NCBI GenBank assembly: GCA_018902385.1
Contig: JABSSW010000038.1
Coordinates: 186,001-250,000, forward strand
Direction of reading: 5' to 3'
Length of the DNA stretch: 64,000 nt
Source of the DNA: Physcia stellaris
Taxonomy: Eukaryota; Ascomycota; Lecanoromycetes; Caliciales; Physciaceae
A program made the position numbers and the translations under genes. The stretch's first letter is position 1. Every line of letters begins with the position of its first letter. The notes below the pieces were generated by a model. The model was not told the origin of the DNA and did not search any database. It saw only the letters and a list, made by a program, of their open reading frames with translations. Shown here piece after piece: positions 1 through 64,000 of this stretch.

Positions 1-806
1 GACTTGAGTCACTGTTCTCGTTGAGTTGGCGAGTGACTGGATTCCCTCTAGAACGATGTTGGAAGGCGAGAATGTGTATAAGTCAAAACAGTGACGACTA
101 CACTTTTGTGAAATTGACTCTTCATCAGTCGCCAGTCAGCAGAATATCTTCAATAAAGCTTAGCGATTCTTTTCATGGTGTTGGCGAATGACTGAGGTTT
201 CTCTAGAACGATGTTGAGACGCGAAAGATGTGTATATAAGCCAAAACAATGACGACTACAACTTTGACGGAATTCGACTCTTCATCAGTCGCCAATCAGC
301 ACGATATCTTCAATAAACTTCAAAGATTCCTTTCATCGTGTCGGCGAGTGGATGAGTCTCCTCTAGAACGTTGTTGAGACGCGGATGTGTATATAAGCCA
401 AAACAATGACGACTACAACTTTGATGAATTTCGACTTTCTATCAATCGCCGACCAGCACGACATCTGCAGTAAACTCTAGCGATTCTTTTCATCGTGTTG
501 GCGAGAGACTGGGCTCCGTCTAGAACCTTGTTGGAACGCGAAACTGTGTATAAGTCAAACCAGAGACGACAACTTTGACGAACTTCGACTTTCTATCATC
601 GCCAATCAGCACGATATCTTCAGTAAAGTTTACCGTTGCTTTTCATCGTGTTGGCGAGTGCTTCAACAGTGTGTAGACGAGTGTTATGTCAATTCGAATC
701 AACGGCAAAGACGTAGTGACGGCAACGAGCTTCAACAGAATCTCTAAGTCGATCGCCAATCATCGCAACATTCTTCGTCATCTTCGAACTCTATGCAAAT
801 GTACTT

Positions 807-1441
807 GGCGAGAGATCTGATTTCTTGTAGACGATGATTTGGAAAAAATAGTGACAAGCGCAGACAATCATATGACTATAATTTAGTTTCAAACTCAATC
901 GCTGGAACTACACGCCAGTAACTGCGATGCATTCAATACAGTATAGCGAGCTTTTTCAACGAGACGGCGAGAGATCTGACTCCTTGTAGGCGATGATCCG
1001 ATAAAAACATGACAAGGCAGACAATCATATGGCTATAATCTAGTTCCAAAACCAGTCGTTGAAACTACACGCCAGTAACTGCGATGCATTCAAAACAGTA
1101 TAGCGAGCTGTCTCAATCAGACGGCGAGAGATCTGGCTCTCTGTAAGCGATGATCCGATAAAAACATGACAAGACAGACAATCATATGGCTATAATCTAG
1201 TTCCAAAATCAGTCGTTGGAACTGTACGCCAGTAGCTGCAGAGCATTCAATACAGTATAGCGAGCTGTCTCAACGAGATGGCGAGAAATCTGGGTTATTG
1301 TAAACGATGATCTGGAAAAAAATATCAAAAGACAGGCAATCATATGGCTATGATCAGTCGCGAAATCAGTCGCTGAAACTGTACGCCAGTAGCTGCAGTG
1401 CATTCAATACAGCATGATGAGCTTTCTCAATGAGACGGCGA
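807..1441. repeat. Homogenised sub-block of four 157-bp units
   Basis: Units beginning at the GGCGA sites 807, 966, 1123 and 1280 are visibly close copies. Each contains 'acaatcatatggctat' or a near variant, followed by 'acgccagta' and 'gcattcaa'. Three of the four spacings are exactly 157 bp. This is local sequence homogenisation inside the larger array, as expected for unequal exchange or gene conversion among neighbouring units. The left half-site has shifted to ACGCC in all four, so the change was amplified with the block. Confidence 0.85.
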
Positions 1442-3697
1442 TGCTTTTATGGGAAATACACGACGACTTTGCAACCAAGCTTGAAAGAAGTCAGTCACCA
1501 AAACAACAAACTCTTTTCGCTTAAACAGTATCTTCGCCATTAACGTGTTCTCAGTATGTTTTCAAGACTCTGTTGCTTAAGCCGACTGGCGATTTAATCT
1601 TGAAATGAGAGCGTTCTTGTTTTTCGTCACAAGAGAGCGATGATTAGTCGAATTTCTGAATCGATTAAAAGATCTATCAGTTCTATGTACGCTCATCGCC
1701 GAACTGTGAGATATCTTTTGTACTTTTCAGCGAATCTTCTCATGCAGTCGGCGAAAGGATGCATCTTGAATAGATGATTGTCTCGATGATAGAGACGGAA
1801 GCCTCTGAAAAGTGCATTTTTACGAAAGAGACATACAAAGCGTTTCTTTCAACCTCGCCAACAACGACAATGCAATACAATGCTTCCATCACGAACTCTA
1901 AATGTGCTGGCGGAAGGATGCAACTTGAATAGATGATTGTCTCGGTAATATAGACGGAAGCTCCTGAAAAGCGCATCTTTACGAAGAAACGTACAAAGCG
2001 TTTCCTGCAACCTCGCCAATGAATGCAATGCAATACACGGTCTCCATTACGAACTTTGAATGTGCTGGCGAAGAGTGCAATCGGAATAGATGACTGTGCC
2101 GATAATATAGACGAAAGCTCCTGAAAAGCGCATTTCTACGAAAGAAACATACAAAGCGTTTCTTACAATCTCGCCAATAGCTGTAATTCAGTACAATGCT
2201 TTCATGACGGGTTTTGATTGTGCTGGCGAAGATATTTGATTGCTCGTTGTGACTGACAGTCGTGCAATTCCGTTCAGTAATAGCAAGCTGCTCAAAGTTT
2301 CAGTCTGTTATAGTTTGAACGATCGCTGAGAACTGATATAGCGTAATTTGAGACTGGCGATGTGATTAGAACAACTGGCGATGAGATTCGAGTCATGGAC
2401 GTCGAGAAAAAGCATCGGGATGATATAGAAGCGCAAAACAATGAATCACCGACAGCACACGTTGAGAACTGTTTTCATATCGCCGAATGATTTCTCTCAT
2501 TCTATTAATTCATAAGATATTGTCGCCGTTGCTTCCGACTCAATGTATGAAGATACGAAGTATTGTAAGTCGAACAGTCGTTCTAAGTATCATAGCGCTT
2601 CAAGTCTTCACAAGTCTGCATTCAGTGATTTCAGTCTCTCGCCGATGGCTCGCAAGGATTTCAGTATGTTGATTACACACTTTTCATCTCTTGTGATATT
2701 GCTGACGCTATGTGAAATCTGAACCGTGATGTTTCCGATTGAACTGAGATGTCTCTCAAAAGGAAAAATGCTATACATACATCAAAACGCATTGCAGATG
2801 ATCGCCGAGACTCGCTATCAACATTTAATGACTTGAATCTTGTTTCGGTACAAGCGACGATGACTTCGTAGTGTTGCTCGTACATCCGCTGTCCTGTATA
2901 ATGAGATGTCACTCAAAAGGAAAAATGCTATACACATATCAAAACGCATTGCAGATGATCGCCGAAACTCGTAATCAACGTTTCATGACTTGAATCTTGT
3001 TTCGATACAAGCGACGAGAGTCTTAGTGTTGCTCGAACATATGCTGTCCTGTATCAGATTGTCGATTAATATTGTTGAGATCTTATTGTTTGATCATCGT
3101 CTGGGTTTTCGCTTCGCCGAATGATGAGATAGAAAATGCTGATCTCAGCGACACATGCGAGAACGTCGGCGAGATCCGTTGCCTTCTGTAGAATCGTTAT
3201 GTTATGAGAATCGTGTTAGCTCTAATTCCCTATCATGCACATTTTCAAGTTACTTTTTCGATCTTTCCTACTCTCGCCGCTGAGTATAATTGGATTAATG
3301 AGTGATTATAAAAGGATTTTGATTGTCAGCGATAGTTGCGAGCGTCTTCAAATGGAAAATTCTTCTCGGTGAGCGCCGCGTATAGTATTACTCGATAAAC
3401 GTGAACAACGATGCAGTCATCGACATCGATCGCTTTTTCGCGAAGATCATGACACTAATAAGACTCAATTGTTTCCAATCAAGAGCGATAGCTATTTGAT
3501 TGAGTATCGAGACGAATGCTTTCGAACTTTTGAAGCTTGAACTCGTAACCAGCTGTGATAATTTCTCAAAAATATCTTCTAAATCTTCGCCGGTTAATGC
3601 AGTCGATTGATAGAATGATGACTATCATTAAACAGACAGTAGCGAGATATTCTGTTGAAAGTCGATCTGTTGAACAGACGAAGATTTGTCGGTTCGT

Positions 3698-4040
3698 CCG
3701 AAGTGACTCATGCAGCACAACATGTTTCTTTCTTGAATCTAAATCTATTAACTTCGCCGGACTCGCAGATGAGACAGAAGAGTCTCAGCGAGTATATTTG
3801 TGCATCCGGCGAGTTCGCATGACGTCTAATTGTCTCTGGCGAGAATGGAAAAAAATATGTGCTAGAGACAGCACATCATGTTTCTTTCTTGAATCGAAAT
3901 CTATTAACTTCGCCGGACTCGCAGATGAGACAGAAGAATCTCAGCGAGTATATTTGCGCATTCGGCGAGTTCGCATGACGTCTAATTGTCTCTGGCGAGA
4001 ATGGAGAGAAATACGTGCTAGAGACAGCAAAAGTTGTTGT
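3698..4040. repeat. Near-identical pair of ~156-bp array units
   Basis: Two consecutive units, anchored at the TCGCC sites 3754 and 3910, are almost identical over their whole length ('catgtttctttcttgaat' through 'tctggcgagaatgg'). They share three matched pairs of sites at 156 bp spacing: 3754/3910, 3808/3964 and 3838/3994. Because 156 is a multiple of three, an open frame of about 190 codons (3555-4139) runs through both. I regard that frame as a by-product of the duplication and not as a gene. The pair is the most recent-looking duplication in the array. Confidence 0.85.
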
Positions 4041-5779
4041 TATCAAAACGTATCACTCAACTTGAATCGTCAGTCTTCGCCGGAGAACACGATCCTGTTT
4101 TTATATATAGCTGTTGCCTTTCTATGGTCCGGCGAGTAGTTTGGAGTCGTGTGGTGAATATAAAGCACATGCTCTGAGAACGATAAAAGTGCTCGAGGAA
4201 AATTATGTGCGAGTCACGAGAGACATTCACTCGCCGTCATGACTGAAGTTTTCAATATGCGTTGAATGAATTGACTCATCATGCAGCGAGCTTCGAAGCG
4301 TCTGAAAACATTGAGAAACAATTGAAACGATAATGTCTGCTGAAACTCTACCGACTCAAGCCAATCACAATTCAAAGTCATATCTCTCGCCGACAACATG
4401 CAAGGCTTCGCTATATGTCAAAAACATCAATCCATCATGCAGCGAGCTTGGAAGTGCTTGAAAACATGAAGAAATAATTTTGACCTTAATGTCTGCTGAA
4501 CTCTATCGAATCAAGTTGATCGAAATCCAAAGCCATATCTTCTCGCCGACAACATTCAAGGCTTCGCTATATGCTAATAACTTCAATCTAGCATGCGGCG
4601 AGCCCGCAGAACTCGAAAGAATTGCAAGGAGAATGAAACGAGAATGTCTTTCTGTAAGCCTTGGTTGATGATTGACGATTGCAAAAAGACATCATGCCTC
4701 GCCAATAGCAGAAAAGCCTTTGCTATCTATCAGTAATATGGCAAATCTAGTCGGCGGACTTTGGCAAGCAAAAACAAAAGTAAAAAGATCAGTATTGGCA
4801 CTTGTATAACCGAACTTGATTTATTAAAGAAAAATGTACTACGAAACTCTACAATCACTCGCTGGAAACATGAAAGCCTCTATTTAATGTCACAGATATC
4901 GGATGTCTATTCAGCGAATCGATTATAGCAAGAATAGGAAAAAGGTAGTTTCGATGACGATTGCTTGAACCAACATCGCCGATGGAAATTGATGACTGCA
5001 AAGACTACGATCTCTCGCCGAGAGTATGCAGATGCTTCATGCACGCCATTAACATCGTCAAGCCATTCAGCGAGGTTCTAACGACGACAGTTGCTTGATT
5101 GTGATTTGCAGCTGAAAATCCCAAACAGTTGCACGCTCATGACATTACTCATTATCAAAGTCGCTCGCCTCAACCGAGAGCTTGTTTGTGTACTTCCTTA
5201 ATTACTATGTACAGAATCCTTAATGTCTTGAGCCTGATTGTTCTGTAAGCGTCCTGCATGAGCGAAATGACCCAACAGAGCAACTTTTAGAGTCTGGCGA
5301 CTTCCCCTGCCTCTGCGACAGGATTATGGAGCGGAAACCCTGCAGCGAAGATGAAAACGGCGAAAGAATCTAAAAAAGCAGAAGTAGATGGGCGGGCCAA
5401 AGAGAAGAGAGAGAAGCTAAGAAATGAAAGAAATGAATCTTTGACCTCCTATTTAAATAAAGGTCAAGCTCTTCAAGTCTCTTTCGATTTGTCAGTTCTG
5501 CATTAACATTCATGTCCAGTCTGAACGTAACAAGAAATGATATCGACAGGAATGGTCAAAGCCTCTGTTCGGCGCAAAATGATTGAAAAGAAAGTAACTA
5601 TAAGTTTTGAACTTGGAGATTGATTCTGTAGTCGATTGGTAATGCGATGGCAATGGATTGTTCTGCGATGAAGTTTTGATGGAACGGATGGGGAATTCTC
5701 AAACATTCTTTAGGAGGTGGTGGTCATTTGTAAGAGATCGGTCGAAGATATGCAGCAAGTCAAAGCCTCATTCGTCTGA

Positions 5780-6130
5780 TTGCTAGAACAAGATATTGTG
5801 CTATGGGAGTGTGAGCGATGTTTTTAGCAAGCAGTATGTTCACAGAGACCAGAACGCGCCAAACTGGAGCTGCCACTATGCCGAAACAAATTTCCAAAAC
5901 AACCCCAAGATCCAAGCCGCAGAGAAAATGATTCCTAGGCGGCGCCAACGTCGCCCAAAAGACATAGAAAGGCAGTCGAGAGGAATGCCGAAAGAGGAAG
6001 ATAGTATGTGGTCTCGGAGAGGAGGAACGGGGCTGCAGAAGCCAGAACTTGAAGAGAAGATCGTCTATATAGGCGTATCAAGCTTCAGTCACGGCAATTT
6101 CGTCTCATTGCCCCAGCACCCTGATCCAGC
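5780..6130. repeat. Diverged direct repeat, copy A (partner at ~7035-7310)
   Basis: Shares with the partner copy the blocks 'agcaagcagtatg', 'gccaaactgg' followed by 'gctgcca.tatgccg', and a downstream TATA-like core with 'aggcgt.tcaag'. Spacing between the two copies is about 1.25 kb. Indels and substitutions are frequent. Alignment was by eye only, so the borders are approximate. Confidence 0.5.
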
Positions 6131-7034
6131 CAGTCGAACTTCTTCTATTGCTGTTGTTTCTCGGCCTTTACCGCTTCGCAGTCTTCAAAAATTGAAGTTT
6201 GCTCACTTCCTCCACTCTCTGGATCTGTCGCCTAGATATTGGGAATTTGTTGAGGCTTCGAGGCGATCAAATAACGACTTGAATAGTCCCCGAACGCTAG
6301 CAGAGCTCAATAACAACAGATAGATTGATATAATTTCTCTATCTCCTTGCTTTTTCTTATTACCTGATCTCCTTGATTCATCAGAGCTCAGATTGTCTTA
6401 TACGTACTCTGTTTTCAAGAGACAGAGCGACTAATGCCCCTGAAGGCTTTTGTATAGAGACTCTCGTGGTTGAATCGGTCAGCGAGCACCGTCTGTGCAA
6501 GAAACATCCACAACAAAAGCCCCGCTGAGCAGTAGCATCGCCGACCAACTCCCTACCTACGCGGACGGGCTATGGATTTGATATGTACACGAGGAAGCGA
6601 GTCGACGGGAACAAAAACTTCTGAGAAATGAGAAACAGAAAAGAAGAAAACAATGAGCGCCGGCCTGCCATATAACGAGCAGAAGGTCCGAGCGTTTTCT
6701 CTGGCGATTGAGCATCCATGTGCCTTTTCTGCATCAGTATCCGTGTCTGCAGGCCGACTATAATACTGCTATACAAAAGTGCAAATAGGATGACGTTTTG
6801 AGCAATGGGGACACGAAGAAGCAAATCGAAAAACTTTCCCCAATGGAGTACGCAGCAATCCTGTTCATCGAAGAAAGGGGCGAAAGAGGAATATGCGGCA
6901 GAAGCAGCATGATAGAAGAGATAGACCATGAGAATCATGTGTAACATTAGGAAATTGTCTTCCGGATAAAACAATTGAGTTAATTATATAGAAATCGGAA
7001 TGCGATTGGAATCACATTTGCCTGATCGCTAGTA

Positions 7035-7310
7035 AAACAATATACTACGGGTGGGGTGGCGGAAGTCTCTAGCAAGCAGTATGCTCAAGGGGATCAGAGC
7101 CGCAGAGCGTGCCAAACTGGCGCTGCCATTATGCCGGAACTGTCTCTGTCTTTGCGACAGAGTCTCCTGTCGGAATGGAGTTGGTACGTGAGTGGGTGAA
7201 GAAGAAGAGACGATAGATGGGGAAATCAAAAGCTCGAATGGAAAAGTCATCTATAGATAGGCGTGTCAAGTTCCAGTCACTTTAGTTTCGTATCATTTGC
7301 TTTAGCTCCC
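7035..7310. repeat. Diverged direct repeat, copy B (partner at ~5780-6130)
   Basis: The second copy of the segment described at 5780-6130. It contains 'agcaagcagtatg' near 7071, 'gccaaactggcgctgcca' near 7110 and a TATA-like core 'catctatagatagg' near 7245 followed by 'tcaagttccagtcac'. Borders are approximate. Confidence 0.5.
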
Positions 7311-8588
7311 TGATTCAGCCAGGCCAATATAGATATTTTGCCATGAACCTCGGTGACTGTAATAGTGCCGATCCGTAAGTCTATCCTAATATCTGTACTT
7401 TGAAAAAGTCTTAGCCATGGAAAGTATCATAAACACTAACACTCATGGCCGAAAAGGAAGAGGATATGAGACTTGCGAAGCCGTTATGCTGAAGACATCA
7501 GGAGAACTCTCCTTTTCCAGGCGCGAAAGTGAGGGTCTTGATTTGATTGTCGATCAAGCTGTGTTCTTCGTCTACGAAGAGAGTTTGAAGGAGACAGTGT
7601 CAACCATGGGAAAGAGATAGACACCGAAGAGCCAATAGTGAAAGCCATTTGCATTGAATCGGAAAGACTTAGAGATAGGCAGGTTTATTTTACTTCTCTT
7701 GCTTCTCAGCTTTAGCCGTCTAATCCTTTTCGCTAGCTTCGATGTTGTTTCACTCTCCCTTCGAGTGCTTCATTCCCCGAAGCTGTCGTCTAGATAGTAG
7801 GGGTTGCCCAAATCGAGAGACTGCAATTTTCCCGATATTTGTTGAATAGATAGAGAAAAGCACCGAGTACAATCCATTGACAGTCTAAGTGTCTCTGTGC
7901 GTAACTATTGCGATAGTACTCAGTCTTTAACAGTTTTTGAATCTTTGGAATGTGCTTACTCTAGTCTTCAATTTGGGTTAGAGAAGTGAAAATCATATCG
8001 AATGATTGCATGGTGTGCAAGCTGTGAAGCGATTGTTGATTTTGATGTTCTTCGACTTTGAAATATATGGGTTATTTTGCTTAATGCACGGAATGCCAAG
8101 GGAAAGGGGAGCGGATGCCTTAGTTACATTGTGTTTACGGGTTGATGCTCTAGAACTTCAAGTGCAGGAGTTCGAAACCGGTAAAGGCCACCTGGGGCAC
8201 CCGAAAATGAATTTTTTTGGGTTTTCCTTAAAGACGAAACTCATTTAATGGAAACATAATCGTTATTACAAGCATGTCCAGCGATCGAATTCAGAGTTAC
8301 ATGACTGGGTCTTGACACCTGCAGACTCTACATTTGATATCAATCGACATTTTCTCCCTAGCTTCAGAATTCTCGTTAAATGAATATCGATATGGACAGG
8401 TGTAACATACTCTAAAACTCCACCACTACTATTCAACAGAAGGCGTGTACTTGTTGTACGCGTCTTCTTAAGCCATCAGTGGCCGCAAGAAGGCAACGCG
8501 GACAGAGAACTACCGTAGCGTTCGATAACAGTGCTACCGAATCAATCAACTAGGAGTCAGTACCTAATCCTCCGTACTGCAGAATCAA

Positions 8589-9697
8589 CTACACCAGTAC
8601 GAGTATAGTCCAATTGCGACTTGTACACTCATTGGCCCCGTCCTAGTCAGAACGTCAGAAATGTGCTCACTCTACACCTCCAACCCTTCAAAACCCGACC
8701 TACCTGCTCGGAATCGCACCCTCCTTCTCCAATTACGTGAGCATCCACCCCCAGCCTTTTGGTTTCAAGAAATACCCGCGCGTTTGCCCGCCAAATCGAC
8801 ACGTCCTCTCCGTTTATGTCCAGAAATCTGCTCAACTCTTTCATTTTAACATCTTCATCCGCTCGCCACGAATGCAACCACTTCCCCGTCTCCCTATGCT
8901 CCGATACCGATGTCCAGATACAAACAGAGACAAGCGATTCTCGAGGGTTGGGATTGCTGCCCGTCAAATGAATTCAGTAGAAAAGTCATGGCCGCCGCTG
9001 GATTTGGCGGCACTGATCGCAGGACTAATCTAGGACTGCGACATGGCATCGAGGGTCGCGCAAAACTAGCAGGTAGGTATGCCGGCGAAATGGCTAATAA
9101 TCGAGGATTGCGGAGGACTGGTAGCGAATTAGCCTTGACGAATAGACAGGCTTGCGCCGAATGGCAAGGCACTATGAACCTCTACATGTTCTGTTGATTT
9201 GGGCGCTTAAAAGCTATGCGATCCTAGGTATTGCAGAGCAATTGGAGCAATCATGGTCGCTGAGGGTACTCCATTGAATGAAGGGCGTTTATGGTCTGCG
9301 CGGACTGAGTGCTTCATAGAGACCAGATATTGCGCGTCAGCTGCGCGGTTCTGTATTTGAAAGACGGCGGTAGAAGCTGTCATTCGTCTTACTATTTGCT
9401 AGGAAATATCTGTAAATGTAGAAGTTGGGTGGTAGAATTTGAATTTACACGGGAGACGGGAGGCTGAGGGATCTGCCGTGCGGCTCTGCGGATGCACCAG
9501 TTCAAATCGGTCAATCTATCCAACTCCTGTCCTATGGAGCTTACCATGAAATACAGGTATTTGCTCAGGAACATGACTACGCGTTGCTCTTCCATCCTTG
9601 ACAACCACTCCACCTTTTTGGCCCTGCAATTCCCACCCAATCCCCAAATCCTCTCAATGCCGAGTCCCTCGAGTATTAGTTCAAAACTGTTCATCAC
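8589..9697 (-). pseudogene. Possible gene or gene remnant, unknown product
   Basis: Several minus-strand segments look protein-coding but do not join into one clean model. A segment at about 9692-9548 ends at a good donor (ATG|GTAAGC). Another at about 8967-8671 (WLHSWRADEDV, SRFLDINGEDVSIWR) ends at GAG CAG|GTAGGT and can splice into a short last exon closing with a stop at 8589-8591. Between them lies a possible exon near 9390-9200. On the plus strand, 8910-9197 also gives a plausible-looking frame, so the assignment is uncertain. I recognise no domain. It lies just upstream (left) of the coiled-coil gene at 9910. Confidence 0.28.
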
Positions 9698-9909
9698 AGT
9701 TCTTCAGTCTCCTTATCTTCGACCAAAGCTTCCACATTCTCTACCATAACATCATGATCGCCATCGAGGCCCAGACTCAATGCTTCATCTTTAATGCCCG
9801 TGGTATTGTATCCTTCGGTCTACGTTGTTTGAGGCGCTTCGCCTCGAGCCGATATCGGCGAAAAATGGTCTCTCTCCTCGGCTAACCGCATGTCTTCCAG
9901 GAACCGAAA

Positions 9910-12739
9910 CTAGCCTTCACCAATTTCCTCTACCAAATTATCAGCATCCAGCTCTATTAGCCGTGGTAGTGCGCCCTCCGGTGATTGAGACTCGCGGTCA
10001 AGTTGTTCTTCAAGCCAGCCCGGTGCATCGTCGTCCTCGCCGAGAGGAATAGGTGTCAGCGTAAGGGGACCGTCAGTCGTTTCGAGAACGACCAAGCCGT
10101 TGCTTGTGGCCTCATCAAAGTCAAACCGAGCGTGAGCAAGTTCGGACCTCCACAAACTGAACGTTTTGTCTTGGATCAGGAATACTGCCGAGTCTTTGGT
10201 GAAGAACACCCAGACCCTTACAGGCACACCATTCATCGAGCATTGTACCGTCCTACCAGACGAAGCTGCGCCAAATCCGGCAATCATCTCTTGCAGACTC
10301 GATCGAAGACTCCGGATCCCCTGATGCGCCGTCTTCAATCGCCACTGAGTGGCTATCTGCTCCTGACTGTTCCTCTTTGCCTGTGTTGTTAGATTTTGGA
10401 TGATCAGGTCCTTCTCTTGTGTATTCAATTTGTACTTCTTCACCCGCATATACAATTTCGCAATGACTACTATCACTGTAGCCATCGTAGCTTCTTGATT
10501 GTTCAGCTGTGTCGATAGATCGGTGATACTATCGGCCTGTTCCTCGATAGTCAGATCCCGATGTCGCAAGATCGTTGCTTGACTTTCAACCTGTTGCTTC
10601 AAGGCTCCGACAAGTGTACCCATTGTGACCCTTTGCCCCTTAGATACCTTCAAAAGATCGGTGATTCTACGGCTTTGGTGCTCGATAGCCTGGTTTTGAC
10701 TATGCAGATTCGATTCGTGACCTCCAAACTGCTCTGCCAAGCTCTCAATGCGACGCTTCAACTCCTGAAATGAGGCGTCTTTCTGACGAGCCTGTTCGAA
10801 TTGTTCCTGTATGGTGATCTCATGGCCACTGATAATTCCATCCAGCTTCCGCTTGTCTATTCTGTTGCGATGTATTAGCCTCCGAACGGTATATTTACGC
10901 CTTAGCAAAAAGATCGAAACACGCTGCCGATGGGCCGGCTGGGAATCAATGACAAAGCCTAATAAATATCGCATCCATTTCAAACACCTCAAGGACGGGT
11001 GGCTTTGTTCTGGTGGGCGAGTCATGGGCATGCAGGGGACGATCGATGAAAAAAAAAACAAGCATGACCAGGGAGTTCCACACATACCGAAGCTGTTTCA
11101 ACTTTTTGGAGGCTATGATTTGGTTCTGTTTTTGATCGGCATTTCCCTTCTTCAGTACTTGGGTACTCTTACGGTGCTGTGCCTTCGTCTTTGTTAGATC
11201 GTCGTTGCTCCTGCGCAACAGGGTGTCTTTGCTTCTAATCTTTTCCTTGAAAGCAGCGACGCGTTGCCGGAAATTTGATTCAGTCTTCTCCAGATCTTCG
11301 ACTCTTTGAGCATATTTCCTCTGTCTATCTTCCAAGGTGTGGATGATGTCTTGATTCTTCATCGCGACGGTTTCTTTCTCCTGGCAGTCCTTGCTGAGAT
11401 TGGCGACCCTTTGAAGCAAGTCTTTTTCTCGCACCTCTAAAACATTGATCCTTTGAGTCTGTTCTGCCATCTTCTTCTGGGAAGTATTGCACATATCCCG
11501 ACTTTTCGCCAGCGAGCTGTCTTTCGCATGGACGTCTTTCGTGAGATCATCGACGCGTTGCTGTGACTTCTCTGACCGCTTCTTCTCTTCCTCAATCAAC
11601 CGACGACACTCATTTTGAGCTTTTTCAAGGGCCGTGGCGCTTGAAGCTAAGGCACCATTCTTCTTTTCGATAGTATTTTTGAGAGTATTGACCTTCAATT
11701 CCAACGTTTCAATGTCATGGGACGCTTTTTTGGATTGGATCAGACGTCGATCGGACTCAGCTTTGGCAACCGCCAGTTCTTTTCCATGCTGGTTCGTCAA
11801 TTGCTTGATCCTCCCTCGCTCTTGCTGCAAATCCTGCTTTAGCCTTTTTAGATGCTCGTCTTTGCTGGCAGCTGTTTTCACCTGCGCGAGTGTTTCTTCC
11901 TCAAGTTTAGTCAACTGCTTATCTTTCCCATGTATGTCTGACTTGTATCTTTCCACTCTACTCCTATACTTCTCTACCTCGTCATCCTTTTGAGCCTGGG
12001 TGCTCGCGATCATCTTCTTCAGGTCATCGATAGTCCCTTTTAAGTCGTCGATGCGGTCTTTCAAAGCACCAATCTCGGAGTTCTTGCGAGCAATCCTGTC
12101 ATCTCGTTCACCTAGGTCCAGCTCTTTTGTTTGTCTGAATTCGCGCTCCTCGGCCAGATCTCTTCGAAGCTGCTCGAATGCAAAATCTTTCCTCTCCATA
12201 GTCGTCTGCATGCCCTTTATCTGCTTGGCCTGTTGGTCGATGTTTTTGGCCTGCAGTCTTTCCAGTCGCCCTTGCTTTTCCAATGTCGGGCCATCTTGTA
12301 TTGTGTTAGTCCCCACGCAGGCGTCCACGTACCTTGCTGGCGGTGGGAGTCTGCTCCCGGTTTTGCGGATCAAGGCTAGGGTATCAGCCACCTTCATATT
12401 GATACTAGGAACCGAGGTGGACTCAAGTACGGTCTGAAGTGCTTCAAGTTTCGTGGCCACCCTCGCAGCTTTGTGCTTATCGATGGAATTGTGGAAGGAT
12501 AACGCACACTTTCGTGATGATCTGACTGTATCATTCAGGGTATCATTGGCTGCAGCATTGTGGGCGAGAGATTCATACTCGTTCATTTTTCGCTTCTTGG
12601 CAGGGCGGACTTCAGCAGGTTTGGCCTGTTTCTTCCTTCGCGGCACCCTGGATGCCGGCAGATTAAAGTGGTCCGGCAATGCTGTGTCCGAGCTACTTTC
12701 CCGTGAGAAGATATCGGGGTTGCTCGTATAGAGAGCCAT
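9910..12739 (-). CDS. Long coiled-coil protein, about 867 aa, function unknown
   Basis: Two exons: 12739-11088 and 10861-9910, joined by a 226-bp intron (donor GTATGT, acceptor CAG, CTAAT-type branch) that keeps the frame (...KLKQLR|IDKRK...). I chose the ATG at 12739 (context GAAATGG); an in-frame ATG 48 bp upstream is possible. Layout: a short disordered N-terminus with a basic stretch (RRKKQAK, PAKKRKM) that could be a nuclear signal; then about 550 residues of heptad-rich coiled coil with many Lys, Glu, Gln and Leu; then more coiled coil after the intron; finally a non-coiled C-terminal domain of about 120 residues ending in an acidic tail. No ATPase head is present, so this is not an SMC protein. 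I do not recognise the family. It is co-oriented with the CCHC and helicase genes to its right. Confidence 0.75.
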
Positions 12740-12787
12740 TTCTGTATGGATTAGTGAGTAGGGGCGACCCGCTGAGCCGTACGGCAT

Positions 12788-14275
12788 GCGGTTGAGTTTT
12801 ACTTAGGAAATACCTTTCGAGACAAACGTCTCGGTAGGCTAACTAAGAAAGGGCTACAAGTAGTCCTTAAGATAGGCCTCAGTGAATGAAGAAACACAGC
12901 AGAAGACTGTGGCTATGGGGTCAGCCACAGCCAATGGTGGTGTGCTTCGTTTTAGCCGAAGATAGGTGCTGAATCTTTGCTTGTCGAAGAAGTGTCCTTG
13001 ATGTAACCAAAGATCGGATGGGCACGTACTGACGTTATCCCTTGGTTTTGCGGTTTAATTTCACGACTCCACGACTTGGGGCTGGCACGGGACTTTTGAT
13101 TGGTTCCACTGGCCTGGCATGACCTGATATTTGAATGAGATAACATGTAGATAGTAATTATGCTATAAGCAAATAGGTTCATTAAAGACTTTTACGTCAA
13201 GCACAGAAAGTGCACCCTCACGCCAATGGAATGAGTCTATAATCTCCAGCCATATACCATTAAGGTAAAGACGACAAGCGAATAGACCTACTGTAGCAGT
13301 TCTGCCTGTGATTGCTATCCACCGGCTATTATGCAAGCCCAGGCGTCCGGCACGATACCTAGAATTCATGAACAGCAAGCTGGACAGCTAGCAAGTGTCA
13401 TGTCAAGTGGTATACATGTCCGTTGCAGTTATGGGCTTGCTAGTTGATTACGGCCTGTTGTTTCTTGTGCGGGATCGGCGCCTTTGTCAAATATTTTCCC
13501 CTCAACCTCGTTGCTCCTTATTTCTTGTGCGGGATCGGCGCCTTTGTCAAATGTTTTCTCCTCAACCTCCTTGCTCCTTAACCTCCTTGCTCCTTTCTGT
13601 TGAAGTTGCTTCCTCCATCCCGTGGAAAATGTCGTGCCTGTGCAATGCAGAAACCCTACGCCAACGAACAATTGACAGGGAAGGTTTGAACTGCGGAGTA
13701 TGCTCGTGAAAGGATAGCTGCCATCTCTGGGTTTTCTTCAGGTGTTCTTCAGGTGTTCTGATTTCTAGTTCGGTTGGTAGGAGAGACAGGCCTGTGCCTG
13801 TAGTGCTGATGATTTAGCCAAACTCGACCGGTGAGCAACGCAAAGAAGAGAATGCAATATTCCATGCCTTTTCTTTGCAAAGAGTATTCATGTATCGCGC
13901 GTCCGTGAGGCATGTACAGTCGTAAGCCCACGGCAACCATCCCTGGGTGGAGGTAGAGAGAAAATTTGAACTGATTTGCCGCACGGAATCCTACGCTAAG
14001 TATGGATACCGAGGTTGATGAATTTTCGAAGCGAATCAGCGTATCCCAATGTATAGACAACGTGAACAGGCACAGGCATGGGTTGGGTTTGGATGGTAGA
14101 ATAGGTGGATCCCCCACAGCGCCTGCCGCGGATGGGCTAAGGTGCAAAGTTACCTCATCCGCGGCAAGCTGCATTCATGCTTTTCGATTCATCACATTAC
14201 ACCACTGAATATGATAGTAAAGACCAAATATGACTTGATTCTTGGGGTATTATAATTATTTAATACCAAATTTGG
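12788..14275. other. Intergenic stretch with a 60-bp tandem duplication
   Basis: Between the coiled-coil gene and the CCHC gene I see no supported gene. Short frames at 13395-13709 and 13749-14174 lack features and partly owe their length to the tandem duplication at 13461-13596. Probably holds the promoter of the coiled-coil gene (minus strand, just right of 12739) and the 3' end of the CCHC gene. Confidence 0.5.
13461..13596. repeat. 60-bp tandem duplication plus partial third copy
   Basis: 13461-13520 and 13521-13580 are the same 60-bp unit (starts 'tttcttgtgcgggatcggcg', ends 'ttgctcctta') with four mismatches. A 16-bp partial copy of the unit end follows at 13581-13596 ('acctccttgctccttt'). 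This looks like a simple recent tandem duplication in non-coding DNA. Confidence 0.9.
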
Positions 14276-17166
14276 TCATGTCCCACTGGCCTCCTTGTCC
14301 GCTGCCAGGCCCACTGTAGATGTGGTCTTCTCCACCACCGTCCGCTCCCCACCGTCGCCCAAACCGACTTGCTTGTACGTCTCGACAAAGCGAACCGGCT
14401 CTGGTTCGTATTTGATACCAGTCCTAGCCTCCTCTTCAGCTCGAGCAACTGCTTCCTCCCGTGCCTTTGCGCTTCGTTCTTCATCTGCCCGCTGAACAAC
14501 ACCGCTGTAACCTTCCAGAAGCTGTCTCTTCGTCTCATCTCCCGATGCTGAGGATGTCAGAACGCCGAAAGAGCTTTCTCTCCCAAGCTCTCCTTTGGTG
14601 GCAGATTTCCCATGTAGCTTCGCCATTTTGGAACTCGGAGGCTGTACGAAGTTGTCCTCCAACACCTTTCCCTTGTCCCTCTGCTTACCTGTGCGAGTAC
14701 CGAATGGTTCTTCCTCTACTGCCGGGAGCGACGGTTTCGGTGTTCTGCCGAGTCTGGCGTCTTTGGCGGCTCTGGCAGCAGCCTTCGCATCTCGGGCAGC
14801 ATTCTTCTCCTTTCGAAGCTGGTCCCACTTCGCTTCTTCTTCCCGTCTCCACTGCTCCTGCTGTTCCCTCGAGGCTGGAGGGTTTTCACAATCGCCCTTA
14901 ATATGGCCTAGCTTTCCGCATCGGAAGCACTTTGGGCTAGTATCTTTCGAAGTCTGGGTAGGCGGGCCATGCGTTCTGGCAGCTCCCGATGGTGTGTTGG
15001 CCATTGGTGCTTCACCAAGTGGTCTCCTCAGTTTTTTGTGGATAGCTCCACCCGGTGTTGGGCGAGGGTGACCACTTATCAAGGTCCGGCCAAGTGGTGT
15101 CGAACGGGTCATCGGATTTTGACCTATGGAAAAATTAATATTGGAATCTCGGCCACTATTATGAGTGGCAGGGGCCAAGGGGTGACATTACTGACTATTG
15201 GCCCGGCCACCTCGACCTTGGCTACTCTGTGACCGAAGATCCTCATTGGACCCTTGTCCTAGAAGGGGACCCGAAACGGCGCGCGCCCGACCCGGCTCTT
15301 CTTGGATGGTGGGCTGGACGAGGGGAACTCCTCCTTCGACATTCGAAGTGCTGGCTGGTACATTCTGTGTCGAACCTGGAGCGGCAGTTGCTGTGGCTCC
15401 TGCTGGCTCAAGAGACTTGCGCTCTTGAGTGGCGACTGCAGGAGAAGCCTCTGCAATTGCCTGCTGGACATTCGCCGTAAGCGGTTTCTCCGGTGTAACT
15501 GCCGAGGCGGGCACGTCCTCAACTAGGCCCTTTGTCGACGGTTGTCCTGCAGAAGCTGTCGTTGTCGGAGCTCTGGCAGCCTCTTGCCCACATCCTGTGG
15601 TATCGTTGACCGTCGCCTGCTTTGGCGGTGGCGGAGGTGCTTGCTCGGACTCTGAGTCAGAAGAGGAATCGGCAGCCAACAATGATAGAGACTGCTCATC
15701 CTGTCTTTCTTTTATTAGACCACGCCTATAGGCGTCCCAAGTTTTAGAGCCCGGAGGTGGTATTATGTCCCGGGATGTCTGTTTGGTCGGAGTCTCTTTC
15801 CTGCTCGTCATAGCTGGCGACTTCGTGCTTGCACTCGGTGGTGGAGGCTCGAATACTGGAGCATCGGCACGGAGAGGTTCTTGTCCCACATTCGACTTTA
15901 AGTCCTGTGGTGCTTGAAGGGGTTTCGTCTCTTCTGACGCTGGCCCAACGCTTTTCGAAGAGGTGTTGGCCACTGCAGCCCTGGACTCTGCGGCGCTCGG
16001 GGTTGCCGGTACCTCGGGATTTTCCGGTAGCACATCCTTCTTCGTAGAGAGCGAAAAATCTGGACGAGGGAGTGATGGTCCTCCAAGTAATAACCTCGGT
16101 CCTGGCTCTGGAACACGCACGGGCGAATTTCCGTCCCCACCACCGAAAAAGTCTTGGAGAGATGAGCCATGTGATACGCGTGGCTGGGTCACACGTGGCC
16201 GTCTCCGCGAAGACCGCAGTGGAGGCGTAATACTCCCTTCGCGCTGCCTTGGTGTTGCAAGGAGGTCATCATCTGAGGAATCCGGACGAGAGTACTGTTC
16301 GTCCGTGAGAGATCGTTCCTGGGTTTCGGGGAGCCGAAGTCTTCCCATCTGGTTGCTCAACGTGTCGTTGAGCTCGCTTGATGATCCAGCGAGACCTGTC
16401 TCCTTCTCCAATGGTTTTTCCAAAGGAAGGGGAGGATAGTCAGCCACCTCTAGAACTTCTTGGTCGTCCCGTTCAGAACCGTCCCTATCCGAGCCTTCAG
16501 CTTCGCGACTAGTACGATCACTAGAAAGCGATCTGGGTTCGTCGAGAATGGATGATCGTCCCCTCGATTCGAGTCCTCTTTCTTGGTGACCGCTTTATCC
16601 TTGTTCACCTGGGCCTCAAAAACCCTCGCCAAGGAGCGAAGCGACTCAATCCCGGATTGAAGAGTTTCACGGTGGTCCTCTTTGCCGGTCTTCAGAGTCT
16701 TAATCTCGCTCGTCATTTGGTCGAAATTAGCTGCCTGTTCATCGACGAGTCGGGATAGCTCCTTGTTTTCGGAGGTAAGGGCCTTTTTGTCGGAGGTAAG
16801 GGCCTTTTTGTCGGAGGTAAGGCTTTGATTCGACGATTCAAGCTCTTCGACTCTCAGCTTGGAGCTTTGGGTAAGGCTATCGATCTGAGCCTCCAGCTCC
16901 CTGACCCGGAGCTCTGCAGCCTCCTGTGCTTCGCTGGAGACAGGACTTTGGGCCTGTGTCGTCGATACCGATCGGCTGCCTTCAGAGGCGTGGAATTTGC
17001 GAAGCTGTCGCTTGAGGCTGCGCTCAGAGGCTTGGCTGTCAGCAAGCCGTTGGCTGACTTCAGCAAGCTGTTGGCTGACTTCAGCAAGCTGATGCTCTAG
17101 AGAATCGATCTCTGCATCAGAAGCCGTAACTTGCTCTTGTAGAGCAGTTATCTCCATGTTAGACAT
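14276..17166 (-). CDS. Coiled-coil protein with a CCHC zinc knuckle; frame break near 16600
   Basis: Starts at ATG 17166 (context CACCATGTC). Residues 1-200 are coiled coil with internal repeats: 21-bp units encode (Q)QLAEVS repeats and three LTSDKKA-like repeats. The middle is disordered and rich in Pro, Ser and Glu. A zinc knuckle follows, CFRCGKLGHIKGDC (CX2CX4HX4C), then a basic/acidic coiled coil and a C-terminal tail ending at 14276. A clean intron near 15180-15110 (donor GTCAGT, acceptor CATAG) joins RANS|QNPM. The earlier join is unresolved. The frame of the coiled coil must move by -1 near 16600, and no standard intron fits well. The best option is an 89-bp GTGAAA..AAG intron without a clear branch site; otherwise it is a frameshift. 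CCHC knuckles usually bind single-stranded nucleic acid. No reverse transcriptase or protease lies nearby, so I do not call it gag. Confidence 0.6.
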
Positions 17167-18798
17167 GGTGAGGGGGGTGATCTGCGTCGCCTACGGCGTG
17201 CAGTGCTTGAATATCTAAGATTTCTCTTAAGGATGACACCTTAAGAGAAGGGCGGTTGCGCTTCAAATTTTCGTATCCAGTTGAACAATTGTCGTTCAAA
17301 TGAATACGGGTCGTTGAATTGTCGAGTTGGTTGATGTAAAAGAGCAGAAACGGAAGACGCGCCTTTTCTGTTTTGTGGAGCCTTCGCTCGGGTACGCTAA
17401 CGGCATGACGGCATTTGCCGGCGGACGCACGTGATCCTAGCTTGGCCAGTCACGACTTGGGATCTGGGTCATCTAGTAGGATTATCAACATTTGGGCCAA
17501 GCGCATTGACACTTATCCCTGCCTACGGAGCGAAGGACATCGCGGGTTTGCCAGCAGTGCAGTCTGTCCACTCAATGCACCGATTTCACGCGTTTGATCA
17601 CACTAGGGTTTACAAAGCTATTCTCTGCAAAGACAGAACCCGTCATCAGGGGAACTTGGGAGGCTGTGGCCGGTGAGACGAAAAGCAATGGGAATATCGG
17701 ATCGAAACATACAATTCCGAGTATCGCTAGCCATTGCAAAAATCATTATCTGAGAGAAGTCGACCGGCAGCGAGCAAAGTGCTCACGCACCGGGGGTCTT
17801 TTGAATGATGTTGTGTGTACATTGTTATGACCACGCCGTGCCACTGAGGACCATGAGATAATCGACCGCATTTAAAGAGCTCGATCCACTGCCTCGTAAT
17901 GTCCCTGGGAGTCAACGCCTTGGACTAGGGTGTAACGACGGTCTTCTCGCGGATGATATATTAAAGGCTTTCTTTATATGGCGATTCATGGACGCTCCCA
18001 TTCACGCAGCACCTTGCGTACTAAGTAGTATTTACAGTTGACAATGGAAGTCCATTTATCAGGTTATAGATTCCAACAGCATTGCCACCCCAACACAATG
18101 CTTCCAAATCCGTAGCAACATCCCACAAACTGGGAAAGAGTTAAAGACTGTCGATGAAATGGGAGTCTCCTCTTCGTCAGTCTGTGCCACGCTATCTTTG
18201 CACCCCTATCCAGACCACTTCGTGTCCAGCAAGGATCTATTGGCTTATGTTAGTGGCTACCGCCATGATGATGATGGAATTTCGTGTTTACTCACGTTAA
18301 AACAAAACAATGCCGTATAGAGTCTTCGGACATATGTTTCGACTCAGTCAAGTGATTGAACTCGAAGCTGTCGGATCTCACCCTCTAGAATTGTCCCGAA
18401 CCAGCCCGAGACCACCGGATTGAAACTTCTCAATACACCGCAAATGCACCATTTACACCATGAGATACTAGAGATATTGATGCTTATGCATGCGGACACG
18501 ACTTCCCGTGAAGGTAGAGATCAATTCACGTGGCTAACAAGAAAGAGACAAGTAAACATGATGAGAGCTCGGTGGCCGCCTACCTACGACTCAACTAAGC
18601 GCCCCTTGTATTGAGAATTGCGGACAATCATACCTATAGTGATCTGCGAATGGATTTCACATGGGTTAGAGCACATTGGTCTGGACGTCACATGAAAGTT
18701 CATAGGAAAGGCACAGTTCTGTTCGAAGGACTCAATTTATGAGGCCTCTATCACCCCGCGTCCATCAGACGACGACCATCTATTCAGCTCTACTAGCC
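17167..18798. other. Intergenic stretch, no feature recognised
   Basis: The 1.6 kb between the CCHC gene and the 3' end of the helicase gene has no frame longer than about 80 codons with protein-like composition, and I recognise no RNA gene. The right part of the CCHC promoter should lie just above 17166. Confidence 0.5.
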
Positions 18799-21700
18799 CT
18801 AAGATGTTTTGCCCTCGCCTGGATCATCCTCCATTTCCTCATCCCAATCCTGGTTGCTCTTGACAAAGTCGGCCAGTGAGTACTGATTGGGTCCATCCTT
18901 CCCCTTGTCCTGCTGCTTCCGGGCCGCGGTACTCGTCCTCTCAAGCTTCCTCTTCTCAGCCTCAACCTGTCAGCTCTTGTCCGGGACTTGAAGTGGCGGT
19001 GCTATCTTCCGCTAAGGTTGCTGGGTTACTGTTTCGGCGGTCCTTCCGATTCGCGACCGGCTCTCTTCGTCACGTAGAGGAAGTAATCCTTCTCAGTGCG
19101 CCGCCGATTCTCTTCGTACTTGGTCCTCGCTTCGCCCTGTTGCTGACGTTCCGCTATAGCGTCAGGATGTGTGTCGGGGAATTCAGCACGCTCGTGGAGG
19201 ATCCCACGCTGTACAGCGTCTCTGATGAACGCAGCGACAGCAACCTTTTCCTTGCCACCTACGACTCTACTGCAACGGATCATCGTGGCTGCCTGACAGA
19301 TGATTACACTAGCGTCTCGACCCCGTGTGATGGCGGCATTAAGACGTTGGGGACTCTTCACGTGAGCTGTTGCCATGCCGAACTTCATCCTCCCTGGTTG
19401 GTCGAAAGTCTGTGACTGCATCTCCTCGTCTATCACAGCCTCAACGTCCTTGTGGCCCGTCTTCTCGTCGCCGACGACTAGGTCTGAGATAACATAAGGG
19501 CTTTCCTTGCCTTTAAAAGCATCGACTGTGCTGACTTCGCGGCATGGTTTGTGAATCTTTTTGCCATTTGCCAACTCCACGAACTTGATCTCGTAGCCGA
19601 CAAGTCCTTTCTGTCCTGCGTACCAAACCAAGACAGCGATATCCTTGGGATCCACACCTTTCTCGAGGGCCAGACGCAATTCATCTCGGATAGCTTCGAC
19701 ATGGGCGTAGTTGAGCAACGAGGTTCCTCCAGCCTCGATCCGTGAACAGCTCAAAGGTACGTCGACCACTCGAACGCATGAGCCTTTACCGTTTGGACCC
19801 TTGATGCCAAAGTCCAAAGATATAGCCCTAGCAGCCCTTCGAATGGCATTGTCGACGAGGGTGCAAGGATGGTTCATCATCGTCCCGTCGTAGAACTGTC
19901 TATTTGGGAAATCCGCTATCTCCGGGTTCATGCGGTATTGGACGTTGAGAAAATTGAAGGAATTTTTCTTATCGACCCAGTTTGCAAGCATAGATATCCC
20001 TGCAGAGTTCAACATCTCATTGAACATCGCAGCGAGAAGCGTTGGAGGCAGCTGCCGTGGGTCTCCGAAACCGAATAGCGCAATCAAGGAGGGAAAGGCC
20101 ATGAGTACTACCAGCAGGTCTGCTATGATGATTGTACCCGCCTCCTCATTTACGGCCACCGAGGGTTTCCAACCTGCTTTAGCGACGGTAACGGCATTCT
20201 GAGGCGTCGTAAAGACCAGCCACGAGTCGTCATAGACGCGTTCCATCATTTGTGCAGTAAGGTCTTCGAATGCCTTGCGTTGTTTCTTCGATACACGACC
20301 CAAGTTGTGCGCGTAGTACTCCCTATGTCTCATGTACAATGCCGAAGGGTTTCGAGCCTCGGCAGATTCTACCTGCTGCATGAAAGAAGCAAGGCCCGCT
20401 GGATCTGATTTGTAAAGTTCAGTCGCTGCAGCGACTTCTGCTTGGTACGAGGCTTGGGCAGCCCTCTCATCCTCTTTGACCAATTCGAAGATACGGTAGC
20501 CCATCTCGGCTTCCGCAACGACCGTGGCGCCGGACCTCTTTCGTTGATCCACCTTCTGAGCCATTTCCCAAGTCTGTTCATACAGCTTCTCCTTCTCGAA
20601 AAAGATTTCCCATTCGTTGGTGGTTTCGGCCTCCTCCATTGCGGCTGCGACGGTTGGATCCATCTGTTTTTCGGCGTCCTCGTCCACTGGAAGTTGAGCG
20701 ATGTCTTTGGGGTCCATTGCTTCGTACTGTAACTGCCATCCGGATCCACGTTTGACAGTACTACGAAATAAGACCTTGCTAGTCTCAGCCCGGACGATTT
20801 TCATGCCTTTGCAGCTAGCTGGTCGATTGTAGGCTGCGATGTTGAGGAGGTTGTCCAACACGTCGTTGTTCCCAGCGAAGACGACAACTTTGTGACCGAC
20901 CAAGAGAAGCCCCCACAAGAGCATGACAATGGTCATCGACTTCCCTGTGCCAGGAGGTCCTTGTGTCATGCACAAGCCCCAATGTAACCAAGCAGCCATC
21001 CGCAGAACATAAGTCTGACGTTCGTTGTCGTTCTTCCTCATGCAGTCCTTGACATACTCTTCGTACAGCCGTTCGTTATCCTTCTTTTCCATCTCGTCCG
21101 TCCCCGGTGGTCCTTGTGCGAGATTGATATACTCGCTTGCCTCTGCTGCTGGAAGCGGCATCTTGGACATCAGCGCTTGCTTCAGGAATCGCACCAGCGG
21201 CCGGTCTGATTCCATAAAAGCTTCGATAGCCTTAAGTCCCTGTTTCGCCATCTTATCGTTGACTTTGACGGTCAAGAAACAGCGATAAAGCTCGGGGTTG
21301 TCGTATGCCTTGAATACCTGATGGGGCCTCTTCGCTACGGCATCAAAAGGCTTTTTCAGCATGACACAGAAATGGGTCCGCGTCAATTTCAAGAACTCAG
21401 GATCAGGTCGAACGACCTCGCCGTACCAGGCATTGTTGTCTTTGGCGGAAGCGGCGCCCCGATTGTCCCATTCAAGTTCCACCTTCAATCCCTCTTGTGG
21501 AGGAGCATCGGCCTTGTCCTTGATGGACATTCGAATGTACGCGAAATATGTTTCGGCGAACTGACTGTTCCACAGTCATTTCGAGCTGTTCCAGATGACG
21601 TATCTTAAAGGTGTTTCCTTTGGTCAAAAATGCACCTAACTTCAATCTTTGGGCGTGCATCTGTTGCGCCTGAACAGTGTGAAACTCTCGAACGGTGGTC

Positions 21701-23344
21701 AAGGAATGACAGATCTTGAATTCATCATCTGTGACCCAATGTCTCATCTCATCATGATTGAAAAATTGTAAGACCTTGCCCGCGGTGTCTTCAACCTTTT
21801 CCTTACCAACGCCTTTGGTGTCATAGATGCGGTACATGCCGTTGCCTACCTTGTCAATGGTCTCTGAGTCGATGAGATCCAGTACTGGCTTGTCACCATC
21901 ATAGTACTGGAACCAAAGGTCGCAGTCTATGTTGGTATGCCAGGGTGAAACAATCTCGCCCAATAAGCTGACCTGGTGTGGGCACAATCAAGGTAGTCCA
22001 GATAGTGACTGAGAATTCCTCATCAGAGCCGGCAACCTTATTAAGAGCATGTTTCAGAGCATGTCTCTTTGTGTTGGGAAGTCTCCTGTCGTGCTTTAGC
22101 CACACATGAGCGTCCGGTACGTGGTCGATTTCGCACTCTCTAGCACGAAATCTGAATGCCATTGCGCCTTTCTGAGCCGCTTCTGACTTGATGGTATTGA
22201 GAACCTCGGGAAGCCAGATACCGTCGATTTTGGGCCCTGTAAGATCGAAGGTCTCATAGTCGTTCATTGTGTAACGGCTGGGGTCAACCTTCGATTGGAC
22301 GCTTGGCCAGAAAAGTAGGCTGATGATCTCGACGTCGGAATCTTTTCCCACTTCTGCATTCACCTCACCATCTTCCTTGTTGGCCTTGAGGGTGAGCGTA
22401 ATGCTGGGGTCTCCATACCGGCCGCCATCTAACCTCATAAAAACTTTCCAGCCCTTCGTGTTTTCGACCGACCCAAGCAAGGGACGATCATTTATCCGGA
22501 AGAAGCATCGCTTGGGACCAACCATCTCAATAGCGCGGAAAGGGAAAGCCTTGAGTATTTTACGAAGTGGAGGATCCACTTCCATCGATTCGCCAACTTG
22601 GCGACTCCTATCCTTGGCAGCTGGAGTATCGTCACCGACGTCGCTGATTGCTCGACCTCGTTTCGCAGCGTTAGCAGTCTCGGCTTCTGCTTGACGAGCA
22701 GCTTCTTTCTCGGCATCGAGCCGTTGCTTGACTTCGGCTAGCCTCTGCTTCATTTCGCCTCTGTTCCGTGGACGAGGACGGCCTGATGATGGAACGGCTT
22801 GAGCTCCAGTCGGAACATCGGCACCGACTGCGGGCAATGCAGAACTCGACTGCGAAAGACCAAGTCCAGTGTTCTCATCGGAGGGAGTCGAAATTTGTCC
22901 TTGTGATGACATGAGGGGATGATCCGCTTGGCTTAACGGCGATGCGGCGCTTGTAGTTGACCGACTGTCAACATTCTGAGCTCCTTGAAGCCCGCCTCTA
23001 CGAGGATTTGTCGGTTGGTCCCCACTGGAGGGAGACGACTTTTGTCCGTTTGAAGACATGAGGGGCGTTCCGCTGGAGCGTACGCTCTGCGGTGCTTGAT
23101 GACCTAAGTCCGAAGACTTCGGTCGAAAATCCGAGCCCGTACTCGACGAGCCCACCTCGGTCAAGAGGATTTCCCACGATCCCACAGGGCCCACTTCCCC
23201 AGGTGCCCACAGAAGAGAAGACAAGAGATTTGAGGTTGTGCAGAGGTTGTTGAGATGTCGTTGCGTATGAGGTTGTGTATGAGGAAGAGAGAGAAGTGAG
23301 GTTTGAAAGTGAAGCTGCGTGATATCGCCAGTGCGCCAAGCCAA
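18799..23344 (-). pseudogene. UPF1-like superfamily 1 helicase with a probable frameshift
   Basis: Domains in order: disordered Ser/Pro N-terminus (a likely start is ATG 23059; the open frame extends to 23344), a charged coiled stretch, about 350 residues of unknown fold, then a complete SF1 helicase. Motif I is GPPGTGKS, motif II region VNEEAG, motif III GDPRQLPPT, motif IV QYRMNPEI, motif V VSTVDAFKGKE and motif VI RLNAAITRGRD. A 46-bp intron near 21990-21940 joins VPTP|DCDLW. At 21560-21568 (minus strand reads CAGTCAGT) the frame changes; one copy of the 4-bp unit would join ...MTVEQ to FAETYF... smoothly, so a tandem duplication has probably broken the gene. Near 19030 it should splice to a last exon (KRKLERTS ... 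DDPGEGKTS) that stops at 18799, but the exact splice is unclear. The family unwinds RNA or DNA. The substrate is unknown. It may be a pseudogene or contain an assembly error. Confidence 0.7.
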
Positions 23345-25170
23345 CCCATCTCGCTTCCGGTTGTTCTACGGCTCAACACTGGTTCGGCATCTTAGCTGAA
23401 CAGTCGCGGTCCTCAGGCAGTTTGTTCTTTACGCAATATTGGAGTTGCCACGGCACTCCACGACTGCCCCATATGCTCCTGTGAACTTTACACTTTTCAT
23501 TCTCTGCGTTACGTCCCTAAGTTGGCTCCAAGTTTCTTTCGAGCCTGATACTCTGTCAGGAACTCCTGAAAGGATCTCTAACCGCTAATTCGAGCAGGTC
23601 TCCTTCCTCTGCATGTCTCTGAGCGTGCCCGCATTGTTTTCGGATCCGCCTCATGAGGTCGTAACTGTAATCGAGTATTAATCTGCACGAAAGCTTGATG
23701 CTCCGCGGCACAGAATGGGCGGTTCAAAATTCCCGGGAAGAGGTTTTGACTCAGGACTATCTTCTCGTGCGATGGTATGCTGCGGTCCGATACGGACTTC
23801 CTCCTCGATCTAGGGATCGTAATAACACCTGTAGAAAATCGATAGTACTAGGCAAGTGCCGGTAGCAAAACCTGTCTGACCCAACTAGCAGCAGGCTCTA
23901 ACTTCCTTTCAGATTCTGTTCAAAGCGACCTCATCGATCCCGGCCTGTCTCGTATGCTTCGCACCACTCAGAATGACCATCGCACCTTGCCTGACGAGCT
24001 TCAAAGCAGCTAGATGAGAGATCCATCAGTCGTAAGGCCATTGCCCAGCCTTCCCCTTTACCACGAATCATTTTGCGCCTTGAGGTGACAGGACATCGAT
24101 GTTGTATCGTTTGCGCGATTCAATCTAATCTCTGGTACGATGAGTATGATAATAGATTCAGAAAAAGGCGCAAAGTATGGTCAGTCCATCAAAGAGATTC
24201 AGTCAATCTTGGCCTGAGAGCCCCTTCCACATGACAATCTCTAATCTCTCTACACTTCAATAAAGGGCCAATCAAAGACCAAGCCAGAGGGCTTCAACAC
24301 AGCATGCGGTACATATCGATTCCCACGCCAGGTCACAATTGAGAATGCATCGCCATACATGGTGACTTCCAGGGATCGATGAATTGGGGTCTTTTCAAAA
24401 CTCTGAGCGCAGCATTCCCTACCGCAACTTTCTGGGGAAAAAAATCGGATTACTCGACTGGAGTGGGCTAGACTGGAGGTTGAAGGTACAGAGGCTGTAA
24501 GGAAAGGCCCAGGTCCAGACAACAGGAAACCTGATGCAGGAGCGACATAGCATTAGAACCAGTCAAGACCTACAAGTCAGAGTTAAGAAGCTGGATGCAG
24601 GAACCCAAGGGTCCTGAGTCGTAGTTTTCAATAAAGGGGACCTCGACATGCAAATCAAGTCAGAAGGGACGCCTCGTGTAGTAAGAAGCCTTGCAGTTCA
24701 AAGAAGTGCGACAAATTCATTGCGTTAATCAATTTGGACATTTTCTCTCTTGCTATCTTCCTTTTTGATAATCTCCGACCCATGGTGAACGACGTCTGAT
24801 GTGTAACTTGACGCTACACCGAATTGCTATGTAGAACCCTTGTTGAGTTGGTGTCTTGAGCCAGGCCGCCCTGTAGACCTCCTACTAAGCTCGTATAACC
24901 TACCTTCGGAGAGCAGTTTTCATAAGCCCACTACTCCCCTATGAAGCAAAGAGCTCATAAGGAGGCGAAAACGCCAAAGAAGACAGAACAGAAACAGGTG
25001 AGCGAGGCAAAGAAGAGACGAAGAAGGATGAATAGAAAAGAGCGGAAAATTTCTAGTCGCTCGAATCCCTTATTCATTCCGTCGACCCTACATAGCACCC
25101 ATGCCTAGCCTGCACAACTTTTGGTGACAAAGTCGCCCTATGCCTAGCCTGAAATAGTTGAGATGCTCTA
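23345..25170. other. Intergenic stretch, no feature recognised
   Basis: 1.8 kb without a supported gene. Just above 23059, C/T- and CA-rich sequence on the minus strand ('cctcatacgcaacgacatc') looks like a fungal 5' leader for the helicase gene. A 91-codon frame at 24250-24522 has no protein-like features. A purine-rich tract lies near 24990-25060. Confidence 0.45.
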
Positions 25171-27110
25171 TTATTGCTGAGCGAAACGCAGATCGGCGGC
25201 CGCCTGAAGCGCCTCATCTACAGCATCCAATTGCTCCATTGTTGCATTGAAAGTATTCATCCTTTCCACCGAGTCTCTTTCTTCCTCACTAACCTTTTCG
25301 AGCAACCCCTCATCCGTAGCTTTCACTAGATACTGCATCCATTTCTGAGCGGGAACCTTGCGAAAACTGCCTCCGTTTGAGTGACCAGCTGCCTAGTGAC
25401 TGAAATCGCCACTTTTTTGAATATACCCCTGACCAAGCTGAGTGATGAAAATCTCACTCAACCAGCATTGTGCTTCCCTTAAACAAATGAATAAGACGTA
25501 CTGCTGCAATCTGAACATTCCTGGATACAGATGCTGGAAAGATGCCTCGGCTAAATTCATCAAGAGGTTAGAATCTTGGTGCTGACGGTGAGCCTTTGAC
25601 CTTCTCTGATGAATAGTGCCAAATCCGTATTGGACGACGGGCGCCGTGAGAGGAAGATAACGGCCGCGATCTTCAATCTCTTGCATCATGCGACCCTTGA
25701 TGTGAAAGACGAGTTCTCTGACTCGTTCTCGGAGGCGCCCACAGAGGCTACTGACATGTCCATTTGTTTACTTTTCCACGCCGTATATCGAAGTAGACTA
25801 CGCCTCGAAAAGTCAGTCCGCCATTCAGTACTGGGAAATTCTTGATCGATTGACTCGGCAAGGTCGTCACTCGCCTCTCCTTGACTGACATAAAGGAGCA
25901 TCAAGTCGCAGACGTTGACCCAATGATAGGGGGTTGGCGAGAGTCCTTGTCGGTCGCAAATGCTGTTCATGTAGGTTCCAGGCTGGGATAGAGTACGTCC
26001 ATTCTGGTGCAGCCTGTTTGAGATGACGTTACAGGGGATTTCGGCCAGGCGAGAGACCTGCCCTTCAACAATCGCTTTGATCATGTCACGACCCATGTGG
26101 ATCAATATGATGAGAAGCTGGTCGTATGTCTGGTTCCAAAGCGTCGAACCGTCCTCCAATCTCCGTAAAGCTGATGGTGGACCGTCGGTAGCGTCCCTAC
26201 CAATCTCCTTCCTCAGAACGTGCATAGTAAAGGAAGATAGACCATCTTCTTCAAGTACACGCAAGTATTCGCTCGCAAGTTCATTACGAACGGGCGTATC
26301 GTCAAGATCGGGATCGGGTATCTGTGCAAGGAGTCGAGACATGCGCCACGTCCTGTCACCGCCCATTTCCTGCAAACGCGCTTCGAAATGCTCTGTCGCT
26401 GCCTTTAGTTGGCCTTGGGTAATCCCATCATTGCCAGCTCTATCCTTGTAGACATAGTAGGCGCTAAGGAACAATGAGGCCGAGTGGCTTGATATTGAGA
26501 TATCTTCATCGTACACATTCCCCGTTTGAACCTTGAAACATATCAGCTGCCATACGTGGATAATAAAAGCATGAGCGAATAGATCCATGATAGAACCACT
26601 GGGCCACAGTTGGTCCAGCTGTAAGCTATCCGCTTTCCGTGCCGCCAGTGGTAGCCTGTCCAGGGTGTACTGTACTTCTACCTCTGTCCGGGTACATTGA
26701 CGCAATCTGTCAAGATATTGGCGGTATCTTGGTGTGATATTCGCATTCCAGGACCGGGTAAGCGACCATTCCTCGAGTATCTGGAGTTCGTCCGGCAGAG
26801 ACAAATGCACACCCATTGACCGGGTTGGTTGCGTGAATTGTATCTGGTCATCGGATTCAACGTCCTCGCCCGAAGCAATGTCCTCGCTGGAAACGCTGTC
26901 GTCTTCAGAGCTATCGTCAACGTCCATGATTTCCATTCTCTGCGTTTCTTCATCGAAATCGGACTGGACATCGTCATCCCAGACGCTTGCATCGAGTATG
27001 GTCTCAACACCAGCCATTTCAGTGACATCTGAACCTAGCCAATCGTGCTCTGGAAGAGCGTCCTCGGCAGAGTTCCGTTCAACAGAAACCTGAACATACG
27101 CTGAAGACAT
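25171..27110 (-). CDS. Hypothetical protein, about 600 aa, acidic N-terminus
   Basis: Starts at ATG 27110 and ends at the stop 25171-25173. The first 130 residues are acidic and disordered (VDDSSEDDSVSSEDIASGED). A mainly helical, globular-looking region follows (LPDELQILEEW, FAHAFIIHVWQL, YLRVLEEDGL). There are two introns. One lies near 25780-25715, where the join is not fully resolved; the frame moves from TAWK.. to ..LVFHIKGRMMQEIED. The second is clean, near 25430-25367 (donor GTATAT, acceptor GGCAG), joining LGQG|FRKVPAQKW. The last exon ends in a helix (EQLDAVDEALQAAADL). I do not recognise the family. It is divergently arranged with the gene at 27510 and may share its promoter region (27111-27509). 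Confidence 0.65.
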
Positions 27111-27509
27111 TGCTGTAGAAGTGGGCGATTCCGCTCGTCCGAAGACAAGTGGTGCTTGTTTGGGAAAGCCCCAGAGGAAACAGAAAGCAAAAAATCAACG
27201 CCGAGCAGGACGGATGACTTACTATGAACACGACGGCGTAGTACACCTGCATTCAAACCAAGATTGTGTGCTCAGCTCGGATTCGATTGTACGGCCTTGA
27301 GGATTGACCAGACCCTACTGGAGAGACAGCTTCTCGACTTTGGCAATCATGCGCGGGATTTGCCGCGGCAGCTAAAAATTACGCGAGAATTAGGTACTAA
27401 GTAGGGTTTTACCATTCACAGCTATTCTCTCTTACCTCAAGTTATCATCCGTTCTCTTCGAAACATTTTACTTTCATCTCCAAACAAATCTTCTACACCT
27501 TAATCACGA

Positions 27510-29038
27510 ATGAGGTGAGTACCCTCTCCCAGACTGTTATTCCTTTGCGTTTTCTTCGTTGGGATCAAGGGCAAGACCCTTGATCTTCTTCGGCAGGTGG
27601 TTTATCCATCTTCAAGCACTGCCTCCCGTACAGGATGGCGGAATTCTCCTCTTCTTCCACAATGTCTGGCTCCTCGATTAGACCAGGACGAGACAGTGAT
27701 GCTCCACTCGGGGGATATCCAGTCAGAAATAGCTCCCACACCCTCGGCTTGTCTGAGGCACCGTCAACGCCAAGGGCGCCCCACGAGCGTGCCCTGCGGG
27801 AAGACACTTCCAGGCCAGTCTGTCCAGACAGCGAGAGTCCACGTCGGGCACAACGTCTCCTTGTAGGCAACCGGGCTGATTCAGCTCTAGATCCGCGGTC
27901 CGAGGAACGGAAGACATATAATGAGGACACCATCATGGACGACTTTCGGCTCAACGGAATCCGAAACAGACACGCTAGGATAACGCAGGATGGACAAGAG
28001 AGCGATGCAGCCTTTCCATTGCGTCAACTGCCTGGACAGATCGACGATGAAGAGTTTTATGAGGCTTACAGGCTACTCCGAGGTGAGTCTTTTCTTGAGG
28101 AGCAACTAATGCCAGTACAGTCTCCGCAAAACGAATGGATCGAGGCCGAGGCCGAGGACGAAGAGCCATTGAACATCAAAGTGGAAAGGCTTGAGCGACA
28201 GAACGCCCATCTAACTTCGAGACTCAAGGACCTGGAAGAGACGACTCAAGAAAGTGTTGCGAAGCTTGAAGCAACTCAAGAAAGTGTTGCAAAGCTTGAA
28301 GCAACTCAAGAAAGTGTTGCGGAGCTTGAAGCACGATGTAACAGCTACCAATCCAGACTTGAAGACATCGAGCGCTTTATGGACAGAGATATCACCGAGC
28401 CACAGGACACCGACCGTGAAGAGGATCGACGAGAAGAGAGGCCCGTCTCACGCCACGCAGGTCGAGGGTTGTCGTTGAATACAGCTGTGCACAGCAGCGA
28501 CCGAGGTCTTTCGCCTGCTGTAGACTCAGCCGATGAATTGGAAACCCTTAGGCCCAGAACAGCAAGATCGAGCAATAGGGGTCGCCGTCGCTTGGTCACG
28601 GAGAGGGAGCAGCTGGGTCAAGACCCTACTCATCAGGACGAGGGTCCACGACCAAAGCGTAGGAAGCCGAATGTCTTGTCCGCACCATGGGGGCCTCTGG
28701 ACGTCGGGCAGGTTCTGGAAGCAAACTATAATCCTGAGCCGATTCCCGCAGCAGTCTGGGATCAACTACGATCACAGATAGCAAGGTGGACTGGCCTAAG
28801 GAAGGACTGGAGTCGAGGTCCCAGAAGGGGCCAAGATGATGCCTATGCGGAGAGATGGGCAAGTCGTGCAAGAATGACCAGACCCAGCAAACGACACGCC
28901 TGTCAGTATTGCGAGCGGCATAGGCTTGTCTGTGTTGTTCTAGGTAGTGGTACTGTGCAATTATGCCCAGTAAGAGCAGAGAACGACGAATTGGGGCCTA
29001 GCGACGTGGGGTACTGGGTAAGAGCCGTTGAAGAATAG
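27510..29038 (+). CDS. Hypothetical protein with 10-residue repeats and a C-terminal Cys-rich motif
   Basis: Likely two exons: a 5-nt first exon (ATGAG, 27510-27514), a 119-bp intron (GTGAGT..TACAG), then 27634-29038, giving MRMAEFSS... and about 468 residues. An ATG at 27635 inside exon 2 is the alternative start. The N-terminus is disordered. Near residue 190 a coiled coil includes three tandem copies of a TQESVAKLEA-type decapeptide, encoded by 30-bp DNA repeats at about 28243-28332. The last 130 residues are folded-looking (PWGPLDVGQVLEANY, WDQLRSQIARWTGL) and end in a Cys motif, HACQYCERHRLVCVVLGSG, followed by another Cys. This resembles a minimal zinc-binding or Zn-cluster-like motif but lacks the six-Cys pattern of Gal4-type factors. 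No function can be assigned. Confidence 0.65.
28243..28332 (+). repeat. Three 30-bp in-frame tandem repeats
   Basis: Three copies of a 30-bp unit beginning 'actcaagaaagtgttgc' and ending 'aagcttgaagca', with few mismatches, encode TQESVAKLEA / TQESVAKLEA / TQESVAELEA inside the coiled coil of the gene at 27510-29038. Copy number could vary between strains. Confidence 0.9.
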
Positions 29039-29631
29039 GACGACAAGGTCGGACGTCAGAGGAGTCTGTGGGATGGATTGGGATTATTTGCTTACCTACT
29101 GTGGTAAGAGGCCCATGGTTTCGAGGGGTACGGGTATCAGCAGCTGGTGGCAGGAATGTTATGATAATGTCCCCATCGATAGCCGTTCAATGCACCAGGT
29201 ATCCGATATTGAAACAATGAGGATTGGATGCGTTCGTATCTGAAGATCGTGAGACCATCATGCAAGGAAGCTTGCTTTTCCCGCTTCAGCCAGTGTTGAT
29301 CATCAATAACTATTTGGACATTGCTCGGGCGAGTGGGTGTCATAGGTTGGGAGGGCTCTCTTGCTACAAAATCAGCGAACGGCACAAAGGGGCAGGGAAC
29401 AGCGAAGCCAGTCAAAACTACAATATTTCTGCAAAGAAACATTTCATGAGAGCTGAACGTCTCGAATAAAGAGTACAAGTGGAGATAGTCAAAGTACCGC
29501 CCTGCTCCCCGCCGAAGCCTTCACCTAGCCTTGCCCATCCGTGACAACAAGGCCTATTTCTTGGGGTACTTGTTCTTGAACAACCATCTGCAGCACGATT
29601 AGAATGCGCCTGTGAGTTTGAATTTGACGAC
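29039..29631. other. Intergenic, boundary between accessory-looking and core genes
   Basis: About 590 bp of convergent 3' regions. I see no gene. The short minus-strand frame at 29137-29478 looks like noise. To the right, every gene except two small hypothetical ones is a recognisable housekeeping gene; to the left, none is. Confidence 0.4.
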
Positions 29632-30556
29632 TTACTGGGTCAAGTAGTAATCTCCAACCGCCAACACGCCCACAGCGCCCGCAGCGAGCCCAACAACACC
29701 CCAATCCAGCTCCCCTTTGACGTGCTTATTGTAGGCTCCAACGCCCAACGCCACGCCTCCAATCGTCCAAGCAATAGCATTGCCAATAACCACCGGGTTG
29801 TCGCGGTTCGCACTTAAATCATCCTTCGCCTCGCGCGCCTTGATATTCAACTCATCCGCCGTCTCGGACGCCAGCTCCTTCCCCTCACGGTATTTCTCGC
29901 TCGCATACTTCTTGCTCTTATCGTAGTCCTCACTGGCGACCTTCTTCGCCTTCTCGTAGTTTTTCGATGCGTCTTTGCTCAGCTCATCCGTCTTCTGTTC
30001 CGCTTCTTCCGAGAACTCGGACGCCTTCTTCTTGCCCTCCTGAGCGGTCTCGGAACCTTTCTGTTCGGCCTGGGCAGCGGTTTGGCGCGCTTGGTCTTCG
30101 GCTTCTTTGGCCATTCTCTCGGCTTGGGTGCCGGTTTGTTGGGCTTGGGATTTGAAGTCTGAGTGCACTTGGGAGATGTGGGGAGAGTCTACGTCGATTA
30201 GGTCGGAGGCGGGGCCTTCTGTGGTTTCAACTTGGGCTGGTTGGGGAGCGCGGCTACGGAAAGTGAGAGGTCAGTCATAGGGTTGCTCAGGCTAAGGGCG
30301 ACCGCAGGAGCTGTCTCAAATCGTCGTTGAGTCTGCGCAGGCTAGACTTTGAGATAATGTGATGCTGCAGTATCAGGTCCGCCTGGCTTGCTTCGATATC
30401 CTGGAGAACAAACGTTGAGGGTGCGCGGGCATGGATACTTGGGACTTACGCCTAGACTCGGTAAGTATGACTGGTGAGACTGAAACCAGATATCAGAACA
30501 CGCACTTCTTCTGGAGATTGCTTTGGCCCTTTTGCAGCTGCTTGAGCGTAGGACAT
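29632..30556 (-). CDS. OM14-like mitochondrial outer membrane protein
   Basis: The N-terminal exon starts at ATG 30556 and reads MSYAQAAAKGPKQSPEE, a start typical of fungal OM14-like proteins. The main exon (about 30254-29632, acceptor TCCGTAG) reads SRAPQPAQVETT... with an LIDVDSPH motif. About 100 residues rich in Ala, Lys, Glu and Ser follow, forming an amphipathic helical repeat (AKEAEDQARQTAAQ, KASEFSEEAEQK, YEKAKKVASEDYDKSK). The protein ends with two hydrophobic segments (VIGNAIAWTIGGVALGVG and WGVVGLAAGAVGVLAVG) and YYLTQ. In yeast, Om14 sits in the mitochondrial outer membrane and takes part in docking of nascent-chain-bound ribosomes. The join between the two exons needs a phase change, so a small middle exon is likely (one candidate lies near 30405-30350). 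Family call good; exon model partial. Confidence 0.7.
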
Positions 30557-31174
30557 TTGGGTTTTCGTTTGTTTCTGGGCTTACCTGGTAATCAGCGATC
30601 GGATCCAGAGGCTTTCTTCTCACAACGAGTGCCTTTTTGCGAGAGCAGCCGAGATTATGATCAGAATAGTACTTACCAGGTAGGCACAGGAGCAATTGAG
30701 GATTGGATGATGGTGTTGAGTGACTTGGTCGTGTGAGGTCGGATCAACAAGCAAGGAAGCTTCAAGCTTGGCAACAAGGGTCCGACGTCACATGCAAATC
30801 GCGGAACTCCCCCAGCGTTCTGCTCTCTCGCGGTTGAATGCTCCTTACAATTCGGTTCTACAAGGATGAGTCCTCCGTTGTCTGTAATGTTTCCCAACGG
30901 TCAAGAAGGATTTAACCACAGTAGAGCATGCACTAAAGCTGATCCGTATTATTCAAGTATCTTTCATCCTCGTTCTAGCAGAGACCTTGTTATATCTGGC
31001 TTAACGCCCAGTACTCCTCGATTTACTTCTTGCTCATCCCATATTCACAAAGAACCTAGCCTCTAATCGGTAGTCTGACCCCTCTTTAATTTCATTCCTT
31101 TCCTCCCCAAGTTGGCAAACTCGAAGGCCAAAATTGAACGCCAAACTCCTTCGCTATGCGCCTTCAGATACCCT

Positions 31175-31651
31175 TCATAGAATAACGTCAGATTCTTCCT
31201 CGGTCAGACAGTCTGGTTCATCATGCTTTCTAAATTTCTTAGCATGGCCATTGGTGAAGCCCACTTTCCGCGCATTAGATGGCTTGCTGTTCCCTTCGTC
31301 CCAGTAAGAGTCCGAATGTTTCGCATCTCCTTTGGTGCCATTCATTTCCTCTTTCCTCCGCTGTCTCTCCTTGCCTGCTTCCCTCACTCTCATGACTCTA
31401 CCATATGCGACCAGTTGCGCCAGTATCATTACCGCAGTGTAACTCCAGCATAAATTCTCGGAATTCTGAATGTCGATGTGTTGGTGCGTGGCGGCAGGGC
31501 CGAGCATGGAATACACTGGCCGTTGTACAGCAGTGGGTATGACGATCGGCGGGAGTAGCCGTGACAAGATTGTATTTACTCCATGGAGAAAGAGGACTGG
31601 ATTTAGGAAGATCGCAGGGAGGATGTAGGAGGTCGCTATGGAAGGATGCAT
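31175..31651 (-). CDS. Small hypothetical membrane protein, about 158 aa
   Basis: From ATG 31651 to the stop at 31175. The N-terminal half has hydrophobic stretches (TSYILPAIFLNPVLFLHGV, SRLLPPIVIPTAV and YTAVMILAQLVAYG) suggesting two or three membrane segments. It carries the motif GPAATHQHIDIQNSENLCW. The C-terminal half is basic and hydrophilic (KERQRRKEEMNG, KKFRKHDEPD) and probably cytosolic. I have a sense of similar small fungal membrane proteins but cannot name the family. The open frame continues upstream without an ATG, so an extra 5' exon is possible. It is divergent from BOS1. Confidence 0.5.
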   Translation of the reverse strand: MHPSIATSYILPAIFLNPVLFLHGVNTILSRLLPPIVIPTAVQRPVYSMLGPAATHQHIDIQNSENLCWSYTAVMILAQLVAYGRVMRVREAGKERQRRKEEMNGTKGDAKHSDSYWDEGNSKPSNARKVGFTNGHAKKFRKHDEPDCLTEEESDVIL

Positions 31652-31699
31652 CCTGGTTACCAAAACTATTTGGGCAGGGTTCGAGCTGCTGGGTACCAA

Positions 31700-32501
31700 G
31701 GGAAGTCTCTAATCTACGGCCTTCTGCTACTGAAGATCGTCAGCTAGGATGATCTGAAGCTGCGGGTAGTTGTATGATGGCCTACGTAGACTTTGCGGCA
31801 AGCTTCTACCCAGATCCTACTCTTCAAATGAAAAGTGAAGGTTTGGCAAGCCTCATGGATGCACAGAGATTGGGTGTATTAATCGGATCAAAATCGGTGA
31901 GATGCTGGATATCGCCAAGCCCACGTGGGTCAGTGACGCGTTTGAGGAAAGCGAGAAGGAATCCAGGTGATTCATGTCACAGCTTGGTGGAGAGTTTCAG
32001 GAGAAATGGTAATTATGGCCTGAAGTCTCATAAAGACAGTGTGGGGACAAAGAAGTGTAGGAGTGAAGGATTCCATATTCGGCGAATGTTGAAGATGCAA
32101 AAGGAAGGCGCAATAAGGTTTCAAACGTCTTAAGACTTCAGCCTCGGAACAAGGTCGGGGATGCTGACATGTGGGGAGGATTTGATCCCGGGAATAGCCA
32201 GTTAGACCGGGTCATGATATGCCTCGATTGTCAAGACAAACCGACGTCAACTATGTGCACTTGGTTCTCCTCCATGTCACCACTCGCTTCCGATCTTCGT
32301 TTTCAGGGACTGCCAAGCAACAAAGAGCTGGAAAGTTGGCAGCCACCGACGCGATTCAATATGCAGGGTCTTCAGGGTCTACGGGTCTTCCCGCTCGGAT
32401 CTAGCCACGTATGGCACTTTCTGCATCTCCATAAATCGTAATTCACAAGCTCAGGCCTCAGCGAGCTCGTAATCCTTTGCTCTGTTTCAACGTTTTCCAC
32501 C
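31700..32501. other. Intergenic region between the small membrane protein and BOS1
   Basis: No gene supported. A plus-strand frame at 31774-32133 has no protein-like features. The divergent promoters of the flanking genes should lie here. Confidence 0.4.
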
Positions 32502-33470
32502 ATGGTAGGTGGCATTCGCGCATAGAACCGAAACACTCCTAACAGATGCACAGAATTCCCTGTTCAACTCCGCACTCAAGCAATCAACCTCGATCCGCCG
32601 CGATCTGGATGCCCTTGCTGAAGATCCGGCAGCCTCTTCACCTGCCCTCCAAGGTATGATGCTCATCCAATCTCGTCCCGATTTCTCCAGCGACCCCACT
32701 GACCATATGCCTTTACAGGCCAGATCTCCACCTCCTTGACCTCCCTATCCAGGACAATTGACGACTATGCGGCAATGGCGAAGAACGAGCTAAATCCTAC
32801 AAAACAAGATAAAGCCCATGAGCGACTGAAAACGTTCCGCGCCGACCTGTCAGACTATCGTCAGAGCTTTCAACGGCTGAAAGGCTCGCGCGAGGAAGCA
32901 CATCAGACGACGACTCCAAACCACAACGAACTCTTCACCCGTCGACCACATCATACCTCGACGCCCGAGAACCCTTATTCTGCCGCCATTTCACAATCCC
33001 AGTCTTCTCTTCCGTCTTCCTCTCCCCTCTTTTCTCCAAACGGCGGTCAACCTCAATACCGCAACGCTGCAGGTCAACTCTCATTTGGCGCCTCGCCAGA
33101 AGACTACTCACGCGAGAGCCACGCTCTAAGAGAACAAAGTTTCATGGCTCAGACGAACTCACAGCTAGATGAATACTTAGAAAGAGGAAGAGCGGTACTG
33201 GGGGACCTGGGACAGCAAAGGGAAATGCTGAAGGGAACACAAAAGCGACTGTATGGAGTTGCAAATACGTTGGGGGTTAGTGGGGAGACGATAAGGATGG
33301 TCGAGAGGGTGAGTCTTTGCTAGTAGTAGTCAAACAAGGACCAGCAATCTGAGGTGGGAATAAGTTGCTGACTTTACAATCAGAGAGCGAAGCAGGATAA
33401 GTGGATATTCTGGGCTGGCGCGATCGTTTTCTTCGTTTTTTGTTGGTTGGTGATTCACTACCTTCGATGA
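32502..33470 (+). CDS. BOS1: Protein transport protein BOS1 (ER-Golgi v-SNARE)
   Basis: BOS1 is a membrane SNARE on ER-derived COPII vesicles that pairs with Sed5, Bet1 and Sec22 for fusion with the cis-Golgi. Four exons: 32502-32504 (the ATG alone), 32554-32653, 32719-33308 and 33384-33470, giving 259 residues. The ATG-only exon is supported because splicing yields MNSLFNSALKQS, the expected BOS1 start. The first intron has a CCTAAC branch site. Other features: a helical N-terminal domain (QISTSLTSLSRTIDDYAAMA), the family motif LFTRRPHH..STPENPY, a SNARE motif (LDEYLERGRAVLGDLGQQREMLKGTQKRLYG, split here as 'LDEYLERGRAVLGDL' and 'GQQREMLKGTQKRL') and a C-terminal anchor (WIFWAGAIVFFVFCWLVI) ending HYLR. 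Length fits the family. Confidence 0.95.
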
Positions 33471-34000
33471 CCTATCGAGTATCCGAGGCTATCCAGCGAA
33501 CGAGGCTCTCTTCAATCTGATGGAGTGTACGGAGACCAAGGGGGAGTAGGAAGGTATATTGTGTATGATTAGGCCAATTCCAGAATCCAAGCGTGGCGTC
33601 AAGGCACAAAGTTGATAAATATATTTTGCATCACAGACGCAACCAGACTATACTACGTTCCAGCCTATGCTCTACACGATAGCTTTTCGGAAGTCATTTG
33701 CGATCACGACGAAAACCGCGCGCTCAAGAGCAAGGAGATGCCCTGGTTGGCATTAATAGGTACTGAGGAAACGATTCCCGCACTTTGATCCTTAAGAAGC
33801 CACGATTCCGGAGTTAGGACTTAAGAGCTGGGCGCGCGTCGTCACGTTTCCACAAACACGAAAGTCCTCGAAGTAATCGATAGGATAGACGAGCATTGAG
33901 CTGCACCTCCACCATCCAGACCTTGCCCAGATCCTTGTTCGTGACAGAGACCGTGTCTCACATCACCTGACTGAAGGCATAGCAAGTCTTCCTTACAGCC

Positions 34001-35343
34001 ATGTCACGTCCAAGTGTTGCACCCTCTCAGCGAAACTTTACCCTCACCGAAGAGCTTGAGAAACTCGAGCAATCCATAACGCTCACTCTCCAAGGCTCGT
34101 CCTTCTCCGCTTTGCTCAATTCGACTTCAGCTAAGAGTTTCTACAGAGATTGACCACAATTTCAGCCGCGCCCACCGAATAGTCACAACCAGCATTCTCC
34201 CCGTCGTCGAACAATATGCCCAAAACTCCTCGGCCGTTTGGGAAGGTTCCAAGTTCTGGAAGCAATTCTTCGAAGCCAGCGCCAATGTGTCTCTCTCCTC
34301 ATACGAAGAGCCTCCCGAAGGTGCTGACCAGGAACCCACAAACACCGACATCGGCGCAGAAGACTACCAAGACCCCTCAACCCAATTAACCCCCTCGTCC
34401 TCATCCTACGCCTCCCTTTCTCAGGAGGAAGATCAAACCACCACCCCCGAACCACGTACCTACCGTCCCTCCTCCCGCCAGCAAGAAGAGGAAAGCACCC
34501 TCCTGACACCACGCGCAAAACCCTCCGCTCAGCCATCCTTCTCCTCTCCCTACGAGTCCCTCAAACGCACCGTCAACCCCCCCTCTCACACCGACGAGCC
34601 CTCAACTTCCACCCTCCCCTCCACACCGCGTGCCCAAAGAGGTTCACCAACGCCCGACTCCTCCCCTTTCGCTCCCCGCCCGCCAGCCTCCACAGCCCGA
34701 ACACCCGCGAACGACGTCCTCCTCCACCGCGTCCTAGACAAGAACTGGCGCTTACAAGCAACGCCGCACGCGCAACCCAAACTCCCCAATCGCGCATTCA
34801 GCTCGGTCAGAAAAGGCGGGGGCGTACCGACAGAGATTGGCGCACGGGAGGAAGCTGAAAGAGACGAGCTGGACGACAGCAGTCCCTTCGTGCCGGCACC
34901 GGAGCTACATGCCGAGGTCTTTGAAAGCCCATTGCGGCGGACGAGGGTCCCAGGCGTATCTCTGCTTACGCCAGCGAAGGGGAAAGGCGGTGCGAACCCA
35001 AAGGCAGGGAGAGAAGGGGCAATGGGCGGGGGAAGAAGAAAAGAGAAGGATATCTGGGACAGTGACAGCGATGACGAGGGCGGGTTGGAAGAGGGGCTGA
35101 GTCCGCCCAAGACGATGCAATTCCATATTCCGAGGGAGCGCTTGTTGAGGACACCTGGTATGCTTCCCCTATGTTGTCGGACAGGGAAGGGGGCTAATTA
35201 ATGGTTATCTAGCGAGGGAAGCGTCGAAGCGGATCGTGGAGGATTTGCTCCAGAGTGCGGGCGGGAATGTGACGGACGATTTGGATGAGGATAGTCCGAG
35301 CGTGGTGCGAAGGACGCAGGCGATGGATGAGGATACCTTCTAA
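34001..35343 (+). CDS. ASK1: DASH complex subunit ASK1
   Basis: ASK1 belongs to the DASH/Dam1 ring complex that couples kinetochores to spindle microtubules and is a Cdk1 target. Three exons: 34001-34094, 34147-35157 and 35213-35343, 411 residues. The conserved N-terminus is present (FTLTEELEKLEQSITLTLQ, then EIDHNFSRAHRIV...ILPVVEQYAQNSS and WKQFFEASANVSLSSYEE). The rest is long, Ser/Pro/Thr-rich and disordered, with many SP and TP dipeptides (TPRA, LTPAKG, SPPKT) that could be Cdk sites. It ends with VVRRTQAMDEDTF. Intron 1 begins with GC rather than GT (CAAG|GCTCGT). That is the only junction I found that gives the conserved LTLQEIDHNF. Intron 2 is GT..AG. The exon 2 coding strand is unusually C-rich. 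Confidence 0.92.
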
Positions 35344-35534
35344 CACCCTAACGAGGTGCAGGCGAGAGTTTGCTGAGGTGATCGGCTACGAAAAGGTGCA
35401 TGAAAGGGCATATCTCAGGGCCTCTGTAAGCTTAAAAACGAGCAATGTTTGCACTCAGATTCAGGACCGAGACCAGATCGTGACGCTTGAGCTTGGAGTC
35501 AAGCTTCGAAGCGACCTGAGCAAATGATATCAAT

Positions 35535-35850
35535 ATGGCAGTCTCGACTCTCTCCCATCTCCCACATCGAGCTCTGCTCCTCATTTTCGCTGCTATGTAC
35601 GTTTTCCTCGCACCTCTTGCACTAGACGGGCTACTCCCACACTCCTTGCTCACGGGAAAAAGACAAGTAGATATCCGACGATGAAAACTTCGATGAACGG
35701 AGGTATCTCAAAACAAAAAAACTCGCTCAAATGCGCTTGCAAAAACAATTGGACGAAATAACGGGGAAGGTAAGACAAAAATCGACAAACACATAGCGAA
35801 AGCTTTCCTCTAGAAAGCAATCTCGATAATCCCAGCTTAGATGTCATGAT
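35535..35850 (+). CDS. Possible small protein of about 60 residues, unknown
   Basis: Between ASK1 and the LIM-RhoGAP gene, 35671-35769 reads as a protein-like exon, ISDDENFDERRYLKTKKL then AQMRLQKQLDEITGK, followed by a good donor (AAG|GTAAGA). A preceding frame from ATG 35535 (MAVSTLSHLPHRALLLIFAA) has a hydrophobic segment. It could splice into that exon using a GTTTTC donor, or the true first exon may lie elsewhere. The 3' exon could be KAISIIPA and stop. Very short multi-exon proteins are easily missed. No family recognised. Confidence 0.32.
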
Positions 35851-35968
35851 CTGGTAGGTTGTGTGGGTATACCCGGAGGGAGGAAGCCACGATGAATGCC
35901 CCCTTCTTCTTCTTCTTAATTTTCTCATCTTTTCTCATCATACCAGCTCTTTCCCAGCGTCAAGGATT

Positions 35969-38900
35969 TCATTCCCTCGCTCCACTCTCATTCTGGCCTA
36001 AAAAGACGGCCTGACAATTCTCAATCAAGAATTGGACCGCCCGGTTCTTCTCTTGACTTTCTTGCATCTCTCTCTTCAGACTTTCCGGCCGCATGACGGT
36101 CGGGGCGAAAACGACGGCCACGTTCAGGCTCGTCATCAGATTGTCCTTCTCTCGCTCTACCACCCTGGCCAGATGAAAGACCAGAAACTCAAGGGTATCC
36201 CTATGCCTCGGCGGCAGCTCCAAGATGGCATTCCGCATCAGCCCTATCGTCTCCGCGGGCGGGCGTTGAGGGGGCGGGTTCTGGTTGACGTTGGGGGGAT
36301 GACTGGAATAAGAATCTTGAGGAAGAGAGACGCTGTTGAGGAGGAGGTCGTAGACAGGGAAGGTAATCAGCGGGGTAGGTAATTTGCGGAAGTATTGTTT
36401 CAGGGTGGATGTTACGGCGTTGATGTCAAGATCTGGGTCGGAGATGTCATAATCGTTACTGCGCTCGAAGCCTTCACGGATTTGAAGGATTTGAGAGTTG
36501 CCGCCGGACTTGCGGTAGATGCCTTCGACGTCCATGCCTACATGATATTGTTAGGAGTCGGCAAAAGAATTAGAAGTGATGTAGGTACCTCTTGTTTCGA
36601 CTTCTTCTATGCAGCGCTGGACAATGCCAGGAATGCCTGAACGCTCGTACTCAGCACGGTGCTCGAGTTCACTGCCAAACAGAGCTGCATTCTGTCAGTA
36701 AAGTGTGATAGCGATACTACATGTATAATGCTTACGTGGAAACCCATCGGAGTTCGTAGGCGTACTACCGTTGGTCGACGGATTTTTCCATTGTTGTTGA
36801 GGCACAGGCTTCCTCTGAGTGCCAAAAAAGCCAAAACCTTGACGTGATGGATCGTGTATTTGCGATTTGGGCACACTTCCTAAAGAGTAATCTTGATTTG
36901 GCGGTATCGAGCCATACGGCACACCCTCTGTGTATTGTCCCTCGCGCGCTGTTTTGGTGTCATTGGAGGTGAAAGCTCCCTTTAGACCCTTCGTTACACC
37001 TTTGGCGACATTCTGACCCTTTTTCCAATTGAACTTCTTCGGCTGAGCTCTTTTGATATTCACGACTTGCGGTGCGTTCAAGTAGGTCGCATTTTCAGCG
37101 TCTGGCTCGGTCATAGTGGATCCCGTGAAGTTGCTTTCTGCCAGCGAAGGACCTCTTTGTTGCCCATCAATGGAAGCCGTCGACCTATCTTTGGAATGGT
37201 GCGTGTAGATACCGAGTCCGTTAAGCGGCGGCCGTACGATGTCCAACGATGGTCCTGCGTTGGCTTTGTATAGCTCATGTATGTTGTGCGCCAATTGATT
37301 GTTCAGGTCGGCAAGCTCAGCGTTTTTCGAAGAAAGTTGTTCGAATTCAGTGAAGCTCTTATTCTTAGCCTGCGTAAGCTGAGTAACTTCCTCCTTCAGT
37401 TCAAGCTTCTGCTGCGCGAGATCCTCGATATCGGGCACATACGAGTCCTTCAGTGCCTGCAAGGACTCTCCAAATTGCCGTACCACAGTATTGCTCATAC
37501 CGCCGAAATCTAAAGGATCGCTACTCTTCTTGGTGTTGGCTATGTGTTCGGTCAGTATCTCCAATTCTCGAACTACAATCTCTTTTTGGACGTCGAGCTC
37601 AACCATCGTGGTTCTCTTTCTTCTAAGCTCCGTGTTCATATCTTGAATATTCTTCTTCGCTTCAACGGCCGCTTCCAGCTCTTGTAGCTTCCGCTCCGTT
37701 TCAGCATTCTTTTCCTGTTCACGGTGCAATTTACTCTTGAGCCAAGAAACCTCATCTCTCGTATCCGGTGAAGAAGACGTAGAGCTGGTAGCGTCGGGTG
37801 GGAAAGTACTTCCATTCAGAGGTGACTTGGGCCATTTGTTCTCTTTTGACAGCCGCGTCCCTCGGTCACTGTAGCTTCTGTTATGACGGACAGAATTTGA
37901 CACACGCCGCAGAAAAGACGAATGCTCTTGATGCGTCTCATTGCCCAGTAACCGAATAACGTCATCATCCAGAGACTGATCCTCGAGGTGCCGAGGGAGT
38001 TTGGGGGAGGCCGGAGCATCCTCGCTTCTGGAAAGCTCCGACTTTATTGTACTGACTGAATCATTTCTTGTTTTTTGATAATTGATTGGCGCTTGGGGAG
38101 GTGCTCTCGGCGTACTGAAAGCCTTCTCATCCGACACTGATGGCTGTTTCGGCGGCTTTGGCCGATCGCGAGCACGTGGTGGTGGATGTAGGATTTCGTG
38201 GTGGCCAAGCGATGACGGAGAATCTATGGGTCTTGGAGTACTCCTGGTACTACTGCTGAGAATGGAAGTAGAGGGATGCTCAGAGGTACTTGTAGCAGGC
38301 GCAGATGAAGGTTTGTCCTGCAGATCTTCATCACTCATTATCCTTGTCGATATCTTCTGATTAGCCGTGTCTTCTCTCCTACCAATAGGTACACCATGTT
38401 TAGTGCCTCCTGACGTGAGCAAAGAATCACCTCTCCGGGGTAATATTGTTTGTTGGTTAGAAACAGGGGACGAATGCGACGTCGATGAGTCCATTGAGCC
38501 ATTATCGTGGCTCCTAGAGTCCTGCGTGGTCTGCGACGAGCCGTCAAAGTCCTGGTCATTCTTCGTAGAAGCTGGCGATTCCGTTGGAGGTGATGCAACC
38601 TGCTGATCCTTGATGTGAACATTAGCTGAAGATGGAGCAGACCTTGATTTTGAGGCAGCTAACGACGTATCGACAGGTGATATTTTCTCAGACTTTGAAT
38701 TCCTCGGCGAGTGCCCAGACTTCTTGTTCTTAGGAACATCACCAAGCTTGAATTTCCCACTCCGTGATTCGCCGTTCGTCCGCACAGAAGATTCCGCCGA
38801 TATGTCATTATTCCTTCCATAGCTGATTGTCCCTGATAGGCTATTATCTCTTCGTTTACGCACATAGTCCGGACCGTCGTGACCGATGTCACGGCCAATT

Positions 38901-40218
38901 TCTTGATAGGCTATGTGAGGGCTGCTTGGCCCAGATGACGGCCGAGACTCTTCAGGAGATTCGAGGGGCGGCGAAGAATAGGCGCCTTGCTCTTGTGACA
39001 CTTTCCTGACCGTCGATTTCTTAGTTGTGAAGTAGTCTTTCGAGTTTCCATTAGTGTCGTTGGCTATAGGCTTGACGGGCTCGCTATGGGATTCATAATT
39101 TGCTTTCATTGAAAGTGGGGATGGTCCGGGTGCGGGGTTTGGATCGAGAGCCATGGGTATAAAAAAATTCTCGCCGTTTGTAGACTCATCCGACCGCTGT
39201 GAAACCATAGAGGTTCTGTTGTACGTAGTTGATGGGAGGGTCAAGTTTTCTACATCTCTTAGCTCGTTGAACCCTGAACAACACGCCGAGGATTTACCTT
39301 TCCTATCATCAACACGTGCTGCCGGCGACATCTCCCGTCTTCCGCTTCGTGATGATTCGGATCTTTGATTTGGAGGTCTCTTCTGCACAGTTCGTGGAGC
39401 ATCTGTTGAAGTTTCTGAGTATGAGCTTGATCTTGAGGTTGAGGGTCTTTTCTGTAACGTACGTGGTAATTCTGTCGGTGTATCTGAATAACTATCGAGA
39501 GGACTTTCAGTGTCAGGCGAAAAAGGTTGAGGTACGGCGTTGGGCGGCAAAGACGGCAAAGACTTGTCGAGCAGCATTGTACCACTACTCTGGGATTGCA
39601 ATTGCTGCTGTTGTTGATACTGCTTGTGGCGACTTCCATTCCCCTTCGTTGCCTTTTTCCTCCGCCTCTGCATCAACGACTCATGGCATTCCATACAAAA
39701 TATCCCTTGCGAAGTCCGGGCATATTTCAGGTTCTCAATCTTTTTCTTGCAGTTTCGGCATTTGAAGCAGGTCGCGCAGAAGGCCTGGTCACCGGTAAGG
39801 ATAGCCAGATCCTCGATCTTGTTGCCACATGCGCTACAACTGTAGGTACAATTGTTGCAGATGAGCGACCCGTCGCCGAGAAGGAGAAGGTTTGCATCGG
39901 AGTCGAGGAGTGTGCCGCAGGTGTTACACCGGAAGCAGTCTATGTGCCATCGATTGCCCGCTGCGAAATGTTCAGTATAACGACATCGCAATGAAATCAT
40001 CTTGTGAAACGTACCAAGTTCGAAGGCCTTCCCTTCCTCGAGTATCTACGTAAAGTAACAGATCGTCAGTGATGGGGGCTGAACCGTGGAGGGGCATTAG
40101 CTGAAGACAGAGTGGGCTGATGCCGTACCTCGCCGCAACCTTTGCACGGATAGGCGGCCTCGTCCTGTTCCATGGGGGAGTCAGGAAACCCAGGATACAC
40201 GGCGGGCGACTCCATCAT
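35969..40218 (-). CDS. Rho GTPase-activating protein with two LIM domains (RGA type)
   Basis: About 1,340 residues. Starts at ATG 40218 (MMESPAVYPGFPDSPMEQ). Two LIM zinc-binding domains follow: CKGCGE..HIDCFRCNTC..CNNC, then CSACGNK..CFKCRNCKKK..CMEC, at about residues 25-140. Two small introns interrupt the first LIM (after GCGE and FEL). Next come about 650 disordered Ser/Pro-rich residues, a coiled coil at about 720-900 (TRDEVSWLKSKLHREQEKN, LEILTEHIANTKK), and a C-terminal RhoGAP domain (LFGSELEHRAEYERSGIP, GIYRKSGG with the catalytic arginine, LKQYFRKLPTPLI, NVAVVFAPTVMRPE). Introns near 36735-36680 and 36580-36535 lie within the GAP region. The architecture matches yeast Rga1/Rga2 and their filamentous-fungal relatives, which switch off Cdc42 or Rho to control polarity. 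Which GTPase it acts on cannot be read from the sequence. Confidence 0.9.
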
Positions 40219-42655
40219 GACCTCTCAACACAACACCGATGTTTGCCACCATCAATGTCGACGTCGAGTGTGACAAGCGACGTTTGAGCCTCTGCCCGCT
40301 AAGCTGTCAATGAGTTTAAGGCCTAGAGTAGAAGGTCAGGAACGACGGGCCTTCGAGGTGGCCTCCGGTACCCCCTCGGAAATGGATCAGTGCCTGGACT
40401 GCAGGCACCGTAGGGCGGACACACACAGCAACTGGTTGGAGGGGTGTATGCGCAATGATTACCGCTTGCCGATAGGTGAAGCAAGGACAACCGCGAGCGA
40501 CAAGCGGGCAAAGGTGAGTGGACAGCGTAGGAATGGGACGATTATGGGTGTTGGGGTCCGCAGTATTACTGTTCTGTACTATGGGCGTATGAAAGACCAT
40601 CAGCAGGATTGCTGTTCCTCCCACCAAGACCCCACGCTGCTGCTGCCTCTGAGGTATCACAGGCGTGCGATGTTTGGACGAGGTCGATGTAAGCTGCGCA
40701 TGAAGGGATTCAGTAGTCTCGGTTTGTGATAACCTAATGCTGAAGTGTGCGCACATTCGTGGTAGTTTGCAGGTTGACTTGCAAGTAGCGAACACGATTG
40801 TGGCTTAGTCTTCTGTGTAGGCAAGGATGGACGTCGACTGATGCTCGTTTCAGAAGTAGGGGGTCGATCACTGCCGAAGACTCTCTAGCTAGCAACGTTA
40901 ATTAGTCGGGGTAAAAGACACTTGGACCTGGTCCATCACATCAGACGAATGAGCTTCAGGACTTTGGGTGATATGATCATCGACAGCACGGGGAACCTTG
41001 GGCCAGCAGCGAGACCCGTGGATTTAAGGAACGGCGATGTGATTAATACAGCCTTCAAATCCTTCCATCCTAGCACATACGAAACAGATCACGATGGTTC
41101 GGATGCACATCCAAGCCACACGGGGGGGGAACTGTCACTTCGATGTCGATATATCGAAAAATGACCACAAGGATATAATAGGGTAATTCTACGGAGTTGC
41201 GTTAAAAGTGCTCACCAGATACGAGGACATGCTCGTTCTGCAGCCACTCTATTTGTGGTTCACTCGGTTCAGCGCTGTCACCGCCTGCCTGACAAATAAG
41301 AATGCATCATTGTCCATAATAATGAAGCGTTGGGCAGGATTGTTGAGGCAGATGTGTTCTGATCGTATCGTTTGTGGTCTCATGGTTCCTTCCACCTGGG
41401 TAGTTCGTTCGTTCGATGCACCACACCATCTTTCTCATCGCCTTCCTATATAGTCACCTACCAATAGCACGCCTTTGTAAGAGATTCAGCCTCAATTACC
41501 GAATGAAGGGTCGAAGACTGAGAGAAGACTCAAAGGATCCAGGGTCATGAAGCCAAGCAAGCGCCTTCGGCTTGGCGTGTGTCCGCTAGAAGGTCGAATC
41601 AGACCCTTTTCGACCACAGCGATTGGACGATCTTTCACATTTCATCGATTTTTTCACCGATTGAGAAGTACTTATATTTTACATGTGATTCGGTCGAGAT
41701 CTGGAGGATCTGCTTGCTGCAGATTTGTCATACCTAGACGATTTTCAAGTACAACCGCTATAGTTCATGAGACGGCGCTCAAGACAAAACAATAATAATA
41801 ATGCAGTCCTGAAATGGTTCAATGCCATTGGATCCACCATAATCCAGGCCTCGACAGTGTTCCAAGTCCGAAATCAACATGATTTTCAACCTCCCTTGAG
41901 CAATACCAACAAAGGCCTTATCTACCCGTCCTAGACCTACTGGAGTGGTTCACCCGTCCTTGCAGCATAGACATTCCTAATGCTGGATCTACGAATCGCT
42001 CACGTACTTGCCTCACCTCTCTCGGGTGCTTCCCTCTGCTTTGTATCATCAATGATTCGTGGCCGTATTCCTTGGCCTAATAATCATAAGAGGTGCAAAG
42101 TTCATGCACACCCAACGTACCCGACTTCGGGGAGAAACCAAGAGCTAAACATTTCCCCCTGTCACGGCATTCCAATGCTTCAAAGTTTGTTCCAAGATCG
42201 GTGCCTGTTCCGGTACATTGAGAGCTTACCTACGTCAGGATACCCAGTAGCATAACTGAAACACACCAGCCCATGCGATAGAAAGTGGCCAACCCTGAGG
42301 GTTAAGCATTGATATTTTAGAGAGCTTGATTTTTGACTGGAAATCAGTGCGGTCGAAGGCAGAACAATAAATCTGAGCGCGATGGTTGACGCTGTATATC
42401 TTACGTTGGTCGATTTATGTGCTGACAAGGGTGTGCGTCCATCCACCTGAGCCACCTAGTAAATTAGAACGGAATAATGCAGGGGATGTAAGGCGATAAT
42501 GAGCTTTGAGTAGGTAAGATCAGATCTCAACCGTACGCACTATAGGCATCTAATCTGTTCTCACTCTCATGTGAGACCAGTATACTAGCAGTTATGGTTA
42601 TAACACTGATGGATAGACACTCAATAAGAATACCCCAGGCTAAACAATTATGTGA
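40219..42655. other. Long intergenic region, no gene recognised
   Basis: 2.4 kb between the start of the LIM-RhoGAP gene and the end of SEC62. The left 600 bp should contain the RhoGAP promoter and leader. A 159-codon minus-strand frame at 40316-40795 overlaps that leader and has no domain features. The remainder (40.9-42.6 kb) has only short frames and no repeats I can define. Confidence 0.45.
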
Positions 42656-43908
42656 TCAATCCTCTTCTACTTCTTCTACACGTGGAGTCAGGTCCCGCTG
42701 TTGAGCAGTACTACCATCTGGAGGCGCCGCAGGCTCTGATTTGGCATCCGTGACGCTTGCTTTGGACTTCGATGTCTCTTTAGGGGCTTTCGGAGTCTTC
42801 TTCGAGCCTTTCTTCTTTTTCTCCTGTAAAAAATGTCAGCAAAGATTGGGATGAAGACGTGCATGCTGTGGACAGTCACCTCTTGCCATCCCCATACGGG
42901 CCTGAAGCTATCGAAAAATCCAACATCCTCGAAAAGATTAGGATAAAGCCACAGTCCAGGCGGAACAGTGAACACCGTGATACAAAACAGAATTAACCTG
43001 AATATAGCCATGGCGAAGAAGAGACCTAACAAGCCTAATGCACCCATACTAAGATACCAGACGCCTATCCTCAATGTCATAGGCCACAATGGAAACATAA
43101 CCCCAGCAAGAATGACGAGCAAAGCACCCCCAGCGTACAACTTTGTCTTCCATTGGGGACCCTCATATAGCCAGATGTAGTGGAGATCATCAGATATATC
43201 CTGCTGTTGCTCGATCTTGACGTGCCACAGACCCTTGACTCGCTTTTGCTTCGCAGGAGGCGCATGGTTGTGTCCAGCATGCGGATCCGTCTTTGAGACA
43301 CGGAGAGCTAGGAGGGATAAAGGTAGGAGCTTGAATACTTCTGAGGCGATGGCGGGAGATGTGACTGGAGGGAGAAGAGGATTTTTGCTCGCAGCTTTGG
43401 TGTAGGCGGGTGATTGTAGAGCACGAAGAGCTCGTTTGACTGATGAAGATGTCAGCATACGGCTTAACCATAGAAAGACGAATCCACAACCTCTGAACAT
43501 GTCTTTTCGTTGCCCATTAAGAATGCAAGTCCTTAGCTTCAAGTCCTGCCCTCGCAACCATTTTGCAACGGCAAGACCTTTTGGATCTGGTGCACCTGGC
43601 GTGATCGGTACTTGCTGACCTTGTTGACCTTGTGTCTGAGGCTGTCCCGACTGCTGCTGCATCGCCTGCTGCTGCGCCATCTGTTGTTGCCGCTGATGAT
43701 TTTCGTAGGCTTGCTGTTTCAACTTGAGTATATACTGGTCCATAGTCAGGCCCGCCTTTTTCGCATCAGCCTCGATTTGCTGTCGCTGCCAGTTCTGAAA
43801 TTGCTGAGGCGTCATGCCACGCTTTTGAGCTTCGATGGCGATCTGTTGCTGCATTGCGGCCAGTTGTTGGGGCGTGGGCTGCTGCCCCGGAGATGGAGTA
43901 CCAGACAT
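42656..43908 (-). CDS. SEC62: Translocation protein SEC62
   Basis: SEC62 is a subunit of the ER Sec62/Sec63 complex that helps post-translational translocation of proteins through Sec61. Three exons: 43908-43491, 43439-42880 and 42823-42656, giving 381 residues. Introns of 51 bp (donor GTTGTG) and 56 bp join MFR|VKRALRALQSPAY and VWGWQE|EKKKGSKK. The N-terminus carries a Gln-rich tract (QQPTPQQLAAMQQQ, HQRQQQMAQQQAMQQQ) typical of filamentous fungi. Family core: AVAKWLRGQDLK, KNPLLPPV, FKLLPLSLLALRVSK, DPHAGHNH. Two membrane segments follow (LYAGGALLVILAGVMFPLWP and LSMGALGLLGLFFAMAIFRL), with the FDSFRPVWGW motif and a Lys/Glu-rich cytosolic tail. Reading straight through the introns gives a different C-terminus; the spliced form is the sensible one. 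Confidence 0.95.
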
Positions 43909-45305
43909 ACCGCCGTGTATGCAATCGCTTGGAATAAAGGTTGGTAGGTAGAGAACCTGATGGAAGGCTTCGACGGCGCTTTACAATCTCACGATCGATG
44001 AAAGGCCACATTTAGGAAATATGGTCTGACTGCCGCAAACGGGCCGAAGCCCGGCAACAGCCGCTTCAAGACCCACATCTGCGCTTAAGGTAAAAAGTAC
44101 GTATTCAGATCTACAGTACCGATGCATGATTTTACTAGCCTCCATTTAGGGATGAATTGTATCCTGATGTTGTATGCTGCGGCTGCCTACTCTATAATCC
44201 TGCTAAGTCTACTAAAAGAGATCTCCTTGCTGACTCGTGGACGACTGAGCCTCGAGCCATCCGATGCCAAAGCTATTCCGGATGGAGAAAAAAATTCGGA
44301 TTAGTGGTAGAATACCTATTTAAGCGAGAAATGGACTCGCTTAAGAATTAATTTAATTGTTTTGATTTTCTGGGGCGGGGGTTCGGGGGCTGGGGGTTAG
44401 TGGTTGAGAGTGGCACCGAGGAGGTCTGGAAAGCCATGCAGGCCTCGGCAACCGTTTGAAGGTAGCAGATGCTAATACCACGAACAAAAGCGCGTGCACA
44501 AAGGTACTAAACAACGAGGTGTAGAAAAAGTAGAGAGTAATAAAGTAGAGGCCAGAATATTGCAGAATATCTATAAATAACAATCGTAATCTCGACCTAG
44601 CCGAAGGTCAGGAGGGTTCTGATCCTCGGCTACTGGTAGACGCCATCGCGGCAATCTGGCTTGGCATCCTTGAGCTGGATGCAAAAACTCAACATCCACT
44701 TACTTTACCTACGGGTACACCCCTCTCCTAAGGACTCAACAAGAACTGCTCATAAGGTTTGACCGTTTCGCGACTCTTCGGATGAGCCAGGCTGTTGCAT
44801 TACCCGTCAACCGTGATAGAGTTTGAGAAGGTAAATAAACACGTCCACTATAAACACGTCCGCTTTCTGCCAGTAATTTCTCCCATCCCAACTTGTTATT
44901 GCAAAGAACTCCCGAAGTAATAATTGAGTCTTTCATCGTCTGCTGTATCGATTGCAAATTGCAATTACTGTAATTCCACTTCCCAGCGCGCTCTCTGACG
45001 ATATGGACAGCGATTGTAAACCAACCCCACTGGGGTTGCTCCTCTTAGTGACCGTTGCGCTTCTTCCGCACGTATTCTCTGTGTACGTTTCTCTGGGTAG
45101 CACCTTCCTTTTGACTGCTCTTTGATGAGAGTTATCAATGTATCACTTTTGTGGTCAATGCTTTGTCGAGAAGAGAGACTGACTGGGAATCATCAACAGA
45201 TCACTGCCCCTCATCGCGTTCGCCATCCCTGCGATTTGGATTATCGCAAAACTCAGTATAGTTCCTCAACTCCTCAATCTCGTCCTGTTCCAGAACTCCA
45301 TCGAC
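43909..45305. other. Intergenic region between SEC62 and STU1 (divergent)
   Basis: 1.4 kb with no convincing gene. It contains the G-rich tract at 44372-44396 and a short direct repeat near 44833-44862 ('aaacacgtcc' twice). A 76-codon minus frame at 44353-44583 overlaps the G-rich tract and looks like noise. Promoters of both flanking genes are expected here. Confidence 0.45.
44372..44396 (+). other. G-quadruplex-type G-rich tract
   Basis: Four G-runs of 4 to 5 separated by loops of 1, 3 and 2 nt: GGGG C GGGGG TTC GGGGG CT GGGGG. This matches the standard G4 pattern with very short loops and so is predicted to be stable. It sits in the intergenic region between SEC62 and STU1, immediately right of an AT-rich stretch ('ttaatttaattg'). 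Confidence 0.85.
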
Positions 45306-48300
45306 ATGGAGACCCACGTCTCCAGCTTACTGGATCTTATGCGGTCGAACTCCGTTACCCCGTCAATTATCCAGAACGCTCTTGGCCAGTTGAAAGCCGA
45401 TATCAAGCATAAGCACGTTCCTCAATCGGCAGTGACGTCCATATTCGACATCATTCGGCTTGCATTGGTCGACAACGATTATCTCGACCTCGGTTTCTCC
45501 ACCCTAGGCCACCTGACCAAACGTCTTCTTCAGCAACGCCAAATACCATTACTGGAGTCTCACGCCCGAAGAACCACTCCACTCTTATTCGAACTCCTCG
45601 ACCACGACAAAGAACGTCTTCGAGGCCGTGCTGTTCAAATGCTAGCTGATTTCTCTGCCATCTCCGTCGGTGTCTACTACAATGTCGAGAGCATGTTGCG
45701 AGACGACGGCCTCAGAAGTAGCAGTGCACGAATTGTTGTCGCTGTATGCGAATGGATCATCAAGGTGAGCTGCTTGCTGTCTTCCTTCGAACATTACTGA
45801 CTAGTAACAGGTGCACCAAGAGAACATTCTCAGCCCCCTCCGAGCCCACTCATTCACTGGACCGCTGGCGGAATGCCTCAAACGCAATGACTCTGGTGTC
45901 ACCACTGCCGCTAAGAATGCTCTGATAGAGTTATTCAGGTGCGCTAAATCCACCTATTGACACGAACTTGGGCGCTGATGATCATCCAGGAACATGGCTG
46001 AGGTCAACAAAGATGATCTTCGGTCCACCCTTCGACAACGCCGAATCCCTGCGTCTATCGTCGAAGACATCATGTCTCATATCACTACAACCCATGAAGC
46101 CACCATCACTCAACCGACAGAACTTCCAGCTCAACCTACACACCCTCGTACCGTTCCTCGTTCAATAGAACCCGAACCCCAGCCTACACGGCCTCGTCCT
46201 ATCACTCGTCCTGGTAAGTTTTCTCTCTTCCTTTTCTTTCTTTCCGATTTTCCTTCTATCGTAGGTCGTCTCGGACTTAGGAAAGCCGTGCGGTAGTCCA
46301 ACGCTTACCCGTGAATGGTGTTGCTGATGCGTCACGAACGACAGTCTTCGAATCCACGCATTCAGCCGTCACGGAAATAGCTACTCGTGCACCGCCTGTT
46401 ATACCCGCAGAGCCCAAGGATGCACTTCCTACCGCCACCCTACCTTTACAGAACACTCCCACAACTACAGAAGTAGCAGGTAGGTCTTGCGCATCAGGTC
46501 TTGGCCGGGGAGGGAAACGCTGACGGCAAGTAAACAGATGCTACCACCCCACTTCCATACTTGCCTGAGCCCTCTGCTGCAGAACTCGAGGCATCACAGA
46601 TCGAACCTCTCTATGTCGAGTCATTCAAACACATGGACTCTTTATTTGCCGATATGCTACCACACTTTGCCGGAAAAGAGACCGAGCAAAACTGGACACA
46701 CAGAGAACAAAGTGTCCTGAAGATACGCAGAATCACGCGTGGCAACGCTCCCGAGACGTACCTAGCACACTACAGCTCAGCCATCAAGTCCATGGTAGAC
46801 GCACTCGTCAAAGGCTGCACATCACTGAGGACAAGCTTGTCTACAGCATCATGCCATTGCGTGCAGGATCTCGCACGAAAACTCAAGGGAGGGTTTGATC
46901 CCATGGTCGAGGTATGCCGATATCGCTGTGTTGCCTACCTTGCCATCCCACAAAAGCATTGCTGACTTGAATTCTATGTCTAGGTACTCCTCCAATGTTT
47001 CCTCAAGCTCTGTGCGGCAACGAAAAAAATCACCTCTGCAGCAGGCAATGCCTGTGTTACAGAGCTGATGTCTTCTGTCACCTTCACCGGCCGCATTAGC
47101 CAACATTTGCTCGATGCAACCCTGGACAAGAACGTTCAACCACGTCTTTATGCCACCAAATGGATCATGATCGTGCTCACAAGATATGGACGACAGCGAT
47201 CAGTTCTTGACCACAATTCTGACAACCTCGCGGCAGCCATTACCAATGGACTCAACGACAGGGATAAAGATGTTAGGGAGGCAATGAGACCCACCTTCTG
47301 GGCTTTTGCTAGACTGTGGAAGGACAAGTCCCAGAAGTGAGTCGTGTTATGATTGATAATCTTACTTACTAACCTTGGGTTGATACAGTATTCTCTCCAA
47401 GCTGGATAAAACCAAGCAGGACCTGGTCCTCCGCGATGCGGCAAACCCATTTCCCGAAGACTGGTATGCTGCTCCATCATCGTCCAACAATGCACCAGCC
47501 AAAGGTCCATCGACAAAATCATCCATCAGAGAGGCCATTGCCCAATCCCGTCTGCAAAAGAAGGCACCTGTCGATCGGCCAGGGTCAGCCGCCGACGTGG
47601 CTACTCCAGCTCGAGACATCGCAGCTCAAATCCCTGCAAGGTACGTACATTACTCCATGTTTCATCTCTACTATTGTTTTCGAACACCAGAGCTGACTGG
47701 CATATGATGGACAGACCTAAATCATCACTCATGACAACCCGAAGGCCTGCACTTGCGAGCTCAGGTAGCATGTCCTCAGCACCTGTCCGTCCCAACAGAC
47801 CTGTTCGAAAGGTTGATACGAAAACCGACGCCAAAGCTGAAACCATCCCCATCGCCCGACCAAACTCGACACCAGCTGCCAAGTCAAGTCGGACCCTCGA
47901 AGGGCGCACACCCGCTAAAGCCTCTGCTAAAGCAACACCCGCCCCTAAAGTCGAAGCAGCGACTATCACAGAACCAGCAGCAGCTGGTCCAGACGCTCAG
48001 AAAAGAGTAAGCTGGTCTGAGGACGACGTGCCCGTCGAATTCTATAGCTATCGCCCCTCCAACGAAGTGGGTTTCGCCTCGATAGGAAAGCCGCCTGCCG
48101 ACCCGGTTGATACGATAACACGTAACCCGGGTAAAGGAAAGGCGACAGATCCAGTCGGCCAAATCACTACTTCGTCGAGCAACGAAGCAACTACCCGCTT
48201 GGAAAGTCGGACGTTTCGGTGCCCGTCAGATAAGCCAGCAACATTACCGGTCGAGCCCTCGGAGTTCCCGGCTAGTGAAGCTACTGATCTTTCGGTTGAT

Positions 48301-49503
48301 GGAACATTCAACATCCCTGCTCCAGAACTCGCTGCTCACCTCACACCTAGAACGCCCCGACGTTCGTCTCTCAAATCATCTAATCGCCCAGACCTCTCCA
48401 AGGAGCCACAAACAACATCTGACACTACCTCAGTCGCAACGCGCACCTTATCCGACAACACAGCACAAACCTCGATTGAAGATGATTCGCACCCCCAGGA
48501 ATTCGCAACTGCGACTAGACTCTCCCAAAGTCCTCGGCCACTCGCTAGCCGAAAGGAAGCCAACAAGAGCTCTGGAGATAGCCGTCCTCTAAGGGTCTAC
48601 GAAGACGACGGTCAGGTATCCGAGGATATATGGCTCGAGCTCGCTCTCGAATCACCTCCATCTACATTAGGGGCCAAAGCAGTCCTTTCTGAACTGCCTA
48701 TCAATACCGATATCAGCAAGCGGAGGAACTCGTTCTCCGCCAAGACCACTGCATATGAGAATATCGGCGTCTACCAAGCACGCCAGGCCATTGGACGTGC
48801 AATTCCACGAATCAAGGAAGGGACAGTCGATCAAGAAAATCTCAAAGACCTCAGGAGGCTCATCAACCGAGATAATCTGTGGGCACAGGCCGAAGAAGGT
48901 CAGGCAATGTTCGACGAACTTGTCTTGGCCCTGGTTGGCGTCCTCCATGGAAGTTCCTCCTACGCTGACATGGCCGAGGCCAAACTTGAACGGCTGAGGC
49001 TGGAGGCTATATACGCCTTACAAGCACTTAATATCAAGAACAAGACCGACCTTCACAAATGGCGACTACGCATCGTCAAGACCTTGATCATAGCTCGGAA
49101 TGATTACCCCGACAGTCGGCACATTATATTCATGATGACGAAATTCCTCGAAACTCTAACCGACCAGGAAGAACAGCAGGACAGTCTCGACTGCCTCTTG
49201 AAACTCCTTGAGTCGACGAACACGGTCAAATTGGAAAGTCATGCGATCGTCATGGCGATTGAGCTTATTACTTATATTCTTACCCGGGGCAACCAAGGTC
49301 TCAGCGACGACGTCGAATGTCGACTGGGGCGCATTGCATGTCAGGCCTTGATGGAGTTCGATACGGGGTTGAGACTGGCGGGAACGGAGATGGCCACGAA
49401 GATGTTCTACGTGGTCAAGCCGGAAAGCCGATACTGGTCTCTTATGCTTGACCTGTCGGCAGAACACAAGTACCTCATTACTTATTATGTCTCGAGGGCT
49501 TAG
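45306..49503 (+). CDS. STU1: STU1 / CLASP microtubule-binding protein
   Basis: STU1 is the fungal CLASP protein that stabilises spindle microtubules and acts at kinetochores. The start METHVSSLLDLMRSNSVT at 45306 matches the family N-terminus. Exon 1 runs to 45764 and exon 2 begins at 45811. Further short introns lie near 45940-45990, 46213-46300, 46480-46540, 46912-46984, 47338-47390 and 47640-47715. TOG/CLASP-type HEAT repeats occur in the N-terminal third (IFDIIRLALVD, RGRAVQMLADFSAI, and a second block with VLLQCFLKLCAATKK, LYATKWIMIVLTRYG). A long Ser/Thr/Pro/Lys-rich region follows (47.7-48.7 kb), which is the microtubule-binding type of sequence. The C-terminal helical domain is encoded at 48.8-49.5 kb (LVLALVGVLHGSSSYADM, VMAIELITYIL) and ends HKYLITYYVSRA. 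Total is about 1,150 residues; exact exon edges in the middle are approximate. Confidence 0.9.
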
Positions 49504-50156
49504 GAAGGAGGGAGAAGGGAGAGTGGACGGTGGGAGTAACGATGTGAACGGCCGGATTTTCCTTTTTGTTTGTACCAGTTTGCGCTTTAGCGGGCGTTTT
49601 CCCGGTGGTACTTCGTCTTTCAGCGTTGGTGTTCAGGATTTTCTGTTTTTGTACCAAGATGGCGATTGTAGACGCTCTGTACATAGGGTAGAGAGTCTCT
49701 CGTATCAGAGTCAGTCAAGCCATTGGCTGTGACTGGATAGAAAGATCGACGAGGCTCATGTGTACACAATTAGATATTCGAGAGTGATTTTGCCATGACT
49801 GCTTCGGTGAGCTCGAGTGAAATGGTTGATGGGGATGGATGATAAATCAATCGACCTTGTGCTGACTGACCAGGGCTATGGATCACTCTGATTCCAGTAT
49901 TGAGGACAGCAATTTAAGTCAGTACCGTAATTGTGTTGAATTGATTCAATTCCAGGGCTAGCGTGAACATCATATCATAGACCAGTTGTGATTGGCTGGA
50001 AGCGCCCCACCAAGCCCACTGACATTTTTGTCGTTGAGATGGTCATTGCAGACATCTGGACATCTTCAAAGCACCGCCTAAACCTCTCAGAAGCTCACAT
50101 TTGCCCTTCCCTTCCCATATCCGCTCCTTAATCACCCCCATCGCTTGTATACCATC
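49504..50156. other. Intergenic: STU1 3' end and eIF5A promoter
   Basis: 650 bp without a gene. A pyrimidine-rich stretch directly before eIF5A ('ttgcccttcccttcccat', near 50101) is typical of promoters of highly expressed fungal translation genes. Confidence 0.5.
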
Positions 50157-50851
50157 ATGGCCGACGACGCCCAGGTAAGTGCACTCGCACAACCCCGCCC
50201 CCCATCCGAAGATTTTGGAGAAGCCCCCAAAACACCAACTGTGCAGACCTTTGCTTACCAACCCTATAGCATGAGCACACCTTCGAGAGCGCCGATGCTG
50301 GCGCCTCCACTACCTATCCTATGCAGTGTTCCGCCCTCCGCAAGAACGGTTTCGTCGTCATCAAGAGCCGCCCTTGCAAGATCGTGGAGATGAGCACCTC
50401 CAAGACCGGAAAGCACGGTCACGCCAAGGTCCATCTTGTCGCTATCGATATCTTTACCGGCAAGAAACTCGAGGATCTTTGTCCCTCTACCCATAATATG
50501 GATGTCCCGAACGTCATCCGCAAGGAATATCAACTCGTGAGTCACCACCCGCAGGAAGTGTCGGGAATACCTTGCGCATTTGACTGATATGGCCTCAGTT
50601 GGATATCTCTGACGATGACTTCTTGTCCCTCATGTCTGAGGACGGTGTTACCAAGGACGATGTCAAGATTCCCGACGGCGAGATTGGCGAGAAGATCCAA
50701 AAGCTCTTCCGTGTCGACGAGAAGGATACTAGTGAGTGAACATATTGGCAATGACTTACTGCCAGGGCTAATGATCTCAGACGTTATCGTTCTTACCTCG
50801 ATGGGCGAAGAGGTTGCCATCGAAGCGAAGGAAGCCCCTCGCGGTGCCTAA
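50157..50851 (+). CDS. Translation factor eIF5A (hypusine-containing)
   Basis: eIF5A promotes peptide-bond formation at difficult sequences and termination; it carries the unique hypusine modification. Exon 1 is 18 nt (50157-50174, MADDAQ). Exon 2 starts at 50270 ([13 protein letters not shown]). Two more introns lie near 50536-50599 ([13 protein letters not shown]) and 50732-50780 (DEKDT|NVIVL). The protein is about 160 residues and ends [14 protein letters not shown]. The hypusine loop [12 protein letters not shown] is intact; the modified lysine is residue 54 (TGK54HG), matching K51 of yeast. The N-terminal SH3-like domain ([22 protein letters not shown]) and C-terminal OB fold are both full length. 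Very strong call. The short first exon ending after MADDAQ makes the start unambiguous. Confidence 0.98.
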
Positions 50852-51559
50852 GTTCAAAATCTTCGACGTCTCTCGGTTGTAGGCTGGGGCATTGGAATAG
50901 ACCAAGACTCCAGTATCTGGAACTGATGAGTGTATCATGGCGAGCATGTTCATTGCTCTACCAATATATCCTGCATGGTTTGTCGGTGGATGTGCGTGGA
51001 GGGTAACTTTGGTTTTCGGCCGAATCTGCTGTATGTAAGGGTGGCTCTGAAGAAGCATCTCGGATACAACACAGATTTTGCATGGAGTTCTGATGATCGG
51101 AACGACAATTATGTAGAAAAAAATCAATGATATGTGTGCCACAGATTCTAGTTGTATCGGCAATTGCAAGTTGTTGCTTTCCCGAGCACGAATCGCAATC
51201 CAACCTAATGGATTGGCTCTGGTGACTTGCAGGAAATCTACTGAGATGAATTCGTGGTGTCCACCCTGGTCAGTCAACTGTGATGTGTGTGGGGAGATAC
51301 CTTGATTCTCCAATAATCTGAACAACGACCGCACTTCGCATTTCCATATATCAAATCCCATGACTTCTACAGACTTGTCACCGCGAAGGCCCAAATCGGA
51401 ACCGGAACGTGTTGTAAGAAAACACGTCCAAGACATTATTGCGTAAAGTTCCAAGCAAACCCGCCTCAACACTCATTTGCCATTAGGTTTTCACAGCAAT
51501 CCAAGAATTTCATTTCATGATCATTATTCTACCTTCATTTTCGTCATCTCCCGTGTAGA
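50852..51559. other. Intergenic: eIF5A 3' region and RRN7 promoter
   Basis: 700 bp. A 231-codon minus-strand frame (50777-51472) crosses it and overlaps the end of eIF5A, but it has no domain, no recognisable motif and an unlikely composition. I see nothing else. Confidence 0.5.
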
Positions 51560-53648
51560 AATGGTTCAATACCAGAAAGGTCCAGTGTGTGGAGTCGATA
51601 ATTGCAGAGAGACGCGCTACTACGAGGACAGCGGCTTGCTGTTCTGCAGAAGGAACGGCCATCAGCGACATGTAGGCATCTCAGAACAGGCCACAAGCTG
51701 GCAGAATGACTGAGCTGTGGTCTTGAAGGGTCTCGTGATCACGCAACAAGACGAAGACGAAGACTTTGTGTCTCAAGGCCAGAAGACAAGGCGGAAGAAG
51801 GACGTCCAGGAAAAGGGCTCTCGAAGTACAAGCTTCATGATGTGAAAATTGGTTTTCTATCGACTAATCCATCGTTGAAGTATACACCGGCACCAAGGCG
51901 CTCGAGCTTTTTCTTCAATGCTATCAGTTGATTTTACGGAAACAGTGCTGGACCCTGATTCACACGCATCACCTGCCAGTGGAACTTGAGGTTGTTGTTA
52001 AAGATCTATGGGAACTTCGTCTCCAGCTTCTCAAGGACAGACTACAAACCACCGTGGATACAGAAGAGGTCTTCAGCTCTCAGCCACAAACCGATACCGA
52101 AGATGAAGCAAAAGATCATGACGCCGGCAAGAAATGGGAACTTCGTGGAAGGCAGACCCCGAGCTTGCTTGAAACGCTTAGTATTTGCTATTTAGGAACG
52201 ACTATTCTGCGCTTGCCCATAAGCTTGGGAGATTTCCATCGGTATGAGGCAATCAGATGCTAAACAAAAAGCACCTTGACTGACATAAATCGATACTCGA
52301 CAGCTGGGCGACTAGAGAGGAAATCCCTTTCATCCGAGCAATACGAGAAGTTCCCAACGTCATGAAGAACAAGCTTCCTGCCCGCTATATTGCAGCACTC
52401 GACACCCAGGTAGCTAGTGTCTCCTTACGAACGACAAGAGCTAACAAGATACAGTCGCTTCTCCATGCGGACGACCTGCGTAAGAGTGTCATTCATCTTT
52501 GCCTGCTCTTCAATTATAGCTTTGAGCTTGTCCTTCCGCCCCTGAATCATCCCCTGTTCCTGTTTCGTTACATCAGAGACCTTGCATTACCACGTACGTC
52601 TCTATCACTGCACAGAAATGTTGAGCCTAGCTAACTGTATTATTAAGTCGAAATGTACAGGGTGACCAGTCGCATAACAGAGCTGCTCTCAATCGCTTAC
52701 TCCTTTCCCACATTAGGAGGGAGACAGGCAGCATCGTCATTCCCTGAAGTCCGGCTCATGGCCCTTTTAGTCGTCGCTGTGAAGCTACATCACCCTTTCG
52801 ATCATGTTCAACGATACGCCACAGCCTTAAATGATTCAGGCATTATGACGGTGGATTGGGACCTATGGTGCAAAGAGCAGAAGGACTTCGACAAGCGACT
52901 GACCTCAGGAGGAAAACTGGGCCGAGGGAATGAGCTGAAAACACAGGATCGAGACGTTCTCGATATGACCGGAGCCCAGATGGACGAGTATCTTGACTGG
53001 TTCGAGCGAACATGGGTACCAGAAGGAAACCAGCAGGCTCAGAAAGGGGGCCTTCCAGCCCAGCTACTGGATATGTTCCCCACTGGTCGCCTTGATGGAT
53101 CCTCTGCACCGGTCGTTGATTTGAAAGGCTTAATCGACGCAGATCAGGAAGCTCTTGACGCGAAACTCAAAGCAGCTCAAGGCAGCCTGAAGACTCGTGG
53201 CATCGTGTCGGAGGAGAGAGCGGGCAAGAGTAAAGTGCCTGTGCGGCGGGTTGGGAGTTTCTACAAGCGGTACAGGAAGGAAGAAGATCTTCCACCTACT
53301 GCCAAAGTATTCTATGAGGCCGCTGCAAGCCTGATTGCGGTATCTCTTCACACATTGCTCGTAGCAGTCCTGCAGACGGAACAGAAGCTTTTAAAGTACA
53401 GGAAGAATCAACTCAAGGAGGCCGATGTGGCAGACAGCGGGGACGAGAGTCCCGACCAGGCTCAGGAGAATCATAAGGATAAAGGCATGGAGGATGCTGG
53501 ACCCATGAGCGCAGGCCAGGGAGAGGATGGCGAAGAGCAAGTCACAGGCTTTCCCGGTCTTACTCAGGAAGACATCGAGCGGCTGGGATCATTGGATATT
53601 GACAACTCGGATAGCGAGACTTCAAGAATGCGGACGGATTCGGACTGA
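51560..53648 (+). CDS. RRN7: RRN7, RNA polymerase I core factor subunit (TFIIB-like)
   Basis: Rrn7 is the TFIIB-like subunit of the core factor that recruits RNA polymerase I to rDNA promoters. The start MVQYQKGPVCGVDNCRETRYYEDSGLLFC at 51560 carries the N-terminal zinc ribbon (CX4C...C, then NGHQ) that defines the family (quoted here as MVQYQKGPVCGVDNC and TRYYEDSGLLFC). Introns: after GHQRH near 51671 (joining GLVITQQDEDED), near 51825-51885 (joining YTGTKALELFLQCYQLIL), and others near 52265-52305, 52410-52455 and 52595-52650. Two helical cyclin-like repeats follow (LELFLQCYQLILRKQCW, VEVVVKDLWELRLQLL region; LPLFHLCLLFNYSFELVLP region). The C-terminal half contains VRLMALLVVAVKLHHPFD, MDEYLDWFERTWV and an acidic tail ending MRTDSD at 53648. 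About 600 residues. The 3' end is only about 235 bp from the ubiquitin gene. Confidence 0.88.
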
Positions 53649-53883
53649 TATATCTCTTATATGAATTCGCCATGACAAACCTTTGATGCCAATAATGTGA
53701 AGTAAAGGGGCTCTGTCAGACACCATGTCCAGCATCAGGGCGAGCAGGGCAAGGGTTTGACATCCCTCGCTTAAGTCTTGGCATTGCCATCCGCATTCGT
53801 CGAATTTGCCCTTCTGACATCGAAGAAATCCATTACCAACGTTGATCATCTTTGACAGTCGCATAGAGCACAACACCGCTATC

Positions 53884-54852
<969 letters not shown>

Positions 54853-55287
54853 AGGTATGCGGGTGAGGTTGTGAGATCGTGGAGGAGAATGAGAGGCACG
54901 GAGAGTAAGGGGCGAGCCATACAGATTGAGTCTCTAGTACAGCAGGCTTAGGCAAATGATGAGCTGTTTCTGCTGCGTGTGCTCATACTATTCGTGACAG
55001 GATCGCTATGTTCTTTAGACAGTGCAGAGAGCAGAGATTCATGAATGAAGCTGACGACAGCGAGGATTTGCGTCTGGATATGGCCTAGTTCGGGCTGTTT
55101 GATTCGTATAAATGTATCTTGTCTTGCTTCTCTAGGGATGTGAAAGTACAACTCTGGGGTATCATGTTCTGACAGCTGTGAACCGTGCCCTGAGCGCTCT
55201 ATCCGAGCACCATCAGCCCTTACTATATCCTCTTAACGCCAACAACATCTCCCTTATCCCAATCCGAACAAAGTTTCCCAACGCATC

Positions 55288-56388
55288 CTAATCACCCTTC
55301 TTCGCAGCAAGACTCCCATGCCTAGAAAGCGGTCAGCGCACCCTCCTACCCTGCCCCATCTCCCAGAAAACTCACGCAAAAAACAGCATCTTAATAGCAA
55401 GCGCCAACCCCACATGCGCCGCCACCACCGCAACCACAATGCCCCTACTCGTCCTCTTCTCCACAACACTAACAACAGGCCACAGATTGCGGACCAAAAA
55501 CCCCGCACTAACCACCAACCCGACGGCGACAAACACCCAATTCAGCACCGTGACGGGGCTCCAACTGATCAGCGCGACCGGGATCCAAATGATATTCGCA
55601 TACCCGTACAGCGCCCAGCACTCCACGAGCCCGATACCTTCGCCTGCGGCGCCATACCACCTCAACAGCCCCCACAGCACGACGGGCACCACGAGCGTGT
55701 ATCCGTACACGAGCCCCGCGGCGCCGCTGAGCAGGCGGAAGTCGTACGCGAAGTGCTCTATGCGGTTCCAGGCGAGGTACTGGCTGATGGTGCCGGTGAG
55801 GAAGAGGATGAAGACGACGGTGGTGGCGAGCCAGAAGGGGCCGTAGAGGTCTGCGTTGCCGTCCAGGGTGTCGAGGAAGGGGGAGCGTGGGTAGAGGGCT
55901 GCGAGGCAGCGGGTGAGCACGGTGGTGGTGTCGACGTCGAAGAATTGGGCGTAGAAGGGGAGGGACCAGAGGTAGCGTTTTGAGGAGGGCGTGGAGGCTG
56001 TTGTGGGTGGGGGGAGGGTGTTGGGTTTGTTGAGGGGGTTGGTGGGGTCTGTGAAGTCTGGGGGAGACGGGGAGGAATTAGCTTCTGGGGGTGGGAATGG
56101 CGGACGGCGAGGAGGATGGGAGGTTGGGGAGATGGGTTCAGGGGTTGAGGGTGCTTGAGATGGCGGAATGAGACATTGATTGTGTGCGAAGTAGTCGATC
56201 GAACGAGGAGTATACGCGATGTAGGGAAAGCTTACTGGAGGAGTGGAACTCGAGGTCCTCTTGAAGATCTGTATGCCCCAGATCGCCCTACAGATCAGAT
56301 CAGCTTGATTGACTTGGCAGCCCGCGCGTCCGAGGGATCATACCTCTGCATCAACATCTACGACAACGTCGTAGCCTCGGTTGGCCAT
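55288..56388 (-). CDS. YIPF1/2-type Yip1-domain Golgi membrane protein
   Basis: Yip1-family proteins are multi-pass Golgi/ER membrane proteins that interact with Rab GTPases. The start at 56388 reads MANRGYDVVVDVDAE. Introns follow near 56343-56290 (to GDLGHTDLQEDLEFHSS), near 56238-56156 (to TPSTPEPISPTS) and near 55370-55330 (to the last exon AHGSLAAKKGD, stop 55288-55290). The N-terminal 100 residues are Pro/Ser-rich and cytosolic. The family signature DPTNPLNKPNT...YLWSLPFYAQFFDVDTT precedes five membrane segments (FWLATTVVFILFLTGTI, LVYGYTLVVPVVLWGLL, YGYANIIWIPVALISW, VTVLNWVFVAVGLVVSAG and IVVAVVAAHVGLALAI). It converges on the ubiquitin gene. The coding strand of the Pro-rich exon is very C-rich, leaving long G-runs on the plus strand (55.99-56.07 kb). 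Confidence 0.88.
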
Positions 56389-56836
56389 GATGATAGTAGT
56401 AGTATCACCAAACTGGAAATTGAAGAGAGCTCGACTTTGGGCTGTCGTGTCGTTCTGACAGTCGGCTAGCTTACCTAATTCGTCACGGTCTACGAAAACG
56501 CCAAGCTTTGAAGTGCAAGGGACGCTTCGAAGACCGGGGGCTACTGGTAGATCAGATGGAGATCTCGAAGCTGACGCTGAATATACTGCAGCGCAGTGCC
56601 TGAGTATGCTAATTTATGGATAATAACAGTATGAGGTGTTTAAAAGGTACATTATGACGACTATTAATGCCGCCCATCATCTACTTGAAGTCAGGATCCA
56701 CTTCTTCAGGCCGATAGCGTACTGGTTGGAAAGCCTCCCAATCCATGCCCTTGATCAAGGTGATTGATCAATGTTGGTAGCATCGCCGAGACAACCTGAA
56801 GGCTGTTCTCTTTCTTGGCAGTCGAACTAATGATTG
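56389..56836. other. Intergenic between TBC and YIPF genes
   Basis: 450 bp, promoter of the YIPF-type gene on the left and 3' end of the TBC gene on the right. No gene or RNA recognised. Confidence 0.5.
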
Positions 56837-58206
56837 TCACCGAGCGCGGAGAAGCCCGAGAAAGTCCCCAAGTCTCCTAAGCCCGAGAGCTGGCAGCCAC
56901 CCAGACCTCCTCAACCAGAAAGATAAGACGCCAATGAAGATTGCAAGCCCAACACTGCTAGCGGAGCGACGATACTTCCACATTGTAGCCATTCCATGCT
57001 GACGCAGCTCCTCCCGTCGCAGCTGTAACATCTGTTGTAAAAGGAGCTCGTGCCCATCTTGCATCGTTTGTCTGCGCATTGATCCCCTTGTAGTTTTCAA
57101 CACGCTAAAACATGATACTCTCGACCAAGCCCTGAATGGTAGTTCCTCCGGTGGATGGTCCTCGACGAGCGTCATCGTCCTCGAGATGAGTGCCTCTAGA
57201 TCTAGAGGCTTAGGTAGCTTCGAAAGAATCGAATGGAGCATCTCTGGCTCATCCGCGGGAATCTCAAAGAGCTCTTTCCGCCTCGAGAGAACAATGACCG
57301 CGAAGAAATAGACGGAGACAACCGCGCCGTGCGCTAGGAGAAAATCAAATAAGCGGGATATATCACCATAATCTTGGATGTCGTGAGCATAGAGTGTTAG
57401 CGTCGCGGCGAGAGCAAAGAATGGCTGGGTCTGTGAGAGATGTCGGCAGAGCTTTGGGTCAACAGAATACAGGATGGAGGGTATCAGCCGTAAGTGTGTA
57501 AGGGAAGGATTCATGGAGGGCAGCATGAAGTCCCGAATGCGTAGAAGAGAAAGATGCGAGACAGCCTCCACGGCATAGCGCTCGCCTAGTACAAGAAGGA
57601 ATACTTGCACAATGTCGTGGAAACCTTGAAAATAGCATAGATCCGGGTTCTCCCTAAGCACCTGGGTGATGACCGCGGAGAGGTCTTCTTTTCGGCGATC
57701 AAGCTGGCCCTCGGACTCATCTGTACTCAATCAATTGCTAATTGCCCCAAGATAAGCGAGGCGGCATACTCTTGGGGTAGTAGATAAATGATCTATTTAC
57801 GTCCAACTTCACCTGGCTTTCATCCTTATGATGCGGGAGGTCATGCCATGCATGAGATTGATCAGATGCGGCATTTGAATCGGCTCTGTAACCGAGCAAA
57901 CAAGGCCCTATGAAATCAGTAGAGCATCCTCAACGAGTGATATATCGTCAACGTACAAGCCACTTGACGTACCTCATCGTCCAGAAAGCCGCCAGTGGAT
58001 GTAGCGAGACTAGCAAGAATGTCCCAGTCCTTCGGGTCCTCGCACGCAGCTAGGATATTGTTGACCTTGTTGCATTCCCCTAGTGTCAGAGCCTTTCCTC
58101 TCCAATCGTTGTAAGGGCGCCCTTTGACTTCGGCGGCTTCTGTTTGCGGAGAACCAGAGGGTGGGGGCACCAAGGAGCCGGTGTGGCCACGCTCACTGCG
58201 CTCCAT
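56837..58206 (-). CDS. Rab GTPase-activating TBC protein, Gyp10/TBC1D20 type
   Basis: TBC proteins accelerate GTP hydrolysis on Rab GTPases; the TBC1D20/Gyp10 branch is membrane-anchored and acts on early-secretory Rabs. The start is ATG 58206 (MERSERGHTGSLV). Intron 1 near 57955-57905 joins DDEVRQVA|WPCLLGYRAD. Intron 2 near 57780-57725 joins YYPK|NESEGQLDRRKEDL. The catalytic residues are present: arginine in LDVNRSF (motif IxxDxxR) and glutamine in CYFQGFHD (motif YxQ). The domain continues with FLLVLGERYAVEAVSHLSLL, YGDISRLFDFLLAHG and YFFAVIVLSRRKELFEIP. The C-terminus has a single hydrophobic anchor (SVGLAIFIGVLSFWL), then LGLRRLGDFLGLLRAR. About 400 residues, fitting the family. Confidence 0.9.
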
Positions 58207-59129
58207 CTGACGTAGATGGAGGTGGGTTCAGTCGTCCAAAAGACGAAGCTTAAGATTGACCGGGCGGGGGAGAGTAAAGAGGGATGCGGCAGGCCGCGTG
58301 CGCCTTTGCCAAATCGTCGTCGTAACCACCGCGGCTTCTGGATCGAGGATTACTGCCTTCATCCGTCGACTCCCTGCTACCGCTGCGATAGAGCGATCTC
58401 ATCAAGCGTCTGAGCGTGCGAGGTTCCGACGGAGTGGTAAGAACAGTGATTCGTACCAGCGAGACAAATTGCATGCCTTAGCGCTGTCCCGGTACCTTGA
58501 ATTAGATGAGTGCATGATGCATCTCAATCTGTCGGGATCGAGACATGCCACATTTAACGAGCCGTTCACCAGGGAGAATGGTGTCGCGGTATCCAGTGAT
58601 TTGTTGTGATGGATCAATAGCCCGCACTCGTTGCCTTGCCCGCTAGCTCATGTGGTACAAACAAGGAGAAAAATTCCCCTCAAATTCCTCACACGAAAGA
58701 GGCAAAAGCAAAAGGTCGCGTCGCAACCTTTGGGAAGAAGGCGATCATGCCGCATATGACTCATCCTTGCTCTCTACGCGATGCTGTCGTCGTTGCCTCT
58801 TTCGCCTTCCGAGGTAGCATTCAACAGCTACTCGTGCGTGACCTCGGTGGGGGTTGAAAAGTATCCTGTTTCTATTTCATCTAGATCGTGGTAATGATTG
58901 CATGAGCTCATTGTCTGAGACATCTCTACGTCCTTCTATAAAACATGCTAGCGGCATTCACCGTGTGCTACCTTATCGGCAACCTTCAAACACCAACATA
59001 TATGTCGCGTCTCTTCTCAAGACATCAGTATTATTGTGTTTGGATGTGCGCAACTCCGAGCCATCGGAGCGACAGCCTTTCTCTTCTATATAGTTGAAGC
59101 TGCTGTGTTGAAGCTTTACAATCCTACTC
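58207..59129. other. Intergenic, divergent promoters
   Basis: 920 bp between the divergent TBC and MMS1/CPSF-A genes. A plus frame at 58256-58609 has no protein features. No RNA gene recognised. Confidence 0.45.
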
Positions 59130-62100
59130 ATGGCCGAGAAAGAGGTACCTCCAGTGTTGGGTGTCTTGACGAGGACGCTGGTCAAGAGCCCAGTGATCAG
59201 GTTGATCATTCCTGCATCGATACTCCATGTTTCCCACCAAAATGTTGTCATCGTACGCATTGACTCGATCGAGATCAATACCGTTTTAACAGACAGCAAA
59301 GAAAACCATTACCTCGAACATGTCATCTCCAAGACAGACTTTGACTCTAGCATCCGAGCGGCTAGGATCTTCGGTGGGCCTAGGACATATGAAAGGATCG
59401 ACAAATCTCAAGAAAACAAAATTCGTCTGGAAGAAATAAGTACACCAACATCACTTCCCAATCTGCCTGCGGGCGTGCCATCGGAGCTCCCTCCGCACAT
59501 CCTTGCTCTTACCCTTGAATCATCAAAGCTTGTTTTCCTCTGTGCATTCCCCGATTGGTATGGACAACCGCAGTGGCTTTCAAGCTACAAAGTATTGTGG
59601 GACGAAGGTCGACCGTACTCGAAACGGCTTGGTGAGCACCTCGCCGTCGACTCAAGGTCTCGAGCAATGGCTGTGGCTGCTTATGAAGGCTCGTTCCAGC
59701 TGTTCGCCTTGAAAACCATGGACCAGCTCAAAATGGACGTCGAGACGGAGAAAGAACTTCGAAGCAGCAATTTTAATCCTATCATCGATGTATGTCCTCA
59801 ATCTAGGTTTCATAATATTTTCGTTCCGAGAAAATCAACTCACCACAGTTCGTAGGATCGAATTTTTATCGTTGACGGTGTGATACTCAAAATGGAATTT
59901 TTACACCCTTCGGAAGGCGATAGCGATGAAGTCATATTGCTGGTGATCACAGCAAAGGAACAGAAGACTAAGCTACACATCTACGTCTGGGACTGCTCAT
60001 TTGATTTGCGGCAAGCTAGAGAGCTCGGGTCTGGACAAAGAGTCCCAGATGACGAACAACTACCGTTGCTCCTGATCCCTCTGAGAATGTCTAGTGCATT
60101 TATGCTCGTCTTCCAGGAGCATATCACGGTCTTCAAAGGTATTTTGACTGGGCCTGCAACACCACACAGACATATTCTTCGACACTGGGAGCCGCCCGAA
60201 CAGCCGGGTAATTCAAGGGACCTACCAATCTTTACACAATGGGCCAGGGTCTTGCGTCATGACGATCACGCTGCGATTCAGGACAACATATTCCTCTGCC
60301 GCGAGGACGGAGTCGTTCGTTTCCTGGAAATAGGTAACAGTACAGAAAAAATGATTGAGAGCGGCCATGATGCAGGTCGGCTGAACGTTAACATCAACAC
60401 TGCTTTCGCATTCATTGATATGGGAGCTTATTCTCATGATGTCTTAGTAGCCGGGGGCGACCTCAGCAATGGTGGCCTGTGGTTCTTCGAGCCTCGGGTA
60501 CTGCGGGCAAAGCATACATCCACAATTCCCAATTGGACACCTATGATCAATATGACAACTGTAAAGGCCCAGGGAGTACACCCAAGTGGTGATCGTTTGA
60601 TCAGTGGCAATATTCAAAAGCGAATGCGAGTTTTTGCGAGCACTGGCCGCGGGACAACCCATGGCGAAGTCATAGAGGTCCGATATGGTATCGAAGGCGC
60701 GATAGTCGGCGAACTGGACCCTATAGGCAGCGTGGTGACAGATATGTGGGCACTTCATGACTCCTCCGGAAAGAATATTCATATTCTGATCTCATCACCC
60801 ACCGATACAACACCGCTACTTTTAAGATCAGATGAAGCAGAGCTGCCTGACGCAGAACCTCCAATCGAAATTACTTCAAATGCCCGAACGATTGCAGCCG
60901 GCCTCACTACTGACGGCTGTATTGTCCAGGTCACGCCGAAAACTATCGTTGTGGCATCACCTCTGGATCGCAGAAGGCGCCTTTTTAAGGATTTCGAGGT
61001 CGAATTCGTGACAAGTGCATCGATCTTGACATCTGATACCTGTGGATGCGTTCTTCTCACAACCACAAAAAAGGATAGCGCCAATCATGCACAGTGTCAT
61101 CAAGTTCGTACAGATAGCGACGTGATGTACCTACAGCCATTCGGAGATCCTGTAGAAATATCTGCGGAGGTATCTTGCTCGTCATTGCTAGAAATCCAGG
61201 GCAAGATATGTGCGTTTGTTGGGACTAGCACAGGCTTACTACTGGTCCTCGGCCGAAACAACAGCATTGGTCCCAGTCTTCAGATGACTTTTAAACACGA
61301 TTTTGAAGGAGATTTCGCTGTTTGTGACACTATTGCTAGCATCACCGACGAAGATCAAGATTGGCTTGTGTGCGGCCTGCGAAACGGCGTATGTAAGACG
61401 TTTAGTCTAACATCAAAAGGTCAGTCATCAAGAGGCGAGAAACACGTCCTCTTCCCATATTCATATAATTCCCGTCGTTGCCTGTTTGATTACAACGATT
61501 TCTCCACTGACGTGTTGCACATCCACTTGACTGTAGAGTTGCTAATATTCTATGCAGGACGCATACTTCTCACGCCACTTGAATCATTCATTTTCGGAAG
61601 CACTTCTGTGAAGGTGAAGATGGATGAGAAGCACCAAAGTAGAGCTATCATAGCTTGCGACGACGTCTTTTGCTCGTTGGAATATTCCTATAAGCAGCCC
61701 CACAATGCAACGATCCGCAACATACTGCTTACGAACGAAGAAAATCCGGCCTATATTCAAAGTCCCATCATTGCTTTTACCCAAGCCTTGTACCAGCCAA
61801 TTGAGAATAATCAGGGGTTTGCAGCTGGACAATGGTTCTGTATGGAAGGCGAGAACTTCCACTTGGTCGACATCCGAGGCGGGTCGCATTCTCGCATGAT
61901 CCCGCGTCGGATGTACCTCGATGGGACTCCAGGTAGAATCACATATTCGGAGAGCCTTGACAAATTGATTGTCCTCTTCACAAGGACCGTCATTAAACGA
62001 GAACGGCAACGTGGCCGGCCCGGTTTGAGGACCGAAGAACCATATTTCGCGTTCCTGGATACAGATAAAGGACTGCTCAGACCAGATCATGCAAATGACG

Positions 62101-63287
62101 AGCTCGGTGTCATATCACCAAACGGCGAACGTCAACCAGCGAATATCTTGCCCGTCAAAGAGCGTAAACCGGGAGAGAAGTTCCTGGGTATGACAGAATG
62201 GTTTCCCACAGTCGGGGAAAGAGTCTATCACCACCTTATAGTCTTTACCATGATTAATTATCAGGATGAGCGAAACCAGACAGGACGCTTGTTGTTCTTC
62301 ACATTATCCAAGAACGGCAACGGTCAGATAGAAATGAAAAAGAAGAAGATTACGGAGCTCAAGGCTCCCATTTATGCAGTTGTCCCGTATGGTCAAAGCT
62401 CGTTGATATACAGCTGCGGGAACGACATTTGTCTGCACACGCTCAAACTTACTTCTACACCGCCAGAATGGTTACCGCCTGTCATCGTGCCTCTACAGTC
62501 TCGAGGGGTTCATCTATCTGTTAGGGGGAACTATATTAACGTTACTACTGCTGCTGATTCATTGTCCGTGCTCAAAGTCAGTGGTGATGACCGAGCTCTG
62601 AGTTTGCAATGTAGCGACGAGATTGCGCGCGACGGAATCTTCCACCTGGATCTTCCAGTTCATGACCTGGTAATAACCTCATCGAAAGCCGGCACAGTCA
62701 CAGGCCTTCAACGTCCACCTCGGCGGAGGATCAGCAATTCAATGCATACCGCTTTTGTCGCCGAATTTCCTGGCTCGATCACACGTTTGCAGCGCATGAC
62801 TCGGCCTTCGTGGCAGTTGAATGAGTCATTACAAGCACCAGGGGTTAGCTCTGAATCAGTGATTGCCTGCACCACCGACGGTAGCGTCTATCAGATGGAC
62901 GTCCTAGAAGAGTCGTCATGGCGGCTACTGCGGGTCATTGTCAACATGGCCCAACTACATCCCCTCATTTGCCCTTATCGAGAGAAGTTTAAACCGATGA
63001 GCAATGCAAGACATGCACGACACATCGAACCGCTCACGACCAACAAGCGCTTTATGCAAGTAAATGGTGATATCTTGATTCGGCTTCTGGAGCGTGGTGG
63101 AGAAAAGCTTCTCAACGAGATTGTCAATCGTGAGCCTAATTACGGAGATGATGAAATGGTGGATCTCGACACAGTTGCCGCTCGTGCTCGTCGGTTCTGG
63201 GAGCTGGCTGAGACGGCGGGATTCAGTACGGGGGATTTTCAAAGGATTCTTCGCTGGATACGGGGATTGCTGGTGAGCGTTCTTTGA
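59130..63287 (+). CDS. MMS1-N/CPSF-A family beta-propeller protein
   Basis: Two exons, 59130-59789 and 59856-63287, joined by a 66-bp intron (ATCGAT|GTATGT...GTAG|GATCGA); 1,363 residues. The length, the spread of beta-propeller-like strands (DNIFLCREDGVVRFLEIG, DVLVAGGDLSNGGLWFFEP, CAFVGTSTGLLLVLGRN, VPYGQSSLIYSCGNDICLH) and the C-terminal helical domain (RFMQVNGDILIRLLERGGEKL, ARRFWELAETAGFSTGDFQRI) fit the DDB1/RSE1/CFT1 superfamily. It differs from the usual DDB1, RSE1 and CFT1 sequences and looks like the extra, divergent fungal paralogue. Superfamily members scaffold E3 ligases, spliceosomes or cleavage factors. I cannot tell which role this one has. The ATG at 59130 opens the conserved N-terminal stretch (PVLGVLTRTLVKSP). 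Confidence 0.75.
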
Positions 63288-63748
63288 AGAACATATGAGG
63301 GCGGAAGTCTGAGCATAGCGACGGCCATTGGTTTATGAGTAACAATAGAGGTTACACATTTGGGAGTCATGGGGGCTTTTTCCGCTTGGAGGAGGATTTG
63401 TTCGAGATTTGATAGCTGCTTGATCTTGGTTGATGAACATCCACTGATTTCCTGTAAAGTCAAGCTTCTGACATTGGTCCGGTCATTCTCTCCCCTATTA
63501 AATTGTCACACACTCGATACCATAGCATGACTTGCAGAAGCCTGACGTGGTGTAAGTTAGCTCGCTTATATCATTTTAACGTGGTACGCGGGCAGGGTGT
63601 TTGACTCGGGTATGAATCATTCTATCTGGTGCTAACCCTAAAGCGGATTCTCGAAATTCGCCTTTTTTCACAAATGACTCAAGCTTTCCATCCTACAAAA
63701 CCAACAAACTCTCAGTCACAGCATCCTTCCCCTGCATTTCGATTCGAT
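63288..63748. other. Intergenic: promoter of eIF5B
   Basis: 460 bp with no gene. The sequence before the eIF5B start ('ccaacaaactctcagtcacagcatccttcc', read here in two parts: 'ccaacaaactctcag' and 'tcacagcatccttcc') is CA/CT-rich like a fungal 5' leader. Confidence 0.45.
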
Positions 63749-64000
63749 ATGGCGCCTAAAAAGAAAGGCAACAAGAAGGCTGGTGATGACTGGGAAGCCG
63801 AGCTAGGAGAGACTGTAGACCCCATCGCTGCTGCAACCCTAGAAGCGAAAGAGGTTGAAGCGTCTAAGGCTGCTGAAGAAGATGGCGCTGCGAGTGGAGG
63901 CGGTGGCCTTCTCGCAGCATTAAAAAAGAACAAAAGCAAAAAGCAAAAAAAAGGAAAACATGTCGAGGAAGATTATCTAGAAGGTGAAGACCCACCCGCC
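63749..64000 (+). CDS. Translation initiation factor eIF5B, N-terminal part (cut by window edge)
   Basis: From ATG 63749 the frame stays open to the window end (84 codons). MAPKKKGNKKAGDDWEAELGE is the typical start of fungal eIF5B (read as MAPKKKGNKK and DDWEAELGE). A Lys/Glu/Ala-rich low-complexity region follows (LLAALKKNKSKKQKKGK, HVEEDYLEGEDPPA), as in the disordered N-terminal third of the family. eIF5B is the GTPase that joins the ribosomal subunits at the end of initiation; its GTPase domain lies outside the window. Good call for the start, but the rest cannot be judged. Confidence 0.85.
   Translation, partial: MAPKKKGNKKAGDDWEAELGETVDPIAAATLEAKEVEASKAAEEDGAASGGGGLLAALKKNKSKKQKKGKHVEEDYLEGEDPPA

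Follow-up and report, generated by a model that had tools for sequence, protein, structure and literature searches.

Our analysis shows that a fungal satellite array carries two short inverted half-sites exactly 54 bp apart in nearly all of its units, and that a second array of the same genome obeys the same rule. Selection on this geometry, that is, on two inverted half-sites at a fixed spacing, is well supported by the sequence comparisons, and the arrays are probably tandem bipartite sites to which a sequence-specific DNA-binding protein would bind as a dimer or as two bridged copies. A sequence-only reading of the window (the whole stretch of 64,000 bp of Physcia stellaris DNA that was analysed, on contig C38) had proposed such a geometry together with several interpretations; the geometry stands and a dimeric or paired protein fits it best, while the analysis lends no support to nucleosome phasing or to a centromeric or subtelomeric role.

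The satellite array (window positions 1 to 5073, plus strand) has 32 units of about 157 bp in the window, arranged head to tail and with neighbors more alike, as in a satellite. Its first unit starts at about position −27 (C38:185974), to the left of the window, which brings the array on this contig to 33 units. Further left, C38:185820 is perhaps a decayed extra unit. The array lies at 186 to 191 kb of the 501-kb contig, and its unit lengths range from 151 to 167 bp (mean, 157.5; standard deviation, 3.5), confirming the variable length claimed before. With respect to helical phasing, unit lengths were uninformative, the resultant being 0.24 to 0.28 at every period from 10.2 to 11. A coding reading was rejected: the sole listed open reading frame (ORF) of at least 150 amino acids inside the array (3555 to 4139) crosses the repeats, and most unit lengths are not divisible by 3. 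In a Pfam scan of the 10 ORFs adjoining the array, no evident sequence-specific DNA-binding protein was found.

TCGCY-like and RRCGR-like half-sites are exactly 54 bp apart in 30 of the 32 units in the window, as originally counted; with the pentamer set of that count, the left pentamers of the 30 exact pairs start from 129 to 5015. The left half-sites start at 129, 289, 446, 599, 753, 912, 1069, 1226, 1383, 1534, 1696, 1855, 2013, 2171, 2323, and 2480 and, in the second part of the array, at 2639, 2802, 2959, 3114, 3274, 3430, 3587, 3754, 3910, 4077, 4231, 4387, 4543, 4699, 4859, and 5015. In the two exceptional units (cores at 2480 to 2538 and 2639 to 2697, unstranded like all cores given here), the left half-site is present, the right position reads TCCGA and GTGAT, respectively, and no RRCGR pentamer occurs within −20 to +120 of the left pentamer. 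At every spacing between 45 and 64 except 54, the same pentamers form 0 to 5 pairs, and the remaining 59 kb or so of the window contains only 2 pairs at spacing 54. Shuffled controls, named beforehand as a check on the claim, were also run: among 500 dinucleotide-shuffled versions of the array, the highest count was 2 pairs at 54 and 4 at any spacing from 10 to 120, against 31 pairs observed at 54 when the unit to the left of the window is included.

Spacing 33 gives 12 pairs, which reveal a third site, RGCGA at +33, present in 19 of 56 units; its mirror counterpart is found in 2 of the 56. In the example core at 129 to 187, TCGCC (129 to 133) and GGCGA (183 to 187) enclose the third site AGCGA at +33 (162 to 166). 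The half-site is better written as TCGC(C/T)(G/A) plus its mirror (reverse complement). In a cluster-weighted profile (56 units in 23 clusters), the 12 half-site columns hold 0.76 to 2.35 bits, and interior columns 6 to 52 reach at most 0.61 bits. The half-site matrix scores at least 14 bits in 53 of the 56 units, which are the units that built it, and at 5 places on the given strand of 312.5 kb of other sequence of the genome. The profile thus shows two conserved 6-bp blocks 54 bp apart with no contiguous conserved 17 bp, so the likeness to a CENP-B box that had been drawn does not extend to the form of the site.

Mirrored half-sites at a fixed spacing are also under constraint. Among 16 related neighboring unit pairs, 2 of 160 half-site positions are mismatched, whereas differences occur at 151 of 784 positions of the 49-bp interior (19%) and at 280 of 1,536 of the spacer (18%; Fisher P = 4e-11 for half-sites versus interior). 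These pairs hold 25 spacer gaps and no interior gap, but their selection required ungapped identity in the core, a filter that disfavors core gaps. A second set of 24 pairs was chosen by spacer homology alone. In 17 of the 24, the cores, aligned without gaps, are identical at a fraction of 0.5 or more, and these pairs have 29 gaps in the spacer and none in the core; the other 7 contain all 27 core gaps, and their cores are unrelated (20 to 45% identity). Indels are therefore placed outside the pair and not inside it, as was first claimed, and an array with no indels anywhere, which would have made the constant spacing trivial, is not what we see. Together with the agreement of the second array, constrained ends and a free interior lend good support to the idea that selection acts on geometry and not on sequence.

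The second array lies at about 61 to 65.5 kb on contig C36, 61 kb from one contig end. It obeys the 54-bp rule in 23 of 26 units, and the half-sites of 2 of the 3 exceptional units are still 54 bp apart and deviate by a single base. The block around position 3754 of the window (core at 3754 to 3812, +33 site at 3787) shows 77 to 81% identity with this array over about 320 to 330 bp in the better matches. A genome-wide scan of 44 Mb for the +33/+54 sub-motif gave two clusters, which coincide with these arrays. However, the strict pattern detects 11 of the 33 C38 units (9 via the +33 site and 2 via its mirror) and 6 of the 26 C36 units; the scan is thus blind to most units and to arrays lacking the +33 site, and further arrays may exist. 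Outside both arrays there are 73 strict-pattern matches, and none of 6 inspected lies within an array. Among the 100 of 185 places listed from a scan with a broader pattern, which reach contig C32, a cluster on C11 was considered as a third array and rejected, because it is a Ser/Pro-rich repeat in coding sequence whose period is 54 bp. No flanking genes common to both arrays were found by BLASTP (E values up to 1e-3; ORFs of at least 120 amino acids; 49 ORFs of C38:166-211 kb against 69 of C36:30-90 kb). All of these comparisons are within one genome.

A tandem satellite of several kilobases, with protein-like sites and units of about nucleosome length, might act as a CENP-B-box type of centromere or kinetochore platform, as had been proposed. 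We regard this as very improbable. Even though arrays lacking the +33 site could escape the scan, two sub-motif clusters in 44 Mb are too few if there is one array per chromosome. Moreover, both arrays are situated in gene-bearing DNA of ordinary composition, the C38 array lying between open frames, and large AT-rich blocks occur elsewhere. A subtelomeric role receives no support either, since the array is flanked by ORFs on both sides and the nearer contig end is 186 kb away. Doubled TTAGGG is absent from the terminal 10 kb at both ends of C36 and C38, which are AT-rich there; hence, these contig ends are not established as chromosome ends.

Self-BLAST delimited six duplicated blocks in the array, all on the plus strand. 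Block A (25 to 658) has both edges at a right half-site; block B (807 to 1441) spans from the initial base of one right half-site to the final base of another; block C (1750 to 2232) starts at base 1 of a right half-site and ends 3 bases past one; and block F (4277 to 4603) opens 8 bases ahead of one right half-site and closes 2 bases past another. Thus, in four of the six blocks neither edge is more than 8 bases away from a right half-site. The edges of block D (2745 to 3054), where the right half-sites read GACGA, and of block E (3713 to 4029), whose copies are 95% identical and which is common to the C36 array, lie in the spacer. Tandem Repeats Finder rows with 81 to 95% matches cover 25 to 660, 807 to 1441, 1768 to 2232, 3713 to 4029, and 4277 to 4603. 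The arrays are renewed via local duplication, with the half-site, almost the sole sequence common to all units, presumably providing the short homology for exchange; block edges at half-sites are what would be expected in that case.

Such local homogenization of blocks, as in any satellite, and the frequency of half-sites at block edges would also suit a functionless satellite whose half-sites are conserved merely through recent spread or gene conversion. This explanation is unlikely for two reasons. (i) Cores from different C38 clusters share about 32% identity, which is near chance and indicates that conversion has not homogenized them, yet half-sites and spacing are retained. (ii) The half-sites retain CC/GG where their surroundings have lost most of it. 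Outside the half-sites, the observed/expected ratio of CC/GG is 0.24 to 0.43, compared with 0.79 to 0.84 in flanking intergenic and 0.95 in genic DNA, whereas CC or GG is kept in 80 of 112 half-sites (left, 44 of 56; right, 36 of 56), counted by pentamer because the dinucleotide counts (54 and 32) count some twice and include one decayed site. We attribute this depletion around the half-sites to a RIP-like mutator of CpC/CpT.

The interior consensus is dyad symmetric about the same center as the half-site pair (P = 0.0003). The +33 site is one-sided, and its remnants may contribute to part of the symmetry score; given its occurrence in 19 units against 2 for the mirror, the site is not a pure dyad. 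Since the half-sites are reverse complements, the array might instead be transcribed, with the half-sites as the closing stem of a hairpin repeated along a long noncoding RNA. Indeed, the stem is closed in several of 10 folded units, column pair 5/53 pairs above expectation (P = 0.007 with G-T, i.e., G-U, counted), and half-site pairing is 0.814 versus 0.776 for mismatched halves (standard deviation, 0.022; 1.7 standard deviations above), a slight excess that leaves some room for RNA. However, no shared helix emerged when 10 of the 32 units in the window were folded, when pairs were counted in 26 of the 32, or when halves were swapped over 56 units. Pairing over all 29 pairs equals that of shuffled sequences (51.2% versus 51.5%), and the covariation score of 0.187 compares with 0.176 ± 0.015 (118 of 500 shuffles as high), both in the 26 units. 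In the swapping test, true interior halves pair no better than mismatched ones (0.283 versus 0.298), so that neither method detects covariation of the two interior halves, the mark of a structured noncoding RNA array. The z score is below −2 in only 2 of the 10 folded units, one of them lacking the half-site stem, and an unstructured 49-base loop gives no cause for an exact length. Rfam has no family at the cutoff in window positions 1 to 7000; the sole match up to an E value of 1, SNORD88 (E = 0.67; 21 bits versus a cutoff of 46), was taken as chance. Dyad symmetry without covariation favors a DNA dyad over an RNA hairpin, which we consider rather improbable.

A sequence that places one nucleosome per unit, without a dedicated protein, could explain the narrow unit length (157.3 bp; standard deviation, 3.8; 51 units), as about 157 bp resembles fungal nucleosome repeats. 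The strongest AA/TT/TA period in the 55 bp to the left of the core is 9.5 to 10 bp (given without a significance test), but no 10- to 11-bp A/T period stands out within the core or in the 50 bp to its right. Furthermore, spacer length in the two arrays ranges between 87 and 108 bp, and nucleosome preference does not demand near-invariant five-base G+C motifs. Nucleosome phasing has thus only a slim chance of accounting for the arrays.

Returning to a DNA-binding protein, the centers of the two mirrored half-sites in each unit are separated by 54 bp, or about five helical turns. A third of the units add a site that is offset by 33 bp (about three turns) from the first half-site and by 21 bp (two turns) from the last. 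Because these steps are near-whole turns, all sites fall on roughly the same side of the helix. The candidate protein would read the pair, and the spacing rather than the intervening letters; some 25 to 33 sites in a row would nucleate special chromatin at both loci, for example, a silencer, a boundary, or a pairing or replication locus. We tentatively propose, as a possibility somewhat short of an even chance, that the two loci are chromatin-organizing platforms of about 25 to 33 bipartite sites for a dimeric protein, with a rigid five-turn ruler and an optional three-turn site, whose identity resides in spacing and whose half-sites are kept against a RIP-like mutator eroding the rest.

Three known systems are comparable. 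CENP-B box satellites (alpha satellite and its analogues) likewise have nucleosome-length tandem units in which a short protein motif is kept and the rest drifts, but the CENP-B box is one contiguous 17-bp site, unlike the two mirrored half-sites seen here, and only two short arrays were found in this genome. Iteron and dyad-symmetry arrays of the Epstein-Barr virus oriP type share rows of mirrored sites, a fixed helical spacing, and a dimeric reader (here a candidate), whereas the present arrays have a 54-bp spacing in units of about 157 bp on a fungal chromosome. The 21-bp step of oriP-type arrays is also present here. Macrosatellite and insulator arrays such as DXZ4 with CTCF resemble them in having few loci, one protein module per unit, and a probably architectural role, but here the units are 157 bp and not kilobases, and the site is bipartite. 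Among open papers on filamentous fungi that deal with satellites, centromeres, or half-sites, no counterpart was recognized in the titles and the first parts of abstracts.

Satellites are usually compared by sequence; here two separate arrays have a fixed spacing and a nearly free sequence. Should a protein read the spacing, the 59-bp core and its spacer variants would be a handle on a new fungal chromatin protein, and a repeat may be able to retain function while under attack by a repeat-directed mutator.

In window 1-5200 on contig C38 (JABSSW010000038.1), we found 30 exact pairs of the half-sites that the sequence-only reading had reported in 30 of 32 units (left, TCGCC, ACGCC, or TCGCT; right, GGCGA, AGCGA, GGCGG, or GACGA), with their starts 54 bp apart. 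The remaining ~59 kb of the window holds only 2 exact pairs, and other spacings from 45 to 64 bp yield 0 to 5 pairs each. The array begins left of the window, with a unit TCGCT..GGCGA at C38:185974 and perhaps one more at C38:185820 (13.7 bits), and ends at C38:191073, a length of 5.1 kb. The flanking kilobases have mostly 0.45-0.53 G+C; long open frames extend to C38:184306 on the left, while the right side has one 178-codon open frame (C38:191787-192320) and longer frames from 195.9 kb. Thus, the array is an island inside the contig. An 834-amino-acid open frame with AAA_11/AAA_12 domains, encoding a helicase-like protein, lies on the minus strand at window positions 19026-21530.

A DNA search with window positions 1441-5200 as query gave three matching stretches (76-81% identity) in C36:62915-63805, on another contig of the assembly. 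Inspection of 60 kb around these matches revealed a second array of ~4 kb with 26 units, of which 23 have the exact pair; in two of the exceptions (TCGTC..AGCGA and CCGCC..GGCGA) the spacing is intact and one base is altered, and in the third the pair is not recognisable. Across both arrays (59 units), 54 units have the exact pair and 2 more retain its spacing with one base altered. In 500 dinucleotide shuffles, by comparison, the number of pairs at 54 bp never exceeded 2, and no spacing from 10 to 120 bp reached more than 4, against 31 observed on C38 (including the left unit) and 23 on C36.

In a genome DNA search with the C36 array as query, the only matches elsewhere were the C38 array and those of a separate, short dispersed element. 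This element borders the C36 array (C36:65525-65627), has 12 other genome places at 72-86% identity and is probably a small inverted-repeat (MITE-like) transposon, because two places match on both strands. Seven places match a 25-base piece with at most 3 mismatches (2 on C38 and 5 on C36), all within the arrays. AGCGA-N15-YGGCGA, the right part of the core, occurs at 90 genome places versus 43 for the reversed control and clusters only at C36:62.2-64.4 kb (6) and C38:186.2-190.6 kb (11); no array was found at any of the 6 isolated places opened among the 73 outside both arrays. A looser pattern occurs at 185 places versus 140 for the control, and among the matches listed (100 of 185, contigs C1-C32) there is one further cluster, at C11:456001-458500. 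There, a long coding repeat rich in Ser and Pro partly follows a 54-bp period, and we take it as unrelated to the satellite. A centromeric or subtelomeric role, as previously proposed, is not supported: the C38 array is 186 kb from the nearer end of a 501-kb contig, and the right-part pattern, which picks up 11 of 33 C38 units and 6 of 26 C36 units, clusters at two loci in an assembly of 44 Mb and 147 contigs. Beside the C36 array, C36:70000-76000 has 0.37-0.46 G+C, depleted CC/GG (0.39-0.61), a single open frame of at least 150 codons (74927-75409), and no 54-bp pairs.

A profile was built from 33 C38 units (two without the right half-site) and 23 of the 26 C36 units (three left out), weighted by cluster (56 units in 23 clusters). 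Counting from the first left base, columns 0-5 read T, C, G, C, C/T, G/A, and columns 53-58 are their mirror; half-site columns carry 0.76-2.35 bits each, against 0.61 for the best interior column. The left pentamers are TCGCC (40), TCGCT (12), and ACGCC (4), and the right pentamers are GGCGA (34), AGCGA (16), GGCGG (2), GACGA (2), TCCGA (1), and GTGAT (1). The 49-bp interior has indeed drifted, with a mean identity of 0.32 between clusters of the C38 array, and spacer length varies from 87 to 108 bp across the two arrays together.

Indels, as the sequence-only reading had stated, fall outside the pair. In 16 neighbouring unit pairs with related cores (ungapped identity of at least 0.65) and related spacers, differences number 2/160 in half-sites, 151/784 in interiors, and 280/1536 in spacers, with 25 gaps in spacers and 0 in interiors (binomial chance of 0/25, 4e-5, though the core identity filter biases against core gaps); five more pairs were excluded for a spacer identity of just 0.61-0.64. 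Among 24 pairs picked by spacer homology alone, the 17 with a core identity of at least 0.5 have 0 core gaps and 29 spacer gaps. All 27 counted core gaps belong to the remaining 7 pairs, whose cores are unrelated (20-45% identity) and thus uninformative on indels.

The consensus of the interior shares its centre of symmetry with the half-site pair (A15/T43, T21/A37, and T25/A33), with a dyad score of 0.75 versus 0.07 ± 0.21 in 20,000 random pairings (p 0.0003) and a runner-up of 0.51 among 12 centres scanned. The left and right halves show no covariation: interior pairing is 0.283 versus 0.298 in mismatched halves, and pairing over all 29 column pairs, in 26 of the 32 window units, is 51.2% versus 51.5% when shuffled. 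The half-sites alone have a small matching excess (0.814 versus 0.776, sd 0.022), and column pair 5/53 gives p 0.007 with G-T counted. Symmetry without covariation is more consistent with a DNA dyad than with an RNA stem. A third site, RGCGA at +33, occurs in 19/56 units (7/23 clusters), whereas its mirror, TCGCY at +21, occurs in 2/56; the units therefore have polarity. Arithmetically, 54, 33, and 21 bp are about 5, 3, and 2 helical turns. A nucleosome-phasing element, the other suggested reader of the geometry, is not supported, as the core has no prominent 10-11 bp A/T period; left of the core, the AA/TT/TA signal is nominally strongest at a period of 9.5-10 bp.

Five AT-rich repeat blocks of the same genome (C36:1-8000, C36:496110-506109, C38:1-10000, C38:491220-501219, and C38:122-131 kb; 24-29% G+C) are almost without CC and GG (0.00-0.03 of expectation), with AG/CT at 0.02-0.36 and CG at 3.1-4.1. 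In 12 repeat-copy alignments (80-98% identical, at least 500 bp; the copies overlap and are not independent), the share of C positions at which the second copy reads T is 79% when the next base is T (1296/1637) and 78% when it is C (7/9), against 9% for A and 6% for G. These blocks have undergone a RIP-like C-to-T process that targets CpT and CpC and largely spares CpA and CpG. The target of classical RIP is CpA. Excerpts of published papers describe fungal signatures at CpA, CpT, and CpG (PMC4352252, PMC2621366, PMC6180176, PMC4938642), including CpT alongside CpA in Botrytis, Sclerotinia, and Magnaporthe (PMC4352252) and, for Stagonospora nodorum, depletion of CpC accompanied by a loss of CpA (PMC2621366); in the excerpts of these four, no genome combines hits at CpT and CpC with a spared CpA. 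C5 DNA methyltransferase domains (PF00145) are present at three loci (C6:791557-792528, C3:340323-341498, and C5:498855-499792), which are candidate genes for the enzyme behind the RIP-like process and for one like DIM-2.

Outside the half-sites, both arrays bear a milder mark, with CC/GG at 0.24-0.43 of expectation and CT/AG not lost. The lowest seven of 420 sampled kilobase windows ranked by CC/GG are all array windows, and C36:70-75.5 kb is likewise low. Despite these depleted surroundings, CC or GG is retained in 80/112 half-sites (left, 44/56; right, 36/56), which suggests that half-sites are kept, or shielded, against the mutator.

Self-comparison of C38 revealed six duplicated blocks. 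Those at window positions 25-658, 807-1441, 1750-2232, and 4277-4603 start at -3, 0, 0, and -8 from the first base of a right half-site and end at +4 to +7 from that of another; those at 2745-3054 and 3713-4029 have their ends within spacers. Of four C36 blocks, two have one end near the right half-site and two have none. For the 10 blocks, binomial values are 0.011 for starts and 0.0013 for ends, with limits fixed after data inspection and alignments tending to extend onto a nearby common half-site. Renewal may proceed by exchange or slippage at the half-site, almost the sole sequence common to all units.

The half-site pair at 54 bp thus holds, and more strongly than first stated. The most likely mechanism, as first proposed, is a bipartite site that would be read by a putative dimeric or paired protein, ~25-33 times in tandem at two loci. 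Its role may be in silencing, boundary formation, pairing, or as an origin.
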